64,000 bases of DNA, taken from contig NZ_CP074380.1 of NCBI RefSeq assembly GCF_022695595.1, forward strand, positions 682,001-746,000, written 5' to 3'. The translations under genes were made by a program, and so were the position numbers. The notes beneath the pieces were generated by a model that ran no database searches, had not been told where the DNA came from, and was given only the letters and a program-made list of their open reading frames with translations. Origin of the DNA: Streptomyces sp. MST-110588 (GTDB lineage: Bacteria; Actinomycetota; Actinomycetes; Streptomycetales; Streptomycetaceae). Of this stretch, positions 1 through 64,000 are shown piece by piece (position 1 is the first letter of the stretch; each line of letters opens with the position of its first letter).

Positions 1-449
1 TCGATCAGCGCCCGGGCCTGGAGCGCGGCCAGCGCCACGGAGTCCGGCCACAGCGGTGCCAGGTAGTACGGGTCGAGCTGGCGGGTCAGCACCTCGCGCA
101 GCGCGCCCGGCGAGGACTTCCCGTAGGCGTAGACCAGGGCGGTGTCGGCGTCGCCGGTCAGCAGGTGCACCCATGCCTCGTACAGGGCCCAGGCGCCGTC
201 CGTCTCGACGTGCGACTCCGCCACCGGCGGCCAGGCCCCCACCCCGTCCAGGGCCATGGTGAAGGAGAACGCACGGCCGGCGAGGTAGTCGCTGGAGCCC
301 GAGCAGATGAAGCCGATGTCCCGGGCCTTCAGTCCGGTCTGCTCCAGTACGTCGTGCAGGACCGGCATCAGCATCTCGGCCTCGGAGACCTCCGAACTGT
401 CCCGGACGTGGTCGCTCTGGGCGAAGGCGACGACGGCGACCTCACGCAT
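1..449 (-). CDS. Thiolase-family (lipid-transfer/SCP2-type) protein, C-terminus outside window
   Basis: Only the N-terminal ~149 residues are present; the gene runs off the left edge. The product begins MREVAVVAFAQSDHV and continues with the thiolase-fold N-terminal pattern, including ICSGSSDY near residue 50 and a stretch about synthase-like substrate handling (DTALVYAYGKSS). Thiolases of this lipid-transfer class act on acyl-CoA or 3-ketoacyl-CoA and are typically paired with a DUF35 partner. That partner is directly upstream here: its TGA and this ATG share one base (TGATG), so the two are probably translationally coupled and may form a complex, as known for steroid side-chain aldolases (Ltp2 with DUF35). 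The active-site Cys/His region cannot be seen, so catalysis (thiolase or aldolase) is undecided. Confidence 0.8.
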   Translation of the reverse strand, partial: MREVAVVAFAQSDHVRDSSEVSEAEMLMPVLHDVLEQTGLKARDIGFICSGSSDYLAGRAFSFTMALDGVGAWPPVAESHVETDGAWALYEAWVHLLTGDADTALVYAYGKSSPGALREVLTRQLDPYYLAPLWPDSVALAALQARALI

Positions 450-1639
450 CAGATCAGCTCCTTGTAGCTGTCGTAGTCGGCGTCGGGTTCACCGGTGGGG
501 CGGAAGTGGTCGGGGTGCCGCTCGCCCTCGGCCCATACGGGCGTCACGCGCAGGCCCATCCGTACCTGGTCGTACGGGATGCCGCCGATGCGCGCGTGGA
601 GGGGCAGGTCCGCGCCGTCCAGCGCGATGTGGGCGTAGACGTACGGGACCTCGATGTCCAGGTTGCGGGCCTTGATGTTGACGACGCAGAAGGTGGTGAC
701 GGTACCGGCCGGGCCGACCCCGACCTCCTCCGCGGTGGCGATGCCGCAGGTGGGGCAGGCGCCGCGGGGTGGCACGTACACCTTGCGGCAGGACGGGCAG
801 CGCTCGCCGACGATCCGCCGCCCGGCGAGGGCGGTGAGGTAGCGGGACTGGGCGCGGCCGGGGGTGTAGGTGTAGTCCAGGCGGGCGGGGGTGGTGATCG
901 TGGTGACGGCGTCGGCGAACTCTCCGGTGTGCGCCGCTGCTGCCTCTCGCGCCGCTTGCCCCTCGTACGGCTCTTGCGTCTCGCCCGTACCGCCGGCCCC
1001 GTCGACCCCGCCGCCCCTGCTGGTCCTGCCTGTCTCGCTTGTCCCGCCTGTCCCGCTTGTCTCACCGCTTGTCTCACCGCTGGTCTCATACGTCTCGAAG
1101 CAGGCGATGTCGGTGATCGATCCGGTGCGTTGCGCCGCCCAGCGGACGCGGATCCGCATCCCGGTCCGTACGGCCTGCGGTCCCGGTGCGTCCAGGGCGT
1201 GCAGCAGTGCGGTGTCGGCGCCGTCCAGCCGTACCAGCACCCAGGCGAAGGGGGTGGCCAGGGGCTGGCCGCGGCGCGGGGAGGGGTTCCACGCCCAGGT
1301 GGTGACGGTGCCGGTGGGGGCGACCTCGACCAGTTCGCGGATCTCCTCGGCGGTGACGGGGTCGTACTCGACGGGCGGTACGACCACCCTGCCGTCACTG
1401 CCCCGGACGCCCAGGACGGTGCGCTCGCGCAGCCCGGTCAAAAAGGCGCTCTGTACGGGGCCGAGGGAACGGGTGAACGGGAACTCCACCACGAGCGGCG
1501 CCGAGAGCACTTCGGACGGGCGGGTCCGAGGTGTGCGGGCCTCGGACGTACGGGCCTCAGGCGGGCCGGTCCGGGACGTGTGCGTTTCGGACGTGCGCGT
1601 CTCGGGTGTGTGCGTCTCGGGCGTACGGGCCTGCGGCAT
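449..1639 (-). CDS. DUF35 OB-fold / zinc-ribbon protein, duplicated, partner of thiolase
   Basis: 396 residues, start ATG preceded by GGAGG. The C-terminal half (about 250-396) is a canonical DUF35 unit: a rubredoxin-like zinc ribbon CPSCRKVYVPPRGACPTCG followed by an OB fold (GPAGTVTTFCVVN). The N-terminal half (about 45-180) resembles a second OB fold of the same family (GTVTTWAWNPSP) but without the zinc cysteines, so the protein looks like an internal duplication, roughly twice the usual ~130-residue length. DUF35 proteins bind acyl-CoA and complex with thiolase-like or hydratase enzymes; the partner thiolase overlaps this gene by one base. Residues 4-43 are eight pentapeptide repeats, and the linker near 185-215 is Thr/Gly/Ser-rich and repetitive; both are probably disordered. 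Confidence 0.82.
   Translation of the reverse strand: MPQARTPETHTPETRTSETHTSRTGPPEARTSEARTPRTRPSEVLSAPLVVEFPFTRSLGPVQSAFLTGLRERTVLGVRGSDGRVVVPPVEYDPVTAEEIRELVEVAPTGTVTTWAWNPSPRRGQPLATPFAWVLVRLDGADTALLHALDAPGPQAVRTGMRIRVRWAAQRTGSITDIACFETYETSGETSGETSGTGGTSETGRTSRGGGVDGAGGTGETQEPYEGQAAREAAAAHTGEFADAVTTITTPARLDYTYTPGRAQSRYLTALAGRRIVGERCPSCRKVYVPPRGACPTCGIATAEEVGVGPAGTVTTFCVVNIKARNLDIEVPYVYAHIALDGADLPLHARIGGIPYDQVRMGLRVTPVWAEGERHPDHFRPTGEPDADYDSYKELI
1511..1630 (-). repeat. Tandem pentapeptide-coding repeat, 8 x 15 bp
   Basis: Residues 4-43 of the DUF35 protein read as ARTPE THTPE TRTSE THTSR and four further variants: eight 15-bp units in frame. The rest of the protein is conserved, so this is an added, probably disordered, N-terminal extension. 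Confidence 0.8.
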
Positions 1640-1657
1640 GCGGACCTCCGTAAGGTG

Positions 1658-2533
1658 TCAGGCGCGCCGGTAGACGGGCGGTCGTTTCTCCGCGAAGGCC
1701 CGGGAGCCTTCCTTGGCGTCCTCGGTGCCGAAGACGGGCAGGCCGCGTTCGAGTTCGGCCTTCAGGCCCTCGGCCTCGGTCATCCCCGCGCTCTCATAGA
1801 CGGACGCCTTGACCGCCTCGACGGCGAGCGGGCCGCAGGCGTTGATCCGCCCGGCGATCTCCAGCGCCTTGGCCAGCGCGCCGCCGTCGGGCACCACATG
1901 GCCGATCAGCCCGATCCGCTCGGCCTCACGGGCCGGGTAGGGCCGTCCGGTGAGCAGCATCTCCAGGGCGTGGGTGTGCGGGATCTGGCGGGCCAGGCGG
2001 ACCGTGGAGCCGCCGATGGGGAAGAGGCCGCGGGCGACTTCGAAGAGCCCGAAGACGGCGCTCTCGCCGGCCACCCTGATGTCCGTGCCCTGGAGGATCT
2101 CCGTACCGCCGGCGACACAGTGTCCCTCGACCGCCGCGATCACCGGTTTGCGCGGCCGGTGGTGGCGCAGCATGGCCTTCCAGTGCAGGTCGGGGTCGGC
2201 CTTGAGGCGGTCGCGGTACGGATCGCCCATCGGCCCTCCGGTCCCCGCCCCGCCTTCAGGGCCCGCCTCGCCTCCGGCTTCCGCCCTGCCCCCGAACCCC
2301 GACGCTCCCCCGTTCCCCGCCAGTGCCTTGAGGTCCATTCCGGCGCAGAAGCAGCCGCCCGCGCCGGTGAGCACGACCGAGCGGACGGTGTCGTCCTCGT
2401 CGGCCGCGAGCCAGCCGTCGTACAGGCCCACCAGCATCGGCAGCGAGAGGGCGTTCTTCGCCTCCGGCCGGTTGAGCGTAAGCACCAGTGTCGCGCCCAC
2501 GCGCTCCACGGTGAGGTGTTCGGTGCCCTCCAT
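1658..2533 (-). CDS. Enoyl-CoA hydratase/isomerase (crotonase) family protein
   Basis: 291 residues, crotonase fold. The oxyanion-hole segments are visible: GAGGCFCAGMDLKAL near residue 55 and EGHCVAGGTEILQGTDIRV near 155, followed by FGLFEVARGLFP, where the catalytic acidic residues usually lie. The family hydrates or isomerises enoyl-CoA thioesters, so a role in acyl-CoA degradation with the downstream DUF35/thiolase pair is likely. The gap to the DUF35 gene is only 18 bases on the same strand, so these three form an operon. A Gly/Ala/Glu-rich insert of about 30 residues follows the first oxyanion loop and is atypical for the family. The exact substrate cannot be told. Confidence 0.88.
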   Translation of the reverse strand: MEGTEHLTVERVGATLVLTLNRPEAKNALSLPMLVGLYDGWLAADEDDTVRSVVLTGAGGCFCAGMDLKALAGNGGASGFGGRAEAGGEAGPEGGAGTGGPMGDPYRDRLKADPDLHWKAMLRHHRPRKPVIAAVEGHCVAGGTEILQGTDIRVAGESAVFGLFEVARGLFPIGGSTVRLARQIPHTHALEMLLTGRPYPAREAERIGLIGHVVPDGGALAKALEIAGRINACGPLAVEAVKASVYESAGMTEAEGLKAELERGLPVFGTEDAKEGSRAFAEKRPPVYRRA

Positions 2534-2718
2534 TACATCCTCCCGCCCCGTGCCGCCTTGCGCCCACGACGGAGAACAGGTTGCAGGAGGCGCACACCGA
2601 CTTCAAGAGTTTCCTGACTACCAGTCAGATTCGTTGCTCGGGCCCTCTTCCAAGGGCCGCCGCGCGGCGCTCTAATGACGGCCGAGCGCCCGACGTCCGC
2701 GCCCGGTCTGGAGGAGAC

Positions 2719-4419
2719 ATGGAGTACAACCTCGCCGACCTCTTCGAATCGGTCGTCGACACGGTTCCCGGCCGCGAGGCGCTGGTCTTCCTCGACCATC
2801 CCGGTACGGGCGCCGAGCGGCGCCTGACGTACGCGGAACTGGACCGCGCCGCCAACCGGCTCGCCCACCACCTCCGTGACCACGGCATCACCCCGGGGGC
2901 CCACGTCGGCCTGTACCTCTACAACGGCGTCGAGTACCTCCAGACCGTCTACGCCTGCCTGAAGATCCGCGCCGTCCCCGTCAACGTCAACTACCGCTAC
3001 GTGGAGGAGGAACTGGCCTACCTCTACCGGGACGCGGACCTCGCCGCGCTCGTCTTCGACGCGGAGTTCACCGGACGGGTGGCCGCCGCACTGCCCCGGT
3101 CCGGGGCGGGAGCCGGGAAGCTGCGTCACCTCCTGCGGGTGGGCACACCTCCCCCGGACACCCAGGAACCCGCGCTCGCCCCCGTCCCGTTCGCCGAGGC
3201 CGAGGCATCCGGCTCCCCCGAGCGCGGCTTCGCCCCCCGTTCCCCCGACGACCGGCTCATCATCTACACCGGCGGCACCACCGGGATGCCCAAGGGCGTC
3301 ATCTGGCGGCACGAGGACATCTTCTTCTCCGGCATGGGCGGCGGCGCCCCGACCGGCGAGCCCGTACGGCACCCGCGGGAGCTGGCGGAACGGGTCGCGG
3401 CCGGCGGCGAGGGGCTGGTCTTCTTCCCCACGCCCCCGCTGATGCACGGCACCTCCACCCTCACCGTCTTCATCGCCTTCCACTACGGCCAGAAGGTCGT
3501 CCTCCACCGCAAGTACGTGCCCGAAGAGGTGCTGCGCACCATCGAGCGGGAGCGGGTCACCAGTGTCTCGCTGGTGGGGGACGCGATGCTGCGCCCGCTG
3601 GCCGACGCGCTCGCCGGGCCCCTGAAGGGGGCCGACTGCTCCTCGCTCCTGAGCGTCAGCAGCTCCGGCGCGATCCTCTCGGAGACCGTACGGAACCGGT
3701 TCGCCGCCCTGGCCCCGCACGTGCTGCTGCTGAACAACTTCGGCTCGACCGAGTCCGGCTTCACCGGCACGGCGACCGAGGACTCCGGCCCCGACCGCGG
3801 TTTCCGGCTGCGCGTCAACGCCCGTACGGCAGTGGTCGACCCGGTGACGCACGCACCGGTCGCCCCCGGCGAGGAGGGCCGGATCGCGCTGCACGGCCAC
3901 GTACCGCTGGGCTACTACAACGACCCCCGGAAAACCGCCGAGACCTTCTTCGAGGCGGACGGCGAGCGGTGGGTGCTGCTCGGTGACATGGCGACCGTCG
4001 GCGCGGACGGTGTCGTCACCGTCCTGGGCCGTGGCTCGCAGTGCATCAACTCCGGTGGGGAGAAGGTCTATCCGGAGGAGGTCGAGCAGGCGCTCAAGGC
4101 ACATCCGGACGTGTACGACGCGCTGGTCGCGGGAATTCCCGACGACCGGTGGGGCCAGCGCGTGGCGGCGGTGGTCCAACTGCGGGAGGGCTGCGCCGAA
4201 ATGAGCGTGGCGAACGTACAGGCCCACTGCCGTTCCCGGCTGGCGGGCTACAAGATCCCCCGTACCGTCGTCTTCACCGACCGCATCGCACGCTCCCCCA
4301 GCGGCAAGGCCGACTACCGGTGGGCGAAGGCGGTGGCGGGGGCCGGGGCGTCAGCGGCACCGGCGGGCCGGGACGGTACGGGAGCGCCGGGAGGGACGAA
4401 CGGGGACCTGACGTCCTGA
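2719..4419 (+). CDS. Acyl-CoA synthetase (AMP-forming, FadD-like)
   Basis: 566 residues. The ATG at 2719 was chosen over in-frame upstream codons because GGAGGA lies 4 bases before it. ANL superfamily: P-loop motif YTGGTTGMPKGV near residue 178, NNFGSTESG near 337, LLGDMATVGADG near 417, and the C-terminal lysine in RSPSGKADYRW near 527. It adenylates a carboxylic acid and transfers it to CoA in the cytoplasm. The IWRHED extension after the P-loop resembles synthetases of the steroid or branched acid type (FadD19/FadD17-like), which fits the divergent thiolase/DUF35/crotonase operon 185 bp away. The shared intergenic region probably holds both promoters. Confidence 0.9.
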   Translation: MEYNLADLFESVVDTVPGREALVFLDHPGTGAERRLTYAELDRAANRLAHHLRDHGITPGAHVGLYLYNGVEYLQTVYACLKIRAVPVNVNYRYVEEELAYLYRDADLAALVFDAEFTGRVAAALPRSGAGAGKLRHLLRVGTPPPDTQEPALAPVPFAEAEASGSPERGFAPRSPDDRLIIYTGGTTGMPKGVIWRHEDIFFSGMGGGAPTGEPVRHPRELAERVAAGGEGLVFFPTPPLMHGTSTLTVFIAFHYGQKVVLHRKYVPEEVLRTIERERVTSVSLVGDAMLRPLADALAGPLKGADCSSLLSVSSSGAILSETVRNRFAALAPHVLLLNNFGSTESGFTGTATEDSGPDRGFRLRVNARTAVVDPVTHAPVAPGEEGRIALHGHVPLGYYNDPRKTAETFFEADGERWVLLGDMATVGADGVVTVLGRGSQCINSGGEKVYPEEVEQALKAHPDVYDALVAGIPDDRWGQRVAAVVQLREGCAEMSVANVQAHCRSRLAGYKIPRTVVFTDRIARSPSGKADYRWAKAVAGAGASAAPAGRDGTGAPGGTNGDLTS

Positions 4420-4426
4420 GTTCCGG

Positions 4427-4447
4427 CGCGGTCCGCCTACGACCGCG
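4427..4447. terminator. Short stem-loop between convergent genes
   Basis: CGCGGTC and GACCGCG form a 7-bp stem around a 7-base loop, placed just after the acyl-CoA synthetase stop and over the stop of the convergent PH-domain gene. There is no T-run, so it would be a weak, GC-type bidirectional terminator at best. Confidence 0.4.
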
Positions 4448-4970
4448 ACGCCCGCGATGCGCTGGACGGGTCCTGCGCGGTCGCCATGTTCCGGCGCCGG
4501 ATGATCTCGCCCTTGACCGCCTCCAGAGCGGAATCGAACTCGGCGTGTGCGGGCGCGGGCAGGCACAAGCTCCTGCCGTTCGCCAGGTCGAGCCGGATGC
4601 GGTATGCGGGGGTGCCCCGGCGGCCCGCGTAGGACTCCCTGCCCTTGTCGACGGAGATGCCCTCGATCTCCTGCCAGGGGACGAACCGCCGACGCAGCAA
4701 CGTCCGGGTCCGGATGCCTTCGGCGTCGACGCAGGTACGCCCGGAGGTGTAGTGGTACCCGACGAGCGAGAGGGACACGCACACCAGAAGGCCGATGGCC
4801 GCTTCCCTCAGATCGCTGCCCCGCGGTTCCGCGAAGACCCGCCGGCCGAATTCCTCCCAGCCGATGCCGAACGTGATGACGCACGCCGGGATGACTCCTC
4901 CCACGAGGAAGACGGCGGCGGCACACCACTGCCACACACGGGACGCAGCACGGAATTCGATCGTTTGCAC
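4437..4970 (-). CDS. Membrane protein with bacterial PH domain
   Basis: 177 residues, GTG start. Two hydrophobic segments (about 12-37 and 57-73) precede a bacterial PH-type beta domain (about 75-160) with the typical TCVDAEGIRTRTLLRRRFVPW and IEGISVD strands. These small actinobacterial membrane proteins have no defined biochemical role. The start has no ribosome binding site but a TAGGGT box exactly 6 bases upstream, so the message is probably leaderless. Convergent with the acyl-CoA synthetase and divergent from the P450 across only 72 bp. Confidence 0.75.
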   Translation of the reverse strand: MQTIEFRAASRVWQWCAAAVFLVGGVIPACVITFGIGWEEFGRRVFAEPRGSDLREAAIGLLVCVSLSLVGYHYTSGRTCVDAEGIRTRTLLRRRFVPWQEIEGISVDKGRESYAGRRGTPAYRIRLDLANGRSLCLPAPAHAEFDSALEAVKGEIIRRRNMATAQDPSSASRASRS

Positions 4971-4976
4971 GGTTTC

Positions 4977-4982
4977 ACCCTA
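4977..4982 (-). promoter_or_regulatory. Probable -10 box (TAGGGT), leaderless promoter of PH-domain gene
   Basis: TAGGGT on the minus strand ends 6 bases before the GTG start. The distance matches transcription starting at the start codon, and no Shine-Dalgarno sequence is present. No clear -35 box. Confidence 0.5.
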
Positions 4983-5031
4983 CGCTCCGGGTGCTGTCCG
5001 TTCCCAAGCCCGCGGCAGCCGCCTCCCGTTC

Positions 5032-5037
5032 TAGACT
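5032..5037 (+). promoter_or_regulatory. Probable -10 box (TAGACT), leaderless promoter of P450 gene
   Basis: TAGACT lies 5 bases upstream of the P450 ATG. This is the spacing expected for a leaderless transcript; a GGAA directly before the ATG is too close to serve as a ribosome site. No convincing -35 hexamer. Confidence 0.5.
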
Positions 5038-5042
5038 GGAAC

Positions 5043-6401
5043 ATGGACCTGGATGCGGACCTGAACCCGGACCCTGATGCGGACCTGAACCCGGACCTGG
5101 ACGCGGCCCCGGACGCCAAGGCTCGATTCCTGCTGACCCCATGCGGGCAGGACCCGCATGCAGAGGCACGGGCGCTCCGTGCGCAGGGTCCCGTCGTCCC
5201 CGTGGAACTGCCCGGTGGCGTACGGGCCTGGCTGGTGACCCATCAGGAGGCCGGCCGCGCGGTACTGGCCGACGACCGCTTCGTGAAGGACATCAGGGCG
5301 TGGCACGCCTGGCAGCGCGGCGACATCCCGGCCGACTGGCCGATGGCGCCGCTGGTCACCGTCGCCAACATGACCACCGCCACCGGCACCGATCACCGAC
5401 GGCTGCGCGCGCCGCTGGCCAAGGCGTTCACCGTACGCCGCGTGGAGCGACTGCGTCCCCGTATCGAGCACTTCACCCGCGACCTCCTGGACGACCTGGA
5501 AGCCACCGTCGCCGCACAGCCGGACGGCGGCCCGGTGGACCTGCGGGCGCGCTTCGCCCATCCGCTCCCCATAAGGGTGATCTGCGAGCTGTTCGGCGTT
5601 CCGGAGAGCGGGCGGCCCCGGCTGCGGGACCTGTGCGGCGCCCTGTTCGGCGGCGCGCCCGCCGGCCCGGCCGAGGTACTCGCCGGCCACCGGGAACTGC
5701 GTTCCGTACTCGCCGCCCTGCTCGCCGACAAGAGCGCGCATCCGGGCGACGACCTGACCAGCGCGTTGCTGGCCGCGGCGGGGAACGGAACCGAACCCTA
5801 CGCAGATCCTCACGAAAACCCCCGCGAAGGCCCCCCGGACACCCGTGCGCTCAGCGGGCCGGAGCTCGTGGACACCCTGCTGCTGATGATCTTCGCCGGT
5901 CATGAGACCACCGTGAACTTGCTGGTGAGCGCCGTTCACGCGCTGCTCACCCACCCCGGCCAGCTCGCCCTGGCCCGTACCGGGAAGGTGCCGTGGCCCG
6001 CGGTGGTCGAGGAGGCGCTGCGCTGGGATCCTCCGGTGGGCAGCCTGCCGTTCCGCTATGCCCGGTGCGACGCGGAGGTGGCCGGCCGCACCATCCGTGC
6101 GGGCGAGCCCGTCATACTCTCCTATACGGCCTTCGGCCGTGACCCGCGACAGCACGGCCCCGGCGCCGACCGCTTCGACATCACCCGTACACCCGTCCCG
6201 CATCTGTCGTTCGGCCACGGCATCCACCACTGCCTCGGCGCGCCACTGGCCCGCCTGGAAGCCGGAATCGCCCTCCCCGCCCTCTTCGCCCGCTTTCCCC
6301 ACCTCGCCCTCTACGAACCCGGGATCCCGCCGAAGCGCCGCCCCACCATCGTCTTCCCCGGCTATCGCGACCTGCCGGTCCTCCTGGAGCCGGCTCCCTG
6401 A
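5043..6401 (+). CDS. Cytochrome P450
   Basis: 452 residues, soluble bacterial class I P450. Landmarks: I-helix FAGHETT near residue 283, ExxR at E324-R327 (EALRWDPP), heme loop FGHGIHHCLGAP with the iron-ligating Cys about residue 397. It needs ferredoxin and reductase from elsewhere. The first ~25 residues are a repeated acidic stretch (DLDADLNPDPDADLNPDLDA), an extension absent from ordinary P450s. A second low-complexity insert of about 20 residues sits just before the I helix. The substrate is unknown; it could serve the acyl-CoA cluster to the left or the terpenoid locus to the right, but neither is shown. Divergent from the PH-domain gene. Confidence 0.92.
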   Translation: MDLDADLNPDPDADLNPDLDAAPDAKARFLLTPCGQDPHAEARALRAQGPVVPVELPGGVRAWLVTHQEAGRAVLADDRFVKDIRAWHAWQRGDIPADWPMAPLVTVANMTTATGTDHRRLRAPLAKAFTVRRVERLRPRIEHFTRDLLDDLEATVAAQPDGGPVDLRARFAHPLPIRVICELFGVPESGRPRLRDLCGALFGGAPAGPAEVLAGHRELRSVLAALLADKSAHPGDDLTSALLAAAGNGTEPYADPHENPREGPPDTRALSGPELVDTLLLMIFAGHETTVNLLVSAVHALLTHPGQLALARTGKVPWPAVVEEALRWDPPVGSLPFRYARCDAEVAGRTIRAGEPVILSYTAFGRDPRQHGPGADRFDITRTPVPHLSFGHGIHHCLGAPLARLEAGIALPALFARFPHLALYEPGIPPKRRPTIVFPGYRDLPVLLEPAP

Positions 6402-6483
6402 CCCCACCACCGCCCGCCCTGGGTGCCGGAACTGGTCGTGGTCCACGCGTCCGGGACCGGTCGTCGAGAGTGGCCGCACGACG

Positions 6484-7056
6484 TCAGCGCCCGGAAGCTC
6501 CCAGGATCTGATCGGCCGTCGCGAAACGGTGCTCCGTCGCCTTCAGCACGTCGTAGAGGTAGCCGAAGTACTCCGTTTCCGCCGTTCCTGTGAGCACCGC
6601 CAACAGGAAGGCGAGGCACCCCATGTCGTGGTGCTCCCACAGCGGGCCGCGCCCCTCGTTGTAGAGCACGGTCCACCGGTCGGGGTGCTGACCGGGCCGC
6701 ACCAGCCAGTACATGAACGCCCCCGTGCCCTCCTCGAAAGCCCACGGCAGGATGCGCGCCCCCGCCTCCAGCAGGCCGGCGGGCTTGTCCTCGAACTCCC
6801 ACAGGTCGGCCAGGATCTCGTCCCGCTCCGCGGCCTGGGTGTGCAGGTCACAGTCGCTGTAGGCGGAGTCGGGAACGAGCAGCCAGATCGTCTCGTCGAA
6901 GAGGCCGTCGCCGTATGTACCGACGAGTTGCTTGTAGTCGGCGGGCAGAGCCACACCCAAGGCACGCTCTGCCTGCGCCCAGTCCACCGCGGGCGGCGGT
7001 TCGGCGGGCGGCGGGCAGAGGCGGACGAGGGCATCGAGGGCATCGGGGGCGATCAT
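6484..7056 (-). CDS. SMI1/KNR4 (SUKH) family protein
   Basis: 190 residues. The N-terminal region (GVALPADYKQLVGTYGDGLF, residues about 33-52) is the SUKH signature: conserved P-x-D-Y-K followed by YGxG. Family members are immunity proteins to secreted toxins or cytosolic regulators. No toxin gene is adjacent, so an orphan immunity or housekeeping role is equally open. A TAGCGT box 7 bases upstream of the ATG, without a ribosome site, suggests a leaderless message. The next gene on the same strand starts 105 bp upstream of it and is not overlapped. Confidence 0.8.
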   Translation of the reverse strand: MIAPDALDALVRLCPPPAEPPPAVDWAQAERALGVALPADYKQLVGTYGDGLFDETIWLLVPDSAYSDCDLHTQAAERDEILADLWEFEDKPAGLLEAGARILPWAFEEGTGAFMYWLVRPGQHPDRWTVLYNEGRGPLWEHHDMGCLAFLLAVLTGTAETEYFGYLYDVLKATEHRFATADQILGASGR

Positions 7057-7063
7057 GAAACGG

Positions 7064-7069
7064 ACGCTA
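7064..7069 (-). promoter_or_regulatory. Probable -10 box (TAGCGT) of SUKH gene
   Basis: TAGCGT on the minus strand, 7 bases before the ATG at 7056. No ribosome binding site lies between them, which fits a leaderless start. Confidence 0.45.
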
Positions 7070-7161
7070 CTGGTGCCCCGGCCGGTGACCGTGGGCGGGG
7101 GACAGGCAGGCGAAGAGCCGCCCGGGAACCCGGCAGCCCCACTCCCGCACTTGCCGGGTGC

Positions 7162-7860
7162 CTACGGCCGGGGGCCGAGGAAGGCGCGTACGGCGTCGAG
7201 GTATTCCAGGGGGCGTTCCTCGTGGACGAGATGGCCGGCGCCTTCGATGGTCACGAGCCGGCAGTCGGGGATCAGGGCGGCCATCTCGGCGAGGTGCTGC
7301 TGCGGGATGTGGCTCTCCGGTCCGCCGGCGATGACCAGAGTCGGTGCGGTGATCTCCGGCAGGCCGTCCCACCAGCGCGGGTCGGGGGCGTTGCGCTGGG
7401 CCACCACCGCGGCCTTCGCCTCCCAGTCGAAGCCCAGCGGCTCCCCGGGCCGTTCGGGGACCTGCTGCGGGGGTTCGGCCGGGCGGGGCGGTGGCGACTC
7501 CTCCAGGATCAGCCGGTCCACCAGGTCCGGCCGGTCGAGGGCGACCAGCAGGGCGGTCATGCCGCCCAGCGAGTGGCCGATCAGCGTGACCCGGTCCAGC
7601 TCCAGCGCCCGGAGGAAGCCGATCACGTCGTCCCGCCAGCGCTCGAAGCCGTACTCCCCGGGCCAGTCGCTCCTGCCGTGCCCCCGGAGGTCCGGCGCGT
7701 ACACGTGATGGGTGGTGGCGAGCTGGCCGACCACGCCCCGCCAGTCCTCGCCGTCCTCGCCGAGGCAGTGCAGCAGCACCGCCGGCGGCGCGTCCGGCTC
7801 CCCCCATTGCCGGTATGCCAGTTGAACGTCTGCTACCTGCACCTTCTTCACCTCGTCCAT
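7162..7860 (-). CDS. Alpha/beta hydrolase
   Basis: 232 residues. Nucleophile elbow GHSLG in LIGHSLGGMTALL near residue 97, preceded by the oxyanion region LLHCLGED and the DLRGHGRSDWPGEYGF loop. The catalytic Asp is likely in the TAPTLVIAGGPES strand and the His in IEGAGHLVHEERP near residue 208. The PDLRGHGRS signature is typical of small carboxylester, lactone or haloperoxidase-like hydrolases. Substrate unknown. A TACCGT box 6 bases before the ATG suggests a leaderless transcript. Divergent from the phenylacetate-CoA ligase gene. Confidence 0.85.
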   Translation of the reverse strand: MDEVKKVQVADVQLAYRQWGEPDAPPAVLLHCLGEDGEDWRGVVGQLATTHHVYAPDLRGHGRSDWPGEYGFERWRDDVIGFLRALELDRVTLIGHSLGGMTALLVALDRPDLVDRLILEESPPPRPAEPPQQVPERPGEPLGFDWEAKAAVVAQRNAPDPRWWDGLPEITAPTLVIAGGPESHIPQQHLAEMAALIPDCRLVTIEGAGHLVHEERPLEYLDAVRAFLGPRP

Positions 7861-7866
7861 GGACCC

Positions 7867-7872
7867 ACGGTA
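7867..7872 (-). promoter_or_regulatory. Probable -10 box (TACCGT) of alpha/beta hydrolase gene
   Basis: TACCGT on the minus strand, 6 bases before the ATG at 7860, with no Shine-Dalgarno sequence in between. Confidence 0.4.
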
Positions 7873-8021
7873 CTCAGCGCATCATCGGACACACCCCTTG
7901 ACGCCGTTCGCCGGGCGCTGATTATTTGGACCGGCACTCGGCGACCGAATGATCGGTCGGCCCGATGGGCGGGCACGTACGCATACAGGACGCACGTACG
8001 GATACAGGACGGTGGACTTCC

Positions 8022-9377
8022 ATGACGGCGACGAGCGGGGACGGGGACCAGCGCGGGGACAGCGGTGGGGGCAGCAGCGGTACGGGCGTGGCCGCGTTCG
8101 ACGACGGGGAGCGGCTGACCGGGGACGAGCTGCGGGCGCTCCAACTGGAGCGGCTGCGCTCCTCGTTGCGGCACGCGTACGAGAACGTCGCCTTCTACCG
8201 GGAGTCCTTCGACCGGGCGGGCGTCCACCCCGAGGACTGCCGCTCCCTCGCCGATCTGACGCGCTTCCCCTTCACCGTCAAGGACGACCTGCGTGCCCAG
8301 TACCCCTTCGGGATGTTCGCCGTCCCCGAGTCCGAGGTGCGGCGCGTCCACGCCTCCAGCGGGACGACCGGCCGCCCCACGGTCGTCGGCTACACCGGAC
8401 GCGACCTGGACACCTGGGCCGGTCTCGTCGCCCGCTCGATCCGGGCAGCCGGCGGCCGGCCCGGCCACAAGGTGCACATCGCGTACGGGTACGGGCTGTT
8501 CACCGGCGGCCTGGGAGCGCATTACGGGGCCGAACGGCTCGGCTGTACCGTGATCCCGGCTTCCGGGGGCATGACGAGCCGCCAGGTCCAGATCATCCGG
8601 GACTTCCGCCCGGAGGTCATCATGGTGACGCCTTCCTACATGCTCACCCTGCTGGACGAGTTCGAGCGGCAGGGCGTCGATCCCCGTACGACCGCTCTGA
8701 AGGTCGGCATATTCGGTGCCGAGCCGTGGACGCAGGAGATGCGCCGCGAGATCGAGGAGCGGTTCGCGATCGACGCGGTGGACATCTACGGCCTCTCGGA
8801 GGTGATGGGGCCGGGTGTGGCGCAGGAGTGCGTGGAGACCAAGGACGGCCTGCATCTGTGGGAGGACCACTTCTTCCCCGAGGTCGTCGATCCGCTCACC
8901 GGTGAGCCGCTGCCCGACGGCGAGCACGGCGAGCTGGTCCTCACCTCGCTGACGAAGGAGGCGATGCCGGTCGTGCGCTACCGCACGCGCGATCTGACCC
9001 GGCTGCTGCCCGGTACCGCGCGCGCCGCCTTCCGCCGTATGGAGAGGGTCACCGGGCGCAGCGACGACATGATCATCTTGCGTGGGGTCAATCTCTTCCC
9101 GGCCCAGATCGAGGAGATCGTCCTGCGTACGCCGGGGGTGGCGCCGCACTTCCAGCTCCGGCTGACCCGCGAGGGACGGATGGACCACCTGACCGTACGG
9201 GCCGAGGCCCGCCCGGAGGCGACCCCGGAAGCCCGTACGGCCGCCGTCGGGCAGATCGCCCGCGAGGTGAAGAACCACATCGGCGTCTCGGTGGCCGTCG
9301 AGATCCTCGATCCGGAGACCCTGGAACGCTCCGTCGGCAAGATCAAGCGGATTCACGACACCCGCCCCCGGGACTGA
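8022..9377 (+). CDS. paaK: Phenylacetate-CoA ligase
   Basis: 451 residues with an extra Gly/Ser/Asp-rich N-terminus of about 25 residues. The ATG at 8022 follows GGACGGTGG; an in-frame ATG at 7965 is possible but would add an unconserved leader. PaaK family: AMP-binding SSGTTGRPTVVGYT near residue 110, YGLSEVMGPGVAQEC near 256, RYRTRDLT near 319, and the C-terminal R-x-D-D-M-I-I-L-R-G-V-N motif near 347. It activates phenylacetate or a related aryl acid to the CoA thioester in the cytoplasm. The rest of the paa pathway (paaABCDE) is not in this window, so the true substrate may be another aromatic acid. Confidence 0.9.
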   Translation: MTATSGDGDQRGDSGGGSSGTGVAAFDDGERLTGDELRALQLERLRSSLRHAYENVAFYRESFDRAGVHPEDCRSLADLTRFPFTVKDDLRAQYPFGMFAVPESEVRRVHASSGTTGRPTVVGYTGRDLDTWAGLVARSIRAAGGRPGHKVHIAYGYGLFTGGLGAHYGAERLGCTVIPASGGMTSRQVQIIRDFRPEVIMVTPSYMLTLLDEFERQGVDPRTTALKVGIFGAEPWTQEMRREIEERFAIDAVDIYGLSEVMGPGVAQECVETKDGLHLWEDHFFPEVVDPLTGEPLPDGEHGELVLTSLTKEAMPVVRYRTRDLTRLLPGTARAAFRRMERVTGRSDDMIILRGVNLFPAQIEEIVLRTPGVAPHFQLRLTREGRMDHLTVRAEARPEATPEARTAAVGQIAREVKNHIGVSVAVEILDPETLERSVGKIKRIHDTRPRD

Positions 9378-9394
9378 CCGCCCTGCCGCGTGAC

Positions 9395-9466
9395 AGGTGT
9401 GGCACGCATGCCACGTACAGCACGCATAACACACATAACACGTATGGCGCGTATGGCAGGTATGGG
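9395..9466 (+). repeat. 9-bp tandem array, 8 units
   Basis: Eight degenerate 9-base units with consensus ACGYATGGC (for example ACGCATAAC, ACACATAAC, ACGTATGGC) lie between paaK and the cyclase gene. The array is clearly less GC-rich than its surroundings and stays in multiples of three, so it also reads through as a peptide repeat, but no gene covers it. Confidence 0.8.
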
Positions 9467-9606
9467 CTGTTTTGTGGCGACTGTGCCTGGGAATGGTGTG
9501 TCCGCGGCGCCCCGGTTCCGGCGGTCTCCCGCCGTCGGCGGCGTCCGGATGTCCGACCACCAGTGACGTCCAGCAGCGACGTCCACCAGTGATGCGCAGG
9601 GGTGCC

Positions 9607-11714
9607 ATGACGACCACGGCCGACGGTACGTCCCGGGAGCCCAGGGAATCCAGGGAACCCGAGGGGCCCAAGGGACCGCAGGAGCCCAAGGGACCGCAGG
9701 GCCCCAAGGAGCCCCAGGATTCCCGCGAACCCCGGGACGGTGTCCCCAAGGCCCCGGCCGCCGCGGGGAACACCGCGGTGAGCTTCGCCTTCCCCCCGTC
9801 CGACGGGACGGAGGAAGCGGCCCGGCGCGCGGTGCTGCGGGCCACCGGCCACCTGCTGTCGCGGCAGCACACCGAGGGCTATTGGCTGGGCGTCACCTCG
9901 ACCGACGTCTCCTACGACGCCCAGGACCTGTTCCTGCGCCTGATCCTGGGGACCACGGACGAGCGCGTCACCGCGGCGACCGGCCGGTGGATCCGTTCGC
10001 GGCAGCGCGCGGACGGCACCTGGCCGCTCGCCCACGACGCTCCCGGTCACCTGGGGACCACCATCCAGGCGTACGTGGCCCTCCGCCTCGCCGGAGACCG
10101 CCCGGAGGAGGCCCATATGCTCCGGGCCGCGGCGTGGGTCCGCGAGCAGGGCGGCGTCGCAGCCGCCGAACTGATCCCCCGTGTCTGGCTCGCCGTGTTC
10201 GGCTGGTGGAGCTGGGACGACCTGCCCGAGATCCCGCCGGAGATCATCGCGCTGCCGGCCCGGGCGCCGCTGGGCATCTACGGCTTCGCCTCCTTCGCCC
10301 GTATGGTGCTGGTGCCGCTGGCGGTCATCAGCGCCTACCGGCCCGTGCGGCCGGCGCCCTTCGGCATCGGGGAACTGTTCGCCGTCGGCGACCCGCCGGC
10401 CCGCAGGGCGCCGGCCGCCCCGCTCGGCAGTTGGGACGGCGTCTTCGAGCGGCTGAACCGTGTGCTGCGCGTCTACCGCAAGGCCGGCCCCCGCTTGCCG
10501 CGGCGGGCGGCGGTGAACGCCTGTGTCCGCTGGCTCCTCGAACGCCAGGAGGCGGGCGGTGACTGGGCCGGTTTCAGTCCGACGACCGTGTACCCGGTCC
10601 TCGCCCTGTACCTGCACGGCCTCCCCCTGGACCACCCCGTACTCAAGGCCGCCCTGACCTACTTGGAGGAGAGCACGGTCTGGCACGAGGACGGCGTGCG
10701 GATGGTGGAGACGGTCCAGTCCCCGGTCTGGGACACCGCCCTGTCCGTCACCGCGCTCACCGACGCGGGCCTGCCGGCCGGTCACCCGGCGCTGGTGGGG
10801 GCCGCGGACTGGCTGCTCACCCGGCAGACCACCCGGCCCGGTGACTGGGCCGTACGGCGGCCCCGGCTCGCCCCGGGCGGCTGGGCCTTCGAGTTCGACA
10901 ACCAGAACTACCCCGACAACGACGACACCTCCGAGGTGATCCTCGCGCTGCGCCGGGTCGCCCACCCCGACCAGGCGCGGGTCGACGACGCGGTACGCAG
11001 AGGGGCGCGGTGGACCTGCGGCATGCAGTGCCGGGACGGCGGGTGGGCCGCCTTCGACGCCGACAGCGACAGCACCCTCTCCAGCAAGCTGCCCTACATG
11101 GAGATCGGTGACTACTGTGCGGACGCGCCCAGCGCCGACGTCACCGCGCACGTGGTGGAGATGCTGTCCGCCCTCGGGCGGCAGGAGGACCCCGGCACCC
11201 GGCGCGGTGTCCGCTGGCTGCTGGACCACCAGGAGGACCACGGCGCGTGGTTCGGACGCTGGGGGTGAACCACGTGTACGGCACCGGCTGCGCCGTCCCG
11301 GCCCTCACCGCCGCCGGTGTACCGGCCGGCCACCCGGCCGTCCGGCGCGCCGTCGGATGGCTGGAATCCGTACAGAACACCGACGGCGGCTGGGGGAGGA
11401 CCTGCGCTCGTACGAGGATCCGGCGTACCTCGGCAAGGGCCCGTCCACGCCGTCGCAGACGGCCTGGGCGCTGCTGGCGCTGCTGGCCGCGGGAGAGCGG
11501 GAGGGGGCCGCGGTCCGCGCGGGGTGACCTGGCTGACCGAGCGGCAGACGGAGGCCGGCACCTGGGAGGAGTCGCTGGTCACCGGCATGGGAGTCCCCGG
11601 GTCAGCATCATGAAGTACGGCCTTTACCCCCATGTCTTCCCGCTTACGGCCCTGGGCCGCTACGCCCGGCGGCAGCGCACCGGAGCCCTGACGGACGTGC
11701 CCGCGCCGGACTGA
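9607..11714 (+). pseudogene. Squalene-hopene-cyclase-like class II terpene cyclase, four apparent frameshifts
   Basis: Restored length is about 703 residues. It has the double alpha-barrel prenyltransferase/squalene-oxidase repeats: several QW motifs (QRADGTW, QCRDGGW, QNTDGGW, QTEAGTW) and the catalytic-acid motif DNDDTS at about 437-442, matching DXDD of class II cyclases. As written, the frame breaks at 11261-11265, 11392-11396, 11521-11524 and 11599-11601; adding one G at each G-run restores an unbroken, conserved tail (FGRWGVNHVYGTG, then GGWGEDLRSYEDP, then RAGVTWLTERQ, then PGVSIMKYGLYPH). I therefore think the gene is intact and the sequence is in error. The tail differs from true hopene cyclases, which have an F-x-x-N-Y-H-x-Y segment where this has SIMKYGLYPH, so the substrate may not be squalene. 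The first 45 residues are Pro/Glu/Lys/Gly-rich repeats. It faces the prenyl synthase/UbiA operon. Confidence 0.85.
9637..9738 (+). repeat. Low-complexity 9-bp-based repeat in cyclase N-terminus
   Basis: Residues about 11-44 alternate REP/SREP/GPKGPQEPK triplets, built from a 9-base period (variants of GGGCCCAAG and GGACCGCAG). It is absent from typical hopene cyclases. Confidence 0.6.
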
Positions 11715-11738
11715 CACCGTCGGCTCCACCGCCTTGGC

Positions 11739-11814
11739 CCGTACGACGCCAGGACCGTACGACGTCAGGACCCGTACGACGTCAGGACCCGTAAGCCGGC
11801 AGGACCGTACGACC
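11739..11814. repeat. 16-17-bp tandem repeat between convergent genes
   Basis: About 4.6 units of CCGTACGACGTCAGGA with small variants (positions 11739, 11755, 11771, 11788, 11805) fill most of the gap between the cyclase stop and the ABC permease stop. Each unit contains the near-palindrome GTACGACGTC. Confidence 0.75.
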
Positions 11815-11842
11815 GCGCACGGGGCGAGGCCACGAAAGGCCG

Positions 11843-12666
11843 CTACCCCGGCACCGGCGGGAAGGACCGGGTGGCCGTCTCCGGCGCCGCGGCCAGCGAC
11901 CTCCTGGCGGGTCTGCCGTAGGAGCGGGTACGGAGGTGGAAGACGAGCAGGGCCAGGGCGCTGGTCGCCGCCCACCAGGCGAGCGGCAGCGGCGCGTGCT
12001 CCCAGGGACCGTGGAGGGTGAAGGCCGCGGTCAGCGCCGACTGGTTCGCGCCGTACAGGGGAAGGGCGTCGCGGCCGGCCATGTCGACCACTTCGAGGGT
12101 CGGGTTCTGCAGGCCGGTGTCGAGCAGGCTGAGCATGATGACGAGGAAGAAGCCCTCCAGTTCCCCGCGCACCAGTGAGCCCAGCAGCAGGCCGATGCCT
12201 CCGTAGGCGAGTCCGGCGCCGAGGACCGCGAGAGCCAGGGGGCCAACTGCCGTACGGGCAGCGTCAGGTACAGCAGGGTGGTGGTGTAGAGGGACAGGAG
12301 GGCGGCGACCAGGGTGAGGGCGACGACCTTGGCCAGCAGCATGTGGAGCCGGGGGTAGCCGGCCAGCACCAGCCGGCGGTCCAGTTCCCCGGCTTTGAAC
12401 GTCTCCATGAACATCATGAAGCCGCTGACCATCGTCACGGCGCCGAGCGCGTTGGTCACCTGCCCGATGTGGTTCGCCTGGGCGACGATCCGGGTGTCCG
12501 CGGCGTCCAGGGAGAAACGTACCGTCCGGCTGGAGGCGCACACGTGGGTCACGGCGATCCATACGGGGATGAACGCTCCTGCCAGGAGCATGGCAAGGCG
12601 GTTGCGCAGATGACCCAGCAGGGAGCAGCGCAGCATCACGGCGAAGGCCGCCCAGTGACGGTTCAT
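11843..12666 (-). pseudogene. ABC-2 type permease, one apparent frameshift
   Basis: Restored length about 274 residues with six predicted hydrophobic segments, matching ABC-2 exporters. The start ATG overlaps the ATPase stop (ATGA). The frame breaks at a run of five Gs (plus strand 12238-12242); one more base joins TLPVRQLAP to LALAVLGAGLAYGG, continuing the membrane segment, so a sequencing error is more likely than real decay. With the ATPase it would form a heterodimeric or homodimeric exporter; its position in the prenyl synthase/UbiA operon suggests export of, or resistance to, the terpenoid product. Confidence 0.8.
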
Positions 12667-13298
12667 CGGGTGAGCTCCTCGGTGACGAGGCGGCCCTCGC
12701 GCAACTGGCGGACCGCGTCGAAGTGGTGGAGGTCGTGCAGCAGGTGCGAGACCACGACGATCGACCGGCCCTGGTCGCGCAGGTGGGCGGCCAGGGCCCA
12801 GAAGCGCTGGTGGGTGTCCCAGTCGAAGCCCTGGTAGGGCTCGTCCAGCACCAGGAGCAGCGGGTCGTGCATGAGGGCGAGCAGCAGGTTGAGCTTCTGC
12901 CGTGTCCCTCCGCTGAGTTCTCCGGCGCGCCGGCGCCCGCAGTCGGCGAACGCCAGCAGCTCCATCAGCTCGTGGGCCCGGGTCAGGGACGGCAGCCGGT
13001 AGGCGACCTGGAACAGCCGCAGGTGCTGCATGACGGTGAACGTGTCGTTCAGTACAGCGCTCTGCGGACAGTAGCCCATCGATCCGCTCCGCAGGACCGT
13101 TCCCTTCTCGGGTGTCATCCGCCCCACGGCGATCTGGAGCAGCGTGCTCTTGCCCGCGCCGTTCTCCCCGACGACGCCGACCAGCGCCCCGGCGGGCACG
13201 TCGAGGTCGGCGCCGCGCAGCACCTGTCTGCTGCCGTACGCCTTCCACACCCCGCTGATCCGCAGCCGTGACTGCCGTTGTCTGCCCTCTGCCCCCAC
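12663..13298 (-). CDS. ABC transporter ATP-binding protein
   Basis: 211 residues from a GTG at 13298, chosen because it follows the UbiA stop by 14 bases with AAGGGGG before it; a longer reading would overlap the whole 3-prime end of that gene. Walker A GENGAGKST near residue 47, Q-loop MGYCPQSA, signature LSGGTRQ near 126, Walker B LLLVLDEP near 145, H-loop VVSHLLHD near 179. It powers the overlapping ABC-2 permease. Third gene of an operon that begins with the polyprenyl diphosphate synthase. Confidence 0.9.
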   Translation of the reverse strand: MGAEGRQRQSRLRISGVWKAYGSRQVLRGADLDVPAGALVGVVGENGAGKSTLLQIAVGRMTPEKGTVLRSGSMGYCPQSAVLNDTFTVMQHLRLFQVAYRLPSLTRAHELMELLAFADCGRRRAGELSGGTRQKLNLLLALMHDPLLLVLDEPYQGFDWDTHQRFWALAAHLRDQGRSIVVVSHLLHDLHHFDAVRQLREGRLVTEELTR

Positions 13299-13312
13299 TC
13301 GGGCCCCCTTGG

Positions 13313-14212
13313 TCAGCGAAGTGTGTAGATGGAAGCGGCAAGCGCGAGGGTGTACCACTGTTCCACCAGGCGGTAGCTGCGCTGGTCGTGTCCGGGGCCG
13401 CGCAGCAGCACCACCCGGGCGGCCAGCAGCAGGCTCAGGCCGCCCAGGACCACGTCCGTGGCGATGACCCACCAGTGCGGGCCGGTGGGCGCCATGAGGA
13501 AGTGGTGGATGGCCCAGGGGCCGACGGCGAAACCGGCGCACAGGAAGACGCGGGTGCGGGTCTCTCCGAAGACCAGGGGCATGGTGGAGCGGCGGACCGC
13601 TCGGTCACCGTTGATGTCGCGGAGATCCTGGACGGACATGAGGAAGGTCACGGTGATCGTCAGCGTCACGATCCAGCGCCAGGCGTCCGGCGTGAGTACG
13701 GTGACGATCTCCCACGCGGCTGCCAACTGGGCGACGACGCCGATCCCGGCGTAGAGATTCCTGCCCAGCCAGTGGCGGCCCCAACCGTACTCGTGCTGGA
13801 GCAGGGAGAGGATCTGCCACATCAGGGCCCACTTCAGGACGCCCAGGCAGTAGCCGTACGCGGGGAAGGCGATCCGCACGACGGCCAGCCGCATGCGGGC
13901 GCCGCGGATGGTGCTGCGGCCGGTGACCAGGGGCCGGTGGGGCTTGTTGATGCGGTCCTCTTCGACGCCGACGAGCTGGTTGGCCAGGGTGTGCTCGTAG
14001 ACGAACAGCCAGAAGTACAGCGCTCCCGCGGCGACGGTGACCACGGTTTCCCCTGCGGACAGGCGGGCGTGGACGGTGGCCGCCATGACGAAGCAGGTGG
14101 CGGGGAAGACGGTGGTCCAGCGGTCGACGCGGATGAACAGCCAGCTCAGGCGGATCTCCCGCCAGAGTGTCTGCAGCAACGCCGCGGGAGCGCTCGTCGT
14201 CATGGTCGTCAT
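13313..14212 (-). CDS. UbiA-superfamily membrane protein, probable UbiA-type terpene cyclase
   Basis: 299 residues, about eight transmembrane helices. Prenyltransferases of this fold carry NxxxDxxxD and DxxxD. Here the first motif is N78-QLV-G82-VEE-D86, that is NxxxGxxxD, and the second is DLRDINGD with D199/D203. Gly or Ala at the middle position is the reported hallmark of the UbiA-type terpene cyclase subfamily, which ionises prenyl diphosphates without an aromatic acceptor; the platensimycin enzyme PtmT1 shows that UbiA-like proteins act as diterpene synthases in Streptomyces. Its neighbours fit: a polyprenyl diphosphate synthase 48 bp upstream and an ABC exporter downstream. An ordinary prenyltransferase with an unusual motif remains possible. 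Start ATG follows GGAG by 7 bases. Confidence 0.8.
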   Translation of the reverse strand: MTTMTTSAPAALLQTLWREIRLSWLFIRVDRWTTVFPATCFVMAATVHARLSAGETVVTVAAGALYFWLFVYEHTLANQLVGVEEDRINKPHRPLVTGRSTIRGARMRLAVVRIAFPAYGYCLGVLKWALMWQILSLLQHEYGWGRHWLGRNLYAGIGVVAQLAAAWEIVTVLTPDAWRWIVTLTITVTFLMSVQDLRDINGDRAVRRSTMPLVFGETRTRVFLCAGFAVGPWAIHHFLMAPTGPHWWVIATDVVLGGLSLLLAARVVLLRGPGHDQRSYRLVEQWYTLALAASIYTLR

Positions 14213-14260
14213 TGCTTGGCTCCGTACTCGGGCAGGCGGATCACGGCCCGCTTCCTCCCC

Positions 14261-15361
14261 TCATGCCGTGCGGTGGACGGCCGCCTCCGCGACGGTCTCC
14301 AGCGTGCGGGCCGCGCTCTGCGGGAAGGGGGCGGCCAGGGCGCCGAGCGCCTGCCGGTACCGTTCCTCGATCATCTGCTCGACCGCGGCCCGGGCTCCAG
14401 TGTTCGTGAGGAGGGTGCGGACCTCCGCGGCCTCGGGCTCCCCCAGTCGGGGGTCGCCGATCAGCGCGCGCAGCCGGCCGGCCTGGTGGGGGGCGGCGGA
14501 GCGCAAGGCGTGGACGATGAGGCTGGTGCACTTGCCCTCGCGCAGGTCGTCCAGGCGGGACTTGCCCGTCACGGCCGGGTCGCCGAAGACGCCCAGGACG
14601 TCGTCGCGGAGCTGGAAGGCTTCCCCGAGCGGTACGCCGTAGGCGGTGCAGGCGTCCAGGACCTGCTGTCCGGCACCGGCGAGGGCGGCGCCCACCTGCA
14701 GGGGGCGTTCGATGGTGTACTTCGCCGTCTTGTAGCGCACGACGGTCAGCGTCGTCTCGATGCTGACGTCGAGATCGCTGGTGGTGAGCAGGTCCAGATG
14801 CTGGCCGGCGATGAGTTCGGCGCGCGCCATGTCCACGCAGCGCAGTACGGCCGTCCGGTTGGCGTCGGGCATCGGCGTGGTGTGCAGCAGTTCGTCGGAC
14901 CAGACGAGGGCGAGGTCGCCCACGAGGATGGCACCGCTGATGCCGAAACGTTCCGCCATCGAGGGCGTGGGGTGGTGGTCGGCCAGCATGCGGTGCACGG
15001 TCGGGCGTCCGCGCCGGCTGTCGGCGGCGTCCATGATGTCGTCGTGGATGAGCGCGCAGGCGTGCGCCAGTTCGATGGAAGCGGCCAGCCTGATGATCCG
15101 CGCAGGGTCGCCCTCCCCTCTTGCCGCGTGCCATCCGGCCACGCACAGCAGGGGGCGGACCCGTTTCCCGCCGGTGATGAAGTCCCGCAGCAGCAGGGCG
15201 AGCGCCGACTGACGGGGCACCGTCGCGGTCTGCGCCTTCTCCGTCAGGAATTCGTACAGAAGCTCGTCGATCGCCGCACGCGGAGCGAAGAAGTCGGACT
15301 CGGCTGTCAGCGTTTCAGCACTCATGAGAAGAGGCGCATCCCGGGTCCGAGGGTCATCCAC
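14261..15361 (-). CDS. Polyprenyl (geranylgeranyl-type) diphosphate synthase
   Basis: 366 residues from the ATG at 15361; an in-frame ATG at 15325 is also plausible, and neither has a strong ribosome site. All-trans prenyl synthase with first Asp-rich motif HDDIMD (about 107-111) and second LRDDVLGVFGD (about 253-261), plus GGKRVRP near 64 for substrate binding. It condenses isopentenyl diphosphate with an allylic primer. Small residues (Cys, Ala) five and four positions before the first Asp are compatible with a C20 or longer product. First gene of the operon with the UbiA-type protein and the ABC exporter; the low-GC stretch upstream near 15.5 kb probably holds its promoter. Confidence 0.88.
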   Translation of the reverse strand: MDDPRTRDAPLLMSAETLTAESDFFAPRAAIDELLYEFLTEKAQTATVPRQSALALLLRDFITGGKRVRPLLCVAGWHAARGEGDPARIIRLAASIELAHACALIHDDIMDAADSRRGRPTVHRMLADHHPTPSMAERFGISGAILVGDLALVWSDELLHTTPMPDANRTAVLRCVDMARAELIAGQHLDLLTTSDLDVSIETTLTVVRYKTAKYTIERPLQVGAALAGAGQQVLDACTAYGVPLGEAFQLRDDVLGVFGDPAVTGKSRLDDLREGKCTSLIVHALRSAAPHQAGRLRALIGDPRLGEPEAAEVRTLLTNTGARAAVEQMIEERYRQALGALAAPFPQSAARTLETVAEAAVHRTA

Positions 15362-15874
15362 CGGTTTCTGGTTCTGCGGCGAAAGGCGCCCGGCGGGGCC
15401 GGAGTTCGCCGGACGGACTCACTGTCCATTCATCGCATCCCTGGGTCGACGCCCGCGCTGAGCCATACGGAAGCACGGGCAAAACAGTTTCGACCGAAGC
15501 TACGCCTCATCAAGGGATATGTCCATTTATTACCACTTTCTCAGCATTTCGCCTTTCGTGGCGAGGGCGCCGACTCCGGCCGAATGTCCGGCGCCACCAG
15601 GGACGCCGCAGTCCATAGGATCCGGTCCGGCGCCGCCGCCCCTCCTCGACCGACCGGAGCAGCCGGTTCGAAGGAGGAACGGCGGGATGACGGAACCCCG
15701 CATTCCACACGGGGCGCGCGAGCCGCACCCGCACTCGCCCCGTACACACGCTCCCGTGGTCGCCCGTTCGACGATGTAGTACGAGGTGGCGGCGCCGAGC
15801 GGGACGGGGGGCCTGGCGCGGGGCAGGGGCGGGCATTTGGGCGCGGGGGACCGCTGGACGCGGGGGGCCGTGCA
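15362..15874. other. Intergenic region with low-GC regulatory segment
   Basis: 513 bp without a convincing gene. It separates the prenyl synthase start from the end of the VOC gene, both on the minus strand. Bases about 15478-15560 are near 50% AT, far below the local GC level, with segments such as CCATTTATTACCACTTTC; such dips in this genome type usually mark promoters. I could not settle exact -10/-35 boxes. The remaining part is GC-rich with no reading frame showing conserved sequence. Confidence 0.5.
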
Positions 15875-16720
15875 TCAGGCAGTGGCGCCCGTGATGACGG
15901 CGAAGGTGGCACCGAAGGGGTCCAGGAGCATGGCCATACGGCCGCTGTCCTGCACGTCCATGGCGGGCACGAGCACCGACGCACCGTGCTCGGTGGCCGT
16001 GGCGACCGTGACATCACAGTCGGCGGCGCCGAAGTACGGGAACCACTGCGACGTCGATCCCGCGGTGATGTTCTGCTCGGGCAACTGCATCACGCCGGCG
16101 CATTCGGCCGCCGGCCCTTCTCCCCCTCCCGCTCCCGCTCCTTGCGTGCCGCCGGACGGCCTGGCTATGGAATAGACCATGCCCCCGCCGCCCTCGCCGT
16201 CCTGGCTGCCCTCGCCCAGATGCCGGTCGCGGAACTCCCAGGAAAAGACCGTGCGGTAGAACGCCTTGGCCGTGGCCACGTCGGTCGTGCACAGCTCGGC
16301 CCAGCTCATCGCGTTCGCCTCACCGACCTTGTCCAGCCCCGGGACGCCGATGGGCTGCCAGACGGCGAAATCGGCCCCGGTCGGGTCGGTGAAACCCGCG
16401 GTACGGGCGACGGTGAGGACGTCCCGCGGCCGGTGGCGGACGCTGCCCCCGGCCTGCTCCACCGTCTTGGCCAGGGCGTCCGCGTCCGGGGTCTGGAAGT
16501 ACACGTTCCACCTGGCGCGCCCGCCCTCCTCCCCCTGCGGAAAGACCCCGGCGACGATCTCGCCGTCCGACTGGAAGAGGCCGTAGCCGTGCGCCTCCGG
16601 GCCGGGCGACCGGAACCGCCACCCGAACACCGCGCCGTAGAAGGCGGTGGCGGCCTCGACGTCGGGGACCGTCAGGTCCAGCCAGTTCGGCGTACCCGGG
16701 GCGTAATCGGTTGTGGTCAT
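15875..16720 (-). CDS. VOC (glyoxalase/bleomycin-resistance fold) protein, two-domain
   Basis: 281 residues from the ATG at 16720, which has GGAGGAG upstream; a longer frame to 16819 lacks support. Two VOC modules: residues about 7-125 (GTPNWLDLTVPDVEAATAFY) and about 135-280 (MSWAELCTTDVATAKAFY), each with the FYGAVFGW or FYRTVFSWEF strand-turn. A Gly/Ala-rich insert of about 15 residues breaks the second module. Family members are metal-dependent lyases, dioxygenases or drug-binding proteins; several are hydrolase-associated in Streptomyces. No specific function can be assigned. Same strand as the terpenoid operon but 510 bp away. Confidence 0.8.
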   Translation of the reverse strand: MTTTDYAPGTPNWLDLTVPDVEAATAFYGAVFGWRFRSPGPEAHGYGLFQSDGEIVAGVFPQGEEGGRARWNVYFQTPDADALAKTVEQAGGSVRHRPRDVLTVARTAGFTDPTGADFAVWQPIGVPGLDKVGEANAMSWAELCTTDVATAKAFYRTVFSWEFRDRHLGEGSQDGEGGGGMVYSIARPSGGTQGAGAGGGEGPAAECAGVMQLPEQNITAGSTSQWFPYFGAADCDVTVATATEHGASVLVPAMDVQDSGRMAMLLDPFGATFAVITGATA

Positions 16721-16914
16721 GATGGGTGCTCCTCCGACTCGTAGCCGTGACACGGCGCGCCCCCCGGGCGAGCACGGACACACCGCGTCCTTCAGGTGTT
16801 CCTCAACGGTGGCGGACACGGCCCGGCGAGCCGCGCACCGGCGGCCCCGTCCCGTTCCCGCCGGCGTCTCTCAGCATGGCAGGGGGGTCCGACAATCGTC
16901 CCCGCGCGCCCTCC

Positions 16915-18540
16915 TCAGCCGCCGAACCGGTCCCGCAGCTCCCGTTTGAGGACCTTTCCGGCGGCGTTGCGCGGCAGTTCGTCCACGAAGAGCACCCGCT
17001 TGGGGACCTTGAAGTGCGCGAGCCGTTCCCGTACGAAGGCGATCAGCTCCCGCGCGAGAGGGGCCGTCCGCCGCTCGTCTTCTCCGTTCCCCTCCTCTCC
17101 TTCGCTCCTCCCGGCCCGGCCGTCCTCCTCGTCCCCTCACCCCGTCCGTCCCGCTCCTCCCCCGGCCCGAAGCCCGGGCCCGAGGCGACGACGACCGCGG
17201 TCACCGCCTCGATCCAGCGGTCGTCCGGCAGTCCGATCACCGCGGCCTCCACGACCCGCGGGTGCGCGTACAGCACCTCCTCCACCTCCCGCGGGGCGAC
17301 CTGCACACCACCGGACTTGATCACATCCTTGACCCGGTCGACGACCGTGAAATAGCCCTGTGCGTCCCGCACCCCCAGATCCCCGAGCGGAACCAGCCGT
17401 CCCGGAAGGCCGCGCAGGTCTCCCCCGGGTCCTTCCAGTACCCCTCGCACAACTGCGGGGACCGGTAGACGATCTCACCGGGAGTGCCGTCGGGGACATC
17501 CGCGCCGGTCACGGTGTGGGCGACCCGGGCCTCCACGAAGAGGACCGGCCGTCCGCACGACTCCATCCGCCCTCGTGCTCCTGCGGCCCCAGAACGGTCG
17601 CCAGCGGCCCGATCTCGCTCTGCCCGAAGCAGTTGTACAGGGCGAGGCCGGGCAGCCGTGCGCGCAGCCGCTCCAGTACGGGCACCGGCATGGCCGACGC
17701 CCCGTAGTACGCCTTGCGCAGCCCGCTCAGGTCACGCCCGGCGAATCCGGGGTGCCGGCAGAGACCGGCCCATACGGTCGGCGGGGCGAAGAGGCTGTCG
17801 CACCGGCCCGCCTCCACCAGTTCGAAGATCCGGTACGGGCCGGGCGCGTCCAGGATCGTGTTCCGCGCGCCGACCGCCAGGTAGGGCATCAGGAAGACGT
17901 GCAACTGCGCGGAGTGGTACAGCGGCAGGGCGTGGACCGGCCGGTCGCTCTCCTTCAGGTCCAGGGCGGGCACGGCACTGGCGTACTCGTGGACCAGCGC
18001 GCGGTGCGTCATCATCGCGCCCTTGGGCCGCGCGGTCGTGCCGGAGGTGTACAGGAGCTGGGCGAGTTCCCGTTCGTCCACCTCCCCGGCACTCAGCATC
18101 GTCCTGCCCTCCCTGGGCCAGGCTTCCACCTGGTCCAGCAGCGAACCGGTGGCATCACGCAGCGGCATGGACCGTACGGACCGCGGCAGGTGGTGGGCGA
18201 GTGCCGGATCGGTCAGCACCAGCGCGCTGCCGGAATGCTCCAGGATGTAGCGCAGTTCCCCGCCGCGCAGTTGGTGGTTGACGGGTACGTGCACCAGACC
18301 GGCCCGGGCGCACGCCAGGAAGCCGATCAGATACGCGTCGGAGTTGTGCCCATAGGCGGCGACCCGGTCACCGTCGGCCAGTCCGCCTTCCCTCAGGATC
18401 ACCGACGCGGCCGTCACCGCCTCGTCCAGTTCCCGGTAGGTCCAGGCCCGGTCGCCGTAGCGCACGGCCGTACGTCCGGGGACCCGCCGGGCGCTGCGCC
18501 GCAGGACCGCGTCGACCGTGCCGCTCCGCACTCCCGTCAT
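16915..18540 (-). pseudogene. Acyl-CoA ligase (AMP-forming), three apparent frameshifts
   Basis: Restored length about 542 residues. ANL motifs: LLYTSGTTARPKGA near residue 165, YNCFGQSEIGP near 295, then, after a first break near 17566-17571, GRPVLFVEARV and SGDLGVRDAQGYFTVVDR (second break at the C-run 17381-17384), DVIKSGGVQVAP, and after a third break near 17049-17051 the end LPRNAAGKVLKRELRDRF with the catalytic lysine. Adding one base to a G/C run at each place restores a complete enzyme; the third site could also lie within the Gly/Glu-rich insert encoded at about 17055-17190. I read this as sequencing error. The enzyme activates a carboxylic acid to its CoA ester; the substrate is unknown. 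Divergent from the acylase gene. Confidence 0.82.
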
Positions 18541-18698
18541 GCGGTGATCCTCGGCCCGTCCCGCACGCGGGTCAAGACCACCGGCCCATTGGTAGGCTCA
18601 ACGCCCCCGTGCGGCACGCCAGTTGGCCTTCACCGGCCCGGTCGCCGCCGGTATACGACAGGAACGCTGAACGCTCGCCAGACACCAGGGGAGGATTC

Positions 18699-21158
18699 AT
18701 GCGCAACCGTCTGAGAAAGCTCGCACTCGCCGGGGTGGTGCTGCTGACCGCCGCGGCCCCGCTGCCGTCGGGCGCGGCGGCGGCCGAGGCCCGTACCCGT
18801 ACGCACCCGTCCGCCGACGGCCTGTCCGCCGAGATCCGCTACACCGAGTACGGGATCCCGCACATCGTCGCCGAGGACTACCCGGACCTCGGCTTCGGCG
18901 AGGGCTGGGCCCAGGCCGCCGACCAGGTCTGCACCCTGGCCGAGGGCTTCGTGACGCTGCGCGGCGAGCGCTCCCGGTACTTCGGCGCGACCGGTGCCGC
19001 CGACCCCGCCCTGTCCTCCGCGACCACCAATCTCGCCGGCGACCTGTACTTCAAGGGCGTACGCGAGTCCGGCACCGTAGAGAAACTGCTGCGGCAGCCC
19101 GCGCCCGCCGGGCCGGGACACGAGGTCCAGGAGCTGATGCGCGGCTGGGTGGCCGGGTACAACGCCTGGCTGCGGCACAACCGCGTCACCGATCCCGCCT
19201 GTGCGGGCAAGGACTGGGTACGGCCGGTGACCCGGCTCGACGTGGCGATGCGCGGGTATGCGCTCGCGGTTCTCGGCGGCCAGGGCCGTGCGGTCGACGG
19301 CATCACCGCGGCCCAGCCGCCCGCCGGTTCCGCCACTTCCGGGCCCGCCACTTCCGGGCCCACCACCTCCGGGCCTGCCGCCCCGGGCCGTACGACCGGA
19401 AGCCGCGCCGCCGTCGCCGCCGCCCGCGCGCTCTTCCCTCAGGACGGCGCGGACATGGGCTCCAACGCGGTGGCGTTCCAGGGCTCCACGACGGCCGACG
19501 GCCGCGGTCTGCTCCTGGGCAATCCCCACTACCCCTGGTCCGGTGGCCGGCGCTTCTGGCAGTCGCAGGTCACCATCCCCGGCGAGCTGAACGCGGCGGG
19601 CGCCTCCCTCCTGGGTTCCTCCACCATTTCCATCGGCCACAACGCCCGTGTCGCATGGAGCCACACCGTGGCCACCGGCGTGCCGTTCAGCCTCCACCGG
19701 CTCACCCCGGACCCCGCCGACCCGACCGCCTACCTCGTGGACGGCAGGTCCGAGCCCATGAAGAAGCGGACCGTCACCGTCCCGGTGCAGGACGGCACCA
19801 CGGTCACCCGTACGCAGTGGTGGACGCGTTACGGGCCCGTGCTGACCTCTCTGGGGCAGCTCAAGCTGCCCTGGAGCCGGTCCGAGGTGTACGCCGTCAA
19901 CGACCCCAACGCGGTCAACATGCGCTCCGGTGACACCTCCCTGGCCTTCAGCAAGGCCGACGGCGTGGCCGGCATCGAGCGCGCGCTGCGCCGTACGCAG
20001 GGGCTGCCGTGGACGAACACCGTGGCCGCCGACGCCGCCGGGCACACCCTCTACACCCAGGCGCAGGTGCTGCCCCGGGGCACCGACGACCTCGCGCGGC
20101 GCTGCTCCACGCCGCTGGGCGCCGCCACCTACCCGGCCACGGGTCTGGCGGTCCTGGACGGCTCACGGTCCGACTGCGCCTTCGGCAGCGACCCGGACGC
20201 CGTTCAGCCGGGCATCTTCGGCCCGTCCGCGGTGCCCACGCTCAAGGACGCCCCGTATGCCGAGAACTCCAACGACAGTGCCTGGCTGTCCAACGCCGAC
20301 CGGCCGCTCACCGGATACCCGCGCATCTTCGGGGACATCGGTACGCCGCGCTCGCTGCGTACCCGCGGCGCCTTGGAAGACGTCTCGGCGATGGCCGCCC
20401 GGGGCCGGCTCACCGTGGCGGACCTGCAACGACAGCAGTTCGCCAACCGGGCGCCGGCCGGTGGTCTGGCCGCCGCGGACACCGCCGCCGCCTGCTCCGC
20501 ACTGCCCGGCGGCACCGCGCCGGACAGCGGCGGCAGGCCGGTCGACGTCCGGGAAGCGTGTGAGGTCATCGGCCACTGGGACCGGACCGTACGCACCGAC
20601 AGCGAAGGCGCCCTGCTGTTCGACCGGTTCTGGCGGAAACTGACCGCCAAGGTGCCGCCGGCCGAGCGGTGGAAGACCCCGTTCGACCCGGCCGATCCCG
20701 TACACACCCCACGCACCCTGAACACCGCGGCCCCCGGCTTCACCACCGCCCTCGCCGACGCCGTGGCCGAACTGTGCGCCGCGGGCATCCCGCTCGACGC
20801 TCCCCTGGGAGAGCACCAGTTCGTCGTACGGAACGGCAAGCGGATCCCCGTCCCCGGCGGCACCGAGGCGCTCGGGATCTGGAACAAGACCGAGGGCCTG
20901 TGGGATCCGGCGGGCGGTGGATACCGCGAGGTGGTCCACGGCTCCAGCTACATCCAGGCGGTCGGGTTCGACGGCAGCCGCTGCCCGGTGGCCCGTACGC
21001 TGCTGACCTACTCGCAGTCCTCCAACCCGCTCTCCCCGCACTACAGCGACCAGACCGAGCTGTACTCGGCCGGCCGTATGATCCGCGAGCGGTTCTGCGA
21101 GAAGGACATCCTGGCCTCACCGGAGCTGAGGGTGGTACGCGTCCACGACGGCCGCTGA
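18699..21158 (+). CDS. Secreted penicillin-acylase-family Ntn hydrolase
   Basis: 819 residues. ATG at 18699 with GGGGAGG upstream. A signal peptide (residues 1 to about 29, KLALAGVVLLTAAAPLP core) directs export. The family is made as a precursor and self-cleaves to alpha and beta chains; the expected beta-chain nucleophile is the Ser in MGSNAVAF, about residue 255, followed by NPHYPW and GHNARVAWSHT. Members hydrolyse amide bonds of penicillins, acyl-homoserine lactones or lipopeptides (aculeacin acylase type, which this resembles in length). A Thr/Ser/Gly/Pro repeat (TSGPATSGPTTSGP) just before the cleavage site lies in the probable spacer peptide. Substrate is not evident from the neighbourhood. 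Confidence 0.88.
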   Translation: MRNRLRKLALAGVVLLTAAAPLPSGAAAAEARTRTHPSADGLSAEIRYTEYGIPHIVAEDYPDLGFGEGWAQAADQVCTLAEGFVTLRGERSRYFGATGAADPALSSATTNLAGDLYFKGVRESGTVEKLLRQPAPAGPGHEVQELMRGWVAGYNAWLRHNRVTDPACAGKDWVRPVTRLDVAMRGYALAVLGGQGRAVDGITAAQPPAGSATSGPATSGPTTSGPAAPGRTTGSRAAVAAARALFPQDGADMGSNAVAFQGSTTADGRGLLLGNPHYPWSGGRRFWQSQVTIPGELNAAGASLLGSSTISIGHNARVAWSHTVATGVPFSLHRLTPDPADPTAYLVDGRSEPMKKRTVTVPVQDGTTVTRTQWWTRYGPVLTSLGQLKLPWSRSEVYAVNDPNAVNMRSGDTSLAFSKADGVAGIERALRRTQGLPWTNTVAADAAGHTLYTQAQVLPRGTDDLARRCSTPLGAATYPATGLAVLDGSRSDCAFGSDPDAVQPGIFGPSAVPTLKDAPYAENSNDSAWLSNADRPLTGYPRIFGDIGTPRSLRTRGALEDVSAMAARGRLTVADLQRQQFANRAPAGGLAAADTAAACSALPGGTAPDSGGRPVDVREACEVIGHWDRTVRTDSEGALLFDRFWRKLTAKVPPAERWKTPFDPADPVHTPRTLNTAAPGFTTALADAVAELCAAGIPLDAPLGEHQFVVRNGKRIPVPGGTEALGIWNKTEGLWDPAGGGYREVVHGSSYIQAVGFDGSRCPVARTLLTYSQSSNPLSPHYSDQTELYSAGRMIRERFCEKDILASPELRVVRVHDGR

Positions 21159-21248
21159 GACCGGCCCGTACGTCACCATGCCGGCCGGTCGATCAGGCGG
21201 TCAGCCGGCCGGCCGGTCGGTCAGTCGGTCAACTCCACGTCCGCACGT

Positions 21249-22807
21249 CTACACGGCGCGCTCCCGGCCCTCCCAGTACGGGTCGCGGAGCCGCCGCTTG
21301 TAGAGCTTGCCGTTCGGGTCGCGCGGCATGGCGGCGGTGAACTCCAGCGTCCTGGGCCGTTTGTACGCCGCGAGCCGCTCGGCGCAGTGCGCGAGGATCT
21401 CCTCGGCCAGCGCGGGGCCCGGCCGGTGCCCGTCGGCCGGCTCGACCACGGCCTTGACCTCCTCACCCCAGTCCTCGTGCGGGACACCGAAGGCCGCGGC
21501 GTCCGCGACCGCGGGATGGGCGAGGAGGGCGGACTCGATCTCGGCGGGGTAGATGTTGACCCCGCCCGAGATGATCAGGTCGATCTTGCGGTCGTGGAGG
21601 AAGAGATAGCCGTCCTCGTCGAGGTGGCCGAGGTCGCCGACGGTGAAGAAGTCACCGATCCGGTTCCGGCGCGTCTTGTCCTCGTCCTTGTGGTAGCTGA
21701 ATCCGCCGGTGGTCATCTTCATGTAGACCGTGCCCGTCTCGCCGGGCGGCAGCCGGTTGCCGTCGTCGTCGAAGACGGCGAGTTCGCTGATGGGCCACGC
21801 CTTTCCGACGGTGCCCGGCTTCTTGAGCCAGTCCTGCGCGGTGGCGAACGCCCCGCCGCCCTCACTGGCCGCGTAGTACTCCTCGACGCAGTTCCCCCAC
21901 CAGTCGATCATCGCCCGCTTGACGTGGTCGGGGCAGGGCGCGGCGCCGTGGATGGCGTGCCGCATGGAGGAGACGTCGTACGCCGTCCGGATCTCCTGCG
22001 GAAGGGCGAGCAGGCGGTGGAACTGGGTCGGCACCATGTGCGTATGGGTGCAGCGGTAGGTCTCGATGAGGCGCAGCATCTCTTGGGGCGTCCACTTGTC
22101 CATCAGGACCAGCCGGTGCCCCATGTGCAGGGAGGCCGCCGCGAATTGCAGCACGGCGGTGTGGTAGAGCGGCGAGCAGACCAGGTGCACGTTGCCGTCG
22201 AACGGCTTGATGCCGAAGATGCCCAGGAAGCCGCCGAGCGCGGTCTCCTCGGGCGGCTTGCCGGGCAGCGGGCGGCGGATGCCGCGCGGGCGGCCGGTGG
22301 TGCCGGAGGTGTAGTTCATGACCCAGCCCAGGGTGCGGCCCTCGGGTACGGAACCCGGACGGCCCGCCAGGAGATCCGCGTACGGACGGAATCCGTCGAC
22401 CGTGCCGACCGCGTAACGCTGTCCGGCGGGCAGCCGCGCCTGGTCCGCGGCGGCGCGCACGGCGCCGGCGAACCGCTCGTGGGCGATGAGCGCCTTGGCC
22501 CCGAGTCGCGGAGGATCCAGGCGATCTCCGGGCCTACCGAGTGGTGGTTGACGGGGACGAGGTACCAGCCGGCCTGCGAGGCGGCGAGGTAGGCGGTGAG
22601 CATCTCGACGCCGTTGGGCAGGACGACGGCGAAGGCGTCGCCGCGCTCCAGGCCGGCCGCGCGCAGTCCGTGCACCAGGCGGTTGCAGGCGGCGTGCAGC
22701 CGGTCCGCGGTCCAGCGCTCGCCGTCGGGCGCGAAAAGGACCGTACGGTCGGGGTCGGCGGCGGCCTGGGCCCAGAAGCCGTTGGGGGGCCGGGACTCGT
22801 CGGTCAT
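21249..22807 (-). pseudogene. Acyl-CoA ligase (AMP-forming), one apparent frameshift
   Basis: Restored length 519 residues; ATG at 22807 preceded by GAGGAGGAC. Motifs: MNYTSGTTGRPRGI near residue 165, YYAASEGGG near 310, VGDLGHLDEDGYLFLHDR near 385, and PRDPNGKLYKRRLRD at the end with the catalytic lysine. The frame breaks at the C-run 22499-22502 (minus GGGG); one extra base joins WILRDSGA to KALIAHERF. It is a second fatty or aryl acid activator, close to the FadD17/FadD13-type bile-acid ligases by its overall pattern, though that is only an impression. The nitronate-monooxygenase-like gene lies 144 bp upstream on the same strand, so both may be one unit. Confidence 0.82.
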
Positions 22808-22906
22808 GGCACTGTCCTCCTCGGGAGCGGGGCGGTGGTCGGTGGGGTCGTGACGGTGGCGGGGCCGGACGGGCGCGCGGTGAGCGGCGTACGGGGCGCG
22901 GCGTAC

Positions 22907-22960
22907 GGCACCGCGCCGGGCATGTCAGCCGCGGGCACCGCGCCGGGCATGTCAGCCGCG
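22907..22960. repeat. 27-bp direct repeat, two copies
   Basis: GGCACCGCGCCGGGCATGTC plus seven bases occurs at 22907 and again at 22934, in tandem with 27-bp period. The second copy supplies the stop codon of the flavoprotein gene ending at 22952. Confidence 0.8.
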
Positions 22961-24055
22961 CCCGGCGATGCGGTTGACGCGGTCGACGGCGGCCTCGAAG
23001 CCGCGGGTCAGGTCGTCGAAGACCTCCCGTACACCGCGCTCGGAGTTCATCCGGCCGACGATCTGGCCGACCGGCGTACCCAGCAGCGGCTCGACCTCGT
23101 ACTTCTGGATGCGGGAGAGGGCGTCGGCGACCAGCAGCCCCTGGAGCGGCATGGGCAGCGGGCCGGGGCCGGCCGGGTCGTCCCAGGCGTCGGTCCACGC
23201 GGTGCGCAACTGGCGGGCGGGCTTGCCGCTCAGCGCGCGCGAGCGGACGGTGTCGCCCGGCCCCGCCGCCAGGAGTTTGCGGGTCAGGGCACGGGAGTGC
23301 AGCGAGGCTTCGGTGGTGGTCAGCCAGATGGAGCCGAGCCAGACACCCTGCGCGCCCAGGGCCAGCCCGGCGGCGATCTGTTCCCCGGTGCCGATGCCGC
23401 CGGCGGCCAGGACGGGCAGCGGGTGCACGGCCCGTACGACTTCCGGGGTCAGCACCATCGTGGCGATCTCGCCGGTGTGGCCGCCGGCCTCGTAGCCCTG
23501 GGCGACGACGATGTCGATCCCGGCGTCCTTGTGGCGCCGGGCGTGGTGCGGGCTGCCGGCCAGCGCGGCGAGGAGGACGCCACGGTCGTGGGCCCGTCGT
23601 ACGACATCGGCGGGCGGCGGGCCGAGCGCGCTGGCCAGCAGCCTGACCGGGTGGTCGAAGGCCACGTCCAGTTGGCCGCGCGCGACCTGCTCCATCCAGC
23701 CGGTGATACGCCAGCCGGACGCCTCGCCCTCGCGCAGCGGGGGAACGCCGTACCGGGCCAGGACGTCCTGGACGAAACGGCGGTGCTCCGGCGGGATCAT
23801 CGCCTCGACGTCGGCTTCCGTGACGCCCTCCACCTTCTTGGCGGGCATGACGACGTCGAGTCCGTACGGCAGTCCGTCGGTGTGCCGGGTCATCCACTCC
23901 AGGTCCCGGGCGAGATCGTCCGGGGCGGTGTAGCGGACGGCGCCCAGGACGCCCAGGCCGCCGGCCCGGGTGATCGCGGCGGCCACGGCGGGGAACGGCG
24001 TGAACCCGAAGACGGCGTGCTCGATGCCCAGCGCGTTGCTCAGCTCCGTCTGCAT
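22952..24055 (-). CDS. Nitronate monooxygenase / 2-nitropropane dioxygenase-like flavoprotein
   Basis: 367 residues from the ATG at 24055. TIM-barrel FMN protein: FPAVAAAITRAGGLGVLG near residue 21, DIVVAQGYEAGGHTGE near 190 and the phosphate-binding VLAAGGIGTGEQIAAGLALGAQGVWLGS near 220. The VAQGxEAGGHxG segment is characteristic of nitronate monooxygenases and related NAD(P)H-dependent flavin reductases, which protect against propionate-3-nitronate; steroid-degradation clusters carry a similar protein. It precedes a CoA ligase on the same strand. No strong ribosome site was found before the chosen start. Confidence 0.85.
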   Translation of the reverse strand: MQTELSNALGIEHAVFGFTPFPAVAAAITRAGGLGVLGAVRYTAPDDLARDLEWMTRHTDGLPYGLDVVMPAKKVEGVTEADVEAMIPPEHRRFVQDVLARYGVPPLREGEASGWRITGWMEQVARGQLDVAFDHPVRLLASALGPPPADVVRRAHDRGVLLAALAGSPHHARRHKDAGIDIVVAQGYEAGGHTGEIATMVLTPEVVRAVHPLPVLAAGGIGTGEQIAAGLALGAQGVWLGSIWLTTTEASLHSRALTRKLLAAGPGDTVRSRALSGKPARQLRTAWTDAWDDPAGPGPLPMPLQGLLVADALSRIQKYEVEPLLGTPVGQIVGRMNSERGVREVFDDLTRGFEAAVDRVNRIAGRG

Positions 24056-24220
24056 GGGCGCAGGATGCCGCAGCGGGCCGTACGAGGGAAGACTTCTCTG
24101 ACGTACCGTCAGTTGTGCGGTGTGCGTCCGCACGTCTCCCGCACACCCGCCATGTCACTTCTTCACCGGTCCCGTCCGTCCACCAGGAAAACGGCCGGAA
24201 CCTCCAACGGAAGGCATGAG

Positions 24221-25498
24221 ATGCGAGACGAGATCACGGTGATCGGCGGCGGAACGGCCGGGCTGGTGGCCGCCATCGCCTGCGCGGAGGCAGGGGCGCG
24301 GGTGACGCTCCACGAGGCGCACGCGACCCTGGGCGGACGGGCCCGGGCCACGGCCGCACCCCACGTCGCCCACGAAGGCCCCCATGTCTTCTACGCCGAC
24401 GGGCCGCACTGGTCCTGGCTGGCCGACCGCGGCCTGACCGGGCGCCTGTGCCGGCCGCCGGTCCGGGACGCGCTGCGGTTCTCCTTCGTACGCGGCGGGC
24501 GCCTCACCCCGCGCCCGCCGGCCGGGCTCGTGCGGATGATGGCCGCCGGCCTCTTCCGCGAAGCCCCGGTCGAGGAGGACTTCCACACGTGGGCGACGCG
24601 GCACTTCGGGGAGCCGGCGGCGCGGGCCGCCGCCAACGCCATCGCCGTGGTGACGTACGACGCGGACACCGGGCGGCTGTCGGCGGCCTTCGTATGGAGG
24701 CTGTTCCGCCGGGTCTTCGCGCCCAGGCCGCCGGCGGTGCGGTGGGTGGCGGGCGGCTGGCAGGCGGTCATCGGCCGACTGGAGATCCGCGCCCGGCAGC
24801 TCGGCGTACGTGTCGAACCGAGCTCCCGGATCACCGAGTTGCCCGGCCATCCGACGATCGTGGCCACCGAACTCTCCGCCGCCCGGGCTCTGTTGGGCGA
24901 TGAGTCGCTGCGCTGGGAGAGCGGCCACTGCGTCCTGCTGGACCTGGCGGTGACCACGGACCCGGCAGCCAGGGGCGCAGCAGTCAAGGGCTCGGCGGCC
25001 AAGAGCTTGGGGATCAAGGGTCTGGGGACCAAGGGCTTGCGGCTCAAGAACCCGGCACCCAGGAGTCCGCGTGACCGCTTCATCGCCTTCGACCTGGACA
25101 CGGGCGGCTTCCATGAGAGCTACTCGATGCAGGACCCGAGCACCGCGCCGCCCGGGGAGTCGCTGTTCCAGCTCGACATGCCGGTACGGGCCGGGGAGTC
25201 CACGGCACAGGCCCGGCGGCGGCTGGAGGCGCTGGCCGATCTCACCGTCCCCGGCTGGCGGGAGCGGGTGACCTGGCAGCGCGGCGGCACGGCCCGCGGC
25301 CGGACCGGTGCGCTCGACCTGCCCGGCACCACCTGGCGTGACCGGCCCGCCGTCGAGCGGGGGGACGGCGTCTTCCTGGCCGGTGACATGGTGGCGGCAC
25401 CCGGGATGCGGGGCGAGATTTCCATCAACAGCGCCTTGCGGGCCGCGGCGGGTGCCGTACGGGCGGCAAAGGGGCGCGGCCGGGCCGTATCAGCCTGA
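24221..25498 (+). CDS. FAD-dependent oxidoreductase (amine oxidase / phytoene-desaturase-like)
   Basis: 425 residues. The ATG at 24221 has GGAAGG upstream. The N-terminal dinucleotide fold VIGGGTAGLVAAIACAEAG (residues 8-26) is followed by the LGGRARA motif that contacts FAD, and the C-terminal VFLAGDMVAAPGMRGEISINSA closes the FAD site. Overall this matches carotenoid/amine-oxidase-like flavoproteins of about 430-500 residues. A Lys/Gly/Leu repeat (about 250-275, units like KGLGTKGL) is inserted in the middle and looks like expanded low-complexity DNA. Substrate unknown. It stands alone on the plus strand between two minus-strand genes. Confidence 0.8.
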   Translation: MRDEITVIGGGTAGLVAAIACAEAGARVTLHEAHATLGGRARATAAPHVAHEGPHVFYADGPHWSWLADRGLTGRLCRPPVRDALRFSFVRGGRLTPRPPAGLVRMMAAGLFREAPVEEDFHTWATRHFGEPAARAAANAIAVVTYDADTGRLSAAFVWRLFRRVFAPRPPAVRWVAGGWQAVIGRLEIRARQLGVRVEPSSRITELPGHPTIVATELSAARALLGDESLRWESGHCVLLDLAVTTDPAARGAAVKGSAAKSLGIKGLGTKGLRLKNPAPRSPRDRFIAFDLDTGGFHESYSMQDPSTAPPGESLFQLDMPVRAGESTAQARRRLEALADLTVPGWRERVTWQRGGTARGRTGALDLPGTTWRDRPAVERGDGVFLAGDMVAAPGMRGEISINSALRAAAGAVRAAKGRGRAVSA

Positions 25499-25520
25499 TG
25501 CCGCGGCGTTCCGGCGCGGG

Positions 25521-25580
25521 CTCAGTGATCCGGTGCGGGGCTCAGTGATCCGGTGCGGGGCTCAGTGATCCGGTGCGGCG
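25521..25580. repeat. 20-bp tandem repeat, three copies
   Basis: CTCAGTGATCCGGTGCGGGG is present at 25521 and 25541 without change and at 25561 with one mismatch; partial copies flank it on both sides. It occupies the gap between the convergent FAD-protein and kinase genes. Confidence 0.9.
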
Positions 25581-25645
25581 CCCGGGCGGCCCGGAGGCGG
25601 GACGTCGACGACCGGTGCGGGGCTCACCGTTCCGGGGTGCGGGCC

Positions 25646-28207
25646 TTAGCGTTCCGGTGTTCCGCGGCGCTGCCGCAGGGCGGCGACCCGGCGGTAGAGC
25701 GCCACCGCCTCGGCCGGGCGCCCGAGCTGGTCCAGGCACTGGGCCTCGTCGTTGCGGCTGGCGAGGGCGTCGAGGTGGTCGGCGCCCAGGACGCGTTCGC
25801 GGGCGTCGGCGACCTGGCGGTAGACGGTCAGGGCGTCGGCCCAGCGGCCCAGCCAGCCCAGCGCGACGGCGATCTCCCGGCGGCTGACCAGGGTGTCGGG
25901 GTGATCGGCACCGAGCACCTGCTCGCGTACGGCGGCGACCGACCGGGCCTCGGCCAGCGCCTCCTCCCACCGCCCCAGGCGGCCGAGGTTGACGCCGAGG
26001 CCGTGCCGGGCCCGCAGCGTCTCCGGGTCCCGTGCCCCCTGGGCGCTGGTGCGGGCGTCCACGAGATCCCGGTAGAGGGCCAGCGCCTCGGCGCTGCGGC
26101 CCAGCCTGCCCAGGCTGATGCCGACCTCGTACCGCGCGGCGAGGGTGTCCGGGTGCTCGGCCCCCAGCGCCTGCGCACGGGCCGCGGCGACCTCGCGGTA
26201 GGTCTGCAGCGCCTCCGTCCAGCGCCCTAACTGGCCGAGCACGTACGCCACTTCGTACCGTGTGACCAGCGTGTCGGGGTGCTGGGAGCCGAGCACCCGG
26301 GCGCGTGCTCCCGCCACGTCGCACGCCATCCGGTAGGAGTCCTCCAGCCGCCCCAGACGGCTGAGGTTGAAGGCGAGGTTGTGACGGCAGCGCAGGGTGT
26401 CCGGGTGGTCGGGGCCCATGGTGCGCTCGCGGGCGGCGAGTACGGACACGTACACCTGGTGGGCCTCGAAGTGGCGGCCGAGCCGGCCGAGGGCGTACGC
26501 CGTCTCCTGGCGGGCGGCGAGCGTGTCGCCGTGGTCGGCGCCCAGGACGCGTTCCCGGCCGGCGGCGACCCTCTCGTACAGGCGCAGCGCGTCCGCCGCG
26601 CGGCCCGACCGGCTGAGGGTGAAGGCCACTTCGAAGTGGCTGGCGAGGGTGTCGGGGTGGTCCGGGCCGAGCGCGTACTCGCGTTCCGCGGCGACCGCGC
26701 GGTGTACCGCCCCCGCCTCCTCCCAGCGGCCGAGCCGGCCCAGACTCAGACCCGCGTTGTGGCGGCCCGCCAGGACGGCGAGGTGTTCGGGCGAGGGGGC
26801 CGGCCGCCGGGAGTCCTCGGCCGGGGAGGCGTCGGTTCCGGCGGGCGGCGGGGGGCCGCCGGTCCAGAAGTCGGTGAGCTCGGCGGCGCGGCCGGGCGGG
26901 GAGGCGCCCGGCGGACGAGGGCCGCCCGCCGCGGACCCGGTGGTCATTCCGCGCGTCCAGGTGGGCAGGCGGCGGCGTACGGCGCCGGGCGGTGAGGGGG
27001 CGGCGCCGTCGAAGTCCCGTGGGGCGGCGGACGCGGCGGGGTCCAGGACGGTGGCCGCGGGCGGCCCCGGGCGGCGCCCCGACGGACGGGAGACGGCGAC
27101 GTCCGCCTTCTCCTCCTCGTCCGCCCTCTGCTCCTCGTCCGCCCTGCCCGCGCCGTACGTTCCGCCCGCGCCGTACGTTCCGCCCGCTCCGTCTGTTGCG
27201 ACCGTTCCATCCGCCCTGTCCGCCGACGAGTTGGCTCTCCGGCCCGCACCGCCCGTCTCACCCGAAAGTGACAACGGGCCCGACGGGGATGTCCACCGTG
27301 AGGGTGACCGGACGCCCGGCGGCGGCCCCTTCCCGTCTTCCCGCGCCCTTCCCTGCGCACCGCGCGCGAAGGCCAGCCGCTTGGCCAGTTCGGCGGCGTC
27401 CCGCGGCCGGTCCTCCGGGTCCTTGGCGAGCAGGTCCAGCACGATCCGCTCGTACGCCTCGGACAGCTCCGGCCGGTGGGTGCGCAACGGCTCAGGGGCG
27501 GTGTCGCGGTGCTCGACGAGTACCGCCCAGGCGTCGTCGAGGTCGAACGGCGGGACGCCGGTGGACAGTTCGTACAGTACGCAGCCCAGGGAATACAGGT
27601 CGCTGCGGTGGTCGACGGTGCCGCCGCCGATCTGCTCGGGCGACATGTAGTGCGGGGTGCCCATCGCGATGCCGGTGCCGGTGAGCCGGGCGGTGAAGCC
27701 GATGTCGTGGCCCAGCCGCGCGATGCCGAAGTCACAGATCTTCACCGTGCCGTCGGCGATCCGCACGATGTTGGCGGGCTTCAAGTCCCGGTGGACGATG
27801 CCCTGTTCATGGGTGTAGGCGAGGGCCGCGGCGACCTGCTCGGCGATGTCGGCGAAGTCGGGCAGGGGCAGCGGGTGGTGCCGGTTGTCCTCCAGCAACT
27901 GGCTCAGGTTGCGCCCGTTCAGCAGCTCCATGACGAGGTAGAGGATGCCGTCGTCCTCGCCGAAGTCGTGGACGACCGTGATGCCGCGGTGCTGGAGGGC
28001 GGCGGCCACCCGCGCCTCGCGCCGGAAGCGCTCGCGCAGCACCCTCATGAAGGACGGGTCGTGCTGCGGCCCCATGGGCTTGAGGCACTTGACGGCCACC
28101 TGCCGCCCCAGGGACTCGTCGCGCGCCCGCCACACCTCGCCCATGCCGCCGCGCCCGATCAGGTCGAGCAGCCGGTAACGGCCCTGGATCAGCCTGCTTT
28201 CCGCCAT
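25646..28207 (-). CDS. Serine/threonine protein kinase with C-terminal TPR array
   Basis: 853 residues. Pkn-type kinase domain at about 10-270: glycine loop LIGRGGMGEVW, VAVKCLK (Lys40), HRDLKPAN (Asp141), CDFGIA (Asp159), GTPHYMSPEQ. A Gly/Ala/Pro/Glu-rich linker with repeats follows (about 290-520). The last ~320 residues are nine repeats of about 42 residues, each ending near G-x-D-H-P-D-T-L, the kinesin-light-chain-type tetratricopeptide. There is no transmembrane segment, so this is a cytoplasmic kinase whose TPR tail probably recruits substrates or partners. It is divergent from the selenium-binding-protein gene, and its targets cannot be inferred. The start ATG has only a weak purine-rich site; in-frame codons further upstream are less likely because the domain begins at residue 11. 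Confidence 0.92.
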   Translation of the reverse strand: MAESRLIQGRYRLLDLIGRGGMGEVWRARDESLGRQVAVKCLKPMGPQHDPSFMRVLRERFRREARVAAALQHRGITVVHDFGEDDGILYLVMELLNGRNLSQLLEDNRHHPLPLPDFADIAEQVAAALAYTHEQGIVHRDLKPANIVRIADGTVKICDFGIARLGHDIGFTARLTGTGIAMGTPHYMSPEQIGGGTVDHRSDLYSLGCVLYELSTGVPPFDLDDAWAVLVEHRDTAPEPLRTHRPELSEAYERIVLDLLAKDPEDRPRDAAELAKRLAFARGAQGRAREDGKGPPPGVRSPSRWTSPSGPLSLSGETGGAGRRANSSADRADGTVATDGAGGTYGAGGTYGAGRADEEQRADEEEKADVAVSRPSGRRPGPPAATVLDPAASAAPRDFDGAAPSPPGAVRRRLPTWTRGMTTGSAAGGPRPPGASPPGRAAELTDFWTGGPPPPAGTDASPAEDSRRPAPSPEHLAVLAGRHNAGLSLGRLGRWEEAGAVHRAVAAEREYALGPDHPDTLASHFEVAFTLSRSGRAADALRLYERVAAGRERVLGADHGDTLAARQETAYALGRLGRHFEAHQVYVSVLAARERTMGPDHPDTLRCRHNLAFNLSRLGRLEDSYRMACDVAGARARVLGSQHPDTLVTRYEVAYVLGQLGRWTEALQTYREVAAARAQALGAEHPDTLAARYEVGISLGRLGRSAEALALYRDLVDARTSAQGARDPETLRARHGLGVNLGRLGRWEEALAEARSVAAVREQVLGADHPDTLVSRREIAVALGWLGRWADALTVYRQVADARERVLGADHLDALASRNDEAQCLDQLGRPAEAVALYRRVAALRQRRGTPER

Positions 28208-28492
28208 CGCGTGCAGCCGCCCCCGTCCACCACGTTCGGTCGCGCAGCTCCCCCTGCTTGCCCTGCCCGCCCAGTATGGCGGCGGACCGGCACAGCTTGT
28301 AGAGCGCTGAGCGGCTGCCGGTGCCACGGCGTACGCGAGGTCCGTCACCCGCCGCGCCGGCACCTCCCGCACCGGTACGAGCGGCGGATGCGCCGGCGGG
28401 TCCGTACGGGAAGCGGCCCGCCGCACGCTTGGCAGCGTACGGGGCGTGTGCCACGCTCACTGCTGCGCGCCGGTCCGCCGAGGAGTCCCACG

Positions 28493-30004
28493 ATGACAGC
28501 GACGGAACAGACCCACGAGCCCGGACCCGACGACGTGTACGGGGCCGAGGACGAGTACGTGGTGGAACACGGAGCCGAGCACGGCCACGGTCACGAGGGC
28601 GACCCCACCCTCTACCGCACCCCGGCCGACGCCGTCGCCGCCCCTCCCGAAAAGCTCGCCTACGTCGTGGGCTTCGACCGCTCCGCACAGCTCCCGGACA
28701 CGCTCTTCACCCTCGACACCGACCCCGGGTCCCCCTCCTACGGCCGCGTGCTGAGCGCCACCGACGTCCCGGGAACCGGCGACGAACTGCACCACTTCGG
28801 ATGGAACGCCTGCTCCAGCGCGCTCGCCCACGCCGGTCACCACCACCCCCGGCGGCGCTACCTGATCGCGCCCGGACTGCGCTCCTCCCGCCTGCACGTC
28901 TTCGACACCCACCCCGATCCGGCCCGCCCACGCCTCCTGAAGGTCATCACACCCGAGGAGCTGGCCGCCGGGTCCGGCTACTCGCGCCCGCACACCCTCC
29001 ACTGCGGCCCGGACGGCGTCTTCCTCTCCTGCCTGGGCGGCGCCGACGGGGCCGACGGGCCCGGCGGCGTCGCCCTGCTGGACCACGAGAGCTTCGAGGT
29101 GCTACGCCCCTGGGAGACCGAGCGCGGGCCGCAGCACCTGGCGTACGACATCTGGTGGCACCTGCGCCACGGCATCGCCGTCACCAGCGAGTGGGGCACG
29201 CCGTCGATGATCGAGGACGGGCTCGACGCCGAACTGCTGCTGGCCCACAAGTACGGGCATGCGCTGCACTTCTGGGAGCTGGAGACGGGCCGGCATCTCC
29301 AGCGCGTCGACCTGGGGGCCGAGCACCAGATGGTGCTGGAACTACGCCCCGCCCACGACCCGGAGGCCGCCTGGGGATTCGCCGGTGTCGTCCTCAGTAC
29401 GCAGGACCTGTCGGCATCGGTGTGGCTGTGGCACAAGAGCGCGGACGGCGACGGGCGCGGCGGCACGTTCTCCGTACGGAAAGTGATCACGATACCCGCC
29501 GAGCCCGCCGAGGAGTCGCATCTCCCCCCGCTCCTGCGCCCGTTCGGTGCCGTGCCCCCGCTGATCACCGACATCAATCTGTCCGTGGACGACCGTTGGC
29601 TGTACGTGTCGGCATGGGGCACCGGCGAACTGCTCCAGTACGACGTCGGCGACCCCTTCCGCCCCCGCCGCACCGCCTCGGTCCGCCTGGGCGGCATCAC
29701 CGGCCGCGTACCGCACCCCTCGGCGCCGGAGGTACCGCTGACCGGCGGCCCGCAGATGGTGGAACTCAGCCGCGACGGGCGGCGGGTGTATCTGACCAAC
29801 TCCCTGTACGGGGCGTGGGACGACCAGTTCTACCCGCAGGGCATCCAGCCGTGGCTGGTCAAGCTCGACGCGGACACCGTCCACGGCGGCCTGGCGGTCG
29901 ACGGGCGCTTCTTCCCGCACGGCGAGGAATTCCGCGGCCGTCGCGTCCACCAGACCCGCCTCCACGGCGGCGACGCCTCCTCCGACTCCTACTGCTACCG
30001 CTGA
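28493..30004 (+). CDS. Selenium-binding protein / methanethiol oxidase family (SBP56)
   Basis: 503 residues. ATG at 28493 with GAGGAG upstream. SBP56 beta-propeller signatures: ELHHFGWNACSSA near residue 95, RPHTLHCGPDG near 165, VTSEWGTPSMIEDG near 226, TDINLSVDDRWLYVSAWG near 358, and the copper/histidine-rich end HGEEFRGRRVHQTRLHGGD. Bacterial homologues (MtoX) oxidise methanethiol to formaldehyde, hydrogen sulfide and hydrogen peroxide, with copper. The N-terminus has an acidic, His-rich stretch (EHGAEHGHGHEGD) that may bind metal. It is transcribed divergently from the kinase and convergently with the acyl-CoA dehydrogenase. Confidence 0.9.
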   Translation: MTATEQTHEPGPDDVYGAEDEYVVEHGAEHGHGHEGDPTLYRTPADAVAAPPEKLAYVVGFDRSAQLPDTLFTLDTDPGSPSYGRVLSATDVPGTGDELHHFGWNACSSALAHAGHHHPRRRYLIAPGLRSSRLHVFDTHPDPARPRLLKVITPEELAAGSGYSRPHTLHCGPDGVFLSCLGGADGADGPGGVALLDHESFEVLRPWETERGPQHLAYDIWWHLRHGIAVTSEWGTPSMIEDGLDAELLLAHKYGHALHFWELETGRHLQRVDLGAEHQMVLELRPAHDPEAAWGFAGVVLSTQDLSASVWLWHKSADGDGRGGTFSVRKVITIPAEPAEESHLPPLLRPFGAVPPLITDINLSVDDRWLYVSAWGTGELLQYDVGDPFRPRRTASVRLGGITGRVPHPSAPEVPLTGGPQMVELSRDGRRVYLTNSLYGAWDDQFYPQGIQPWLVKLDADTVHGGLAVDGRFFPHGEEFRGRRVHQTRLHGGDASSDSYCYR

Positions 30005-30074
30005 CCGGCGCCCTTGGCACTTTGTGCGCTGCCGGCGCTTTGTACGCTCTCGGCGCTTTCAGTGCTTTCGGTGC

Positions 30075-31301
30075 TCAGCGGCGTACCCGCGGCATTCCGA
30101 GGCCGATCCAGGAGATGATCTCGCGCTGGATCTCGTTGTTGCCGCCGCCGAAGGTGAAGATGACGGCCGCGCGGTAGGCGCGTTCCAGTTCGCCGTGGAG
30201 TATCGCGCCGGCCGATCCCTCCTTCAGCGGGCCGGCCGCGCCCGCCACCTCCATCAGCCAGGCGTACGCGTCACGCCGGGCCTCCGACCCGTACACCTTC
30301 ACCGCGGAGGCGTCGTGCGGGGTGAGCGTGCCGTGCTGGAGGGCGTCCACCATCTGCCAGTTGAGGAGCTTCATGGCCTCCAGGCGGGTGTGGGTACGGG
30401 CCAGCCGGCCGCGTACCCAGCCCAGGTCGATGACGCGGCGGCCGTCGGCGAGCTTGGCCCCGGCCGCCCAGCGCCGGACGTCGTGCAGGGCCCGGACGGC
30501 GGTGGTGCCGTGGGCGGCGAGGGTGACGCGTTCGTGGTTGAGCTGGTTGGTGATGATCCGCCAGCCCTGGTTCTCCTCCCCGACGCGGTGGGACGCGGGG
30601 ACGCGGATGTTCTCGTAGTAGCTGGCGGTGGTGTCGTGGGAGGCGAGGGTGTTGATGAGGGTGCAGGAGTAGCCGGGGTCGGTGGTCGGGACGAGGAGCA
30701 GGGTGATGCCCTTGTGGGGCGGCGCCTGAGGGTCGGTGCGGACGGCGAGCCAGACCCAGTCGGCGGTGTCGCCGTTGGTCGTCCAGATCTTCTGGCCGTT
30801 GACCGTGTAATGGCCGGTGGTCTCGTCGCCCTCGCGCACGGCGCGGGTCTTGAGGGCCGCCAGGTCCGTACCGGCGTCCGGTTCGCTGTATCCGATCGCG
30901 AAGTCGATCTCGCCGGAGAGGATTCCGGGCAGGAAGTGGTTCTTCTGCTCGTCCGTGCCGAACCGCATGATCGTGGGACCGACCGTGTTCAGCGCCATCA
31001 GCGGCAGCGGTATGCCCGCCTGTGCCGCCTCGTCGAAGAAGATGAACTGCTCCATGGGGGACAGCCCCCGGCCCCCGTACTCCTTGGGCCAGCCGACTCC
31101 CAGCCAGCCGTCGGCGCCCAGGCGGCGGATGATCCGGCGGTAGGAACGTTTGCGCGCGGCGGGGTCGTCGGGTTCGTCGGTATCTGTGGGGCCGGTGGGA
31201 TCGGCGGGATCGGTGTGGGGGTCGTCCGGCGACAGGCCGGCGAAGTAGGCGCGCAGTTCGGCGCGCAGCCGCTGCTGCTCGGGCGTGTATGCGAGGTGCA
31301 C
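30075..31301 (-). CDS. Acyl-CoA dehydrogenase
   Basis: 408 residues, GTG start with GGAGGGG about 3 bases before it. The order of the family is complete: N-terminal alpha domain (YTPEQQRLRAELRAYFAG), the flavin loop GYSEPDAGTDLAALKTRA near residue 137 and the substrate loop GQKIWTTNGDTADWVWL near 168, then a C-terminal helical domain ending RAAVIFTFGGGNNEIQREIISWIGLGMPR. A Thr/Asp/Pro-rich insert (residues about 30-47) separates the first helices. The GGGxNEIQ signature is like FadE-type steroid/terpenoid dehydrogenases; the substrate is not known. It oxidises an acyl-CoA at alpha-beta and passes electrons to ETF. Confidence 0.92.
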   Translation of the reverse strand: MHLAYTPEQQRLRAELRAYFAGLSPDDPHTDPADPTGPTDTDEPDDPAARKRSYRRIIRRLGADGWLGVGWPKEYGGRGLSPMEQFIFFDEAAQAGIPLPLMALNTVGPTIMRFGTDEQKNHFLPGILSGEIDFAIGYSEPDAGTDLAALKTRAVREGDETTGHYTVNGQKIWTTNGDTADWVWLAVRTDPQAPPHKGITLLLVPTTDPGYSCTLINTLASHDTTASYYENIRVPASHRVGEENQGWRIITNQLNHERVTLAAHGTTAVRALHDVRRWAAGAKLADGRRVIDLGWVRGRLARTHTRLEAMKLLNWQMVDALQHGTLTPHDASAVKVYGSEARRDAYAWLMEVAGAAGPLKEGSAGAILHGELERAYRAAVIFTFGGGNNEIQREIISWIGLGMPRVRR

Positions 31302-31415
31302 GGCCCCTCCAGGTCTACCGGTCCGGCAGTCGGATCGAGGGGCACAGTAGAACGCGTTCCAGTAATACGGAAGGGCTGGACCGCGCCCGTACGCGCTGTA
31401 CGGCTCCCTGTTCCG

Positions 31416-32243
31416 CTAGGCGGCTCCGGATTCCGCGCCGGATGCGCCGGACGCGCCGGCGTGGCCATCGGTCGGCACGGTGCGGTAGTGGGTGGTCAAC
31501 CGCCCGTCGTCGCCGAGGACATGGAAGGCGAGGGCGGGCGGCAGCCGGTGGTCGACGAACTCCTCCTCCGCCGCGCCGTATTCCCAGGGCAGCCGGACGG
31601 TGGAGACCACGCCCGGCGCCACCAGCAGGGGCCGGCCGGCGAAGGTGGTGGCCGCGGCCGTGTGCGCATGGCCGCACAGGAACGCCACGACGTGGGGTGC
31701 GTCGGCGACCAGTCCGGCGAGGCGGTGCTCGCCGGACTGCCGGATGGCGTCGATCGGCGGCGTGTGCAGGTCCACCGGCGGGTGGTGGAACGCCACGAAG
31801 ACCGGCAGTCCCTCGTCCCGGGTCTCCCGGAGGGCGGACGCCAGCCAGCCGAGCGTGCCGTCGTCCAGCCGGCCGTCGTCCTGCCCGGGGATCGTGGAGT
31901 CACAGAGCAGGAAGACGGCTTTGCGTGTGCGATGAATCCGATTGACGGGTTCCCCTTCCCTCCCCTCCGCTTCCGTACTGCCGCCGTCCAACAGCACCTT
32001 CCGGAAGGCCGTACGGACGTCGTGATTGCCGGGACAGAGGAACACCGGGTGCCGCGAGGCGAGCACCCGGCGGGAGAGCTCGTACTCGGCCGGCCGGCCG
32101 TGATCGGCGATGTCCCCGGTGACCAGCACCGCGTCCAGGTCGTACGGCAGTGCCTCCAGGTACGCCATGACGGCCCGGGCCCGCTCGGTGCTGCGCGGGG
32201 TGTTGTCGAGGTGGGTGTCGCTGAGGTGAGCGATGACGATCAT
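31416..32243 (-). CDS. Metallophosphoesterase (CpdA-like phosphodiesterase)
   Basis: 275 residues, ATG at 32243. Class III phosphodiesterase motifs in order: HLSDTHLD (metal ligands), VTGDIADHG, CPGNHD, AFHHPP and LCGHAHTAA. Such enzymes hydrolyse cyclic AMP or similar phosphodiesters with two metal ions. An acidic insert (STEAEGREGEP) precedes the middle. The start lies 153 bp from the divergent MocR gene, so they may share control. Whether the substrate is cAMP or a lipid/phosphonate diester cannot be decided. Confidence 0.85.
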   Translation of the reverse strand: MIVIAHLSDTHLDNTPRSTERARAVMAYLEALPYDLDAVLVTGDIADHGRPAEYELSRRVLASRHPVFLCPGNHDVRTAFRKVLLDGGSTEAEGREGEPVNRIHRTRKAVFLLCDSTIPGQDDGRLDDGTLGWLASALRETRDEGLPVFVAFHHPPVDLHTPPIDAIRQSGEHRLAGLVADAPHVVAFLCGHAHTAAATTFAGRPLLVAPGVVSTVRLPWEYGAAEEEFVDHRLPPALAFHVLGDDGRLTTHYRTVPTDGHAGASGASGAESGAA

Positions 32244-32382
32244 TGGGGCCGTCCCTGCTTCCGTCTTCCGTCTTTGGTCTTCCGTATGTGGTTTCGGGGT
32301 TTTCGTCGCGAGTGCAACGGACCCGTGGACTCGCTGTTCGTTCTCCCTGGTCCTCGACCGTAGGGGCCCGGTGGAGCACACT

Positions 32383-32388
32383 TAAGAT
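32383..32388 (+). promoter_or_regulatory. Probable -10 box (TAAGAT), leaderless promoter of MocR gene
   Basis: TAAGAT sits 8 bases before the GTG at 32397, with no ribosome site between. A rare AT-rich hexamer in this context supports it as a -10 element; a clear -35 box is not visible. Confidence 0.5.
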
Positions 32389-32396
32389 CCAGTGAC

Positions 32397-33956
32397 GTGG
32401 GAAAAGACTGGTCCAGTCGGGGTGTGGATCTGCACCTGGAGATCGACCCCGGCAGCGGACGCCGCCGTGACAGCCTGGAGCGCGCGCTGCGCACCGCCAT
32501 CCGGGAGCGGCGCCTGGCGCCCGGCTCGCCGCTGCCGTCCACCCGCGCGCTGGCCCAGCAGTTGCGGTTCTCACGGGGCACGGTGAGCGCCGCCTACGAC
32601 CAGCTCGCCGCCGAGGGCTATCTGACCGCGCGCCAGGGTTCGGTGACCACCGTCGCCCGAACACCGCCGCCGGGCCCCGGGGAACCGGCCCCGGACCGAG
32701 GTACGGCGGCGATGCGTACGGGCGCGGGCACGCAGTCGTACGGGCTCGGCCCCGGCACGCCCGATGTCACGGCCTTCCCCACCCGCGCCTGGCTCCAGGC
32801 GACCCGCAAGGTACTGACCACGTCGCCCGCGGCCGTCCATCACCCCTGCGAGCCGCAGGGCCGCGTCGAGCTGCGTACGGCGCTCGCGGAGTACCTCGGC
32901 CGGACCCGTGGCGTGCTCACCGACCCCGGCCACATCGTGATCACCTCCGGCTTCTACCAGTCCGTCGGGCTGCTGGCGCGCGTCCTGAAGGAGGCGGGCG
33001 CCGGCGCGGTCGCCATGGAGGACCCCGGCCACCCGCTCCACCGGGAGGCGGTCCGCCGCTGCGGACTGGACGTGCTGCCGGTCCCGGTGGACGAACACGG
33101 CGCCGTCGTCGCGTCGCTGCCGGCGCACGCCGCGGCGGCCGTCGTCACCCCGGCCCACCAGTACCCCACCGGCGTACCGCTGCACCCGCGCCGCCGGCAC
33201 GCGCTGCGCGACTGGGCCGTACGCAACGACGCGCTGATCGTGGAGGACGACTACGACGGGGAATTCCGCTTCGACCGCCGGCCCGTCGGTGCCTTCCAGG
33301 GCTTGGCACCCGCGCAGACCGTCTACTGCGGCTCGGTCTCCAAGACGCTGGGGCCCGGCCTGCGGCTGGGCTGGATGGCCGTCCCGCCCGCACTCCTGGA
33401 GCCGGTCGTACGCGCCAAGCTGCACGCCGACATCCACACCGAGACCCTCAATCAGCTCGTCCTGGCCGAACTGATCACCCACCACCACTACGACCGGCAC
33501 GTACGCCTGAGCCGGCTGCGCTACCGCCGGCGCCGCGAGCTGCTGCTGAGCCGTCTGGGCGGCGGGCCGGACGGCCCGCTGCCCGGTCTGGCCTTCCACG
33601 GTGTTCCCGCCGGCCTGCACGTCCTGGCGACCCTCCCGCCCGACGGGCCCACGGAGGAGGACCTGCTCGCCGAGCACGACGGAGACGGGCACCCCGGCCC
33701 GGCGCGGCACCCCCGGCACGGATTCGCCCTGGGCGCCCTTTCCGGCCTGCGGCACGCGCCACGGCCGGGCCAGGAGCAAGGCGTCCTCATCGGCTACGCC
33801 GCGCCGCCCGAGCACGCCTTCTCCACGGCTCTGGCGGAGTTCGCCGCGTTCCTGGAGGGCTGCCACGCGCGGTCCACGGCGACCGGGCGCCGGCCGGTGG
33901 GCCGGTGGGTCCGTCCGGCTCCCCTCGGCACGGTTCGGGACAGTTCGGCCGGATAG
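32397..33956 (+). CDS. MocR-family regulator (GntR HTH fused to aminotransferase domain)
   Basis: 519 residues, GTG start. The winged HTH (about 15-80) contains LPSTRALAQQLRFSRGTVSAAYDQLAAEGYL. Residues about 105-480 form a fold type I PLP domain with the Schiff-base lysine in GSVSKTLGPGLRLGWM (about residue 318) and DDYDGEFRFDR near 285. MocR proteins bind PLP or an aminated ligand and control one or a few nearby genes, often divergent; here that would be the phosphodiesterase at 31416-32243 or the membrane pair downstream. The protein ends with a short basic tail (RPVGRW) not seen in all family members. Confidence 0.9.
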   Translation: MGKDWSSRGVDLHLEIDPGSGRRRDSLERALRTAIRERRLAPGSPLPSTRALAQQLRFSRGTVSAAYDQLAAEGYLTARQGSVTTVARTPPPGPGEPAPDRGTAAMRTGAGTQSYGLGPGTPDVTAFPTRAWLQATRKVLTTSPAAVHHPCEPQGRVELRTALAEYLGRTRGVLTDPGHIVITSGFYQSVGLLARVLKEAGAGAVAMEDPGHPLHREAVRRCGLDVLPVPVDEHGAVVASLPAHAAAAVVTPAHQYPTGVPLHPRRRHALRDWAVRNDALIVEDDYDGEFRFDRRPVGAFQGLAPAQTVYCGSVSKTLGPGLRLGWMAVPPALLEPVVRAKLHADIHTETLNQLVLAELITHHHYDRHVRLSRLRYRRRRELLLSRLGGGPDGPLPGLAFHGVPAGLHVLATLPPDGPTEEDLLAEHDGDGHPGPARHPRHGFALGALSGLRHAPRPGQEQGVLIGYAAPPEHAFSTALAEFAAFLEGCHARSTATGRRPVGRWVRPAPLGTVRDSSAG

Positions 33957-34044
33957 TGCGCCCCGGGACAGGCTCGTACGGCCGTGCCGGGGTACGCGTA
34001 CGGGCGCGAAGCCACCCCACAGGAAGCAGGAAGGCGGACGCCCC

Positions 34045-34692
34045 ATGAGCGATCGATCCCTCCACCACTCCACCGGCCGCTCCGGCCGCTCCGTCCACGA
34101 ACATCCCCCGCGCCCACACGGCGCCGTGGCCGGAGCCAGAACCGGCCCCGGTGCCGGGGCAGGGGCTGCCGTAAGGCCGGAGGCCGGGGCCACGGCCATG
34201 GCAGCGGAGCAACCGCGAACCCGCCGTTCGCTGGCGGTCTGCGCCCTGATCGGCGTCGGGCTCATGGCGGCGTTCGACGAGATCGTCTTCCACCAGATCC
34301 TGGCCTGGCACCACTTCTTCGACCGCTCCACCCTCCCCGTCGGCCTGCTCTCCGACGGCCTGCTGCACACCGCCGAGCTGCTGTCCCTGGTCGCCGGGTT
34401 CGTCCTGTACGCCGATCTGCGCCGCCGCCACGCCCTGTCCGCGCCGTACGCCCGGGCCGGACTGTTCCTGGGCCTGGGCGCCTTCCAGCTCTTCGACGGC
34501 ACCGTCGACCACAAGCTGCTGCGGCTGCACCAGGTCCGCTACGGCGTCGACGTCACCCCGTACGACTGGGCCTGGAACGGTGCCGGGCTGATCCTCCTGG
34601 CCATCGGCGCGATCCTGGCGGTGCGGGCCGCACGCGCCGTTCGGCCCGCACCGGGCACCGGGCACACCCCGGCCGGGGACGCGTCCTCGTGA
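34045..34692 (+). CDS. DUF2243 membrane protein
   Basis: 215 residues. ATG at 34045 with AGGAAGG upstream. After a ~65-residue Arg/Gly/Ala-rich leader there are four hydrophobic helices with DEIVFHQILAWHHFF, GLLHTAELL and FDGTVDHKLLRLHQ, a His-rich pattern characteristic of DUF2243. It overlaps the next gene (CtaG-like) by four bases (GTGA), and such pairs are common, suggesting a metal- or cytochrome-oxidase-related membrane function. The actual activity is unknown. Confidence 0.82.
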   Translation: MSDRSLHHSTGRSGRSVHEHPPRPHGAVAGARTGPGAGAGAAVRPEAGATAMAAEQPRTRRSLAVCALIGVGLMAAFDEIVFHQILAWHHFFDRSTLPVGLLSDGLLHTAELLSLVAGFVLYADLRRRHALSAPYARAGLFLGLGAFQLFDGTVDHKLLRLHQVRYGVDVTPYDWAWNGAGLILLAIGAILAVRAARAVRPAPGTGHTPAGDASS

Positions 34693-35642
34693 CGCCCCCG
34701 CACCTTCATCCCGCCCCGGCCTCGCCGGTCCCCGGGCTGTTCGAGGTGGTGCTCGCGTCGGCCGCGCTGACCGCCGTGGCCGGGTACCTGCTGGCCGCCG
34801 CGCGCCTGCGCCGTCGCGGCGACGCCTGGCCCCGGGCGCGGGACGCCGCCTTCACCACGGGCGGTACGGCCCTGGCGGCGGCCGTCACCCTCACTCTCCC
34901 CGGCGGGCCGTTCACCGCCCATATGGCCCAGCATCTGGTCGTCGGCATGGCCGCCCCACTGCTTCTGGTCCTGGCCCGGCCGCTGACCCTGCTGCTGCGC
35001 ACGGTGGGTCCCGGCCCCGCCCGGCGCGGCCTGCTCGCCGTTGCCCGCTCCCGGTCCGCCGCCTGGCTGGTCTTCCCGCCGCTCGCCGCGCTGCTGGACG
35101 TCGGCGGCCTGTGGGTGCTGTACCGCACCCCGCTGCTGGCCGCCACCCACCACCGGCCGGTGCTCCACGCCCTGGTTCACACCCACGTACTGGCCGCCGG
35201 CCTGCTGTTCAGCTTCGCCGTCTGCCGGCTCGACCCGCTGCGCCACCGCTGGAGCACGGCCTGGCGCGGCACCACCCTGCTGGCCGCCGGAGCCGCGCAC
35301 GCCGTCCTGGCCAAGACGCTGTATCTCACGCCCCCGCCAGGCACCGCGTTCGGCCTCACCGACCTGCACACCGGCGCCAAGCTGATGTACTACGGCGGCG
35401 ATCTGGTCGAGCTGGCGCTCGCCGCCGCCCTGGCCGTCCAGTGGTACACCTCCACCGGCAGGGCCTGGGCCCGCGACCGTGCACGTACGGGCGCCGGTGC
35501 GGGCACCGGTACCCCCGCGCGGACCCGCCGTCCCGCATCCCCGCCACGACCGCCGCTGCGCGAACCCCTCACCCACGCCGACCGGTTCACCCCCGCCGAC
35601 GGCCGGGCGCGTGCGCAGCAGGGCCTCTCGGCGGACGGATGA
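34689..35642 (+). CDS. CtaG (caa3-type) cytochrome c oxidase assembly factor-like protein
   Basis: 317 residues, GTG start overlapping the DUF2243 stop. Seven hydrophobic helices with the family histidines: FTAHMAQHLVVGMAAPLL near residue 75, ATHHRPVLHALVHTHVLAAG near 155 and TDLHTGAKLMYYGGDLVEL near 225. Proteins of this family help copper delivery or assembly of cytochrome oxidase. A basic low-complexity tail (about 255-317) is unconserved. Second gene of the DUF2243/CtaG pair; the Mut7-C gene follows after 23 bp. Confidence 0.85.
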   Translation: MTPPHLHPAPASPVPGLFEVVLASAALTAVAGYLLAAARLRRRGDAWPRARDAAFTTGGTALAAAVTLTLPGGPFTAHMAQHLVVGMAAPLLLVLARPLTLLLRTVGPGPARRGLLAVARSRSAAWLVFPPLAALLDVGGLWVLYRTPLLAATHHRPVLHALVHTHVLAAGLLFSFAVCRLDPLRHRWSTAWRGTTLLAAGAAHAVLAKTLYLTPPPGTAFGLTDLHTGAKLMYYGGDLVELALAAALAVQWYTSTGRAWARDRARTGAGAGTGTPARTRRPASPPRPPLREPLTHADRFTPADGRARAQQGLSADG

Positions 35643-35665
35643 GGCCGCGATGGCATGCTGTCGGT

Positions 35666-36409
35666 ATGGCACAACCCATCATCCAACTGAGTCTCGCCCC
35701 CGAACTGCGGCTCTTCGCCCCCGCCGAGCGGCGCACGGAGCAGACCCCGGTCGCGATCGACGGCACCTCCACCCTCGGGCATGTCGTGGAGTCCTTCGGC
35801 GTCCCGCTCACCGAGGTCGGCCAACTGCTCGTCGACGGCCGCCCGGTGCCGGTGTCCCATGTGCCCGGCGAGGGCGAGGCCGTGGAGGTACGGGCCGTCG
35901 AGCGACCGCAGCGGGTGCCCGGGGCACCGCTGCGGTTCCTGCTCGACGTACACCTGGGCACGCTCGCCCGGCGGTTGCGCCTGCTGGGGATCGACGCGGC
36001 GTACGAGGCGGAGGACTGCGGCGACCCGGCGCTGGCCGCCCTCTCGGCGGCCGAACGCCGGGTGCTGCTCTCCCGGGACCGGGGACTGCTGCGCCGTCGC
36101 CAGATCTGGGCAGGCGCGTACGTCTACAGCGACCGGCCCGACGAACAGCTCAAGGACGTACTGGAACGTTTCACCCCGGACCTGGCGCCGTGGACCCGGT
36201 GCACCGCCTGCAACGGCCCGCTGCGCGACGCCGAGAAGGGCGCCGTCCAGGAGCGGCTGGAACACGGCACCCGGCGCACGTACGACGTGTTCGCCCAGTG
36301 CACGGTCTGCGACCGCGTCTACTGGCGCGGCGCCCACCACACCCGCCTGGAAAAGATCGTCACCGACGCCATACGAACCTACGGCCCGCACGGCACCCCC
36401 ACCGCCTGA
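35666..36409 (+). CDS. Mut7-C RNase-domain protein with ubiquitin-like N-terminus
   Basis: 247 residues, ATG at 35666. Residues about 1-80 form a ubiquitin/ThiS-like beta-grasp (LSLAPELRLFAPAERR; VDGRPVPVSHVPGEG). Residues about 85-245 are the Mut7-C PIN-like nuclease: FLLDVHLGTLARRLRLLG, LSRDRGLLRR, then a zinc ribbon CTACNGPL ... CTVCDRVYWRGAHH. Mut7-C is thought to be an RNA-processing nuclease, and the beta-grasp fusion is the common bacterial form. It ends 154 bp before the convergent MEDS gene. Confidence 0.85.
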   Translation: MAQPIIQLSLAPELRLFAPAERRTEQTPVAIDGTSTLGHVVESFGVPLTEVGQLLVDGRPVPVSHVPGEGEAVEVRAVERPQRVPGAPLRFLLDVHLGTLARRLRLLGIDAAYEAEDCGDPALAALSAAERRVLLSRDRGLLRRRQIWAGAYVYSDRPDEQLKDVLERFTPDLAPWTRCTACNGPLRDAEKGAVQERLEHGTRRTYDVFAQCTVCDRVYWRGAHHTRLEKIVTDAIRTYGPHGTPTA

Positions 36410-36563
36410 CCCGCACGACAGCCTGACCCGCACGGCACCCGCCTTCGCGGCGCGGGCTCACCGTCCGCGTCCCTGACTCCGTGTGTCTTCTTTCGTCAGC
36501 CCTGCGGTCCTCGGTCCTCTTCCGTACGTCCTATGGCGTCAGGTACCGCCGGGACCGCTGGGA

Positions 36564-37577
36564 TCACCTGGGATCACCGGCGCCGTGTCCGGGGCGGGTA
36601 CCGGGCCTGGGCGGGTGGGAGCCGGGGAGTCTCATGTGGATGCGTACGGTGCTGCCGTGCTCGCTCGTCCGTGTGTCCGTCAGGTCGCTGAGCTGCCGGA
36701 TGATCCACAGGCCGCGGCCGTCCGGGTGCTCGGTGCCGGGCGGCAGATACCCGGCCAGCGCGGTGTCCAGGGCACCTTTGGGGTCGTTGACCTCGCACAG
36801 CAGCTCGGTGTCCGTGGTCCAGACCCGGCAGCTTCCGTGTCCGCCGCCGTGCCGCACCGCGTTGACGGCCGCCTCGTCCACGCACAGCAGCAGGCTGTCG
36901 GTACGGGCGTCGGGCAGCCCGGCGGCGCCGGCCGCGGCGGCGATGAATCCGCGCAGCTCGGCGATCCGGCGGCCGGAGCCGTCGAAGAAGAACTCCGCGC
37001 ACTCCTCGGGCGGCTCGTCCAGCGGCACGGTGTCACAGGACGCGCTGAACTCCCGGGGACTCATGTGCGCAGGATTGGCCCATGGCGCGGCACCGCCGGT
37101 CTGCGACGGGTGGGTGAGCCGGGCGGTACGCAGGACGGCCTCGGGCAGCGCCCGCGTGTCGTACGGACACAGGTGCCGGGCGCCGGTCGCGGTCAGCGCG
37201 AGGGTGAGCAGCGACTCGTAGCGGGCCCACTCCCTGGTCTGCTCGTCGGTCAGACCGCCCCAAGGCATCTCGCCGACGACCCACGAACCGCCGGACGCGG
37301 CGCGCGCCTTGTCGTGGTAGTCGCGCAGCGCCTGCGCCGGACTGGCATACCAGCCGTCGGGGGCGAAGACCGGCCCGCCGGCCCGTGCGCCCAGACACCG
37401 CCGCAGCAGCGCCGCGTTGCGCCGCCCGGTGGCGACGAACACCGGCTCCCGCGGGACCAGACCGGCGCGGACGAAGGGCTCGACGGCGGCCACGAACTCG
37501 CTCTGCGCGCCGTACAGCAGCAGTTGGTGTGCGTACCGGTCGGCACCCGGCCCGGCCGGCCCCCGCGGATCGGTCAT
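36564..37577 (-). CDS. MEDS-domain / HATPase anti-sigma-type regulator (RsbA-like)
   Basis: 337 residues. The N-terminal half (about 15-195) has the MEDS methanogen/methylotroph sensor fold (GADRYAHQLLLYGAQSEF; VLRTARLTHPSQ); the C-terminal half (about 205-320) is a GHKL ATPase with the N-box CVDEAAVNAVRHG and the G-box DGRGLWIIRQLSD. It lacks a phosphoacceptor domain, so it resembles an RsbW-type serine kinase that inhibits a sigma factor or STAS partner. The only sigma factor in the window (54202-55017) is far away, so no partner is proven. Confidence 0.82.
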   Translation of the reverse strand: MTDPRGPAGPGADRYAHQLLLYGAQSEFVAAVEPFVRAGLVPREPVFVATGRRNAALLRRCLGARAGGPVFAPDGWYASPAQALRDYHDKARAASGGSWVVGEMPWGGLTDEQTREWARYESLLTLALTATGARHLCPYDTRALPEAVLRTARLTHPSQTGGAAPWANPAHMSPREFSASCDTVPLDEPPEECAEFFFDGSGRRIAELRGFIAAAAGAAGLPDARTDSLLLCVDEAAVNAVRHGGGHGSCRVWTTDTELLCEVNDPKGALDTALAGYLPPGTEHPDGRGLWIIRQLSDLTDTRTSEHGSTVRIHMRLPGSHPPRPGTRPGHGAGDPR

Positions 37578-37726
37578 CGTCGCCCCCCTTCGCAGGCGTG
37601 AGGGCTCGGAAGCACGGAGGCGCGGCGGCGTGACGCACCGCCCCGCGCGGACACCCTGCGGATGCCGCTGCCGGGCACGGGCTCACATCGGTGGCGCGTC
37701 CGCCCGTCTCTTGGACGGTACCCGCT

Positions 37727-38668
37727 CTACGAGCAGTCCGAACGGTGCGCGAAGGGAAGTCCGGGACAGCTCCGGCAGACGAAGAGGTACACCCCTCCCA
37801 TGTCACCGAGCATGAGCCCGTGCGCCCCTTGTATCCTGCGGCGCTCGTCGTAGTCCAGGCCGAGGACGGCGCCGGTGCCGGTGCCGGGCCGGTCCTCCAG
37901 CGGCAGCCAGGTGCGCCAGGACTCCCCGTCGAACTCGCGGCTCGACACGGTGAGCAGGTGGTCCATGCGCGCGCCGCACCGCGTGCAGTCGGGCCAGGAC
38001 GGCTCCTGCGTCCAGCTCGGGTACCCGCCGGCCTTGATGCCGTCGGCGACCGAGAGATGGGACCAGTACGACCATCCGGTCTCCTCCTCGACCTGGTCGC
38101 ACCGCTCCTCCAGTTCCTCCCAGAGGTCATCCGGCAGGTCCCAGTTCGGATACTCCACGATCCGCTCCGGATGCAGTACGCAAGGGGCCGGAAGGTACTC
38201 CTCGCGCACCCCTTCCGGCCGCGGCGGCGTGGCGTACTCCGTGGCGGTGGCGCGCCGGTTGCGCCAGTGGATCTGCGGACGTGGCATGTAGTCCTTCTGA
38301 TGGTCGAAGGGGCACCACAGGACTTGCAGGACGTCCTTCCCTTCCGGGAAGGGCAGTTCGGGAACGTCGTCGGCATAGAGCTGGAGCACCGGCACCATGG
38401 GCTGGGCACCGGGCCGCGCGGGCGCGAACGCCGTACGGGGGTGAACGTCGTCGCAGTACGGCCACGGCTCGTCCCGTGGCCACAGCAGCGGGCCGCCGAC
38501 CGAGCTGTCCCCCACTCCCGGGTCACCGGCCCGGGGATGCAGCCGGACCGCTTCCCGGCGGAAAGGCACGACCTCCGGAAAGACCGCCTCCACGTCGACG
38601 GGGCGGGGCGGCGTGGTGCGGGTCGCGCCCCTCGGCGGCTTCGGCGGCACAGGTGGGGTCGGTGACAT
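37727..38668 (-). CDS. DUF1963 (YwqG-like) protein
   Basis: 313 residues from the ATG at 38668, which has GAGGAG upstream (a start at 38695 is possible). The pattern VGGPLLWPRDEPWPYC, VLQLYADDVPELPFP and VLWCPFDHQ matches DUF1963/YwqG-type proteins, which often measure or bind unknown small ligands. The C-terminus has cysteines (CTRCGARMDH; CRSCPGLPF) that may form a zinc site. No clear partner; the next genes on the opposite strand are TetR/MFS. Confidence 0.6.
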   Translation of the reverse strand: MSPTPPVPPKPPRGATRTTPPRPVDVEAVFPEVVPFRREAVRLHPRAGDPGVGDSSVGGPLLWPRDEPWPYCDDVHPRTAFAPARPGAQPMVPVLQLYADDVPELPFPEGKDVLQVLWCPFDHQKDYMPRPQIHWRNRRATATEYATPPRPEGVREEYLPAPCVLHPERIVEYPNWDLPDDLWEELEERCDQVEEETGWSYWSHLSVADGIKAGGYPSWTQEPSWPDCTRCGARMDHLLTVSSREFDGESWRTWLPLEDRPGTGTGAVLGLDYDERRRIQGAHGLMLGDMGGVYLFVCRSCPGLPFAHRSDCS

Positions 38669-38790
38669 CGGCGACTCCTCGTCAGGCAGGTGCAACAGCG
38701 CGGCAGTACGGCGGTCGACGCGAAGCGATCGGCACCGCAGCCACTGCCGAGAACACTAGCCGCGGGGTACGACAACGCCCTCCGAGGCGA

Positions 38791-38805
38791 GTAGACAGTG
38801 TCTAC
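38791..38805 (+). promoter_or_regulatory. TetR operator 1
   Basis: GTAGACAGTGTCTAC: two 7-base arms (GTAGACA and TGTCTAC) around one central base, a perfect odd palindrome lying 24 bases upstream of an almost identical second site. Placed before the TetR start, it is very likely its own operator. Confidence 0.75.
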
Positions 38806-38814
38806 GCCGTCCTG

Positions 38815-38829
38815 GTAGACACTGTCCAT
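38815..38829 (+). promoter_or_regulatory. TetR operator 2, overlapping the start codon
   Basis: GTAGACACTGTCCAT shares GTAGACA-N-TGTC with operator 1 and runs into the ATG at 38828. The 24-bp centre-to-centre spacing puts both sites on a similar helix face, which suggests cooperative binding that blocks transcription at the start. No ribosome site is present before the ATG. Confidence 0.7.
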
Positions 38830-39622
38830 GAAATCTGTGGACTCCGCGGAATCCGCCCGCTCCCTCCGGGAGCGGCTGATCGACGTCGGTGTGGAACTGG
38901 TGACGGCCGAGGGCACCGCCTCCTTGGGGCTGCGTGAGATCGCCCGCCGGGCGGGGGTGTCGCACGGAGCGCCGCGCCGCTACTTCCCCACCCACCACTC
39001 CCTGCTGTCCGCGATCGCCCGCCGGGGATTCGCCGACCTCCACAGCCGGTTCGAGGCCGCGGTGGCCGGTACGGCCCCGCCGCGCGAGCAGTTGGAGGCA
39101 CTGGGCCGGGAGTACCTCACGTACGCGTTCGAACGCCGTGGGATGTACGAGCTGATGTTCCGGCACGACCTGCTCGACAGCGAGAGCGGTGGGATCAGTG
39201 GGGGTGGGGCCGGCAGTGGGGGTGGTGGCGGCAGCGAGGACAGTGGGGAGAGCGACCGGTGCGCACCCGGTCAGCCGCGTCTGCGGGAGTCGACCCTTCC
39301 CCTGTTCGAGCACTTCACCGGTCTCGTCGCACGTTGCCGCAAAGAGCGGGAACCGGCGCCCGGAAGGGGAGCAGCGGATACCGCCACCGCCGGGCCGACG
39401 CCGGCTGCCGTCACGGCCGCCGCCCTGTGGTCGAATCTGCACGGTCTGGCCCAGTTGTGGGCCTGGGGCAGCCTGCCACTCGCCCTCGGCGTGCCGCCGC
39501 AACCGGCCGGCGAAGGACGGGAGACCGGCCGTCCCGACAGAACCTCCCCCTCTCCTTCCCCCTCCCTCGACAGCGTGGTCAGGGCCGTTCTGGACGCGCA
39601 CCTCGGCCCGGTCCGCCCATGA
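38828..39622 (+). CDS. TetR-family transcriptional repressor
   Basis: 264 residues. The N-terminal HTH (about 12-60) includes GTASLGLREIARRAGVSHGAPRRYFPTHHSLLSAIARRGF. The ligand domain is interrupted by a Gly/Ser-rich insert (about 118-150, GGISGGGAGSGGGGG). It overlaps the MFS gene by four bases (ATGA), so it is the standard local repressor of that pump. Two inverted repeats (38791-38805 and 38815-38829) lie at its own start, so it probably represses itself as well. Ligand unknown. Confidence 0.9.
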   Translation: MKSVDSAESARSLRERLIDVGVELVTAEGTASLGLREIARRAGVSHGAPRRYFPTHHSLLSAIARRGFADLHSRFEAAVAGTAPPREQLEALGREYLTYAFERRGMYELMFRHDLLDSESGGISGGGAGSGGGGGSEDSGESDRCAPGQPRLRESTLPLFEHFTGLVARCRKEREPAPGRGAADTATAGPTPAAVTAAALWSNLHGLAQLWAWGSLPLALGVPPQPAGEGRETGRPDRTSPSPSPSLDSVVRAVLDAHLGPVRP

Positions 39623-41232
39623 CCGCGACCCTGCGACAACGCCTCGCGCTCCTGGTCAGCGTGGCCGGCGCCATGATCGTCGCGTTGGACGGCACCGTAC
39701 TGTCCGTGGCACAGCCCAGTCTGCGCCGGGAGTTCTCCGCCGCCCTGCCACAGATCCAGTGGACCAGCACCGGATATCTGCTCGCGGTGGCCGCGCTGCT
39801 GATCGTCGCCGGGCGCCTGGGCGACCGCTACGGACACGCGAGGCTGCTGCTCGTCGGCGTACTCGGCTTCGCCGCCGCCTCGGCCGGTATCGCGCTCGCG
39901 CCCGGCATCGGATGGGTCATCGCACTGCGCGTCCTGCAAGGGGTGTTCGGCGCGCTGCTCCAGCCGGCCACGCTCGCGCTGCTGCGGCTGGCGTACCCGG
40001 CGGACCGGCTCGGTACGCCGGTCGCCATCCGTACCAGTGCGATCGGGGTGGCCGCGGCGGCCGGCCCGGTGCTCGGGGGTGTGCTCGTCGCGCACCTGGG
40101 CTGGCGCGCCGTGTTCGTCATCAACGTCCCGGTCGCGCTCGTGATCGCCGCCCTCACCCTCGCCGTACGCATACCGGTCCCCTCCCCCGCCGGATCCCCC
40201 CATACCGAACCCCCGCACACGCAATCCGCACCCACGGCACCCGCCGCACCCGCCGCACCCGAGCGGCTCGACCTCATCGGCGCGACGCTGCTCGCGATCG
40301 CCCTCGCGGCCCTCGTCCACACCCTGTCCGGCGTGCCGGAGCACGGCTGGACGGCCGTGCCGACGCTTGCCGGGCTGCTCGCCACCGGGGCCGCCGCCGC
40401 GGCGTTCGCCGTACAGGAACGCCGTACCGCCTGCCCGCTCGTGCCGCCCGCCGTGGCGCGCTCGGTACCGGTGACGGCCTCGATGGTGCTGCTGCTCGTC
40501 ATCGGCGGCGGCATGTTCGGCGCGCTGTTCGTGATGACGTTCTTCTTCCAGGAGGTGCTCGCCCTGGACCCGACCGCCTGCGGTCTGCGGGTCCTTCCGC
40601 TGACCGTGCTCATGGTCCTGGGAGCGCCGCTCGCCGGTGCGGCACTGCGCCGGTACGGGGCGCGCCGCACCGCGACCGCCGGTACGGCCCTGGTCGTCCT
40701 CGGCGTCGCCGGGCTCTCCCGGCTCGGTCCGGCCAGTACGTGGCCGGCCACCGGCGCGGCCCTGGCCGCGCTCGGCGCGGGGTTCGCCACCGTCATGGTC
40801 ACCGCCACCGGGACCGTCGTCGGTGACGCGCCCCCCGGATACGCCGGGGTCGTCGGCGGCCTCAAGCAGACCGCCATGAACGTCGGCCCCACCCTGGGCA
40901 TCGCCGTCGCCGCCGGCACCTTGCCACTGGAAACGACCGCCGCACAAGCCGCCTCCTCCGTCTCCTCCGCGTCCTCCCTGACTCCCTCCTCCGCCTTCGT
41001 CCCGGCCATGGGCCCCGCCCTGCTCGTACTGGCCGCACTGGCCGCCCTCGGCCTGCTGCCGGCCCGGCTGCTGCCCCCGCATCCGGCCCGCCGCACGGAT
41101 CGCGGCGTACGGCCTTCCCCGAGCTGCGGCCGGGAAGAAGGACCGGCGCAACCAGTACGCCCGTCCCCTACCGTCCCACCTGGACCTGCACCGAACGGCC
41201 CTGTTTCCGTCAGCGCCGACGCCCCACCCTGA
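39619..41232 (+). CDS. MFS drug/proton antiporter (DHA2, EmrB/QacA type)
   Basis: 537 residues. About 14 hydrophobic segments; motif A GRLGDRYGHARLLL near residue 63, motif C GVAAAAGPVLGGVL near 148. It sits in the inner membrane and exports hydrophobic toxic compounds in exchange for protons. The start overlaps the TetR stop (ATGA). The last ~60 residues after the final helix are a low-complexity cytoplasmic tail. Regulated by the TetR protein upstream. Confidence 0.9.
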   Translation: MTATLRQRLALLVSVAGAMIVALDGTVLSVAQPSLRREFSAALPQIQWTSTGYLLAVAALLIVAGRLGDRYGHARLLLVGVLGFAAASAGIALAPGIGWVIALRVLQGVFGALLQPATLALLRLAYPADRLGTPVAIRTSAIGVAAAAGPVLGGVLVAHLGWRAVFVINVPVALVIAALTLAVRIPVPSPAGSPHTEPPHTQSAPTAPAAPAAPERLDLIGATLLAIALAALVHTLSGVPEHGWTAVPTLAGLLATGAAAAAFAVQERRTACPLVPPAVARSVPVTASMVLLLVIGGGMFGALFVMTFFFQEVLALDPTACGLRVLPLTVLMVLGAPLAGAALRRYGARRTATAGTALVVLGVAGLSRLGPASTWPATGAALAALGAGFATVMVTATGTVVGDAPPGYAGVVGGLKQTAMNVGPTLGIAVAAGTLPLETTAAQAASSVSSASSLTPSSAFVPAMGPALLVLAALAALGLLPARLLPPHPARRTDRGVRPSPSCGREEGPAQPVRPSPTVPPGPAPNGPVSVSADAPP

Positions 41233-41269
41233 TGCCGACGGGGACAGCGGGCCGACGAAAGGCGGACTC

Positions 41270-41749
41270 ATGAGGACGAAGGCAGGACTGCGGCCCATGA
41301 CCGGACGGCTGGGCGCACTGCCGGAGGAGCAGCGGGGGCGGCTGATGGAGCTCGCGCGTGCGGTGTCCTTCCCGGCCGGACACCGGATCCTGCGGGAGCG
41401 CCGGACGGTGGACCGGTTCTGGATCATCCGGACCGGCACCGTGTCCCTGGACCTCCATGTACCCGGCCGCCGGGCCGCGGTGATCGAGACGCTCGGCGCC
41501 GGGGACCTGGTGGGCTGGTCCTGGCTGTTCCCGCCGCGCGACTGTCATATGGGTGCGCTGGCGGACAGCCCCGTACGGGCCTGGCAGTTCGACGCCGAGG
41601 ACGTACGGCAGCTCTGCCGGCACGACCCGCGGTTCGGCTATGTGTTCATGACGGCGATGGCCGAGGTCATAGGACACCGGCTGGAGTGCGCCCGCACCCG
41701 GCTGCTGGAGCTGTACGGCCCGTACGGGAGCGGGCTGCCCCGCTGGTGA
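41270..41749 (+). CDS. Small Crp-like cyclic-nucleotide-binding protein without HTH
   Basis: 159 residues, ATG at 41270 with AAAGGCGG upstream. Residues about 15-130 form a cNMP-binding jelly roll (FWIIRTGTVSLDLHVPGRRAAVIETLGAGDLVGWSWLFPP). The usual RxxLL cNMP-phosphate motif is not obvious and there is no C-terminal DNA-binding helix, so it may be a signalling partner, not a regulator of transcription itself. It follows the MFS gene by 37 bp. Confidence 0.7.
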   Translation: MRTKAGLRPMTGRLGALPEEQRGRLMELARAVSFPAGHRILRERRTVDRFWIIRTGTVSLDLHVPGRRAAVIETLGAGDLVGWSWLFPPRDCHMGALADSPVRAWQFDAEDVRQLCRHDPRFGYVFMTAMAEVIGHRLECARTRLLELYGPYGSGLPRW

Positions 41750-41858
41750 AGCCCTGCGCCGTGATAGGCGTTGCCCAAGGCCGTCACAGCAACCTCCGGT
41801 CTTCCGCTCCGCCCGGGCCGGGGCGCGCCGTCGCACGCACGACCAGGGAGAACGAACC

Positions 41859-42377
41859 GTGCCGGAACAGCCGGAACAGCCGGAACAAGAGGCGACCGAC
41901 CTCGTCCGTCTCTGCGACGACGAGGGGAACAGCGTGGTCGTACGCGTGACCGGGCGGGACACGCCGGGCGTTCTGACGGGCCATGACACCTTGGTGGCAC
42001 GCATCGTTCTCACCACGGGATTCGTCGGCGGACACCTGGACGTCCGGCTCTCCCCGCGGGTTCTGACCGCATGGGACACGGCTCTGGATGCCTTGGCCGC
42101 CGGGCGGGACATCCGCTGGCTGATGGGCCACGGACCCGAGGTGAGAATCCGGGTGGAGGGAGAGCGAGGCTGCCCCGAGGTCGTCGTCGAGGATGTCTCC
42201 ATGTCCATGGTGACGGTCGTGGTACCCGTGGCAGTCGAGGAGAACTGGGTCGAGGACCACCGGCGCCGCCTGGAGGACGTCCGCCGACGCTGGCCGGAAG
42301 AGGTGACGGAATCCTCCTCCGGGGTGTACGAATGGCGCGCGTCCCGCCCTGCGCCCGGGGCACCACCGACCGGCTGA
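41859..42377 (+). CDS. Small conserved protein, DUF5959-like
   Basis: 172 residues, GTG start after GGGAG. The body (VRLCDDEGNSVVVRVTGRDTPGVLTGHD, then DVRLSPRVLTAWDTALDALAAGRDI) resembles a family of small streptomycete proteins usually listed as DUF5959; the match is by memory of pattern only. The first nine residues are a PEQ repeat (PEQPEQPEQ). No domain of known activity, no signal peptide. It ends before a strong stem-loop. Confidence 0.5.
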   Translation: MPEQPEQPEQEATDLVRLCDDEGNSVVVRVTGRDTPGVLTGHDTLVARIVLTTGFVGGHLDVRLSPRVLTAWDTALDALAAGRDIRWLMGHGPEVRIRVEGERGCPEVVVEDVSMSMVTVVVPVAVEENWVEDHRRRLEDVRRRWPEEVTESSSGVYEWRASRPAPGAPPTG

Positions 42378-42386
42378 GGCGGAGGC

Positions 42387-42421
42387 GGTACGAGGCAGTA
42401 CGGTACGAGGCGGTACGAGGC
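42387..42421. repeat. 10-bp direct repeats GGTACGAGGC
   Basis: GGTACGAGGC occurs at 42387, 42402 and 42412 (with a 5-base spacer between the first two), immediately after the DUF5959-like stop. Confidence 0.7.
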
Positions 42422-42446
42422 GGTGGAAGTCGGTAGGAGACGTCCG

Positions 42447-42483
42447 GACGCTCCGCAGCTCGCATGGTGCGCTGCGGAGCGTC
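42447..42483. terminator. 13-bp perfect stem-loop, bidirectional terminator
   Basis: GACGCTCCGCAGC and GCTGCGGAGCGTC pair without mismatch around an 11-base loop, between the plus-strand gene ending at 42377 and the minus-strand gene ending at 42537. On the plus strand it is followed by TT and then by a T-run (GGATTTTT at about 42513), so it is probably the shared terminator. Confidence 0.85.
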
Positions 42484-42536
42484 TTCAGCGGATGGAGCGC
42501 CTCAGCGGTCTTGGATTTTTGCGGTCACACCGCGTC

Positions 42537-43688
42537 TCAGGCGTTCTTGGGACGTACGAAGGTGTACACCTTCCAGTGGTCGTTGCCGCTTTTGACTCCC
42601 GCGGTCCAGTCGTAAGGCTTGTCGCGGTCGTGGCCGGTGCCGCCACCGTGCCGTACCACCGGGCCGCTGCCCACGGTCATGATGGAATTGCTGTTGTGGG
42701 GATCGACCCAGGTGACGATCTCGGCATGGGGCCGCTCGAATTCGTGCTTGTTGTACTTGGTTTCGTTCAGCCACACCAGTGCGTCACCTACGTGTGGCTG
42801 GCTCGCTCTGGTGTTCCAGATCAGTCCGTAGCCTTTCCCGTTGGGATTGGGTGGCCATTTGCTGCCCTCCGGCGCGTTGTCGCCGTCGGCGAACGAGGGA
42901 GCCAGGTCGTTGAGGATACCCTTGGTCCCCTGGACGTGGGCGATGCCCCAGATGCCGCGGCTCAGCGCGGAACACCAGTCGCTGAAGCAAGTGAAGAGCC
43001 CGTGACTGGCCGCGGAGTCCCAGCAGCTCAGACCGAGCTGGCTCTCCGCGATCCAGGCGATCTTTTCGCCCAGGCCGTTGGAATTCTGTCCGTCCGTACT
43101 CCTGACGGACCATTGCTGGTCGATGCTCCCCTTGCAGCGCGACAACTGCACGACATTGCCCTGGTTGTAGTTTCCGTTGGCCAGGCAGAGATCCGGCGCC
43201 CCTCTGATCTCCAGCCACCAGGCGACGGCTCTACTCCCTTCCGCCGGATAGGCGCGATGGAACAACTGACCGCGCGAGGCGTCTTTGCCGCACTTGTCGA
43301 CTTTTAGCTGACTTCCTTCGCGCGGCTGGTCCGGCGCGGTCAGACACAGGGACATGTCGTAGCCGGGGTGCAGGTAGGAAACGTCACCCCGGTATCCGCC
43401 GAAGTGCTCCTCGCACCACATTTGCTCAATGCCCCCGGTCGCCTGCCACAAAAGGACGCGGGTGCCGGCGCCACCTCCCTCGGCGACGGCCATGAATTTG
43501 CTCGGGTCGCCGGTCGCCGGGAACCAGGCCCGGAAGTCGCAGTGCAGTCCGGAGGCCTGCCGCTGCTGCGCGGGGTGCGTCTGCTCGGCTCCGGCCCGAG
43601 GGCTGTACGGTGCGTGAGCCGCCGACGGGGCGGGCTGCCCGAGGAAGACGGTCGCGAGCGTCAGGCCCGCGACCGCCAGCCAGCGCAT
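42537..43688 (-). CDS. Secreted protein: ricin-like lectin domain plus CHAP-like cysteine peptidase domain
   Basis: 383 residues from the ATG at 43688 (the preceding GTG at 43691 is possible). Signal peptide MRWLAVAGLTLATVFLGQPAPSAA. Residues about 55-205 look like ricin-type beta-trefoil (AVAEGGGAGTRVLLWQATG; CLANGNYNQGNVVQLSRCKG). Residues about 215-380 resemble a CHAP/NlpC amidase: Cys in DWCSALSRG, His in PHAEIVTWVDPHN, and VGDALVW before it. Such enzymes cut peptidoglycan or small peptides, with the lectin domain holding glycan. A second ricin protein is encoded 4 bp upstream on the same strand, so the two probably work together outside the cell. The peptidase assignment is by pattern. 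Confidence 0.7.
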   Translation of the reverse strand: MRWLAVAGLTLATVFLGQPAPSAAHAPYSPRAGAEQTHPAQQRQASGLHCDFRAWFPATGDPSKFMAVAEGGGAGTRVLLWQATGGIEQMWCEEHFGGYRGDVSYLHPGYDMSLCLTAPDQPREGSQLKVDKCGKDASRGQLFHRAYPAEGSRAVAWWLEIRGAPDLCLANGNYNQGNVVQLSRCKGSIDQQWSVRSTDGQNSNGLGEKIAWIAESQLGLSCWDSAASHGLFTCFSDWCSALSRGIWGIAHVQGTKGILNDLAPSFADGDNAPEGSKWPPNPNGKGYGLIWNTRASQPHVGDALVWLNETKYNKHEFERPHAEIVTWVDPHNSNSIMTVGSGPVVRHGGGTGHDRDKPYDWTAGVKSGNDHWKVYTFVRPKNA

Positions 43689-43692
43689 CACG

Positions 43693-44268
43693 TCACCACC
43701 ACCTCGCGCCGGACTGACCGTTGCAGTCCCACTGCTGGGCCCGGGCGCCGTTGCTCATCGAGGAGTTCTCGATTTCCAGGCACTTGTCCGACGATCCGGT
43801 GGTCGGCCGGATCCACCAGTAGCTGCCCCGGTCGTCGAGCCAGAATTTCGCGCCCTTCTGCCCCTTGCAGTCCCACTGCTGGGCCCGCGCGCCATTGCTC
43901 GCGGAGGAGTTCTCGATCTCCAGACACTTACCGCTGTGGGCGTTGATGATGTACCAGGCGCCGCCCCCCAGGTCCTGGAGCCGCCACCCGGAGCCGGCCT
44001 GGCCGTTGCAGTCCCACTGCTGGGCGCGTGCACCGTTCTGCTTCGAGGAGTTCTCGATCTCCAGGCACTTACCGCTGTGGGAGTTGACGATGGTTCCGGG
44101 CTGGAATGATCCGCCGCCCTTTTGAGTCGGCAGCAACCGTAATCCCGTCGGGGACGAGGAGGCGGATGCTGTCGGGGGTGCGGATTTCTGCGCGCTCGCG
44201 GCACCGGCCGGAACGGCGAATCCGGCGATCGACAGCAGTCCCGCGGCGCCGAACACGGTGGTCCGCAT
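43693..44268 (-). CDS. Secreted ricin-type beta-trefoil lectin
   Basis: 191 residues from the ATG at 44268, which opens a signal peptide (RTTVFGAAGLLSIAGFAVPAGAASA). The rest is three near-identical beta-trefoil repeats, each with SGKCLEIENSS or DKCLEIENSS and GARAQQWDCxGQ; the QxW signature is present in each. It ends right after the third QQWDC, so the last strand is short. The repeats are similar at DNA level, pointing to recent internal duplication. It probably binds a polysaccharide. Operon with the lectin-peptidase gene; a 14-bp palindrome and a 30-bp inverted repeat lie upstream. Confidence 0.85.
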   Translation of the reverse strand: MRTTVFGAAGLLSIAGFAVPAGAASAQKSAPPTASASSSPTGLRLLPTQKGGGSFQPGTIVNSHSGKCLEIENSSKQNGARAQQWDCNGQAGSGWRLQDLGGGAWYIINAHSGKCLEIENSSASNGARAQQWDCKGQKGAKFWLDDRGSYWWIRPTTGSSDKCLEIENSSMSNGARAQQWDCNGQSGARWW

Positions 44269-44368
44269 GATGATCTTTTCGGCACTGATCGGAGGTCTCA
44301 CAGTTTTCTCCGCTTCTCTTCCCATGGGTTCCCGTAGGTTCCCGTACGTGACGTGACGTTCCTGTCCG

Positions 44369-44382
44369 TTCCCGTACGGGAA
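44369..44382. promoter_or_regulatory. 14-bp palindrome TTCCCGTACGGGAA
   Basis: Perfect palindrome 101 bp upstream of the lectin ATG; related TTCCCGTA half-sites repeat at about 44329-44347. It could be an operator for the adjacent ArsR-like protein, but nothing proves it. Confidence 0.5.
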
Positions 44383-44411
44383 GAAGAGTGTCCGTACGCC
44401 GCACTGCCCGG

Positions 44412-44441
44412 CCATCGTTTGCCACAGGGCGCAAACGATGG
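44412..44441. terminator. 11-bp inverted repeat with 8-base spacer, after ArsR-like gene
   Basis: CCATCGTTTGC and GCAAACGATGG pair perfectly around an 8-base spacer, starting 38 bases after the ArsR-like stop and ahead of the lectin operon. It may terminate the regulator transcript or be an operator; the AT-rich arms favour a protein-binding site, the position favours a terminator. Confidence 0.55.
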
Positions 44442-44479
44442 ACAGCGGACCTTTGTCGTTCATAGCTTTCTCGGCGGCA

Positions 44480-45469
44480 CTATGAGGGAAGCCGTCCTTC
44501 AGTGAGAGCGCGGCCGAGGGGGGTGAGGCGGTGGACGACCCATTTGCCGTCGCGTCGGCTGCTCACCAGCCCGGCGTTCTGCAGGACGACGGTGTGCCGG
44601 CTCGCCCCGGATATGTCGATCCCGGACCGGCGGGCCAGATCGCCGGTGGAGCAGGCTCCCGCCGTCAGGCTGTGCAGGATCCGGGCTCGCGCCGCCCCCA
44701 TGAGGGGGATCAGCGGGTCACTGCCGCCGTTCGGGCCCTGCTCGGCGTACGGTGCCGCATCCGTCCATCCGAGGGCGTGCTCGATCGGATAGCAGAGCAC
44801 CGGAGGCAGGTCCGGGTCGACCAGCGCGGTCGGCGTGCCGGCACCGAAGAACGTCGGCACCAGCAGCAGGCCGCGGCCGGCCAGGTCGATGGCGTGGTCG
44901 AAGGGGTAGTCGATCTCCAGTACCGGCGGCTTCCAGCAGGCGCCGGGGAGCCCGGTCAGCAGCGCCTCGGGCCCGGAGACCCGCAGTACGCGGGCGCGCT
45001 CGTCGCGGTCACGCGCGACGTCGGAGCAGATGTGGCGCCAGTACGGGGCAAGGCAGGTGTCGTGGTAGCTGCGCAGTGCCCCGGACAGAGCGCGCAGCGC
45101 GTGGACCCGCCCCTCGGCCAGATCGCGGGTCCAGGTGGGCAGTCGCCGCTCCCGGGCGATGAACTCCAGGTCCTGGCGCAGCCGGGCGCGCGGGGTGTAG
45201 TGCAGGGCCTCGATGCCGGCGTCCAGGGTGCGGCTCGCCGCGGGGGTGAGGAAGTCGGGGCTGGAGCCATGGCTGGGGATCAGGTGCAGCAGCGGGCGCA
45301 TCTCAGGAGTGACCTGGAGACGGCTGCGCCGTCTCCAGCGGCCGAAGGCCAGCCCGCCTCCCGGCCAGTGCAGTTGGTAGGCGCTGTGCAGCACCTCCCA
45401 CATCGGATCCGGGGACGGCGCCAGCCGGATGTTGGACAGGTCCTCGCCGGTGAAGTACAGCCGCAGCAT
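44480..45469 (-). CDS. ArsR-family-like transcriptional regulator (DUF5937-type N-terminal domain)
   Basis: 329 residues, ATG at 45469 with GGGGAGAG upstream. The last ~80 residues form a winged HTH of ArsR type: ILHSLTAGACSTGDLARRSGIDISGASRHTVVLQNAGLVSSRRDGKWVVHRLTPLG. The first ~240 residues are the streptomycete domain that usually precedes it (DUF5937-type, named from memory). Sensor ligand unknown. It points toward the ricin genes, which start 212 bp downstream on the same strand, and is divergent from dhaKLM, 403 bp away, either of which it might control. Confidence 0.75.
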   Translation of the reverse strand: MLRLYFTGEDLSNIRLAPSPDPMWEVLHSAYQLHWPGGGLAFGRWRRRSRLQVTPEMRPLLHLIPSHGSSPDFLTPAASRTLDAGIEALHYTPRARLRQDLEFIARERRLPTWTRDLAEGRVHALRALSGALRSYHDTCLAPYWRHICSDVARDRDERARVLRVSGPEALLTGLPGACWKPPVLEIDYPFDHAIDLAGRGLLLVPTFFGAGTPTALVDPDLPPVLCYPIEHALGWTDAAPYAEQGPNGGSDPLIPLMGAARARILHSLTAGACSTGDLARRSGIDISGASRHTVVLQNAGLVSSRRDGKWVVHRLTPLGRALTEGRLPS

Positions 45470-45872
45470 GTCTCTCCCCACCTCGGCCCGTGCGCCTAGC
45501 GACCGTTCCCGGACATCGTCCCTGATCGCGGAGGCCACGCACCACCACATCACCACATCACCGCACCACCGCCCCGCCCGTTCGGGAGCAGCCCGTCTCC
45601 CCCGGCCTCGCCGACGCCGGCGGATCCTCACATTTGATCGTCGCGTCGCTTCCCGATCGCAGGTGCCGCTTCGATACTGGACACCGCTGTCACAGCAGCG
45701 AGGACAAGACGGAGCAGCGCTGACGGGCCGGCCGCGGTGCCGGCGGTGCAGCCGCCCTGTCGGACACCGCCGAAGACCGGCGCCAACCGTGCCGGACCAC
45801 GACCCGTGTACGCCTGCCGACCAGGCGAGTCCCTGCTCAGGACCCTGGTTGATACGCCTCCAGGAGGAACCG
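45470..45872. other. Intergenic region between ArsR-like regulator and dhaK
   Basis: 403 bp without a gene, between two divergent units, so it should contain promoters for both. The left half is GC-rich with CATCACCACATCACCGCACC repeats; a less GC-rich stretch TTTGATCGTCGCGTC near 45630 and TTCGATACTGGACACC near 45668 could belong to a dha promoter. I cannot fix the boxes. Confidence 0.4.
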
Positions 45873-46865
45873 TTGAGGATGCTCATCAATGTGGCCGAGA
45901 CCGTCGTGGCCGACGCGTTGCGGGGGATGGCGCTGGCTCATCCGGAGTTGGTGGTCGATGTCGAGCGGCGGGTGATCGTACGGCGGGACGCGCCGGTCGA
46001 CGGGAAGGTGGCGTTGCTGTCCGGCGGGGGCAGTGGGCACGAGCCGCTGCACGGCGGGTTCGTGGGGCCCGGGATGCTGGACGCTGCTGTGCCGGGGGAG
46101 GTGTTCACCTCGCCGGTGCCCGATCAGATGGTGCGGGCCGCGGCGGCCGTGGACAGCGGGCGGGGGGTGTTGTTCGTCGTCAAGAACTACACCGGTGACG
46201 TGCTGAACTTCCAGATGGCGGCCGAACTGGCGGAGGATGAGGGGGTACAGGTCGCCACGGTGGTGGTGAACGACGACGTGGCGGTCGCCGACTCCCCGGA
46301 CACGGCGGGGCGGCGCGGTACGGGAGCCACGCTCTTCGTGGAGAAGATCGCCGGGGCGGCGGCCGAGGAGGGGCAGCCGCTGGAGCGGGTCGAGTCGCTG
46401 GCCCGGCAGGTGGTCGCCTCTTCGCGCAGCTTCGGGGTGGCGCTGAGCGCGTGCGCCACTCCCGCCAAGGGCGGGCCGACCTTCGATCTGCCGCCCGGTG
46501 AGCTGGAGCTGGGCGTCGGTATCCACGGTGAGCCGGGCCGCGAGCGGCGGCCGATGATGACCTCCCGTGAGATCGCCGACTACGCCGTGGACGCGGTGCT
46601 GGCCGACCTCCAGCCGCGCGAGCCGGTGCTGGCACTGGTCAACGGCATGGGCGCGACGCCGCTGCTGGAGCTGTACGGGTTCACCGCGGAGGTGCACCGG
46701 GTGCTCACCGAGCGGGGTGTGCCGGTGGCCCGTACGCTCGTCGGCAACTACGTCACCTCCCTGGACATGGCGGGGTGTTCGGTGACGCTGTGCCGGATCG
46801 ACGAGGAGCTGCTGCGGCTGTGGGACGCGCCCGTACAGACTCCCGGCCTGCGGTGGGGGCGGTGA
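45873..46865 (+). CDS. dhaK: Dihydroxyacetone kinase subunit DhaK
   Basis: 330 residues from the TTG at 45873, which lies 4 bases after GGAGGA and gives the family N-terminus MRMLINVAETVV; ATG at 45879 is the alternative. DhaK signatures: LLSGGGSGHEPLHGGFVG (covalent substrate His), VFTSPVPDQM, VVKNYTGDVLNF, VNGMGATPLLELYGF. It binds dihydroxyacetone through a hemiaminal to His and works with DhaL. The dhaKLM cluster is in order with 4-base overlaps, so DHA phosphorylation with phosphoenolpyruvate through DhaM is the PTS-type route. Confidence 0.95.
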   Translation: MRMLINVAETVVADALRGMALAHPELVVDVERRVIVRRDAPVDGKVALLSGGGSGHEPLHGGFVGPGMLDAAVPGEVFTSPVPDQMVRAAAAVDSGRGVLFVVKNYTGDVLNFQMAAELAEDEGVQVATVVVNDDVAVADSPDTAGRRGTGATLFVEKIAGAAAEEGQPLERVESLARQVVASSRSFGVALSACATPAKGGPTFDLPPGELELGVGIHGEPGRERRPMMTSREIADYAVDAVLADLQPREPVLALVNGMGATPLLELYGFTAEVHRVLTERGVPVARTLVGNYVTSLDMAGCSVTLCRIDEELLRLWDAPVQTPGLRWGR

Positions 46866-47506
46866 GGAGGATGGTGTCGCAAGCGGAGCCGGAGCCGGCG
46901 TCCGGTGCGGTGTGGGATGCGGCGCTGTTCGTACGCTGGATGATGGTGACGGCCGCCACCGTGGACCGGGCGGCGGACCGGCTGACCGAGCTGGACTCCG
47001 CCATCGGCGACGCCGATCACGGGAGCAACCTGCGGCGTGGTTTCGCCGCCGTCGTCAAGGCGCTGGAGGAAGCGCCGCCCGCCACGCCCGGCGGTGTACT
47101 GACGCTGGCGGGGCGGCAGTTGGTCTCGTCGGTGGGCGGCGCTTCGGGACCGCTGTACGGGACGCTGCTGCGGCGCACCGGCAAGGCGCTCGGCGACGCG
47201 CGGACGGTGACGGCCGGGGAGCTGCGCGCCGGGCTGCGGGACGGGGTGGAGGCGGTGGGCCGGCTCGGCGGCTCGGCGCCCGGTGACAAGACCATGCTCG
47301 ACGCGCTGGATCCGGCGGTCGAGGCGCTGGCCGAGTCCGTCGGCGCCGCCGCCCGGGCGGCCGAGCGGGGCGCGCTGGCGACCGTACCCCTGCGGGCCCG
47401 CAAGGGGCGGGCGAGTTATCTGGGCGAGCGCAGTATCGGGCACCAGGACCCGGGGGCCGCCTCTGCCGCGCTGCTCTTCGCCGCCCTCGCGGAGGCCGTG
47501 GGATGA
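46862..47506 (+). CDS. dhaL: Dihydroxyacetone kinase subunit DhaL (ADP-binding)
   Basis: 214 residues from a GTG at 46862 that overlaps the dhaK stop (GTGA); ATG at 46871 is possible but AGGAGG would be too close. The DhaL pattern is clear: LTELDSAIGDADHGSNLRRGF (Mg-ADP aspartates), SSVGGASGPLYGTLLRR, GDKTMLDALDPAVEAL and ARKGRASYLGERSIGHQDPGA. It carries ADP/ATP and passes phosphate from DhaM to the DHA bound in DhaK. Overlaps dhaM by four bases. Confidence 0.95.
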   Translation: MRRMVSQAEPEPASGAVWDAALFVRWMMVTAATVDRAADRLTELDSAIGDADHGSNLRRGFAAVVKALEEAPPATPGGVLTLAGRQLVSSVGGASGPLYGTLLRRTGKALGDARTVTAGELRAGLRDGVEAVGRLGGSAPGDKTMLDALDPAVEALAESVGAAARAAERGALATVPLRARKGRASYLGERSIGHQDPGAASAALLFAALAEAVG

Positions 47507-47931
47507 GGGGCGGGACGGGGGACGGCGGAAGGGAGCCGGTGGGGATCGTGCTGGTGTCGCACAGCGGGGCGGTGGCGACCGCCGTCGCCGAGCTGGCCCG
47601 GGGGCTGGCCGGCGGGGGCGCACGGGTGCCCGTCGCGGCGGCCGGCGGTACCCCGGACGGCGGACTGGGCACCAGCGCGGACCTGATCACCGAGGCGGCC
47701 CGGGCGGTGGACCGGGGCGCGGGGGTGGCGCTCCTGGCCGACCTGGGCAGCGCCGTACTGACCGTCAAGGCCCTGCTCGCCGAGGACGAGGAATTGCCGC
47801 GGGGCTCGCGGCTGGTGGACGCGCCGTTCGTCGAGGGGGCGGTGGCCGCCGTGGTCACCGCCTCGGCCGGTGCGGACCTGGACGCGGTGGCTGCCGCCGC
47901 CTCGGAGGCGTACGGCTATCGGAAGGAGTGA
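47503..47931 (+). CDS. dhaM: PTS-dependent DHA kinase phosphotransfer subunit DhaM (EIIA-like)
   Basis: 142 residues, ATG overlapping the dhaL stop. EIIA-mannose-like fold with the phospho-His in GIVLVSHSG (about residue 20) and LLADLGSAVLTVKALL. It is the short, single-domain form without the HPr and EI modules of the Escherichia coli protein, so the phosphate must come from the general PTS proteins encoded elsewhere. It passes phosphate to DhaL-ADP. Confidence 0.92.
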   Translation: MRGGTGDGGREPVGIVLVSHSGAVATAVAELARGLAGGGARVPVAAAGGTPDGGLGTSADLITEAARAVDRGAGVALLADLGSAVLTVKALLAEDEELPRGSRLVDAPFVEGAVAAVVTASAGADLDAVAAAASEAYGYRKE

Positions 47932-48194
47932 GCGAGAAGGGGACGGAGGGGTCGGCCGGCACCCGCCCGGCCGGTCGCCCCTCCCCTCCGCTTCTCTCCC
48001 CTCCGCCTCCCTCGCTCCGCGTCCCTCGCTCCGCGTCCCCGATTGCCGGATTTTCTCCCCGTACGGACGAGTATCCAGCCGGCCGGCGGGCACCTGCGAA
48101 CCTGCCGGGACAGCCTGGAGGGGGCCCGGCGCGGGACCCGGGTGCACAAAGCCCGGCACGGGCCGGCGAACGGGCCGGAGGCTGGAGGAAAGCG

Positions 48195-51100
48195 ATGGGC
48201 GTACCTCGGCTGCTGCGTCGATGGCCCGTGTACCGGCAGCTCACCGGTACCGACCCGCTGGGCCGGGGCCGGGCCGCGGTGTCCGCGCGTACCGAGGCGC
48301 TGCGGCCCCGTACGGCCGGTGCCGACCGTGTCGTGCAGTCCGTCTGCCCGTACTGCGCGGTCGGCTGCGGCCAGCAGGTGTACGTCAAGGGCGAGCGGGT
48401 GGTGCAGATCGAGGGCGATCCGGACTCCCCGGTCAGCCGTGGCCGGCTGTGCCCCAAGGGGTCGGCGACGCTTCAGCTCACCACCGGGTCCGCCCGCCGC
48501 CACCAGGTCCTCCACCGGCGTCCGTACGCGTCCGACTGGGAGCCGCTCGACCTGGAAACCGCCATGGACATGGTCGCCGACCGGGTCATCGCCACCCGGC
48601 GCGAGACCTGGCAGTGGGAGCACGAGGGGCTGCGGGTGGCCCGTACGCTCGGCATCGCGAGCCTGGGCGGGGCGACCCTCGACAACGAGGAGAACTACCT
48701 GATCAAGAAGCTGCTGACCGGGCTCGGCGTGGTGCAGGTGGAGAACCAGGCCCGGGTCTGTCACAGCTCGACCGTCGCGGGGCTGGGCACCTCGTTCGGG
48801 CGGGGTGGCGCGACGACGTTCATGCAGGATCTCCAGCACGCGGACTGCATCGTCATCCAGGGCTCCAACTACGCCGAGGCGCACCCGGTCGGCTTCCAGT
48901 GGGTCATGGAGGCCAAGGCGCGCGGCGCCCGCGTCATCCACGTCGATCCGCGCTTCACGCGTACCAGTGCGCTCGCCGACCTGCACGTGCCGATCCGGGC
49001 CGGCAGCGACATCGCCTTCCTCGGCGGGATCATCAACCATGTGCTCACCGAGGAGAAGGACTTCCGGGAGTACGTGCTGGCGTACACCAACGCCGCCACG
49101 CTGATCGGCGAGGACTTCCGGGACACCGAGGACCTCGCCGGGGTCTTCTCGGGGCTTGACCAGGAGCGCCGCCACTACGACCCGGCGAGCTGGCAGTACC
49201 AGGGCGCGCAGGTGCAGGCGCCGGCCGGGGACGTGGACCAGCAGTACGAGCGCCGGGCGGGCGAGGACGGCGAGGACGGTCCGCGAGGCGGGCGGGGCGA
49301 GGAGCACGAGGTGGGGCGGCGGGTGCACGCCGCCGGGGGCTCCGAGACCCACGGCTCCGGCGGCCCCCAGGCCGCGTCCGAGGCGGCGTACGACGACACC
49401 CTCCAGCACCCGCGCTGTGTGTACCAGATCCTCAAGCGGCACTACGCGCGCTACACCCCCGAGCTGGTCGAGGAGGTCTGCGGCATCCCCCGCGAAACGT
49501 TCCTGCGGGTGTGCGAGGACCTGACCGCCAACTCCGGCCGGGAACGCACCAGCGCCTTCGTCTACGCGGTGGGCTGGACCCAGCACTCCGTCGGCTCCCA
49601 GTACATCCGCGCCGCCAGTGTGCTCCAGTTGCTGCTGGGCAACATCGGCCGGCCGGGCGGCGGCATCCAGGCGCTGCGCGGCCATGCCTCCATCCAGGGC
49701 TCCAGCGACATCCCCACCCTGTTCAACCTGCTGCCCGGCTACCTCCCCATGCCGCACGCCCACGCCCACCAGGACCTGGACACCTTCATCGCGGCCAGCC
49801 GCACCGAGAAGGGATTCTGGGGCGAGATGCGGGCCTACTTCGTGAGTCTGCTCAAGGCGTACTACGGTGACGCGGCGACCGCGGAGAACGACTGGTGCTT
49901 CGACCACCTGCCGCGGCTGACGGGCTCGCACAGCACGTACGACACGGTGCTCGCCCAGCTCGACGGGGTGTGCAAGGGCTACTTCCTGATGGGTGAGAAC
50001 CCGGCCGTCGGCTCCGCCAACACCCGGCTGCAGCGCCTGGGCATGGCGAACCTGGACTGGCTGGTGGTGCGGGACTTCTCCCTGATCGAGTCCGCGACCT
50101 GGTGGCGGGACGGGCCCGAGACCGAGACCGGAGAGCTGCGCACCGAGGACATCGGTACGGAGGTGTTCTTCTTCCCCGCCGCCTCGCACACCGAGAAGTC
50201 CGGGTCGTTCACCAACACCAACCGCTGGGTCCAGTGGCACCACGCCGCCGTCGAGCCCGAGGGCGACGCCCGCAGCGACCTGTGGTTCATGTACCACCTG
50301 GGCCGCCGCATCAAGGAGAAGCTGGCCGCTTCCACCGATCCGATGGACCGCGCCGTACTGGATCTGACCTGGGACTATCCCGTCCAGGGACCGCTGGAGG
50401 AGCCGGTGGCCGCCGCCGTGCTCGCGGAGATCAACGGGCAGGGTCCGGACGGGTCGCCGCTGTCCGCGTACACGGAACTGAGGGACGACGGGTCCACGCG
50501 CTGCGGCTGCTGGATCTACTGCGGGGTCTACGCGGACGGCGTCAACCGGGCCGCGTGCCGCACCCCGCACACCGAGCAGGACTGGGTGGCGGCCGGGTGG
50601 GCCTGGGCCTGGCCGGCGAACCGCCGCATCCTGTACAACCGGGCCTCCGCCGCGCCGGACGGCACACCGTGGAGCGAGCGCAAGGCGTACGTGTGGTGGG
50701 ACGGCGCACAGGGGAAGTGGACCGGGTACGACGTACCCGACTTCATCCCCGACCGGGCGCCCGACCACGTACCGCCACCGGGGGCGAGCGGACCGGACGC
50801 GCTGCGCGGGGACGATCCCTTCATCATGCAGGCGGACGGCAAGGGCTGGCTCTACGCGCCCGCAGGGCTCGTGGACGGCCCGCTGCCCACGCACTACGAG
50901 CCGCAGGACTCCCCCTTCACCAACGCCCTCTACCCCGCCCACCGGCGTTCGCCCGTACGCAAGGTCTACTCCCGCGAGGGCAACCGCTACCACCCCAGCG
51001 GGCACGAGCCGGGGGCGGAGGTCTTTCCGTACGTGGTCACCACCCACCGGCTGACCGAGCACTTCACCGCCGGCGGGATGAGCCGCTGGTCACCGTATCT

Positions 51101-51500
51101 AGCCGAGCTGCAGCCGGAGTTCTTCTGCGAGGTCTCCCCGCACCTCGCGGCCGAACGCGGGCTGGAGCACGGGGGCTGGGCGACCATCGTCACCGCGCGC
51201 AACGCGGTCGAGGCACGGGTGATGGTGACGGCGCGGATCAAGCCGCTGACCGTGCACGGCCGTACGGTCCATCAGATCGGTCTGCCCTTCCACTGGGGGC
51301 CCAACGGCGTGGTGACCGGGGACGCGGCCAACGAGCTGGTCGCCATCGCCCTGGACCCCAACGCGCTGATCCAGGAGGACAAGGCGCTGACCGCCGACAT
51401 CCGGCCGGGGCGCCGTCCCCGGGGGCCGGACCTGCCACGGCTGGTCGCCGCGTACCGCGAACGCGCGGGGATCACCGGGTCGACCGGGACGGAGGACTGA
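48195..51500 (+). CDS. Formate dehydrogenase, molybdopterin catalytic subunit (Cys type)
   Basis: 1101 residues, ATG at 48195 with GGAGGAA upstream. N-terminal [4Fe-4S] motif CPYCAVGCG at about 51-59 with CPKG near 86, then the molybdopterin domains. The active-site position that is selenocysteine in Escherichia coli FdnG is Cys189 here (ARVCHSSTVAGLG, TGT codon). Further hallmarks are IQGSNYAEAHPV, VIHVDPRFTRTSALAD and GNIGRPGGGIQALRGHASIQG. It oxidises formate to CO2. There is no twin-arginine signal, so it probably acts on the cytoplasmic side. An Asp/Gly/Glu-rich repeat (about 345-395) interrupts the second domain. First gene of a three-gene operon. Confidence 0.92.
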   Translation: MGVPRLLRRWPVYRQLTGTDPLGRGRAAVSARTEALRPRTAGADRVVQSVCPYCAVGCGQQVYVKGERVVQIEGDPDSPVSRGRLCPKGSATLQLTTGSARRHQVLHRRPYASDWEPLDLETAMDMVADRVIATRRETWQWEHEGLRVARTLGIASLGGATLDNEENYLIKKLLTGLGVVQVENQARVCHSSTVAGLGTSFGRGGATTFMQDLQHADCIVIQGSNYAEAHPVGFQWVMEAKARGARVIHVDPRFTRTSALADLHVPIRAGSDIAFLGGIINHVLTEEKDFREYVLAYTNAATLIGEDFRDTEDLAGVFSGLDQERRHYDPASWQYQGAQVQAPAGDVDQQYERRAGEDGEDGPRGGRGEEHEVGRRVHAAGGSETHGSGGPQAASEAAYDDTLQHPRCVYQILKRHYARYTPELVEEVCGIPRETFLRVCEDLTANSGRERTSAFVYAVGWTQHSVGSQYIRAASVLQLLLGNIGRPGGGIQALRGHASIQGSSDIPTLFNLLPGYLPMPHAHAHQDLDTFIAASRTEKGFWGEMRAYFVSLLKAYYGDAATAENDWCFDHLPRLTGSHSTYDTVLAQLDGVCKGYFLMGENPAVGSANTRLQRLGMANLDWLVVRDFSLIESATWWRDGPETETGELRTEDIGTEVFFFPAASHTEKSGSFTNTNRWVQWHHAAVEPEGDARSDLWFMYHLGRRIKEKLAASTDPMDRAVLDLTWDYPVQGPLEEPVAAAVLAEINGQGPDGSPLSAYTELRDDGSTRCGCWIYCGVYADGVNRAACRTPHTEQDWVAAGWAWAWPANRRILYNRASAAPDGTPWSERKAYVWWDGAQGKWTGYDVPDFIPDRAPDHVPPPGASGPDALRGDDPFIMQADGKGWLYAPAGLVDGPLPTHYEPQDSPFTNALYPAHRRSPVRKVYSREGNRYHPSGHEPGAEVFPYVVTTHRLTEHFTAGGMSRWSPYLAELQPEFFCEVSPHLAAERGLEHGGWATIVTARNAVEARVMVTARIKPLTVHGRTVHQIGLPFHWGPNGVVTGDAANELVAIALDPNALIQEDKALTADIRPGRRPRGPDLPRLVAAYRERAGITGSTGTED

Positions 51501-51501
51501 C

Positions 51502-52401
51502 ATGGCGGATCCCGCCCGCGATGCCGGGCATGTGGACGCGCCGCCACGCGTGGGGTTCTTCACCGACACCTCCGTGTGCATCGGCTGCAAGGCGTGCGAG
51601 GTGGCGTGCAAGGAGTGGAACGCCCTGCCGGAGGACGGACTGTCGCTCACCGGGATGTCGTACGACAACACCGCGGGGCTGGGCGCCTCCACCTGGCGGC
51701 ATGTGGCCTTCATCGAGCAGACGGCTCCGGAGCCGGCCGGGGTACCGAAGGCGGACGGCCGCACCGAGCTGCCGCTCGCGGACGGCGGGAGCGGCGGCGG
51801 TGACCTGCGCTGGCTGATGTCCTCCGACGTCTGCAAGCACTGCACCCACGCCGCCTGCCTGGACGTCTGCCCGACCGGTTCCCTCTTCCGCACCGAGTTC
51901 GGCACGGTCGTGGTCCAGGAGGACATCTGCAACGGCTGCGGCTACTGCGTACCCGCCTGCCCGTACGGCGTCATCGAACAGCGCCCCTCCGACGGCCGCG
52001 CCTTCAAGTGCACCCTGTGTTACGACCGGCTCGGCGCCGGCCAGGAACCCGCCTGCGCCAAGGCGTGTCCCACCGAGTCGATCCGGTTCGGGCCGCTGGA
52101 GGAACTGCGCGAGCGGGCCGCGCTGCGGGTGGACCAGTTGCAGGCGGCCGGAGTGTCCGGGGCCCGGCTGTACGGCGCGGACCCCGCGAACGGCGTCGGC
52201 GGGGACGGTGCCTTCTTCCTGCTGCTCGACGAGCCGGAGGTCTACGGGCTGCCGCCGGATCCCGTGGTCACCACCCGCGACCTGCCCACCATGTGGAAGC
52301 ACGCGGGTGGCGCCGCGCTGTCCCTGGTGGGCGGCTTCCTGCTGTCCTTCGTGCTGTCCGGACGCCCGCAGGGAACGGCCCGGCGGAAGGGGCGACGATG
52401 A
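51502..52401 (+). CDS. Formate dehydrogenase iron-sulfur subunit
   Basis: 299 residues, starting 1 base after the catalytic gene ends. Ferredoxin-like clusters: CIGCKACEVACKEWN near residue 30, CKHCTHAACLDVCP near 112, CNGCGYCVPACP near 143, CTLCYDR ... CAKACP near 172-192. These four [4Fe-4S] sites form the electron wire. A single hydrophobic helix near the C-terminus (TMWKHAGGAALSLVGGFLLSFVL) anchors it. The stop overlaps the NrfD start by four bases (ATGA). Confidence 0.92.
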   Translation: MADPARDAGHVDAPPRVGFFTDTSVCIGCKACEVACKEWNALPEDGLSLTGMSYDNTAGLGASTWRHVAFIEQTAPEPAGVPKADGRTELPLADGGSGGGDLRWLMSSDVCKHCTHAACLDVCPTGSLFRTEFGTVVVQEDICNGCGYCVPACPYGVIEQRPSDGRAFKCTLCYDRLGAGQEPACAKACPTESIRFGPLEELRERAALRVDQLQAAGVSGARLYGADPANGVGGDGAFFLLLDEPEVYGLPPDPVVTTRDLPTMWKHAGGAALSLVGGFLLSFVLSGRPQGTARRKGRR

Positions 52402-53477
52402 ACGGTCCGGCGCGGGCGCGGCACGGGGACGGATCACACGGGGACGGATCACACGGGGACAAGCGGCACGGGGACGGGCGGCACGGAGACGGGCGGCGCG
52501 ACGAAAGGCGGCGGCGCGGCGGGGAGGAGCCCATGGTGCCGCGGGCCCAGTTCGCCCCGTCCTCCTCGTACTACGGCAGGCCCGTCATCAAGGCCCCGTC
52601 GTGGGCCGCCCGGGACATCGCCGGGTACTTCTTCCTCGGCGGACTGGCCGGCGCCGGGTCGGTGCTCGCCGCGGGCGCGCAGCTCACCGGCCGCGGGAGA
52701 ACCGCGAAGGGCATGAAGGTCTCCTCCCTCACCGCGATCGCGCTCTCCACCGCGGCGCTCGTCCACGACCTCGGCCGGCCGAGCCGGTTCCCGCACATGC
52801 TGCGGGTCCTGAAGCCGACCTCGCCGATGAGCGTCGGCTCCTGGCTGCTGGCCGCGTACGGGCCGGCGGCCGGAGCCGCGGCCGGGTGCGCGGTGACCGG
52901 GCTGCTGCCCGTGGCGGGCGCCGCCGCGACCGCGGGCGCCGCGCTGCTGGGGCCGGCCGTGGCCTCGTACACGGCGGTACTGGCGGCGGACACGGCCGTG
53001 CCGGCCTGGCACGGCGCCCACCGTGAACTGCCCTACCTCTTCACCGCCTCCGCCACCGCGGCGGCCTGCGGTATGGCACTGGTCCTCGGCCCCGTCCGGG
53101 AGAACGCTCCCGCACGGCACGCGGCCGTACTGGCGGCGGGGGCGGAGGCCGCCGCGCACCGGGCGGTGGAGCGACGGCTCGGTATGGTCGCCGAGACCTG
53201 CCGGGAGGGGCGGGCGGGCACGCTGCTGCGCGCGGCCCGGCTGCTCACCGCGGCCGGTGCGGCCACCGCGGCGCTCATGGGGCGCCGCAGCCGTACGGCG
53301 GCCGTGGCGGGAGGTCTGGCGCTGCTGGCGGGCTCCGCCTGCACCCGGTTCGGGGTGTTCGCGGCCGGCATCGCCTCGGCCGAGGACCCCAAGTACACGG
53401 TGGTGCCACAGCGGGCGGGCCGGACATCGGACGGGGGCCGGGCACCGGACGCGGACCCGGGCCGAGGCCGGCCGTAG
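52398..53477 (+). CDS. NrfD/PsrC-type membrane subunit of formate dehydrogenase
   Basis: 359 residues. After a His/Gly/Asp-rich repeated leader (about residues 8-34) come about eight hydrophobic helices (AARDIAGYFFLGGLAGAGSVLAAG onward) of the NrfD/PsrC fold, with the quinone-site-type RPSRFPHMLRVLKPTSPMSVGSW. This anchor takes the place of the cytochrome b FdnI of the enteric enzyme and hands electrons to menaquinone. Start overlaps the previous stop. Confidence 0.88.
   Translation: MNGPARARHGDGSHGDGSHGDKRHGDGRHGDGRRDERRRRGGEEPMVPRAQFAPSSSYYGRPVIKAPSWAARDIAGYFFLGGLAGAGSVLAAGAQLTGRGRTAKGMKVSSLTAIALSTAALVHDLGRPSRFPHMLRVLKPTSPMSVGSWLLAAYGPAAGAAAGCAVTGLLPVAGAAATAGAALLGPAVASYTAVLAADTAVPAWHGAHRELPYLFTASATAAACGMALVLGPVRENAPARHAAVLAAGAEAAAHRAVERRLGMVAETCREGRAGTLLRAARLLTAAGAATAALMGRRSRTAAVAGGLALLAGSACTRFGVFAAGIASAEDPKYTVVPQRAGRTSDGGRAPDADPGRGRP
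52422..52496 (+). repeat. 15-bp tandem repeat, 5 units, coding HGDGS-type pentapeptide
   Basis: CACGGGGACGGATCA and four variants follow without gap (52422, 52437, 52452, 52467, 52482), encoding HGDGS, HGDGS, HGDKR, HGDGR, HGDGR in the N-terminus of the NrfD-type protein. The first two copies are identical. Confidence 0.92.
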
Positions 53478-53492
53478 AGGGCACCGACCCGG

Positions 53493-53546
53493 CCGGGAGT
53501 CCTCAGGCGACCGGGAGTCCTCAAGCGGCCGGGAGTCCTCAGCCGG
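53493..53546. repeat. 18-bp tandem repeat, three copies
   Basis: CCGGGAGTCCTCAGGCGA at 53493 with two variants at 53511 and 53529. The last copy carries the stop codon of the isochorismatase-family gene; the array fills the gap between the convergent formate dehydrogenase and isochorismatase genes. Confidence 0.9.
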
Positions 53547-54162
53547 CCGGGTCGCCGCTCCCGCCGAAGACGTCGCCGTCCCCGGAGCGCACGATGCGCG
53601 CCCCCATGTTCCGCTTCATCATCCGCAGCGCGGCGTCCGCGAGGTCCTGGTGGATGTGGGCGACGGCGTCCTGGACCACGGTGACGTCCAGGTGCCGGAT
53701 GTGGGCGTCCAGGGCCGAATAGAGAATGCACTGTTCGGTCACCTGGCCGCACAGCACGATCCGGCCGATCCCGTTCTGGCTCAGCAGATATTCCAGCGGA
53801 GTCTGGTAGAAAATGGAGTGCCGGGCCTTGACGACGAACATCGCGTCGGCGTCCGGGCGGATCGGCTCGACCAGATCGGCGTGCGGGCCGTTCAGCGCCA
53901 TTTCCAGGATTTCGTCGTGGTGCGACCGCCAGCGGCCGAAATTGTCGTTGACGTAGATGACGTCGACGTTGTCGGCCCGCGCCCTTTCGAGCAGTCCGCG
54001 CATCCCGGGGAGTGCGTCGCGGACGGACGGCAGCAACTGCTGGGCGTCCGCGTGCCGATACGTGTTGATCATGTCGACCACTATCAGGGCGGTCTTCCGT
54101 ACGGCGCTTTCTCGCCCGGTACTCTCTCGCCCGGCACTCTCTCCCACGGCGCTCCTTCGCAC
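53539..54162 (-). CDS. Isochorismatase / nicotinamidase-family cysteine hydrolase
   Basis: 207 residues from a GTG at 54162. ALIVVDMINTY holds the catalytic Asp; VVKARHSIFYQTPLEYLL holds the Lys region, and CGQVTEQCILYSAL holds the nucleophile Cys (TEQC, about residue 145). The fold hydrolyses amides, imides or isochorismate; nothing here fixes the substrate. The first ~22 residues are a SAVGES/GRES repeat. Two start sites, each GGAGCGCC-GTG, lie in tandem (54162 and 54147), and either could be used. It is the last gene of a minus-strand group with the sigma factor and the Mrp operon. Confidence 0.82.
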   Translation of the reverse strand: MRRSAVGESAGRESTGRESAVRKTALIVVDMINTYRHADAQQLLPSVRDALPGMRGLLERARADNVDVIYVNDNFGRWRSHHDEILEMALNGPHADLVEPIRPDADAMFVVKARHSIFYQTPLEYLLSQNGIGRIVLCGQVTEQCILYSALDAHIRHLDVTVVQDAVAHIHQDLADAALRMMKRNMGARIVRSGDGDVFGGSGDPAG

Positions 54163-54201
54163 GGCGCTCCTCGTCCTTTCCGCTTGCCGAGGCGTGAGGT
54201 G

Positions 54202-55017
54202 TCACACCACCCGTTCCCGCCTCTCCTCCCTTTCCACGGCCCGGCGTATGCGCGAGCAGGTTCCGCTGAGAATGCGGGAGACGTGCATCTGCGAGAGGTG
54301 GCATTCCCGCGCGATACGGCTCTGGGTCATGTCGCAGAAATACCGCAGGTAGAGGATGCGGCGTTCCCGCTCCGGGAGGCTGCGCAGCTTGTGCCGGACC
54401 GTCTCGCGCAGGACCACCCGGTCATACCCTGGCTCGGACGCTCCCAGCGTGTCCGCGAGGGAGTAACCGTCCTCGGCGCCGGCGGACACCTCGGCGTCCA
54501 GGGACAGCGGTTTGTAGCTCTCCATCGCCGTCCTTCCCACGCGTACCTCATCCTCGCTCAGTCCGGTGTGCTCGGCGACCTGGGCGACCGACGGGGTGCG
54601 GTGGTCCACGGCGGCGCTCAGTTCGCGCGTACCGCTGCGGACCTGATTGCGCAGTTCCTGGACGCGGCGGGGCACATGAACGCCCCATGTGTGGTCGCGG
54701 AAATGCCGTTTGATCTCCCCGACGATGGTCGGCACGGCAAAGCTCTCGAAGGCGTGCCCACGCCCGGGATCGAAGCGGTCCACCGCTTTCACCAGGCCCA
54801 GCGAGGCGATCTGCCGGAGGTCCTCCGCGGATTCGCCACGGTTGTGAAAGCGGGTGGACAGCCGTTCCGCCATGGGCAGCCATTCCCGGATCACCTGCTG
54901 CCGCAGTTCGCGCTTCTCCGGGCCTTCGGGAAGGGAGACCAGCTTTTCGATGGAGGGAACAGGGGTGGAAGCGGGGGTGGCGACAGTGGGGGCGGGGGCG
55001 GCAACTGCGGGGGGCAT
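54202..55017 (-). CDS. RNA polymerase sigma factor, SigB/SigF type
   Basis: 271 residues from the ATG at 55017, with GGAGAG upstream; a longer reading to 55107 has no ribosome site. Regions 2 to 4 are complete: region 2 RGESAEDLRQIASLGLVKAVDRFDP and FESFAVPTIVGEIKRHFRD (2.4), region 3, and region 4 ERERRILYLRYFCDMTQSRIA with LSQMHVSRILSG as the -35-binding HTH. Such sigma-B-like factors in Streptomyces respond to osmotic or oxidative stress and are held by RsbW-like antisigma proteins. It lies 105 bp after the Mrp antiporter operon on the same strand. A Pro/Ala/Val-rich stretch opens the protein. Confidence 0.93.
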   Translation of the reverse strand: MPPAVAAPAPTVATPASTPVPSIEKLVSLPEGPEKRELRQQVIREWLPMAERLSTRFHNRGESAEDLRQIASLGLVKAVDRFDPGRGHAFESFAVPTIVGEIKRHFRDHTWGVHVPRRVQELRNQVRSGTRELSAAVDHRTPSVAQVAEHTGLSEDEVRVGRTAMESYKPLSLDAEVSAGAEDGYSLADTLGASEPGYDRVVLRETVRHKLRSLPERERRILYLRYFCDMTQSRIARECHLSQMHVSRILSGTCSRIRRAVEREERRERVV

Positions 55018-55122
55018 GGCGGCTTCACTCTCCCTCGTACGCGTCGGTCCCGGGCGGCGATTCCGACCCGGGCTCACCCTGCGCCTCCCCAGTGACGCGG
55101 ACGTCACACCGGTTGGCGCGCC

Positions 55123-57153
55123 TCATCGCAGCGCGGGCAGCAGCACCAGCGCCGTCACCGTGATGCCGGCCAGCGCGCAGGCGACGTAGTCGCCGATGTG
55201 CCCGGAGTGCAGCCGGCGCAGCGGCGCGGTCCACCGTGCGGGGTCGGTGCGGGCGCCGGGACGCAGGGACCACCGCGCCAGGGCCGTGGCGAGCGCCGCG
55301 GAGAGCAGCCCGAGCGCGATACCGGAGACCGTCCAGTGCGGCGCGGGAGTGGGAGCGGGGATGACAGGGGTGGTACGGGTGCCCAGTACGGCGGCGGCGT
55401 AGCCCGCGTGGTCGGTGAAGGCGTCGGCGGCCCGGCCGATCGCCGCGTGCAGTTCCGGGACCAGGCCCACCACCGGTACGGCCGCCAGCAGGGCGATCGG
55501 CACCGCGAGCATGGTGTCCGGGATCCGGTTGAGCGGGCCGCGCGTCTCGGGCTCCTCGTGCGCGCCGCTCGTCCCGTCCGGAAAGTCCGCGGCCCGGCGG
55601 TTGCCGTCCGGGGAGTTCCGGCCCGGCCGGTTGCCGGCCGAGGGGTGGCCGGCCGGCGGATTCCCCTGTGGCGAGGCGTCGTACGGCGGGGTGCTCCCGG
55701 AGCGTTCGCCGAGCCCCAGGAAGACACGGGCGGCGGCCCGCAGCACCGCTCCCCCGGTGACCGCCGACACCGCCACGAACAGTACGGTCGGCCCGACGCC
55801 CGCCGCCTCCTCGGTGAGCGCCTTGCCCAGCCCCGTGGCGAAGAGCGGCAGTCCGGCCAGGGCCAGGCCGCCGAGCCCGTACAGCACGCCGATCAGGGGG
55901 AGTTCGCGGCCCCGGCCGTGCAGGGCGTGTTCGTCCACGCTGCTGAAGCGGTCCAGGAGGATGCCCGTACAGGCGAACAGGGCGGCTTTCACACCCGCGT
56001 GGCCGAGAACGTAGACGGCGGTGCCCGCGACGCCCTGCGGGGTGAGGACCGCGATGCCGACGAGGAACAGTCCGGTGTGGGCGACGGTGGAGAAGGCGAG
56101 CAGTCGCTTGAGGTGACGCTGCTGCCAGCACATGACGGCGCCGGTGACCGCGGTGAGTGCGCCGAGGGCGAGCAGCGCACGGTGGGCGTCCTCGGCGGGA
56201 ATGCCACCGGGGCCGGCGAAGACGGTCCAGTACACCCGGGCCGTGCCGTACACCCCCAGTTCGACCATGACGCCGGAGAGCAGCATGCACACCGGCGTGG
56301 GCGCGACCGCGTGGGCGTCGGGCAGCCAGAAGTGGAAGGGGACGGCCGCCGCCTTGATGAGCAGGCCGGTCAGGACGAGGACGAAGGCGGTCAGAACGAG
56401 CAGGCCGGGCCGCTGCGCCGCCTCGTCGGCCAGTGCGCTCCCCGTACGGGTGAGGGCGTCGCCACTTCCCGGACCGGCGCCGGCCCGGGCGTCCAGCCGC
56501 GCGCCGATCTGGGCCAGGCCGAGTTCGCCGGTGCGCCCGTACAGCAGGGCGATGCCCAGCAGCGTCGCGTAACCGCCGAGGGAGTTGACGATGCCGAAGG
56601 TCAGCGCGCCCTGGACGGCGCGGGCCTCCTCGACGCGGTAGCCGGTCAGGGCGTACGCGACGACGCCCATCAGCTCGAAGAAGACGAAGGCGTTGAAGAG
56701 GTCGCCGGTGAGCACGAAGCCGCACATGCCCGCCTGGAAGATCAGGACCAGCGCGGGGAAGGTGCCCGCCGGGCGGTGCGGCCGTTCGTCGAAGTACCGC
56801 CAGGAATAGGCGAGTACGGCCACGACGAGCAGGGAGGCGAGGACCGCCAGGCCCACCCCGACGCGGTCCCCGACCAGGACGATGCCCACGCCCGCGCCGC
56901 CGTGCGGGTGCCAGCCGCCGAGCCACTCGACGGCGGGCGGCCCCGGGGCGCCGCCGGTCCCGCCCGTGCCGTGCCCGGTGGCGGGGGGCGTACGCAGGAG
57001 TACGGACAGCGCCAGGGCGGCGGTGCCGGCCGCGAAGGCGCAGCCCAGCGCCTCGGCGGCGACCCGGGGCAGCCGCCGGCCGACCGCGACCAGCAGGGCC
57101 GCGCCGAGCAGCGGCGTGGCCACGATCAGGGGCAGTGTCCCGGCGGCGGTCAC
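55123..57153 (-). CDS. mrpD: Mrp-type Na+/H+ antiporter subunit D (NuoL/M/N homologue)
   Basis: 676 residues, GTG start overlapping the mrpC stop (GTGA). About 14 hydrophobic segments of the proton-pumping NADH-dehydrogenase-like fold, with FNAFVFFELMGVVAYALTGY (conserved Glu in helix 5), the helix 7 region TGLLIKAAAVPFHFWLPDAHAVAPTPVCMLLSG (conserved Lys) and RHLKRLLAFSTVAHTGLFLVG. A Pro/Gly/Asn/Arg insert (about 480-535) lies in a loop. It would move protons or Na+ in the Mrp complex. It is the last gene of the operon. Confidence 0.92.
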   Translation of the reverse strand: MTAAGTLPLIVATPLLGAALLVAVGRRLPRVAAEALGCAFAAGTAALALSVLLRTPPATGHGTGGTGGAPGPPAVEWLGGWHPHGGAGVGIVLVGDRVGVGLAVLASLLVVAVLAYSWRYFDERPHRPAGTFPALVLIFQAGMCGFVLTGDLFNAFVFFELMGVVAYALTGYRVEEARAVQGALTFGIVNSLGGYATLLGIALLYGRTGELGLAQIGARLDARAGAGPGSGDALTRTGSALADEAAQRPGLLVLTAFVLVLTGLLIKAAAVPFHFWLPDAHAVAPTPVCMLLSGVMVELGVYGTARVYWTVFAGPGGIPAEDAHRALLALGALTAVTGAVMCWQQRHLKRLLAFSTVAHTGLFLVGIAVLTPQGVAGTAVYVLGHAGVKAALFACTGILLDRFSSVDEHALHGRGRELPLIGVLYGLGGLALAGLPLFATGLGKALTEEAAGVGPTVLFVAVSAVTGGAVLRAAARVFLGLGERSGSTPPYDASPQGNPPAGHPSAGNRPGRNSPDGNRRAADFPDGTSGAHEEPETRGPLNRIPDTMLAVPIALLAAVPVVGLVPELHAAIGRAADAFTDHAGYAAAVLGTRTTPVIPAPTPAPHWTVSGIALGLLSAALATALARWSLRPGARTDPARWTAPLRRLHSGHIGDYVACALAGITVTALVLLPALR

Positions 57154-57497
57154 CCGCGCAGCTCCGAGAGTTCGTCCGGGTCGACGGTGCCGTGCCGCTT
57201 GGCGACCTGGACGACGAGGGCGAGCAGCAGCGCGGTGACGGTGGCGCCCACGACGACGTCCGTGAGCGCCAGGGCCTGTACGACGGGGTCGACGACCGGG
57301 CGGGAGCCGGGGCGCAGATCGGAGAAGACGGGTGCGGTGCCGCCGTCGCGGTAGCCGATGGCCAGCAGCAGGACGTAGGTGGCGGACTGGCAGACGGCCA
57401 GGCAGCCGACGGCGTGGATGAGGTTGCGGCTGGTGGCCAGCCCGTAGCAGCCGATCAGGAAGATCCAGCCGGCCACGAGATACGGCAGCACGCTCAT
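57150..57497 (-). CDS. mrpC: Mrp-type antiporter subunit C (NuoK-like)
   Basis: 115 residues, three hydrophobic helices. The NuoK/MrpC pattern: NLIHAVGCLAVCQSATYVLLLAIGY and DPVVQALALTDVVVGATVTALLLALVV. The ATG overlaps the mrpB stop by four bases and the stop overlaps mrpD. The family forms the membrane scaffold and part of the proton path. Confidence 0.92.
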   Translation of the reverse strand: MSVLPYLVAGWIFLIGCYGLATSRNLIHAVGCLAVCQSATYVLLLAIGYRDGGTAPVFSDLRPGSRPVVDPVVQALALTDVVVGATVTALLLALVVQVAKRHGTVDPDELSELRG

Positions 57498-58351
57498 GTC
57501 CCGCCCGTCTCCTTCCCCGTGCCCCTGTCCGGGCTCGGATCGGTGTCGATGCCGGTGTTGGTGCCGGCGTCAGTGTTGGTGTTGGTACCTGCGTCGGAGT
57601 CCGCGTCCTGGTCGGGGCCGCCGGGCCCGTCCTCGATCTCGACCGCCTGGTCGAGGAAGGAGGCGAGGAGGACCACGACCCCGCTGGCGACCTCCACCCC
57701 GATCGCGGCGTTCAGCAGCGGTACGGTGCCGCCGGAGGCGAGGGTGTTAAAGGTCCCGTACGGGAGGACGTTGGCGAGGTAGGCGGTGCCGGCGAGGGTG
57801 CCGGCCACGCCCAGCAGCAGGTAGGCAGCCTCCCCGGCGCCGTCCGCCACCGCGTACAGGCCGACCGGCCGGATCCGTTCCAGGGCCCGGTAGTCCACAG
57901 CGACGTACAGCAGGTGCAGCGAGGTCGCCACGACCACGCCGCCCTGGAAGCCGCCGCCCGGGCTGAGCTGGCCGTGTGCGACGACGTACAGCCCGATGAG
58001 CAGGGTGACCGGCAGGGCGATCAGCGCGTACCGGCGTACGGGCGGGGAGACCCGCGCGGGCCGCGGCGGGACCCGGTGCTCGTCGCGGGTCTGGCGCAGC
58101 AGGACGACGGTGCCCAGCGCGGCGCAGAAGAGGATGGACTCCTCGCCCAGGGTGTCGAAGGCCCGCTGGTCGAAGTTGACGGACGCGATGACGTTGGCGG
58201 TGTGCCGGGCGAGCGAGGCGTGGACGGAGCGGTCGCCGTACGGGTGCGCGGCACCGCCGAAGCCCGGCAGTTCCAGTGCCGCGCCGACCAGCAGGACGGC
58301 CACGCCCAGGCCGCCCAGCGCCAGTACCCACAAGCGCGCCCGTCTGCTCAA
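57494..58351 (-). CDS. mrpB: Mrp-type antiporter subunit B
   Basis: 285 residues from a TTG at 58351, preceded by GGGGAGGGGCGGGA. Two parts: a DUF4040/MnhA-end like N-terminal region with VNFDQRAFDTLGEESILFCAALGTVVLLR, and the MnhB domain with LSPGGGFQGGVVVATSLHLLYVAVDY and LASFLDQAVEIEDGPGG. Five or six helices. The C-terminus is a Thr/Asn/Asp repeat (TNTNTDAGTNTG). Operon with mrpC and a DUF4040 gene, both overlapped. Confidence 0.9.
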   Translation of the reverse strand: MSRRARLWVLALGGLGVAVLLVGAALELPGFGGAAHPYGDRSVHASLARHTANVIASVNFDQRAFDTLGEESILFCAALGTVVLLRQTRDEHRVPPRPARVSPPVRRYALIALPVTLLIGLYVVAHGQLSPGGGFQGGVVVATSLHLLYVAVDYRALERIRPVGLYAVADGAGEAAYLLLGVAGTLAGTAYLANVLPYGTFNTLASGGTVPLLNAAIGVEVASGVVVLLASFLDQAVEIEDGPGGPDQDADSDAGTNTNTDAGTNTGIDTDPSPDRGTGKETGGT

Positions 58352-58739
58352 TCCCGCCCCTCCCCTCGTTCCCGCCGCTGTTCCGGCCCGGAATCCGGCT
58401 CCGGCTCCGGCTCCGGATTCGGATTCGGATTCGGTTCCGGATTCCGATCCGGCGCGGGATCCCGCTCCGGCCCGGAAAGTCCTCGGTCCCGCTCTCCTCC
58501 CCGCCCCTGCGGCGTACCTTCCGTACGGACAGCAACACCATCAGCGGGGTGAGCGCGGAGCCCACCGCGAGCTGGGACAGTGCCACGTCCGGCGCCTGGA
58601 GGGCGGTGAACAGCAGGGCCAGGCTCAGGCCGAGCACGGCCAGTACGGTCGCCTGCCGTACGGGGTCGCGGACCAGTACGGCGACGGTCGCGGCGGCCGT
58701 GACCAGCGCCAGGGTGAGCACGATCACCGGGTCATCCAC
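58348..58739 (-). CDS. DUF4040 / MrpA C-terminal-like subunit, probable frameshift in its tail
   Basis: About 131 residues when restored. From a GTG at 58739 it has three hydrophobic segments (VIVLTLALVTAAATVAVLV; VLAVLGLSLALLFTALQAPDVALSQLAVGSALTPLMVLLSVRK), the DUF4040 pattern of hydrogenase MbhD or the end of MrpA. As written, the frame continues in the wrong phase through mrpB. Adding one base near 58469-58473 (GGGCC) gives an NP/EP-rich tail ending RRERGEGRD with a TGA that overlaps the mrpB TTG (TTGA), like the other joints of the operon. I think that is the true end. Confidence 0.75.
58388..58450 (-). repeat. Hexanucleotide repeats in DUF4040 tail
   Basis: Minus strand GAATCC/GAGCCG hexamers: (GAATCC)n then (GGAGCC)n over about 60 bp. 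In the repaired frame they encode (Asn-Pro)n-(Glu-Pro)n; in the frame as written they read as Arg-Ile/Arg-Ser. Confidence 0.7.
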
Positions 58740-59244
58740 CGGACCCCCGGCGCTCTCCCGACGGCCGGCCCTCCGCGTTCGGCCCGCTCGCTTCGGACGG
58801 GCGGCCCTCCCCCGTCAGGGCGCGGGTGGACAGAACGTTGCCGGCCACCAGCAGGGCACCGATGACGAGCGTCTTGACCGTGGCCCGGCCCGGGTCCGTG
58901 GCCAGGCACAGCGGCAGCACCACGAGGGCCGCCGCCGTCGCCACGAGCGGTGTCAGGGCGCGGGCGACCCGTCCGCGCGGCGGATCCGCGGCCAGTTCGT
59001 CCTCCAGCAGCCGGGCGAAGACCAAGGTGCCCGCCGGGCCCAGCACGGCCAGGACGAGAGCCAGATCGGCGTACGCGGGACGCTCGTACCCCTGCGCGAG
59101 CAGCAGCAGGACCAGACAGCCGGCCGGTGTGGCGACGTTCTGGGCCAGCACCCGCCGCCGTACGGGACCGCCGGCCGCGCCCCATACGGCGGGCGCGACA
59201 CCGACGAGCAGCAGCGCCACGGCGGCGGCCGACCAGCCGTTCAC
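58732..59244 (-). CDS. Mrp-type antiporter subunits F and G, fused
   Basis: 170 residues, GTG at 59244 overlapping the upstream stop. The first ~90 residues resemble MrpF (ALLLVGVAPAVWGAAGG; VLAQNVATPAGCLVLLLLAQGYERPAYADLALVLAVLGPAGTLVFARLL). The remaining part (LTPLVATAAALVVLPLCLATDPGRATVKTLVIGALLVAGNVLSTRAL) looks like the last part of MrpG. The fusion is inferred; a single F-like protein with an added membrane pair is the alternative. Its stop overlaps the DUF4040 start by eight bases. Confidence 0.7.
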   Translation of the reverse strand: MNGWSAAAVALLLVGVAPAVWGAAGGPVRRRVLAQNVATPAGCLVLLLLAQGYERPAYADLALVLAVLGPAGTLVFARLLEDELAADPPRGRVARALTPLVATAAALVVLPLCLATDPGRATVKTLVIGALLVAGNVLSTRALTGEGRPSEASGPNAEGRPSGERRGSGG

Positions 59245-59525
59245 CAGAACCGGCCGTCCGGCACGGGGGCGTCGGGCCGGGCGGCTCTGCGGGCCGCACG
59301 GGCGGCGAAGGCCGCGAGCAGCGCGGCGGCGGCTCCCACGCCCCACTCCAGGGCGTCGACCGCACTGATCAGCACCACCCACAGTCCGGTCAGCGCGGCC
59401 CAGCACCCGGCCAGTTCGGCGACCGCCGCGCCCCGCACCGCCACACCGCGCGCCCGCGTACCACCGGCCCCACGGTCACCGTTACCGGCCCCGCCGTCAC
59501 CGCCACCGGACCCACCACCGTTCAT
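59241..59525 (-). CDS. Short Mrp subunit E-like membrane protein
   Basis: 94 residues. A Gly-rich leader (about 1-28) is followed by one or two hydrophobic helices (VAELAGCWAALTGLWVVLISAVDALEWGVGAAAALLAAFAARAARRAA), as at the N-terminus of MrpE (MnhE). A normal MrpE is about 160 residues, so this is a shortened form. It is the first gene of the antiporter operon, overlapping the F/G gene by four bases. Confidence 0.6.
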   Translation of the reverse strand: MNGGGSGGGDGGAGNGDRGAGGTRARGVAVRGAAVAELAGCWAALTGLWVVLISAVDALEWGVGAAAALLAAFAARAARRAARPDAPVPDGRFW

Positions 59526-59720
59526 GGGCTCACCTCCGGCCTCGCGTACCCGGGCGTCAGGCTCTCATGCGCCCCTCCCGCGCCCGGGGAAACGCGCCGG
59601 TGACACCGCGTCCGCCGGGTCACGGCACGGGGGCAGCACGGCAGGCGCGGCGGTAGACGGCGAGAGGAAGCGAGAGGAAGCGAGGGACAGCCGGCGGCAA
59701 GCACAGAGCCGGGCCGGCCG

Positions 59721-60226
59721 TCAGGCCCCGACGGTGCCGTCGATGCCTTCGCGCAGGAAGTCGGCGTGGCCGTTGTGCCGGGCGTACTCAAGGGTCACAT
59801 GAAGCATCACCAGCCGCAGGGACACGTCCTCGCCCCACCGGGGCTGATGGCCGGTCACCTCCAGCGACTCCGCCGCCGCCTCGATCCGGCGGGCGTGATC
59901 GACCTCCGTGCGCCATGCCTCGAACGCCTCCGTCCGGGAGGCCGTGCTCACGTCGTACGCCACCTGGTAGTCGCCCTCGGCGGACCACACCAGCGGTATG
60001 TCCTCCTTGTTGATCACTCGGCGGAACCAGGTGCGTTCCACCTCGGCCAGGTGCCGGACCAGACCGAGCAGCGAGAGCGTCGAGGGCGGCATGGAACGCC
60101 GGCGCAGTTCCTCGTCCGAAAGTCCTCGCACTTCATGGCGAGCGTCGCCCGATGGAAGTCGAGGCAGCCGCGCAGCGTTTCGCGTTCCCCCGCCGTCAGA
60201 GGCGGTCCGATGCGTTCGACGGTCAC
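59721..60226 (-). pseudogene. DinB/DUF664-family protein, one apparent frameshift
   Basis: Restored length about 168 residues. It starts from a GTG at 60226 with GGAAGG upstream (VERIGPPLTAGERETLRGCLDFHRATL). The frame breaks near 60124-60125; one extra G restores LAMKCEGLSDEELRRRSMPPSTLSLLGLVRHLAEVERTWFRR, with the His-x3-Glu metal site. The end VMLHVTLEYARHNGHADFLREGIDG carries the third His. DinB/DUF664 proteins are metal-dependent, thiol (mycothiol)-linked transferases. I suppose the gene is intact. Confidence 0.8.
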
Positions 60227-60264
60227 TGGCGAAGTCCTTCCCACGGATGACAAAGGGGCGCTGT

Positions 60265-60305
60265 GGCGGTTCTGGTGGTTCTGGCGGTTCTGTTGGTTCT
60301 GGTGG
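60265..60305 (+). repeat. 9-bp tandem repeat, about 4.5 units
   Basis: GGCGGTTCT, GGTGGTTCT, GGCGGTTCT, GTTGGTTCT and a partial unit. It lies between the divergent DinB-like and membrane-protein genes. Confidence 0.8.
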
Positions 60306-60464
60306 GTGACCTTAACCGGCTCGTTCCACGGCCTGCCTGTTGAACAACTGGCTTGTTCCGTACGGCCTCGGTGGAATTCCGGGCGTACGCCCCCTCGTAG
60401 GCCGGACGGCGGGCGCCGATGGGGAAGAAGAAGGGAGGGGGACCGTCGACGGGAGGCTGACTCC

Positions 60465-61106
60465 ATGGCCCAGGCACACCGTGACGAGAAGGCGCACGCC
60501 GCGCCCGTGGCAGGCGCGGCGGAGGTCACATCCGAAAAGCACGAGGAGTCCGCGACCTGTGAGCAGGACAGGCATCACAGGCATCACGGGCACCACGAGC
60601 GGTACGCGCTGTTCGGGACGGCCGAAACGTATCCGCGGTACGGCGGGCGGGCGGCACCCGGGACGGACGCGGACGGTCCCGTGTCCGGTCTCGCCGGTGA
60701 TCTCGCGTTGCCCATCGGGTGCGCGGCGTCCGCGCTGCTGATCGTCGCTCTGATGCTCACCGACGGCCGGGCGCACCTGTGGTGGTGTCTCGGGGCCTTC
60801 GCCCTGCTGTCCGCGCTGGTGGCCGCGCTGGGCCGGATGCGCTGGGCGCCCGCCGTCGCCGCGGTCTGCTGGCTCTTCTTCGACGGTTTCATCGTCAACC
60901 GGGACGCCGAACTCACCTGGAACCCCACCGGCCTGGAGAGCCTGGCCGTATTGCTGTTCACCGGCCTGACGGGGGCCGCCGCCACCGCCTTGGCGCACGC
61001 CGTCCGGCACGGCGCCCCGGCCCGTCACCGGTGGTCGCTGCGCGTGCGGCTCTCCCGCGCCGCACCGCCGGCGTCCGCCGAGCAGCCCGTGCCGCGCCTG
61101 CCCTGA
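60465..61106 (+). CDS. Membrane protein, DUF4118-like
   Basis: 213 residues, ATG at 60465 with GGGAGG upstream. A His-rich leader (DRHHRHHGHHERYALFG) precedes four hydrophobic helices (LALPIGCAASALLIVALML; LWWCLGAFALLSALVAALG; WAPAVAAVCWLFFDGFIVN; LESLAVLLFTGLTGAAATAL) like the four-helix sensor region of KdpD (DUF4118). There is no kinase domain. The function is unknown; the family name is a suggestion from pattern only. Confidence 0.6.
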   Translation: MAQAHRDEKAHAAPVAGAAEVTSEKHEESATCEQDRHHRHHGHHERYALFGTAETYPRYGGRAAPGTDADGPVSGLAGDLALPIGCAASALLIVALMLTDGRAHLWWCLGAFALLSALVAALGRMRWAPAVAAVCWLFFDGFIVNRDAELTWNPTGLESLAVLLFTGLTGAAATALAHAVRHGAPARHRWSLRVRLSRAAPPASAEQPVPRLP

Positions 61107-61185
61107 CCAGCCCGACGGGTCCGAGGGGTCCGACGGGTCCGACGAGCCCGACGGGTCCGATGAGCCTGACGGGACCGACGGGGCG
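61105..61185 (+). repeat. 9-bp tandem array, 9 units
   Basis: GACGGGTCC with variants (GACGAGCCC, GATGAGCCT, GACGGGACC) nine times without gap, beginning in the stop region of the membrane-protein gene and ending 137 bp before the kinase start. Confidence 0.88.
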
Positions 61186-61322
61186 ACAGGTGACGTAGAT
61201 ACACGGGTAACTCCCGGGAAAACAAGAATGCGGGTGCCGGACCGTGCCCGTTATCGTCGCCGGGACGCCGGTTCCGCACGTCACGTCCTGACCGTGAACA
61301 GCAACGAAAGGTGCGCGCAGCC

Positions 61323-61931
61323 ATGCCCACGCCCGGCCCCGCCTCTGTGCCCGCTCCCGGACCCGCCGCGTCCGGCACGCCGCATCCGGCGTGGGACCGG
61401 CCCGGCGTCGTGGTGATCACCGGCATCCAGGCGGCCGGGAAGTCGACCGTGGCCCAGGCCCTCGCCGAGCGGCTGAGCCGTTCTGTGCATCTGCGGGGCG
61501 ACACGTTCCGCCGTATGGTCGTCAACGGCGCGGTGCCCATGACACCCGACGCCGACGAGCGGGCGCTGGCCCAGCTCCGGCTGCGCCACCGGCTCACGGC
61601 GGTGAGTGCCGATCAGTACGCCTCCGAGGGCTTCACGGTCATCGCCCAGGACATCCTCCTCGGTGAGCATCTGCGCGAACTCACCGGGCAGATCAGGACC
61701 CGGCCGCTCGCGGTGGTGGTGCTGGCCCCCCGGCCGCCGGTCGTCGCGGCACGTGAGGCGGCCCGGCCCAAGACCGCCTACGGCGCCGACTGGAGCGTGG
61801 CGGACCTGGACCGGGGGCTGCGCGAGAGCACCCCGCGCATCGGCCTATGGCTGGACACCTCGGAGCAGACCGTCGCACAGACCGTGGAGGAGATCCTCGC
61901 CCGGGCCTGGACCGAGGGCGCCGTCGGCTGA
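61323..61931 (+). CDS. P-loop kinase / AAA-type nucleoside-triphosphate protein
   Basis: 202 residues from the ATG at 61323 (GTG at 61311 also possible). Walker A is ITGIQAAGKSTVAQALAERL near residue 35. The middle has DTFRRMVVNGAVPMTP and IAQDILLGEHLRE, and the end RIGLWLDTSEQTVAQTVEEILA resembles small kinases of the chloramphenicol-phosphotransferase/zeta-toxin-like or adenylylsulfate-kinase superfamily. Likely phosphorylates a small molecule; the substrate is unknown. It stands alone. Confidence 0.7.
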   Translation: MPTPGPASVPAPGPAASGTPHPAWDRPGVVVITGIQAAGKSTVAQALAERLSRSVHLRGDTFRRMVVNGAVPMTPDADERALAQLRLRHRLTAVSADQYASEGFTVIAQDILLGEHLRELTGQIRTRPLAVVVLAPRPPVVAAREAARPKTAYGADWSVADLDRGLRESTPRIGLWLDTSEQTVAQTVEEILARAWTEGAVG

Positions 61932-61950
61932 GCCCGGCCGCGCCCGGGAT

Positions 61951-62454
61951 TCAGTACCCCTTGGGCGGCCGGGTGGGATCCGCCTGTTGTACGCGGGCCG
62001 CGAAGTTGGAGCCGGACCGGTTGACCCCGTACCGGTCGCGTACGTAATGGACCGTCGCGGCCATGCACGCCTGGACGTCGTACGGGGTGCGGGCGGTCCC
62101 CTCGTGGTGGTACCTGGCGAAGGTCGGCGGTATGCACTGGGTGGCGCCGCGCGAGCAGTTCCGGGGGTGGCCGTCGGAGACGATGGGCCCCCGCGCGTTG
62201 GAGTCCGTGGTGTTCACCCGCCAGCGCGGGTCGTTGTAGGCCGATTCGCGCAGGGCGATGGTGAGCAGCGCCGGGATGCCGTACCGCGGGTCCATGCCCG
62301 TGAGTTCGCAGACCCGCCAGGCGTGCTCGCCCATGGCACGTTTCCCGGAACCGCCGTCGGGGTCGTCGTACTCGACCTCGGACAGGTCGAGCGGGTCCAC
62401 CCCTTGGTCGGTCCTCTCGTCGCCGGGCCGGTCGTCCGTCGTGTCACCGATCAC
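61951..62454 (-). CDS. Lytic-transglycosylase-like (SLT-fold) protein
   Basis: 167 residues from a GTG at 62454 with GGGGGA about 8 bases before it. The catalytic Glu pattern ALRESAYN (about residue 73) is followed by RGATQCIPPTFARYH and ACMAATVHYVRDRYGVN, the Q-I-P-x-T-F and A-A-x-x-Y-I-x-x-R-Y-G marks of lytic transglycosylases, also seen in phage tape measures. No signal peptide, so secretion by a non-Sec route, or a phage-like origin, is possible. Convergent with the kinase. Confidence 0.75.
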   Translation of the reverse strand: MIGDTTDDRPGDERTDQGVDPLDLSEVEYDDPDGGSGKRAMGEHAWRVCELTGMDPRYGIPALLTIALRESAYNDPRWRVNTTDSNARGPIVSDGHPRNCSRGATQCIPPTFARYHHEGTARTPYDVQACMAATVHYVRDRYGVNRSGSNFAARVQQADPTRPPKGY

Positions 62455-62660
62455 GTTCTTGTCCCCCGCTGCCCCCGATGCTGTCCCCAGTCTGCCCGAC
62501 GAGCGGCACCCCGAACCGCACGGGCGTACGGGATGTACGGGCCCATGGCGCACTCGGCACCGGGAGGGCGCGTATGTGATCGCGGGGCGCGTACGCGACC
62601 GGGAGGGCGTACGGCCCCGTAGGAAGCCGGTCCCGGCTCAGCCGCGCCGGCCCGGGGAGT

Positions 62661-63338
62661 TCAGGCCAGCGGGCTCCGGTCGAGGTTGGCCAGCAGATCC
62701 GCCGGGTCCTGGTAGACCGCGGCGGCGCCGGCCTCCTCCAGGTCGGCGCGGGGGATGCCGCCGGACAGGAGGGCAACGCGCTGGACCCCGGCCCGCGCGG
62801 CGGCTTTCATGTCCCACACCGTGTCACCGACGAAGACGGCGCAGGAGGCGGGCACCTGGGCCAGTTCGAGCGCCCGCTCCACCGGGTCGGGTGCCGGCTT
62901 GCCCTGGGCGACGTCATCGGAGCTGGCGGTCCCCGCGATGACGTCGTCGGCGTCGATGGCCCGCCGCAGCGCGGCGAGTTCGGACCCGTCGGCGGAGGTG
63001 GCCAGGACGATGCGCAGGCCGCGGTCGGCCAGTGCGCGCAGCAGGTCACCGGCGGCTTCCAGGGCGGGCAGCCGGTCGAAACAGGTGGCGTACAGGGCCT
63101 TGTGCGCGGAACTGATCGACCCGTCCTGGCCGGGGTCGCGGTCCGCGCCGAGTACGTGCTCGATGAGGTCCTCGGAGCCCAGGCCGATCGCCCGATGGAC
63201 GGCGCGCATCGGCACGTGGTGGCCCGCCTGGCGGAACGCCTCCCACCACGCCACGGTGTGCAGGTAGTTGGTGTCGACCAGGGTCCCGTCCACGTCGAAC
63301 AGGGCCGCCCGGTGCGCGGCGCCCGAAGTGTCCGCCAT
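62661..63338 (-). CDS. HAD-superfamily phosphatase (Gph-like)
   Basis: 225 residues, ATG at 63338. HAD motifs: I ALFDVDGTLVDTNYLH, II VLATSADGSE, III KPAPDPVERAL, IV FVGDTVWDMKAAARAGV. The cap with AIGLGSEDLIEHVLG is like the phosphoglycolate phosphatase/beta-phosphoglucomutase group. It hydrolyses a phosphomonoester in the cytoplasm; the substrate cannot be named. Alone on the minus strand. Confidence 0.9.
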   Translation of the reverse strand: MADTSGAAHRAALFDVDGTLVDTNYLHTVAWWEAFRQAGHHVPMRAVHRAIGLGSEDLIEHVLGADRDPGQDGSISSAHKALYATCFDRLPALEAAGDLLRALADRGLRIVLATSADGSELAALRRAIDADDVIAGTASSDDVAQGKPAPDPVERALELAQVPASCAVFVGDTVWDMKAAARAGVQRVALLSGGIPRADLEEAGAAAVYQDPADLLANLDRSPLA

Positions 63339-63419
63339 GTCTGTCACCACTCTCTCTTCTTCCGTGCGCCGCTCGTCCCTCGTTCCGCGCGGGCCCCTGG
63401 TCCGCGCGCCCCTCGGCCG

Positions 63420-64000
63420 TCAGGAGGACGACGGCGGATAGGGTCCGCTCTTCAACAGGCGTGCCAGGTGCGCCGTGTTGACGGCGAGGGTGCGGGTGGT
63501 CTTGGCGACCGCGCTCGGGGTCGCGTCCAGGTCCTGGTAGTCCGTGCCCTGCTGGGCCTCCCCGACCCAGTACGTGACGGCGCCGGGGGCGAGCGAGAAG
63601 CCGACATCGTTGAGCCCCTGGAAGAGGTCGGCGGAGACCTTGTGGGCGCCGTCCTCGTTGCCCACCACCGCCACGGCGGCGGCCTTCCCGTACGTCAGCA
63701 GCCGCCCCTCGTCGTCCGTCTCGGACAGTTCCGCGTCCAGGCGCTCAAGGACGCGCTGGGCGACGCTGGAGGGATGGCCCAGCCAGATGGGGGTCGCCAG
63801 GAGGAGGATGTCGGCGGCCTGGATCTTCTCCCGCAGGGCCGGCCAGGCGTCCCCCTCACCCATGTCGATCTGGACGCCGGGCCGGACGTCGTGGTCGGCG
63901 ACGCGGACGGTCTCGCCGTGGATGTCGAGGTCGGCGAAGGCCGCCATGACCTGTCTGGCCAGAAGGGCGCTGCTGGACGGGGACGGCGAAGGCCGGAGCG
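63420..64000 (-). CDS. NAD(P)H-dependent FMN reductase / flavodoxin-fold oxidoreductase, N-terminus outside window
   Basis: Residues up to the right edge are in frame: the visible part starts LRPSPSPSSSALLARQVMAAFADLDIHG and continues with VRVADHDVRPG and LLLATPIWLGHPSSVAQRVLERLD (flavodoxin FMN phosphate and ring sites), then AAVAVVGNEDGAHKVSADLFQGLNDVG. It reduces FMN or quinone-like substrates with NAD(P)H. The start codon lies past base 64000; an internal ATG at 63947 is not the true start because the sequence before it is conserved. Confidence 0.85.
   Translation of the reverse strand, partial: LRPSPSPSSSALLARQVMAAFADLDIHGETVRVADHDVRPGVQIDMGEGDAWPALREKIQAADILLLATPIWLGHPSSVAQRVLERLDAELSETDDEGRLLTYGKAAAVAVVGNEDGAHKVSADLFQGLNDVGFSLAPGAVTYWVGEAQQGTDYQDLDATPSAVAKTTRTLAVNTAHLARLLKSGPYPPSSS

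Follow-up and report, generated by a model that had tools for sequence, protein, structure and literature searches.

A conserved five-gene Streptomyces cassette for the probable synthesis, two-step cyclisation and export of a polycyclic terpene

Results

Gene content of the locus

The window analysed is the whole stretch of 64,000 nucleotides from Streptomyces sp. MST-110588 (contig NZ_CP074380.1, positions 682,001 to 746,000). In it, a plus-strand gene for an enzyme like squalene-hopene cyclase (SHC) faces a minus-strand operon of a polyprenyl diphosphate synthase (PPS), a UbiA-type protein, an ABC ATPase and a permease. The features are as follows.

9607..11268, plus strand: N-terminal and central portions of the SHC-like class II cyclase; single frame with SQHop_cyclase_N, the start of SQHop_cyclase_C and the DXDD motif as DNDD at 10915
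11258..11714, plus strand: C-terminal part of the SHC-like cyclase gene, in four further pieces (about 11259-11393, 11396-11524, 11533-11598 and 11607-11714)
11843..12666, minus strand: ABC-2-type permease; frame change near 12240
12663..13310, minus strand: ABC transporter ATPase (ABC_tran, PF00005); upstream end approximate, open frame extending to 13541
13313..14212, minus strand: predicted UbiA-type terpene cyclase, StsC-like (PF01040); NQLVGVEED at 13981-13955, QDLRDINGD at 13630-13604
14261..15361, minus strand: polyprenyl diphosphate synthase (PF00348); likely start near 15325; DDIMD at 15043-15029, DDVLG at 14605-14591

This gene set had been proposed in a preliminary description of the same DNA, and the domains were found where expected, except that no Pfam hit above the cut-off was obtained for the permease. 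Its broken frames gave no Pfam match, and an intact orthologue matched ABC2_membrane_3 at 24.2 bits, below the cut-off of 31.6. The profile search matched PF13249 and PF13243 (SQHop_cyclase_N and _C) in the frame beginning at 9607. Six QW-like repeats lie in the intact N-terminal SHC piece and two more in the downstream pieces. With both SQHop domains, the QW repeats and the DXDD motif, the protein has the fold of the SHC family, and its earlier reading as a class-II-type cyclase is borne out. The window protein and its S. rimosus orthologue both start with MTTTAD. In the synthases of the window and of 10 cassettes, small residues precede the first Asp-rich motif, which is compatible with a long chain but is no proof of chain length.

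Frame breaks in the SHC-like and permease genes

Both genes are present as previously described, but their frame breaks had escaped that description. The SHC-like gene has four, near 11262, 11396, 11525 and 11600, its first frame stopping at 11268, and the permease gene has one near 12240. The cassette could be decaying in this strain, with both genes as pseudogenes and a product of at most the UbiA stage. The number of breaks speaks for such decay, as does the fact that the SHC genes of 13 relatives are single open frames. However, the openness of the relatives' genes also makes a homopolymer sequencing error likelier than decay. The SHC pieces past the breaks remain near the intact part in identity (54-84% against five SHC references from cassettes, 41-72% against the hopanoid SHC of the same genome), are free of stops and have a GC3 of 0.88-0.95. 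Each of the five breaks falls on a G or C run of 4-5, in a region where runs of at least 4 account for 5.3% of the bases. An intact permease orthologue is matched by this genome as two pieces, at 65% and 70%. Two AMP-binding genes of the window match their family only partially, which fits a local consensus error. In a rough frame test with PF00501, 2 of the 53 matches listed (best 53 of 72) from this genome ended early by over 50 positions, including one within the window; none of the rows listed for a comparison genome (G036) did so. In two relatives (L062 and L069), the synthase itself matches as two frame pieces. The breaks were judged from one assembly, and a recent real slippage is compatible with the data. 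They are most likely homopolymer errors, and decay of the cassette is considered unlikely.

The UbiA-type protein and its relation to StsC

The UbiA-type protein matches PF01040 with 74.1 bits against a cut-off of 34.2. Its NxxxGxxxD motif, noted before, is present as NQLVGVEED, and its QDxxDxxxD motif reads QDLRDINGD. In the alignment, which took in 34 of the 83 homologues found, G82, D86, Q195, D196, D199 and D203 are kept in 34/34 and N78 in at least 90%. The NxxxG form was seen in none of the genome's four other UbiA-family genes. On these motifs a menaquinone or heme prenyltransferase was rejected, and the earlier assignment as a candidate cyclase is supported. One homologue (P0030) bears the JGI label '(R)-axinyssene synthase', for which no source was found in the literature searched.

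The protein is 80% identical to a protein of S. somaliensis DSM 40738, which is the only NxxxG match among the three UbiA-family genes of that assembly. We take ATCC 33201 and DSM 40738 to be the same strain. By strain and uniqueness, not by StsC's own sequence, this protein is presumably StsC, which would presumably be the closest characterised UbiA cyclase to the window protein. StsC is described as converting C25 geranylfarnesyl diphosphate (GFPP) into somaliensenes A and B, and according to the same 2020 paper, reports of a bacterial GFPP synthase were still lacking (PMC7693059).

Conservation of the cassette

The synthase, UbiA, ABC, permease and SHC genes occur together in all 13 relatives whose UbiA protein is at least 78% identical, the permease being traced with the query 'permC' (13/13) and by a separate permease search of genomes. 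The SHC gene stands at two different positions among these relatives and is duplicated in one, and it was found in 0/69 other named loci carrying more distant UbiA cyclases. Among 392 Streptomyces genomes, the seven with a UbiA protein of at least 80% identity are the same as those with an SHC of at least 64% among the matches listed; the SHC is intact in six and broken in the present one. The recurrence of the same five genes in 13/13 close relatives is more than chance. The proposed terpenoid locus, in which a chain builder and an ABC exporter accompany a UbiA-type class I and a class II cyclase, is supported as a unit kept in other Streptomyces, and the presumed StsC locus would link it to known terpenoids, the somaliensenes.

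No sixth broadly recurring gene was found within the cassette flanks read. A larger conserved cluster was rejected, since a phenylacetate-CoA ligase matched 0/99 loci and a glyoxalase one, at 28%. Permeases with 65-68% identity occur, among the matches listed, in 12 genomes without the cassette. Therefore, with similar permeases in at least 12 cassette-free genomes, the exporter alone is not diagnostic. Nine of these 12 permease neighbourhoods were read; the same flavin monooxygenase stands beside the exporter in 9/9, and a terpene synthase-P450 fusion lies in two. In a variant set (genome G337), the exporter, a PPS and a related SHC are accompanied by a methyltransferase in place of UbiA. Thus, such an SHC is not always tied to UbiA.

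A separate clade of SHC-like cyclases

In the tree, the cassette SHCs form a separate clade (56 versus 30 rows) with a support of 100/100, off the branch that holds the hopanoid-type SHCs. The latter were represented by the hopanoid SHC of the same genome (L141, beside hpn genes) and its 10 best matches. The DXDD acid (D374, D376 and D377), W312 and H451 are kept in 56/56 cassette SHCs. On the other hand, E45, E93 and F129 are kept in 0/56, R127 in 1/56, and F601 and F605 in 0/54. Each of these residues is kept in at least 35/36 comparison SHCs. Position 45 is His in 41/56, and position 262 is T in 49/56 and S in the window protein. E45, E93, R127, F129, Q262, F601 and F605 of the solved SHC are, as we assume, residues of the squalene cavity. 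The named far-end positions show no newly conserved basic residue other than His at 45. Of the 52 signature columns covered by the window piece, 40 are cassette-like and four hopanoid-like.

Could this SHC simply make an ordinary or slightly altered hopanoid or triterpene from squalene supplied by hpnCDE, as a chance neighbour or a spare hopanoid gene? Its N-terminal piece passes the hopene-cyclase cut-off of NCBIfam TIGR01507 (456.5 versus 431.1 bits), which counts against a non-hopanoid reading. It is 59% identical to the genome's own hopanoid SHC, its relatives are named squalene-hopene cyclase in databases, and hpnCDE are present in the genome. Against this stand the separate clade, the loss of the far-end cavity residues, the linkage in 13/13 relatives despite a shifting position, the absence from the 69 other UbiA loci and the matching presence of UbiA and SHC across the 392-genome sample. 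Moreover, a complete hopanoid cluster with its own full-length SHC lies elsewhere in the same genome (at C1:7.12 Mb, where hpnC, hpnD, hpnE and hpnH stand with a polyprenyl synthase and the SHC). Nine frames scanned at 7.9-16.8 kb of the window contained no hpn gene apart from the SHC match. A classical hopanoid cluster is therefore absent from the locus, as stated before, but not from the genome. The cassette resembles such a cluster in having a polyprenyl synthase beside an SHC; a local hopanoid cluster was rejected. Taken together, a hopanoid role is very improbable.

Discussion

The cassette probably builds a polyterpene chain, cyclises it in two steps and exports the polycyclic product. 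The observed gene identities and motifs, the strict co-occurrence and the distinct SHC clade with its residue changes are the ground for the following pathway. The product of the polyprenyl synthase would be a linear isoprenyl diphosphate, and C25 GFPP is the probable one. Its diphosphate would then be ionised by the UbiA-type membrane enzyme, which would cyclise the head end in a class I reaction. The SHC-like enzyme, with its intact DXDD acid and remodelled far cavity end, would protonate the free tail and cyclise it in a class II reaction to a polycyclic sesterterpene, which the ABC ATPase and permease are predicted to carry across the membrane or out of it. On balance, this division of labour among the five genes is the likelier one. 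The C25 length, class I before class II, the use of the UbiA product by the SHC and the export are inferred. A precedent for the order comes from Bacillus, where YtpB acts first and SqhC follows (PMC8144471). In the literature searched, no role for the SHC and no report of an SHC acting on a UbiA product were found.

The reverse order, as in platensimycin biosynthesis, was also considered. The SHC-type enzyme would cyclise the tail of linear GFPP or GGPP first, UbiA would then ionise a bi- or tricyclic diphosphate, and the somaliensenes would be derailment products of StsC given linear GFPP alone. The enzyme classes are the same as PtmT2 and its UbiA-type synthase (PMC10301674), and in the literature searched StsC is described with GFPP, and no trial of a class II product was found. 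The loss of the acidic E45 and E93, with His at 45, would also suit a diphosphate. However, the class II gene is of the SHC type: an intact orthologue gave E 2.2e-156 to the solved SHC and 1.5e-11 to the ent-CPP synthase 5bp8, which led us to reject a platensimycin-type CPS identity. Apart from His at 45, the named far-end positions gained no conserved basic residue, linear GFPP is reported to be accepted by StsC, and in the precedent found the SHC homologue follows the class I enzyme. Tail-first cyclisation is thus improbable. The C20 platensimycin logic put forward in the preliminary description is likewise not supported, because the class II gene belongs to the SHC type and the UbiA protein shares 80% identity with a presumed C25 enzyme.

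If the head-first pathway holds, an SHC that takes its substrate from a UbiA class I enzyme would be a new combination for the synthesis of polycyclic sesterterpenes. StsC, a characterised single enzyme, would become one step in a conserved five-gene pathway, and the known somaliensenes are predicted to be intermediates. A clade annotated as squalene-hopene cyclases and called hopanoid enzymes most likely makes something else, and the short residue list serves to recognise it. The five-gene recurrence, the absence of the SHC from 69 other loci and the separate SHC clade with lost cavity residues are new. More tentatively, the cassettes may represent a recurrent Streptomyces platform, coupled to an exporter and undescribed in the literature searched, on which polyterpenes are cyclised in two steps. 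A neofunctionalised SHC clade might finish chains whose head is shaped by an exchangeable enzyme (UbiA in StsC cassettes, a SAM-dependent methyltransferase in G337), so that new hopanoid-like lipids or antibiotics, polycyclic and with at least 25 carbons, could result, with somaliensenes as intermediates.

Several known systems can be compared with the cassette. YtpB, the class I enzyme of Bacillus, is not known as a UbiA protein. Gromomycin, also considered, has a polyprenyl synthase with a different cyclase, and neither UbiA nor SHC is named in the gene table (PMC12105684). Platensimycin and platencin share the use of a class II and a UbiA-type class I enzyme, but there PtmT2 acts first, on GGPP (PMC10301674), whereas the UbiA relative here would take GFPP. 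In the Bacillus sesquarterpene route, YtpB (tetraprenyl-beta-curcumene synthase) converts a long prenyl diphosphate and the SHC homologue SqhC turns its product into a polycycle (PMC8144471); the chain is C35, and the order in the Streptomyces cassette is deduced. The presumed StsC locus of S. somaliensis has the same UbiA motifs and the same PPS-UbiA-ABC-permease operon with an adjoining SHC. The StsC literature, in the portions consulted, treats the UbiA enzyme only and leaves the synthase, SHC and exporter unmentioned. The earlier statement that no product is described for this combination is therefore corrected in part: somaliensenes A and B are described products of StsC, and it is the contribution of the SHC for which no description was found in the literature searched.

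Gene content and conservation of the cassette

The locus is a real, conserved terpenoid cassette, and its nearest relative is the presumed StsC locus of Streptomyces somaliensis. The window (C1:682001-746000) comes from a genome of 7.9 Mb assembled as a single contig. The five genes that the preliminary description had claimed for the locus were all found where it had placed them (window coordinates):

14261-15361, minus strand, polyprenyl diphosphate synthase
13313-14212, minus strand, UbiA-type protein
within 12663-13541, minus strand, ABC ATPase
11843-12666, minus strand, permease
from 9607, plus strand, squalene-hopene cyclase (SHC)-like gene, tail to tail with the permease gene

The SHC-like frame has an N-terminal extension of collagen-like Gly-Pro-x repeats (9640-9730; EGPKGPQEPKGPQGPKEPQ), which is absent from the S. 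rimosus orthologue. Near the cassette lies a large gene of the penicillin-amidase family (849 aa, 18609-21158).

The window proteins were searched against 99 loci, most of about 20 kb, with ABC matches below 120 bits and synthase matches below 60 bits left out of the match list. Eighty of these loci were named, being the best 80 of 187 relatives found. Genes for the synthase, the UbiA protein, the ATPase, the permease (query permC) and an SHC stand side by side in 13 of the 13 loci with a UbiA protein of at least 78% identity, namely those of 11 named strains (L061-L071) plus L044 and L047; L042, L043, L045 and L046 were taken as repeats of four named loci and left out of the count. The SHC gene follows the permease, tail to tail, in eight loci (L061, L064, L067, L070, L071, L044, L047 and, at a distance, L065) and precedes the synthase in four (L062, L063, L068 and L069). 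S. minutiscleroticus (L066) has an SHC at both positions, one on each side of the operon. Its two SHC-like genes differ and belong to two sub-branches of the cassette clade. Neither an SHC nor the permease was found in the remaining 69 named loci (L072-L140), of which some are cut by contig ends. For the flanks, every long GC3-rich frame from L061-L071 was compared with those in the window's first 26 kb, and no gene beyond the five, with their overlapping frames, recurred in the four reference loci printed.

A UbiA match was present in 29 of 392 sampled Streptomyces genomes and reached at least 80% identity in seven. When the S. rimosus SHC served as the query in turn, identity of at least 64% appeared among the matches listed only in G048, G036, G340, G163, G181 and G378; with the broken copy of the strain itself, these are the same seven genomes. 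Some SHC was found at 1e-200 in 364 of the 392. The next best among the matches listed, at 62% in G371, has the hopanoid-like state in 58 of 60 signature columns.

The UbiA-type protein

The protein search returned 83 UbiA homologues. Nineteen, including the query, share at least 77% identity and are Streptomyces where named; below them identity falls to 52% or less, and the named homologues include Archangium, cyanobacteria, Nocardia, Rhodococcus, Polyangiales, Herpetosiphon and three fungal proteins. In the 34 of the 83 that were aligned, the motifs of the cyclase type are retained; the rule for UbiA-type synthases is NXXX(G/A)XXXD / QDXXDXXXD (PMC9835599). Among the four other UbiA-family genes of the genome, the pattern search found D in place of the motif G in two and no NxxxG-type motif in two.

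S. somaliensis DSM 40738 and ATCC 33201 are, we assume, one and the same type strain. In the named genome collection, a DSM 40738 protein is 80% identical to the window UbiA, and it is the only one of three UbiA-family genes of that assembly with an NxxxG match. The StsC source strain is given as ATCC 33201 in PMC10301674, and StsC is described in PMC7693059 as a UbiA-superfamily membrane protein converting geranylfarnesyl diphosphate to somaliensenes A and B.

The SHC clade and its cavity residues

The careful tree of 86 rows separates 56 cassette-type rows from 30 others across one branch with support of 100/100. The former are 20 rows from cassette loci, some mutually identical, plus P0085-P0120; the latter are 19 single proteins and, from each of 11 genomes, the best copy. 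Genomic context places only the first 20 in cassettes and, of the 30, only the strain's own copy among hopanoid (hpn) genes. Two SHCs on long branches, L153 and L165, were excluded from this tree, as were six P rows; when L165 served as outgroup in an initial quick tree, the cassette clade had support of 84.

With residues numbered as in the A. acidocaldarius structure, D374, D376, D377, W312 and H451 are kept in all 56 clade rows, and Y609 and Y612 in all 54 that reach that far. In the structural literature these residues lie at the acid and around the first rings. Other positions are changed: E45 is H in 41 and Q in 15, E93 is Q in 55 and H in one, R127 is kept in one and F129 in none. Q262 is T in 49, C435 is F in 51, F601 and F605 are V in 47 and 45 of 54, W169 is kept in eight rows, and I261 and P264 also differ. 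The same literature puts the changed set at the later rings, the entrance and the site of the terminal water. The comparison SHCs are uniform in the group-specific columns, where at least 33 of the 36 share one state. The kept acid and first-ring set together with the changed far-end set fits an enzyme that would still start at a free isoprenoid tail but whose far end would hold something different from a squalene terminus. Against this reading counts that the window gene passes the NCBIfam hopene-cyclase cut-off. A separate hopanoid set (hpnC, hpnD, hpnE, synthase, SHC and hpnH) is present in the genome.

Frame breaks in the assembly

Two cassette genes are frame-broken in this assembly. The SHC frame stops at 11268, roughly four fifths of the protein length, and the remainder follows as four pieces with the frame shifting between them. 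The permease frame shifts near 12240, and an intact orthologue matches it in two pieces (65% and 70%). Each of the five breaks coincides with a run of 4-5 G or C bases, and runs of at least 4 make up 5.3% of bases in 9607-12680. The pieces behind the SHC breaks are stop-free, have a GC3 of 0.88-0.95 and show a conservation close to that of the intact part: identity to P0120 is 69 and 71% for the intact halves and 84, 81, 59 and 83% for the later pieces, and to P0086 it is 69 and 65%, then 80, 81, 73 and 54%. The SHC genes of relatives are open frames; in L062 and L069 the synthase, not the SHC, matches as two frame pieces. We read the SHC and permease breaks as a local consensus error of the assembly; recent real slippage at these sites may be an alternative origin. 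Two AMP-binding genes (16900-18540 and 21250-24160) match their family only partially, at 17.5-18.5 kb and 21.3-24.2 kb, and their coding-frame changes near 17.1-17.6 kb and 22.5 kb are likely further breaks of this assembly.

Proposed pathway and known systems

The exporter has relatives in other surroundings. In G337 (L186:4942-10908), an ATPase, permease, synthase and SHC 81, 62, 32 and 58% identical to those of the S. rimosus NRRL WC-3904 cassette (L061) are clustered, and a SAM-dependent methyltransferase gene, which shares a few bases with the ATPase frame, takes the place of UbiA; the 29 genomes in which UbiA found a match do not include G337. Its SHC lies between the two types (14 hopanoid-like and 23 cassette-like of 60 signature columns). 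In G020 (L209) and G110 (L210) the exporter adjoins a terpene synthase-P450 fusion (739 aa), a methyltransferase and a flavin monooxygenase, and the same monooxygenase adjoins it in seven loci (L208, L211-L216). Such neighbours support a putative terpenoid cargo. The exporter alone is not diagnostic because its subfamily also occurs elsewhere, with a permease match at 1e-8 in 110 of the 392 genomes.

The synthases of the window and of the 10 cassettes printed share the motif AASIELAH[A/T]CAL[I/V]HDDIMD. In 3lk5, the closest relative with a solved structure, the residues immediately ahead of the Asp-rich motif are bulkier; the smaller ones here would fit, and weakly hint at, a chain longer than C20.

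A two-cyclase logic is likely. In the best supported mechanism, the synthase would make a long diphosphate, UbiA would cyclise the head of the chain, the SHC would cyclise its tail, and the ABC pair would export the product. We infer that UbiA acts before the SHC; the main rival is the platensimycin order of the two cyclases. Among the matches listed in searches of the open literature, with most subscription journals outside it, no report tied an SHC to a bacterial UbiA cyclase, be it StsC or another. For the order with UbiA first, Bacillus offers a two-step precedent (PMC8144471): YtpB yields tetraprenyl-beta-curcumene, and SqhC converts it to a tetracyclic C35 product. SqhC is an SHC homologue acting after YtpB, the same two-step order as that proposed for the cassette.
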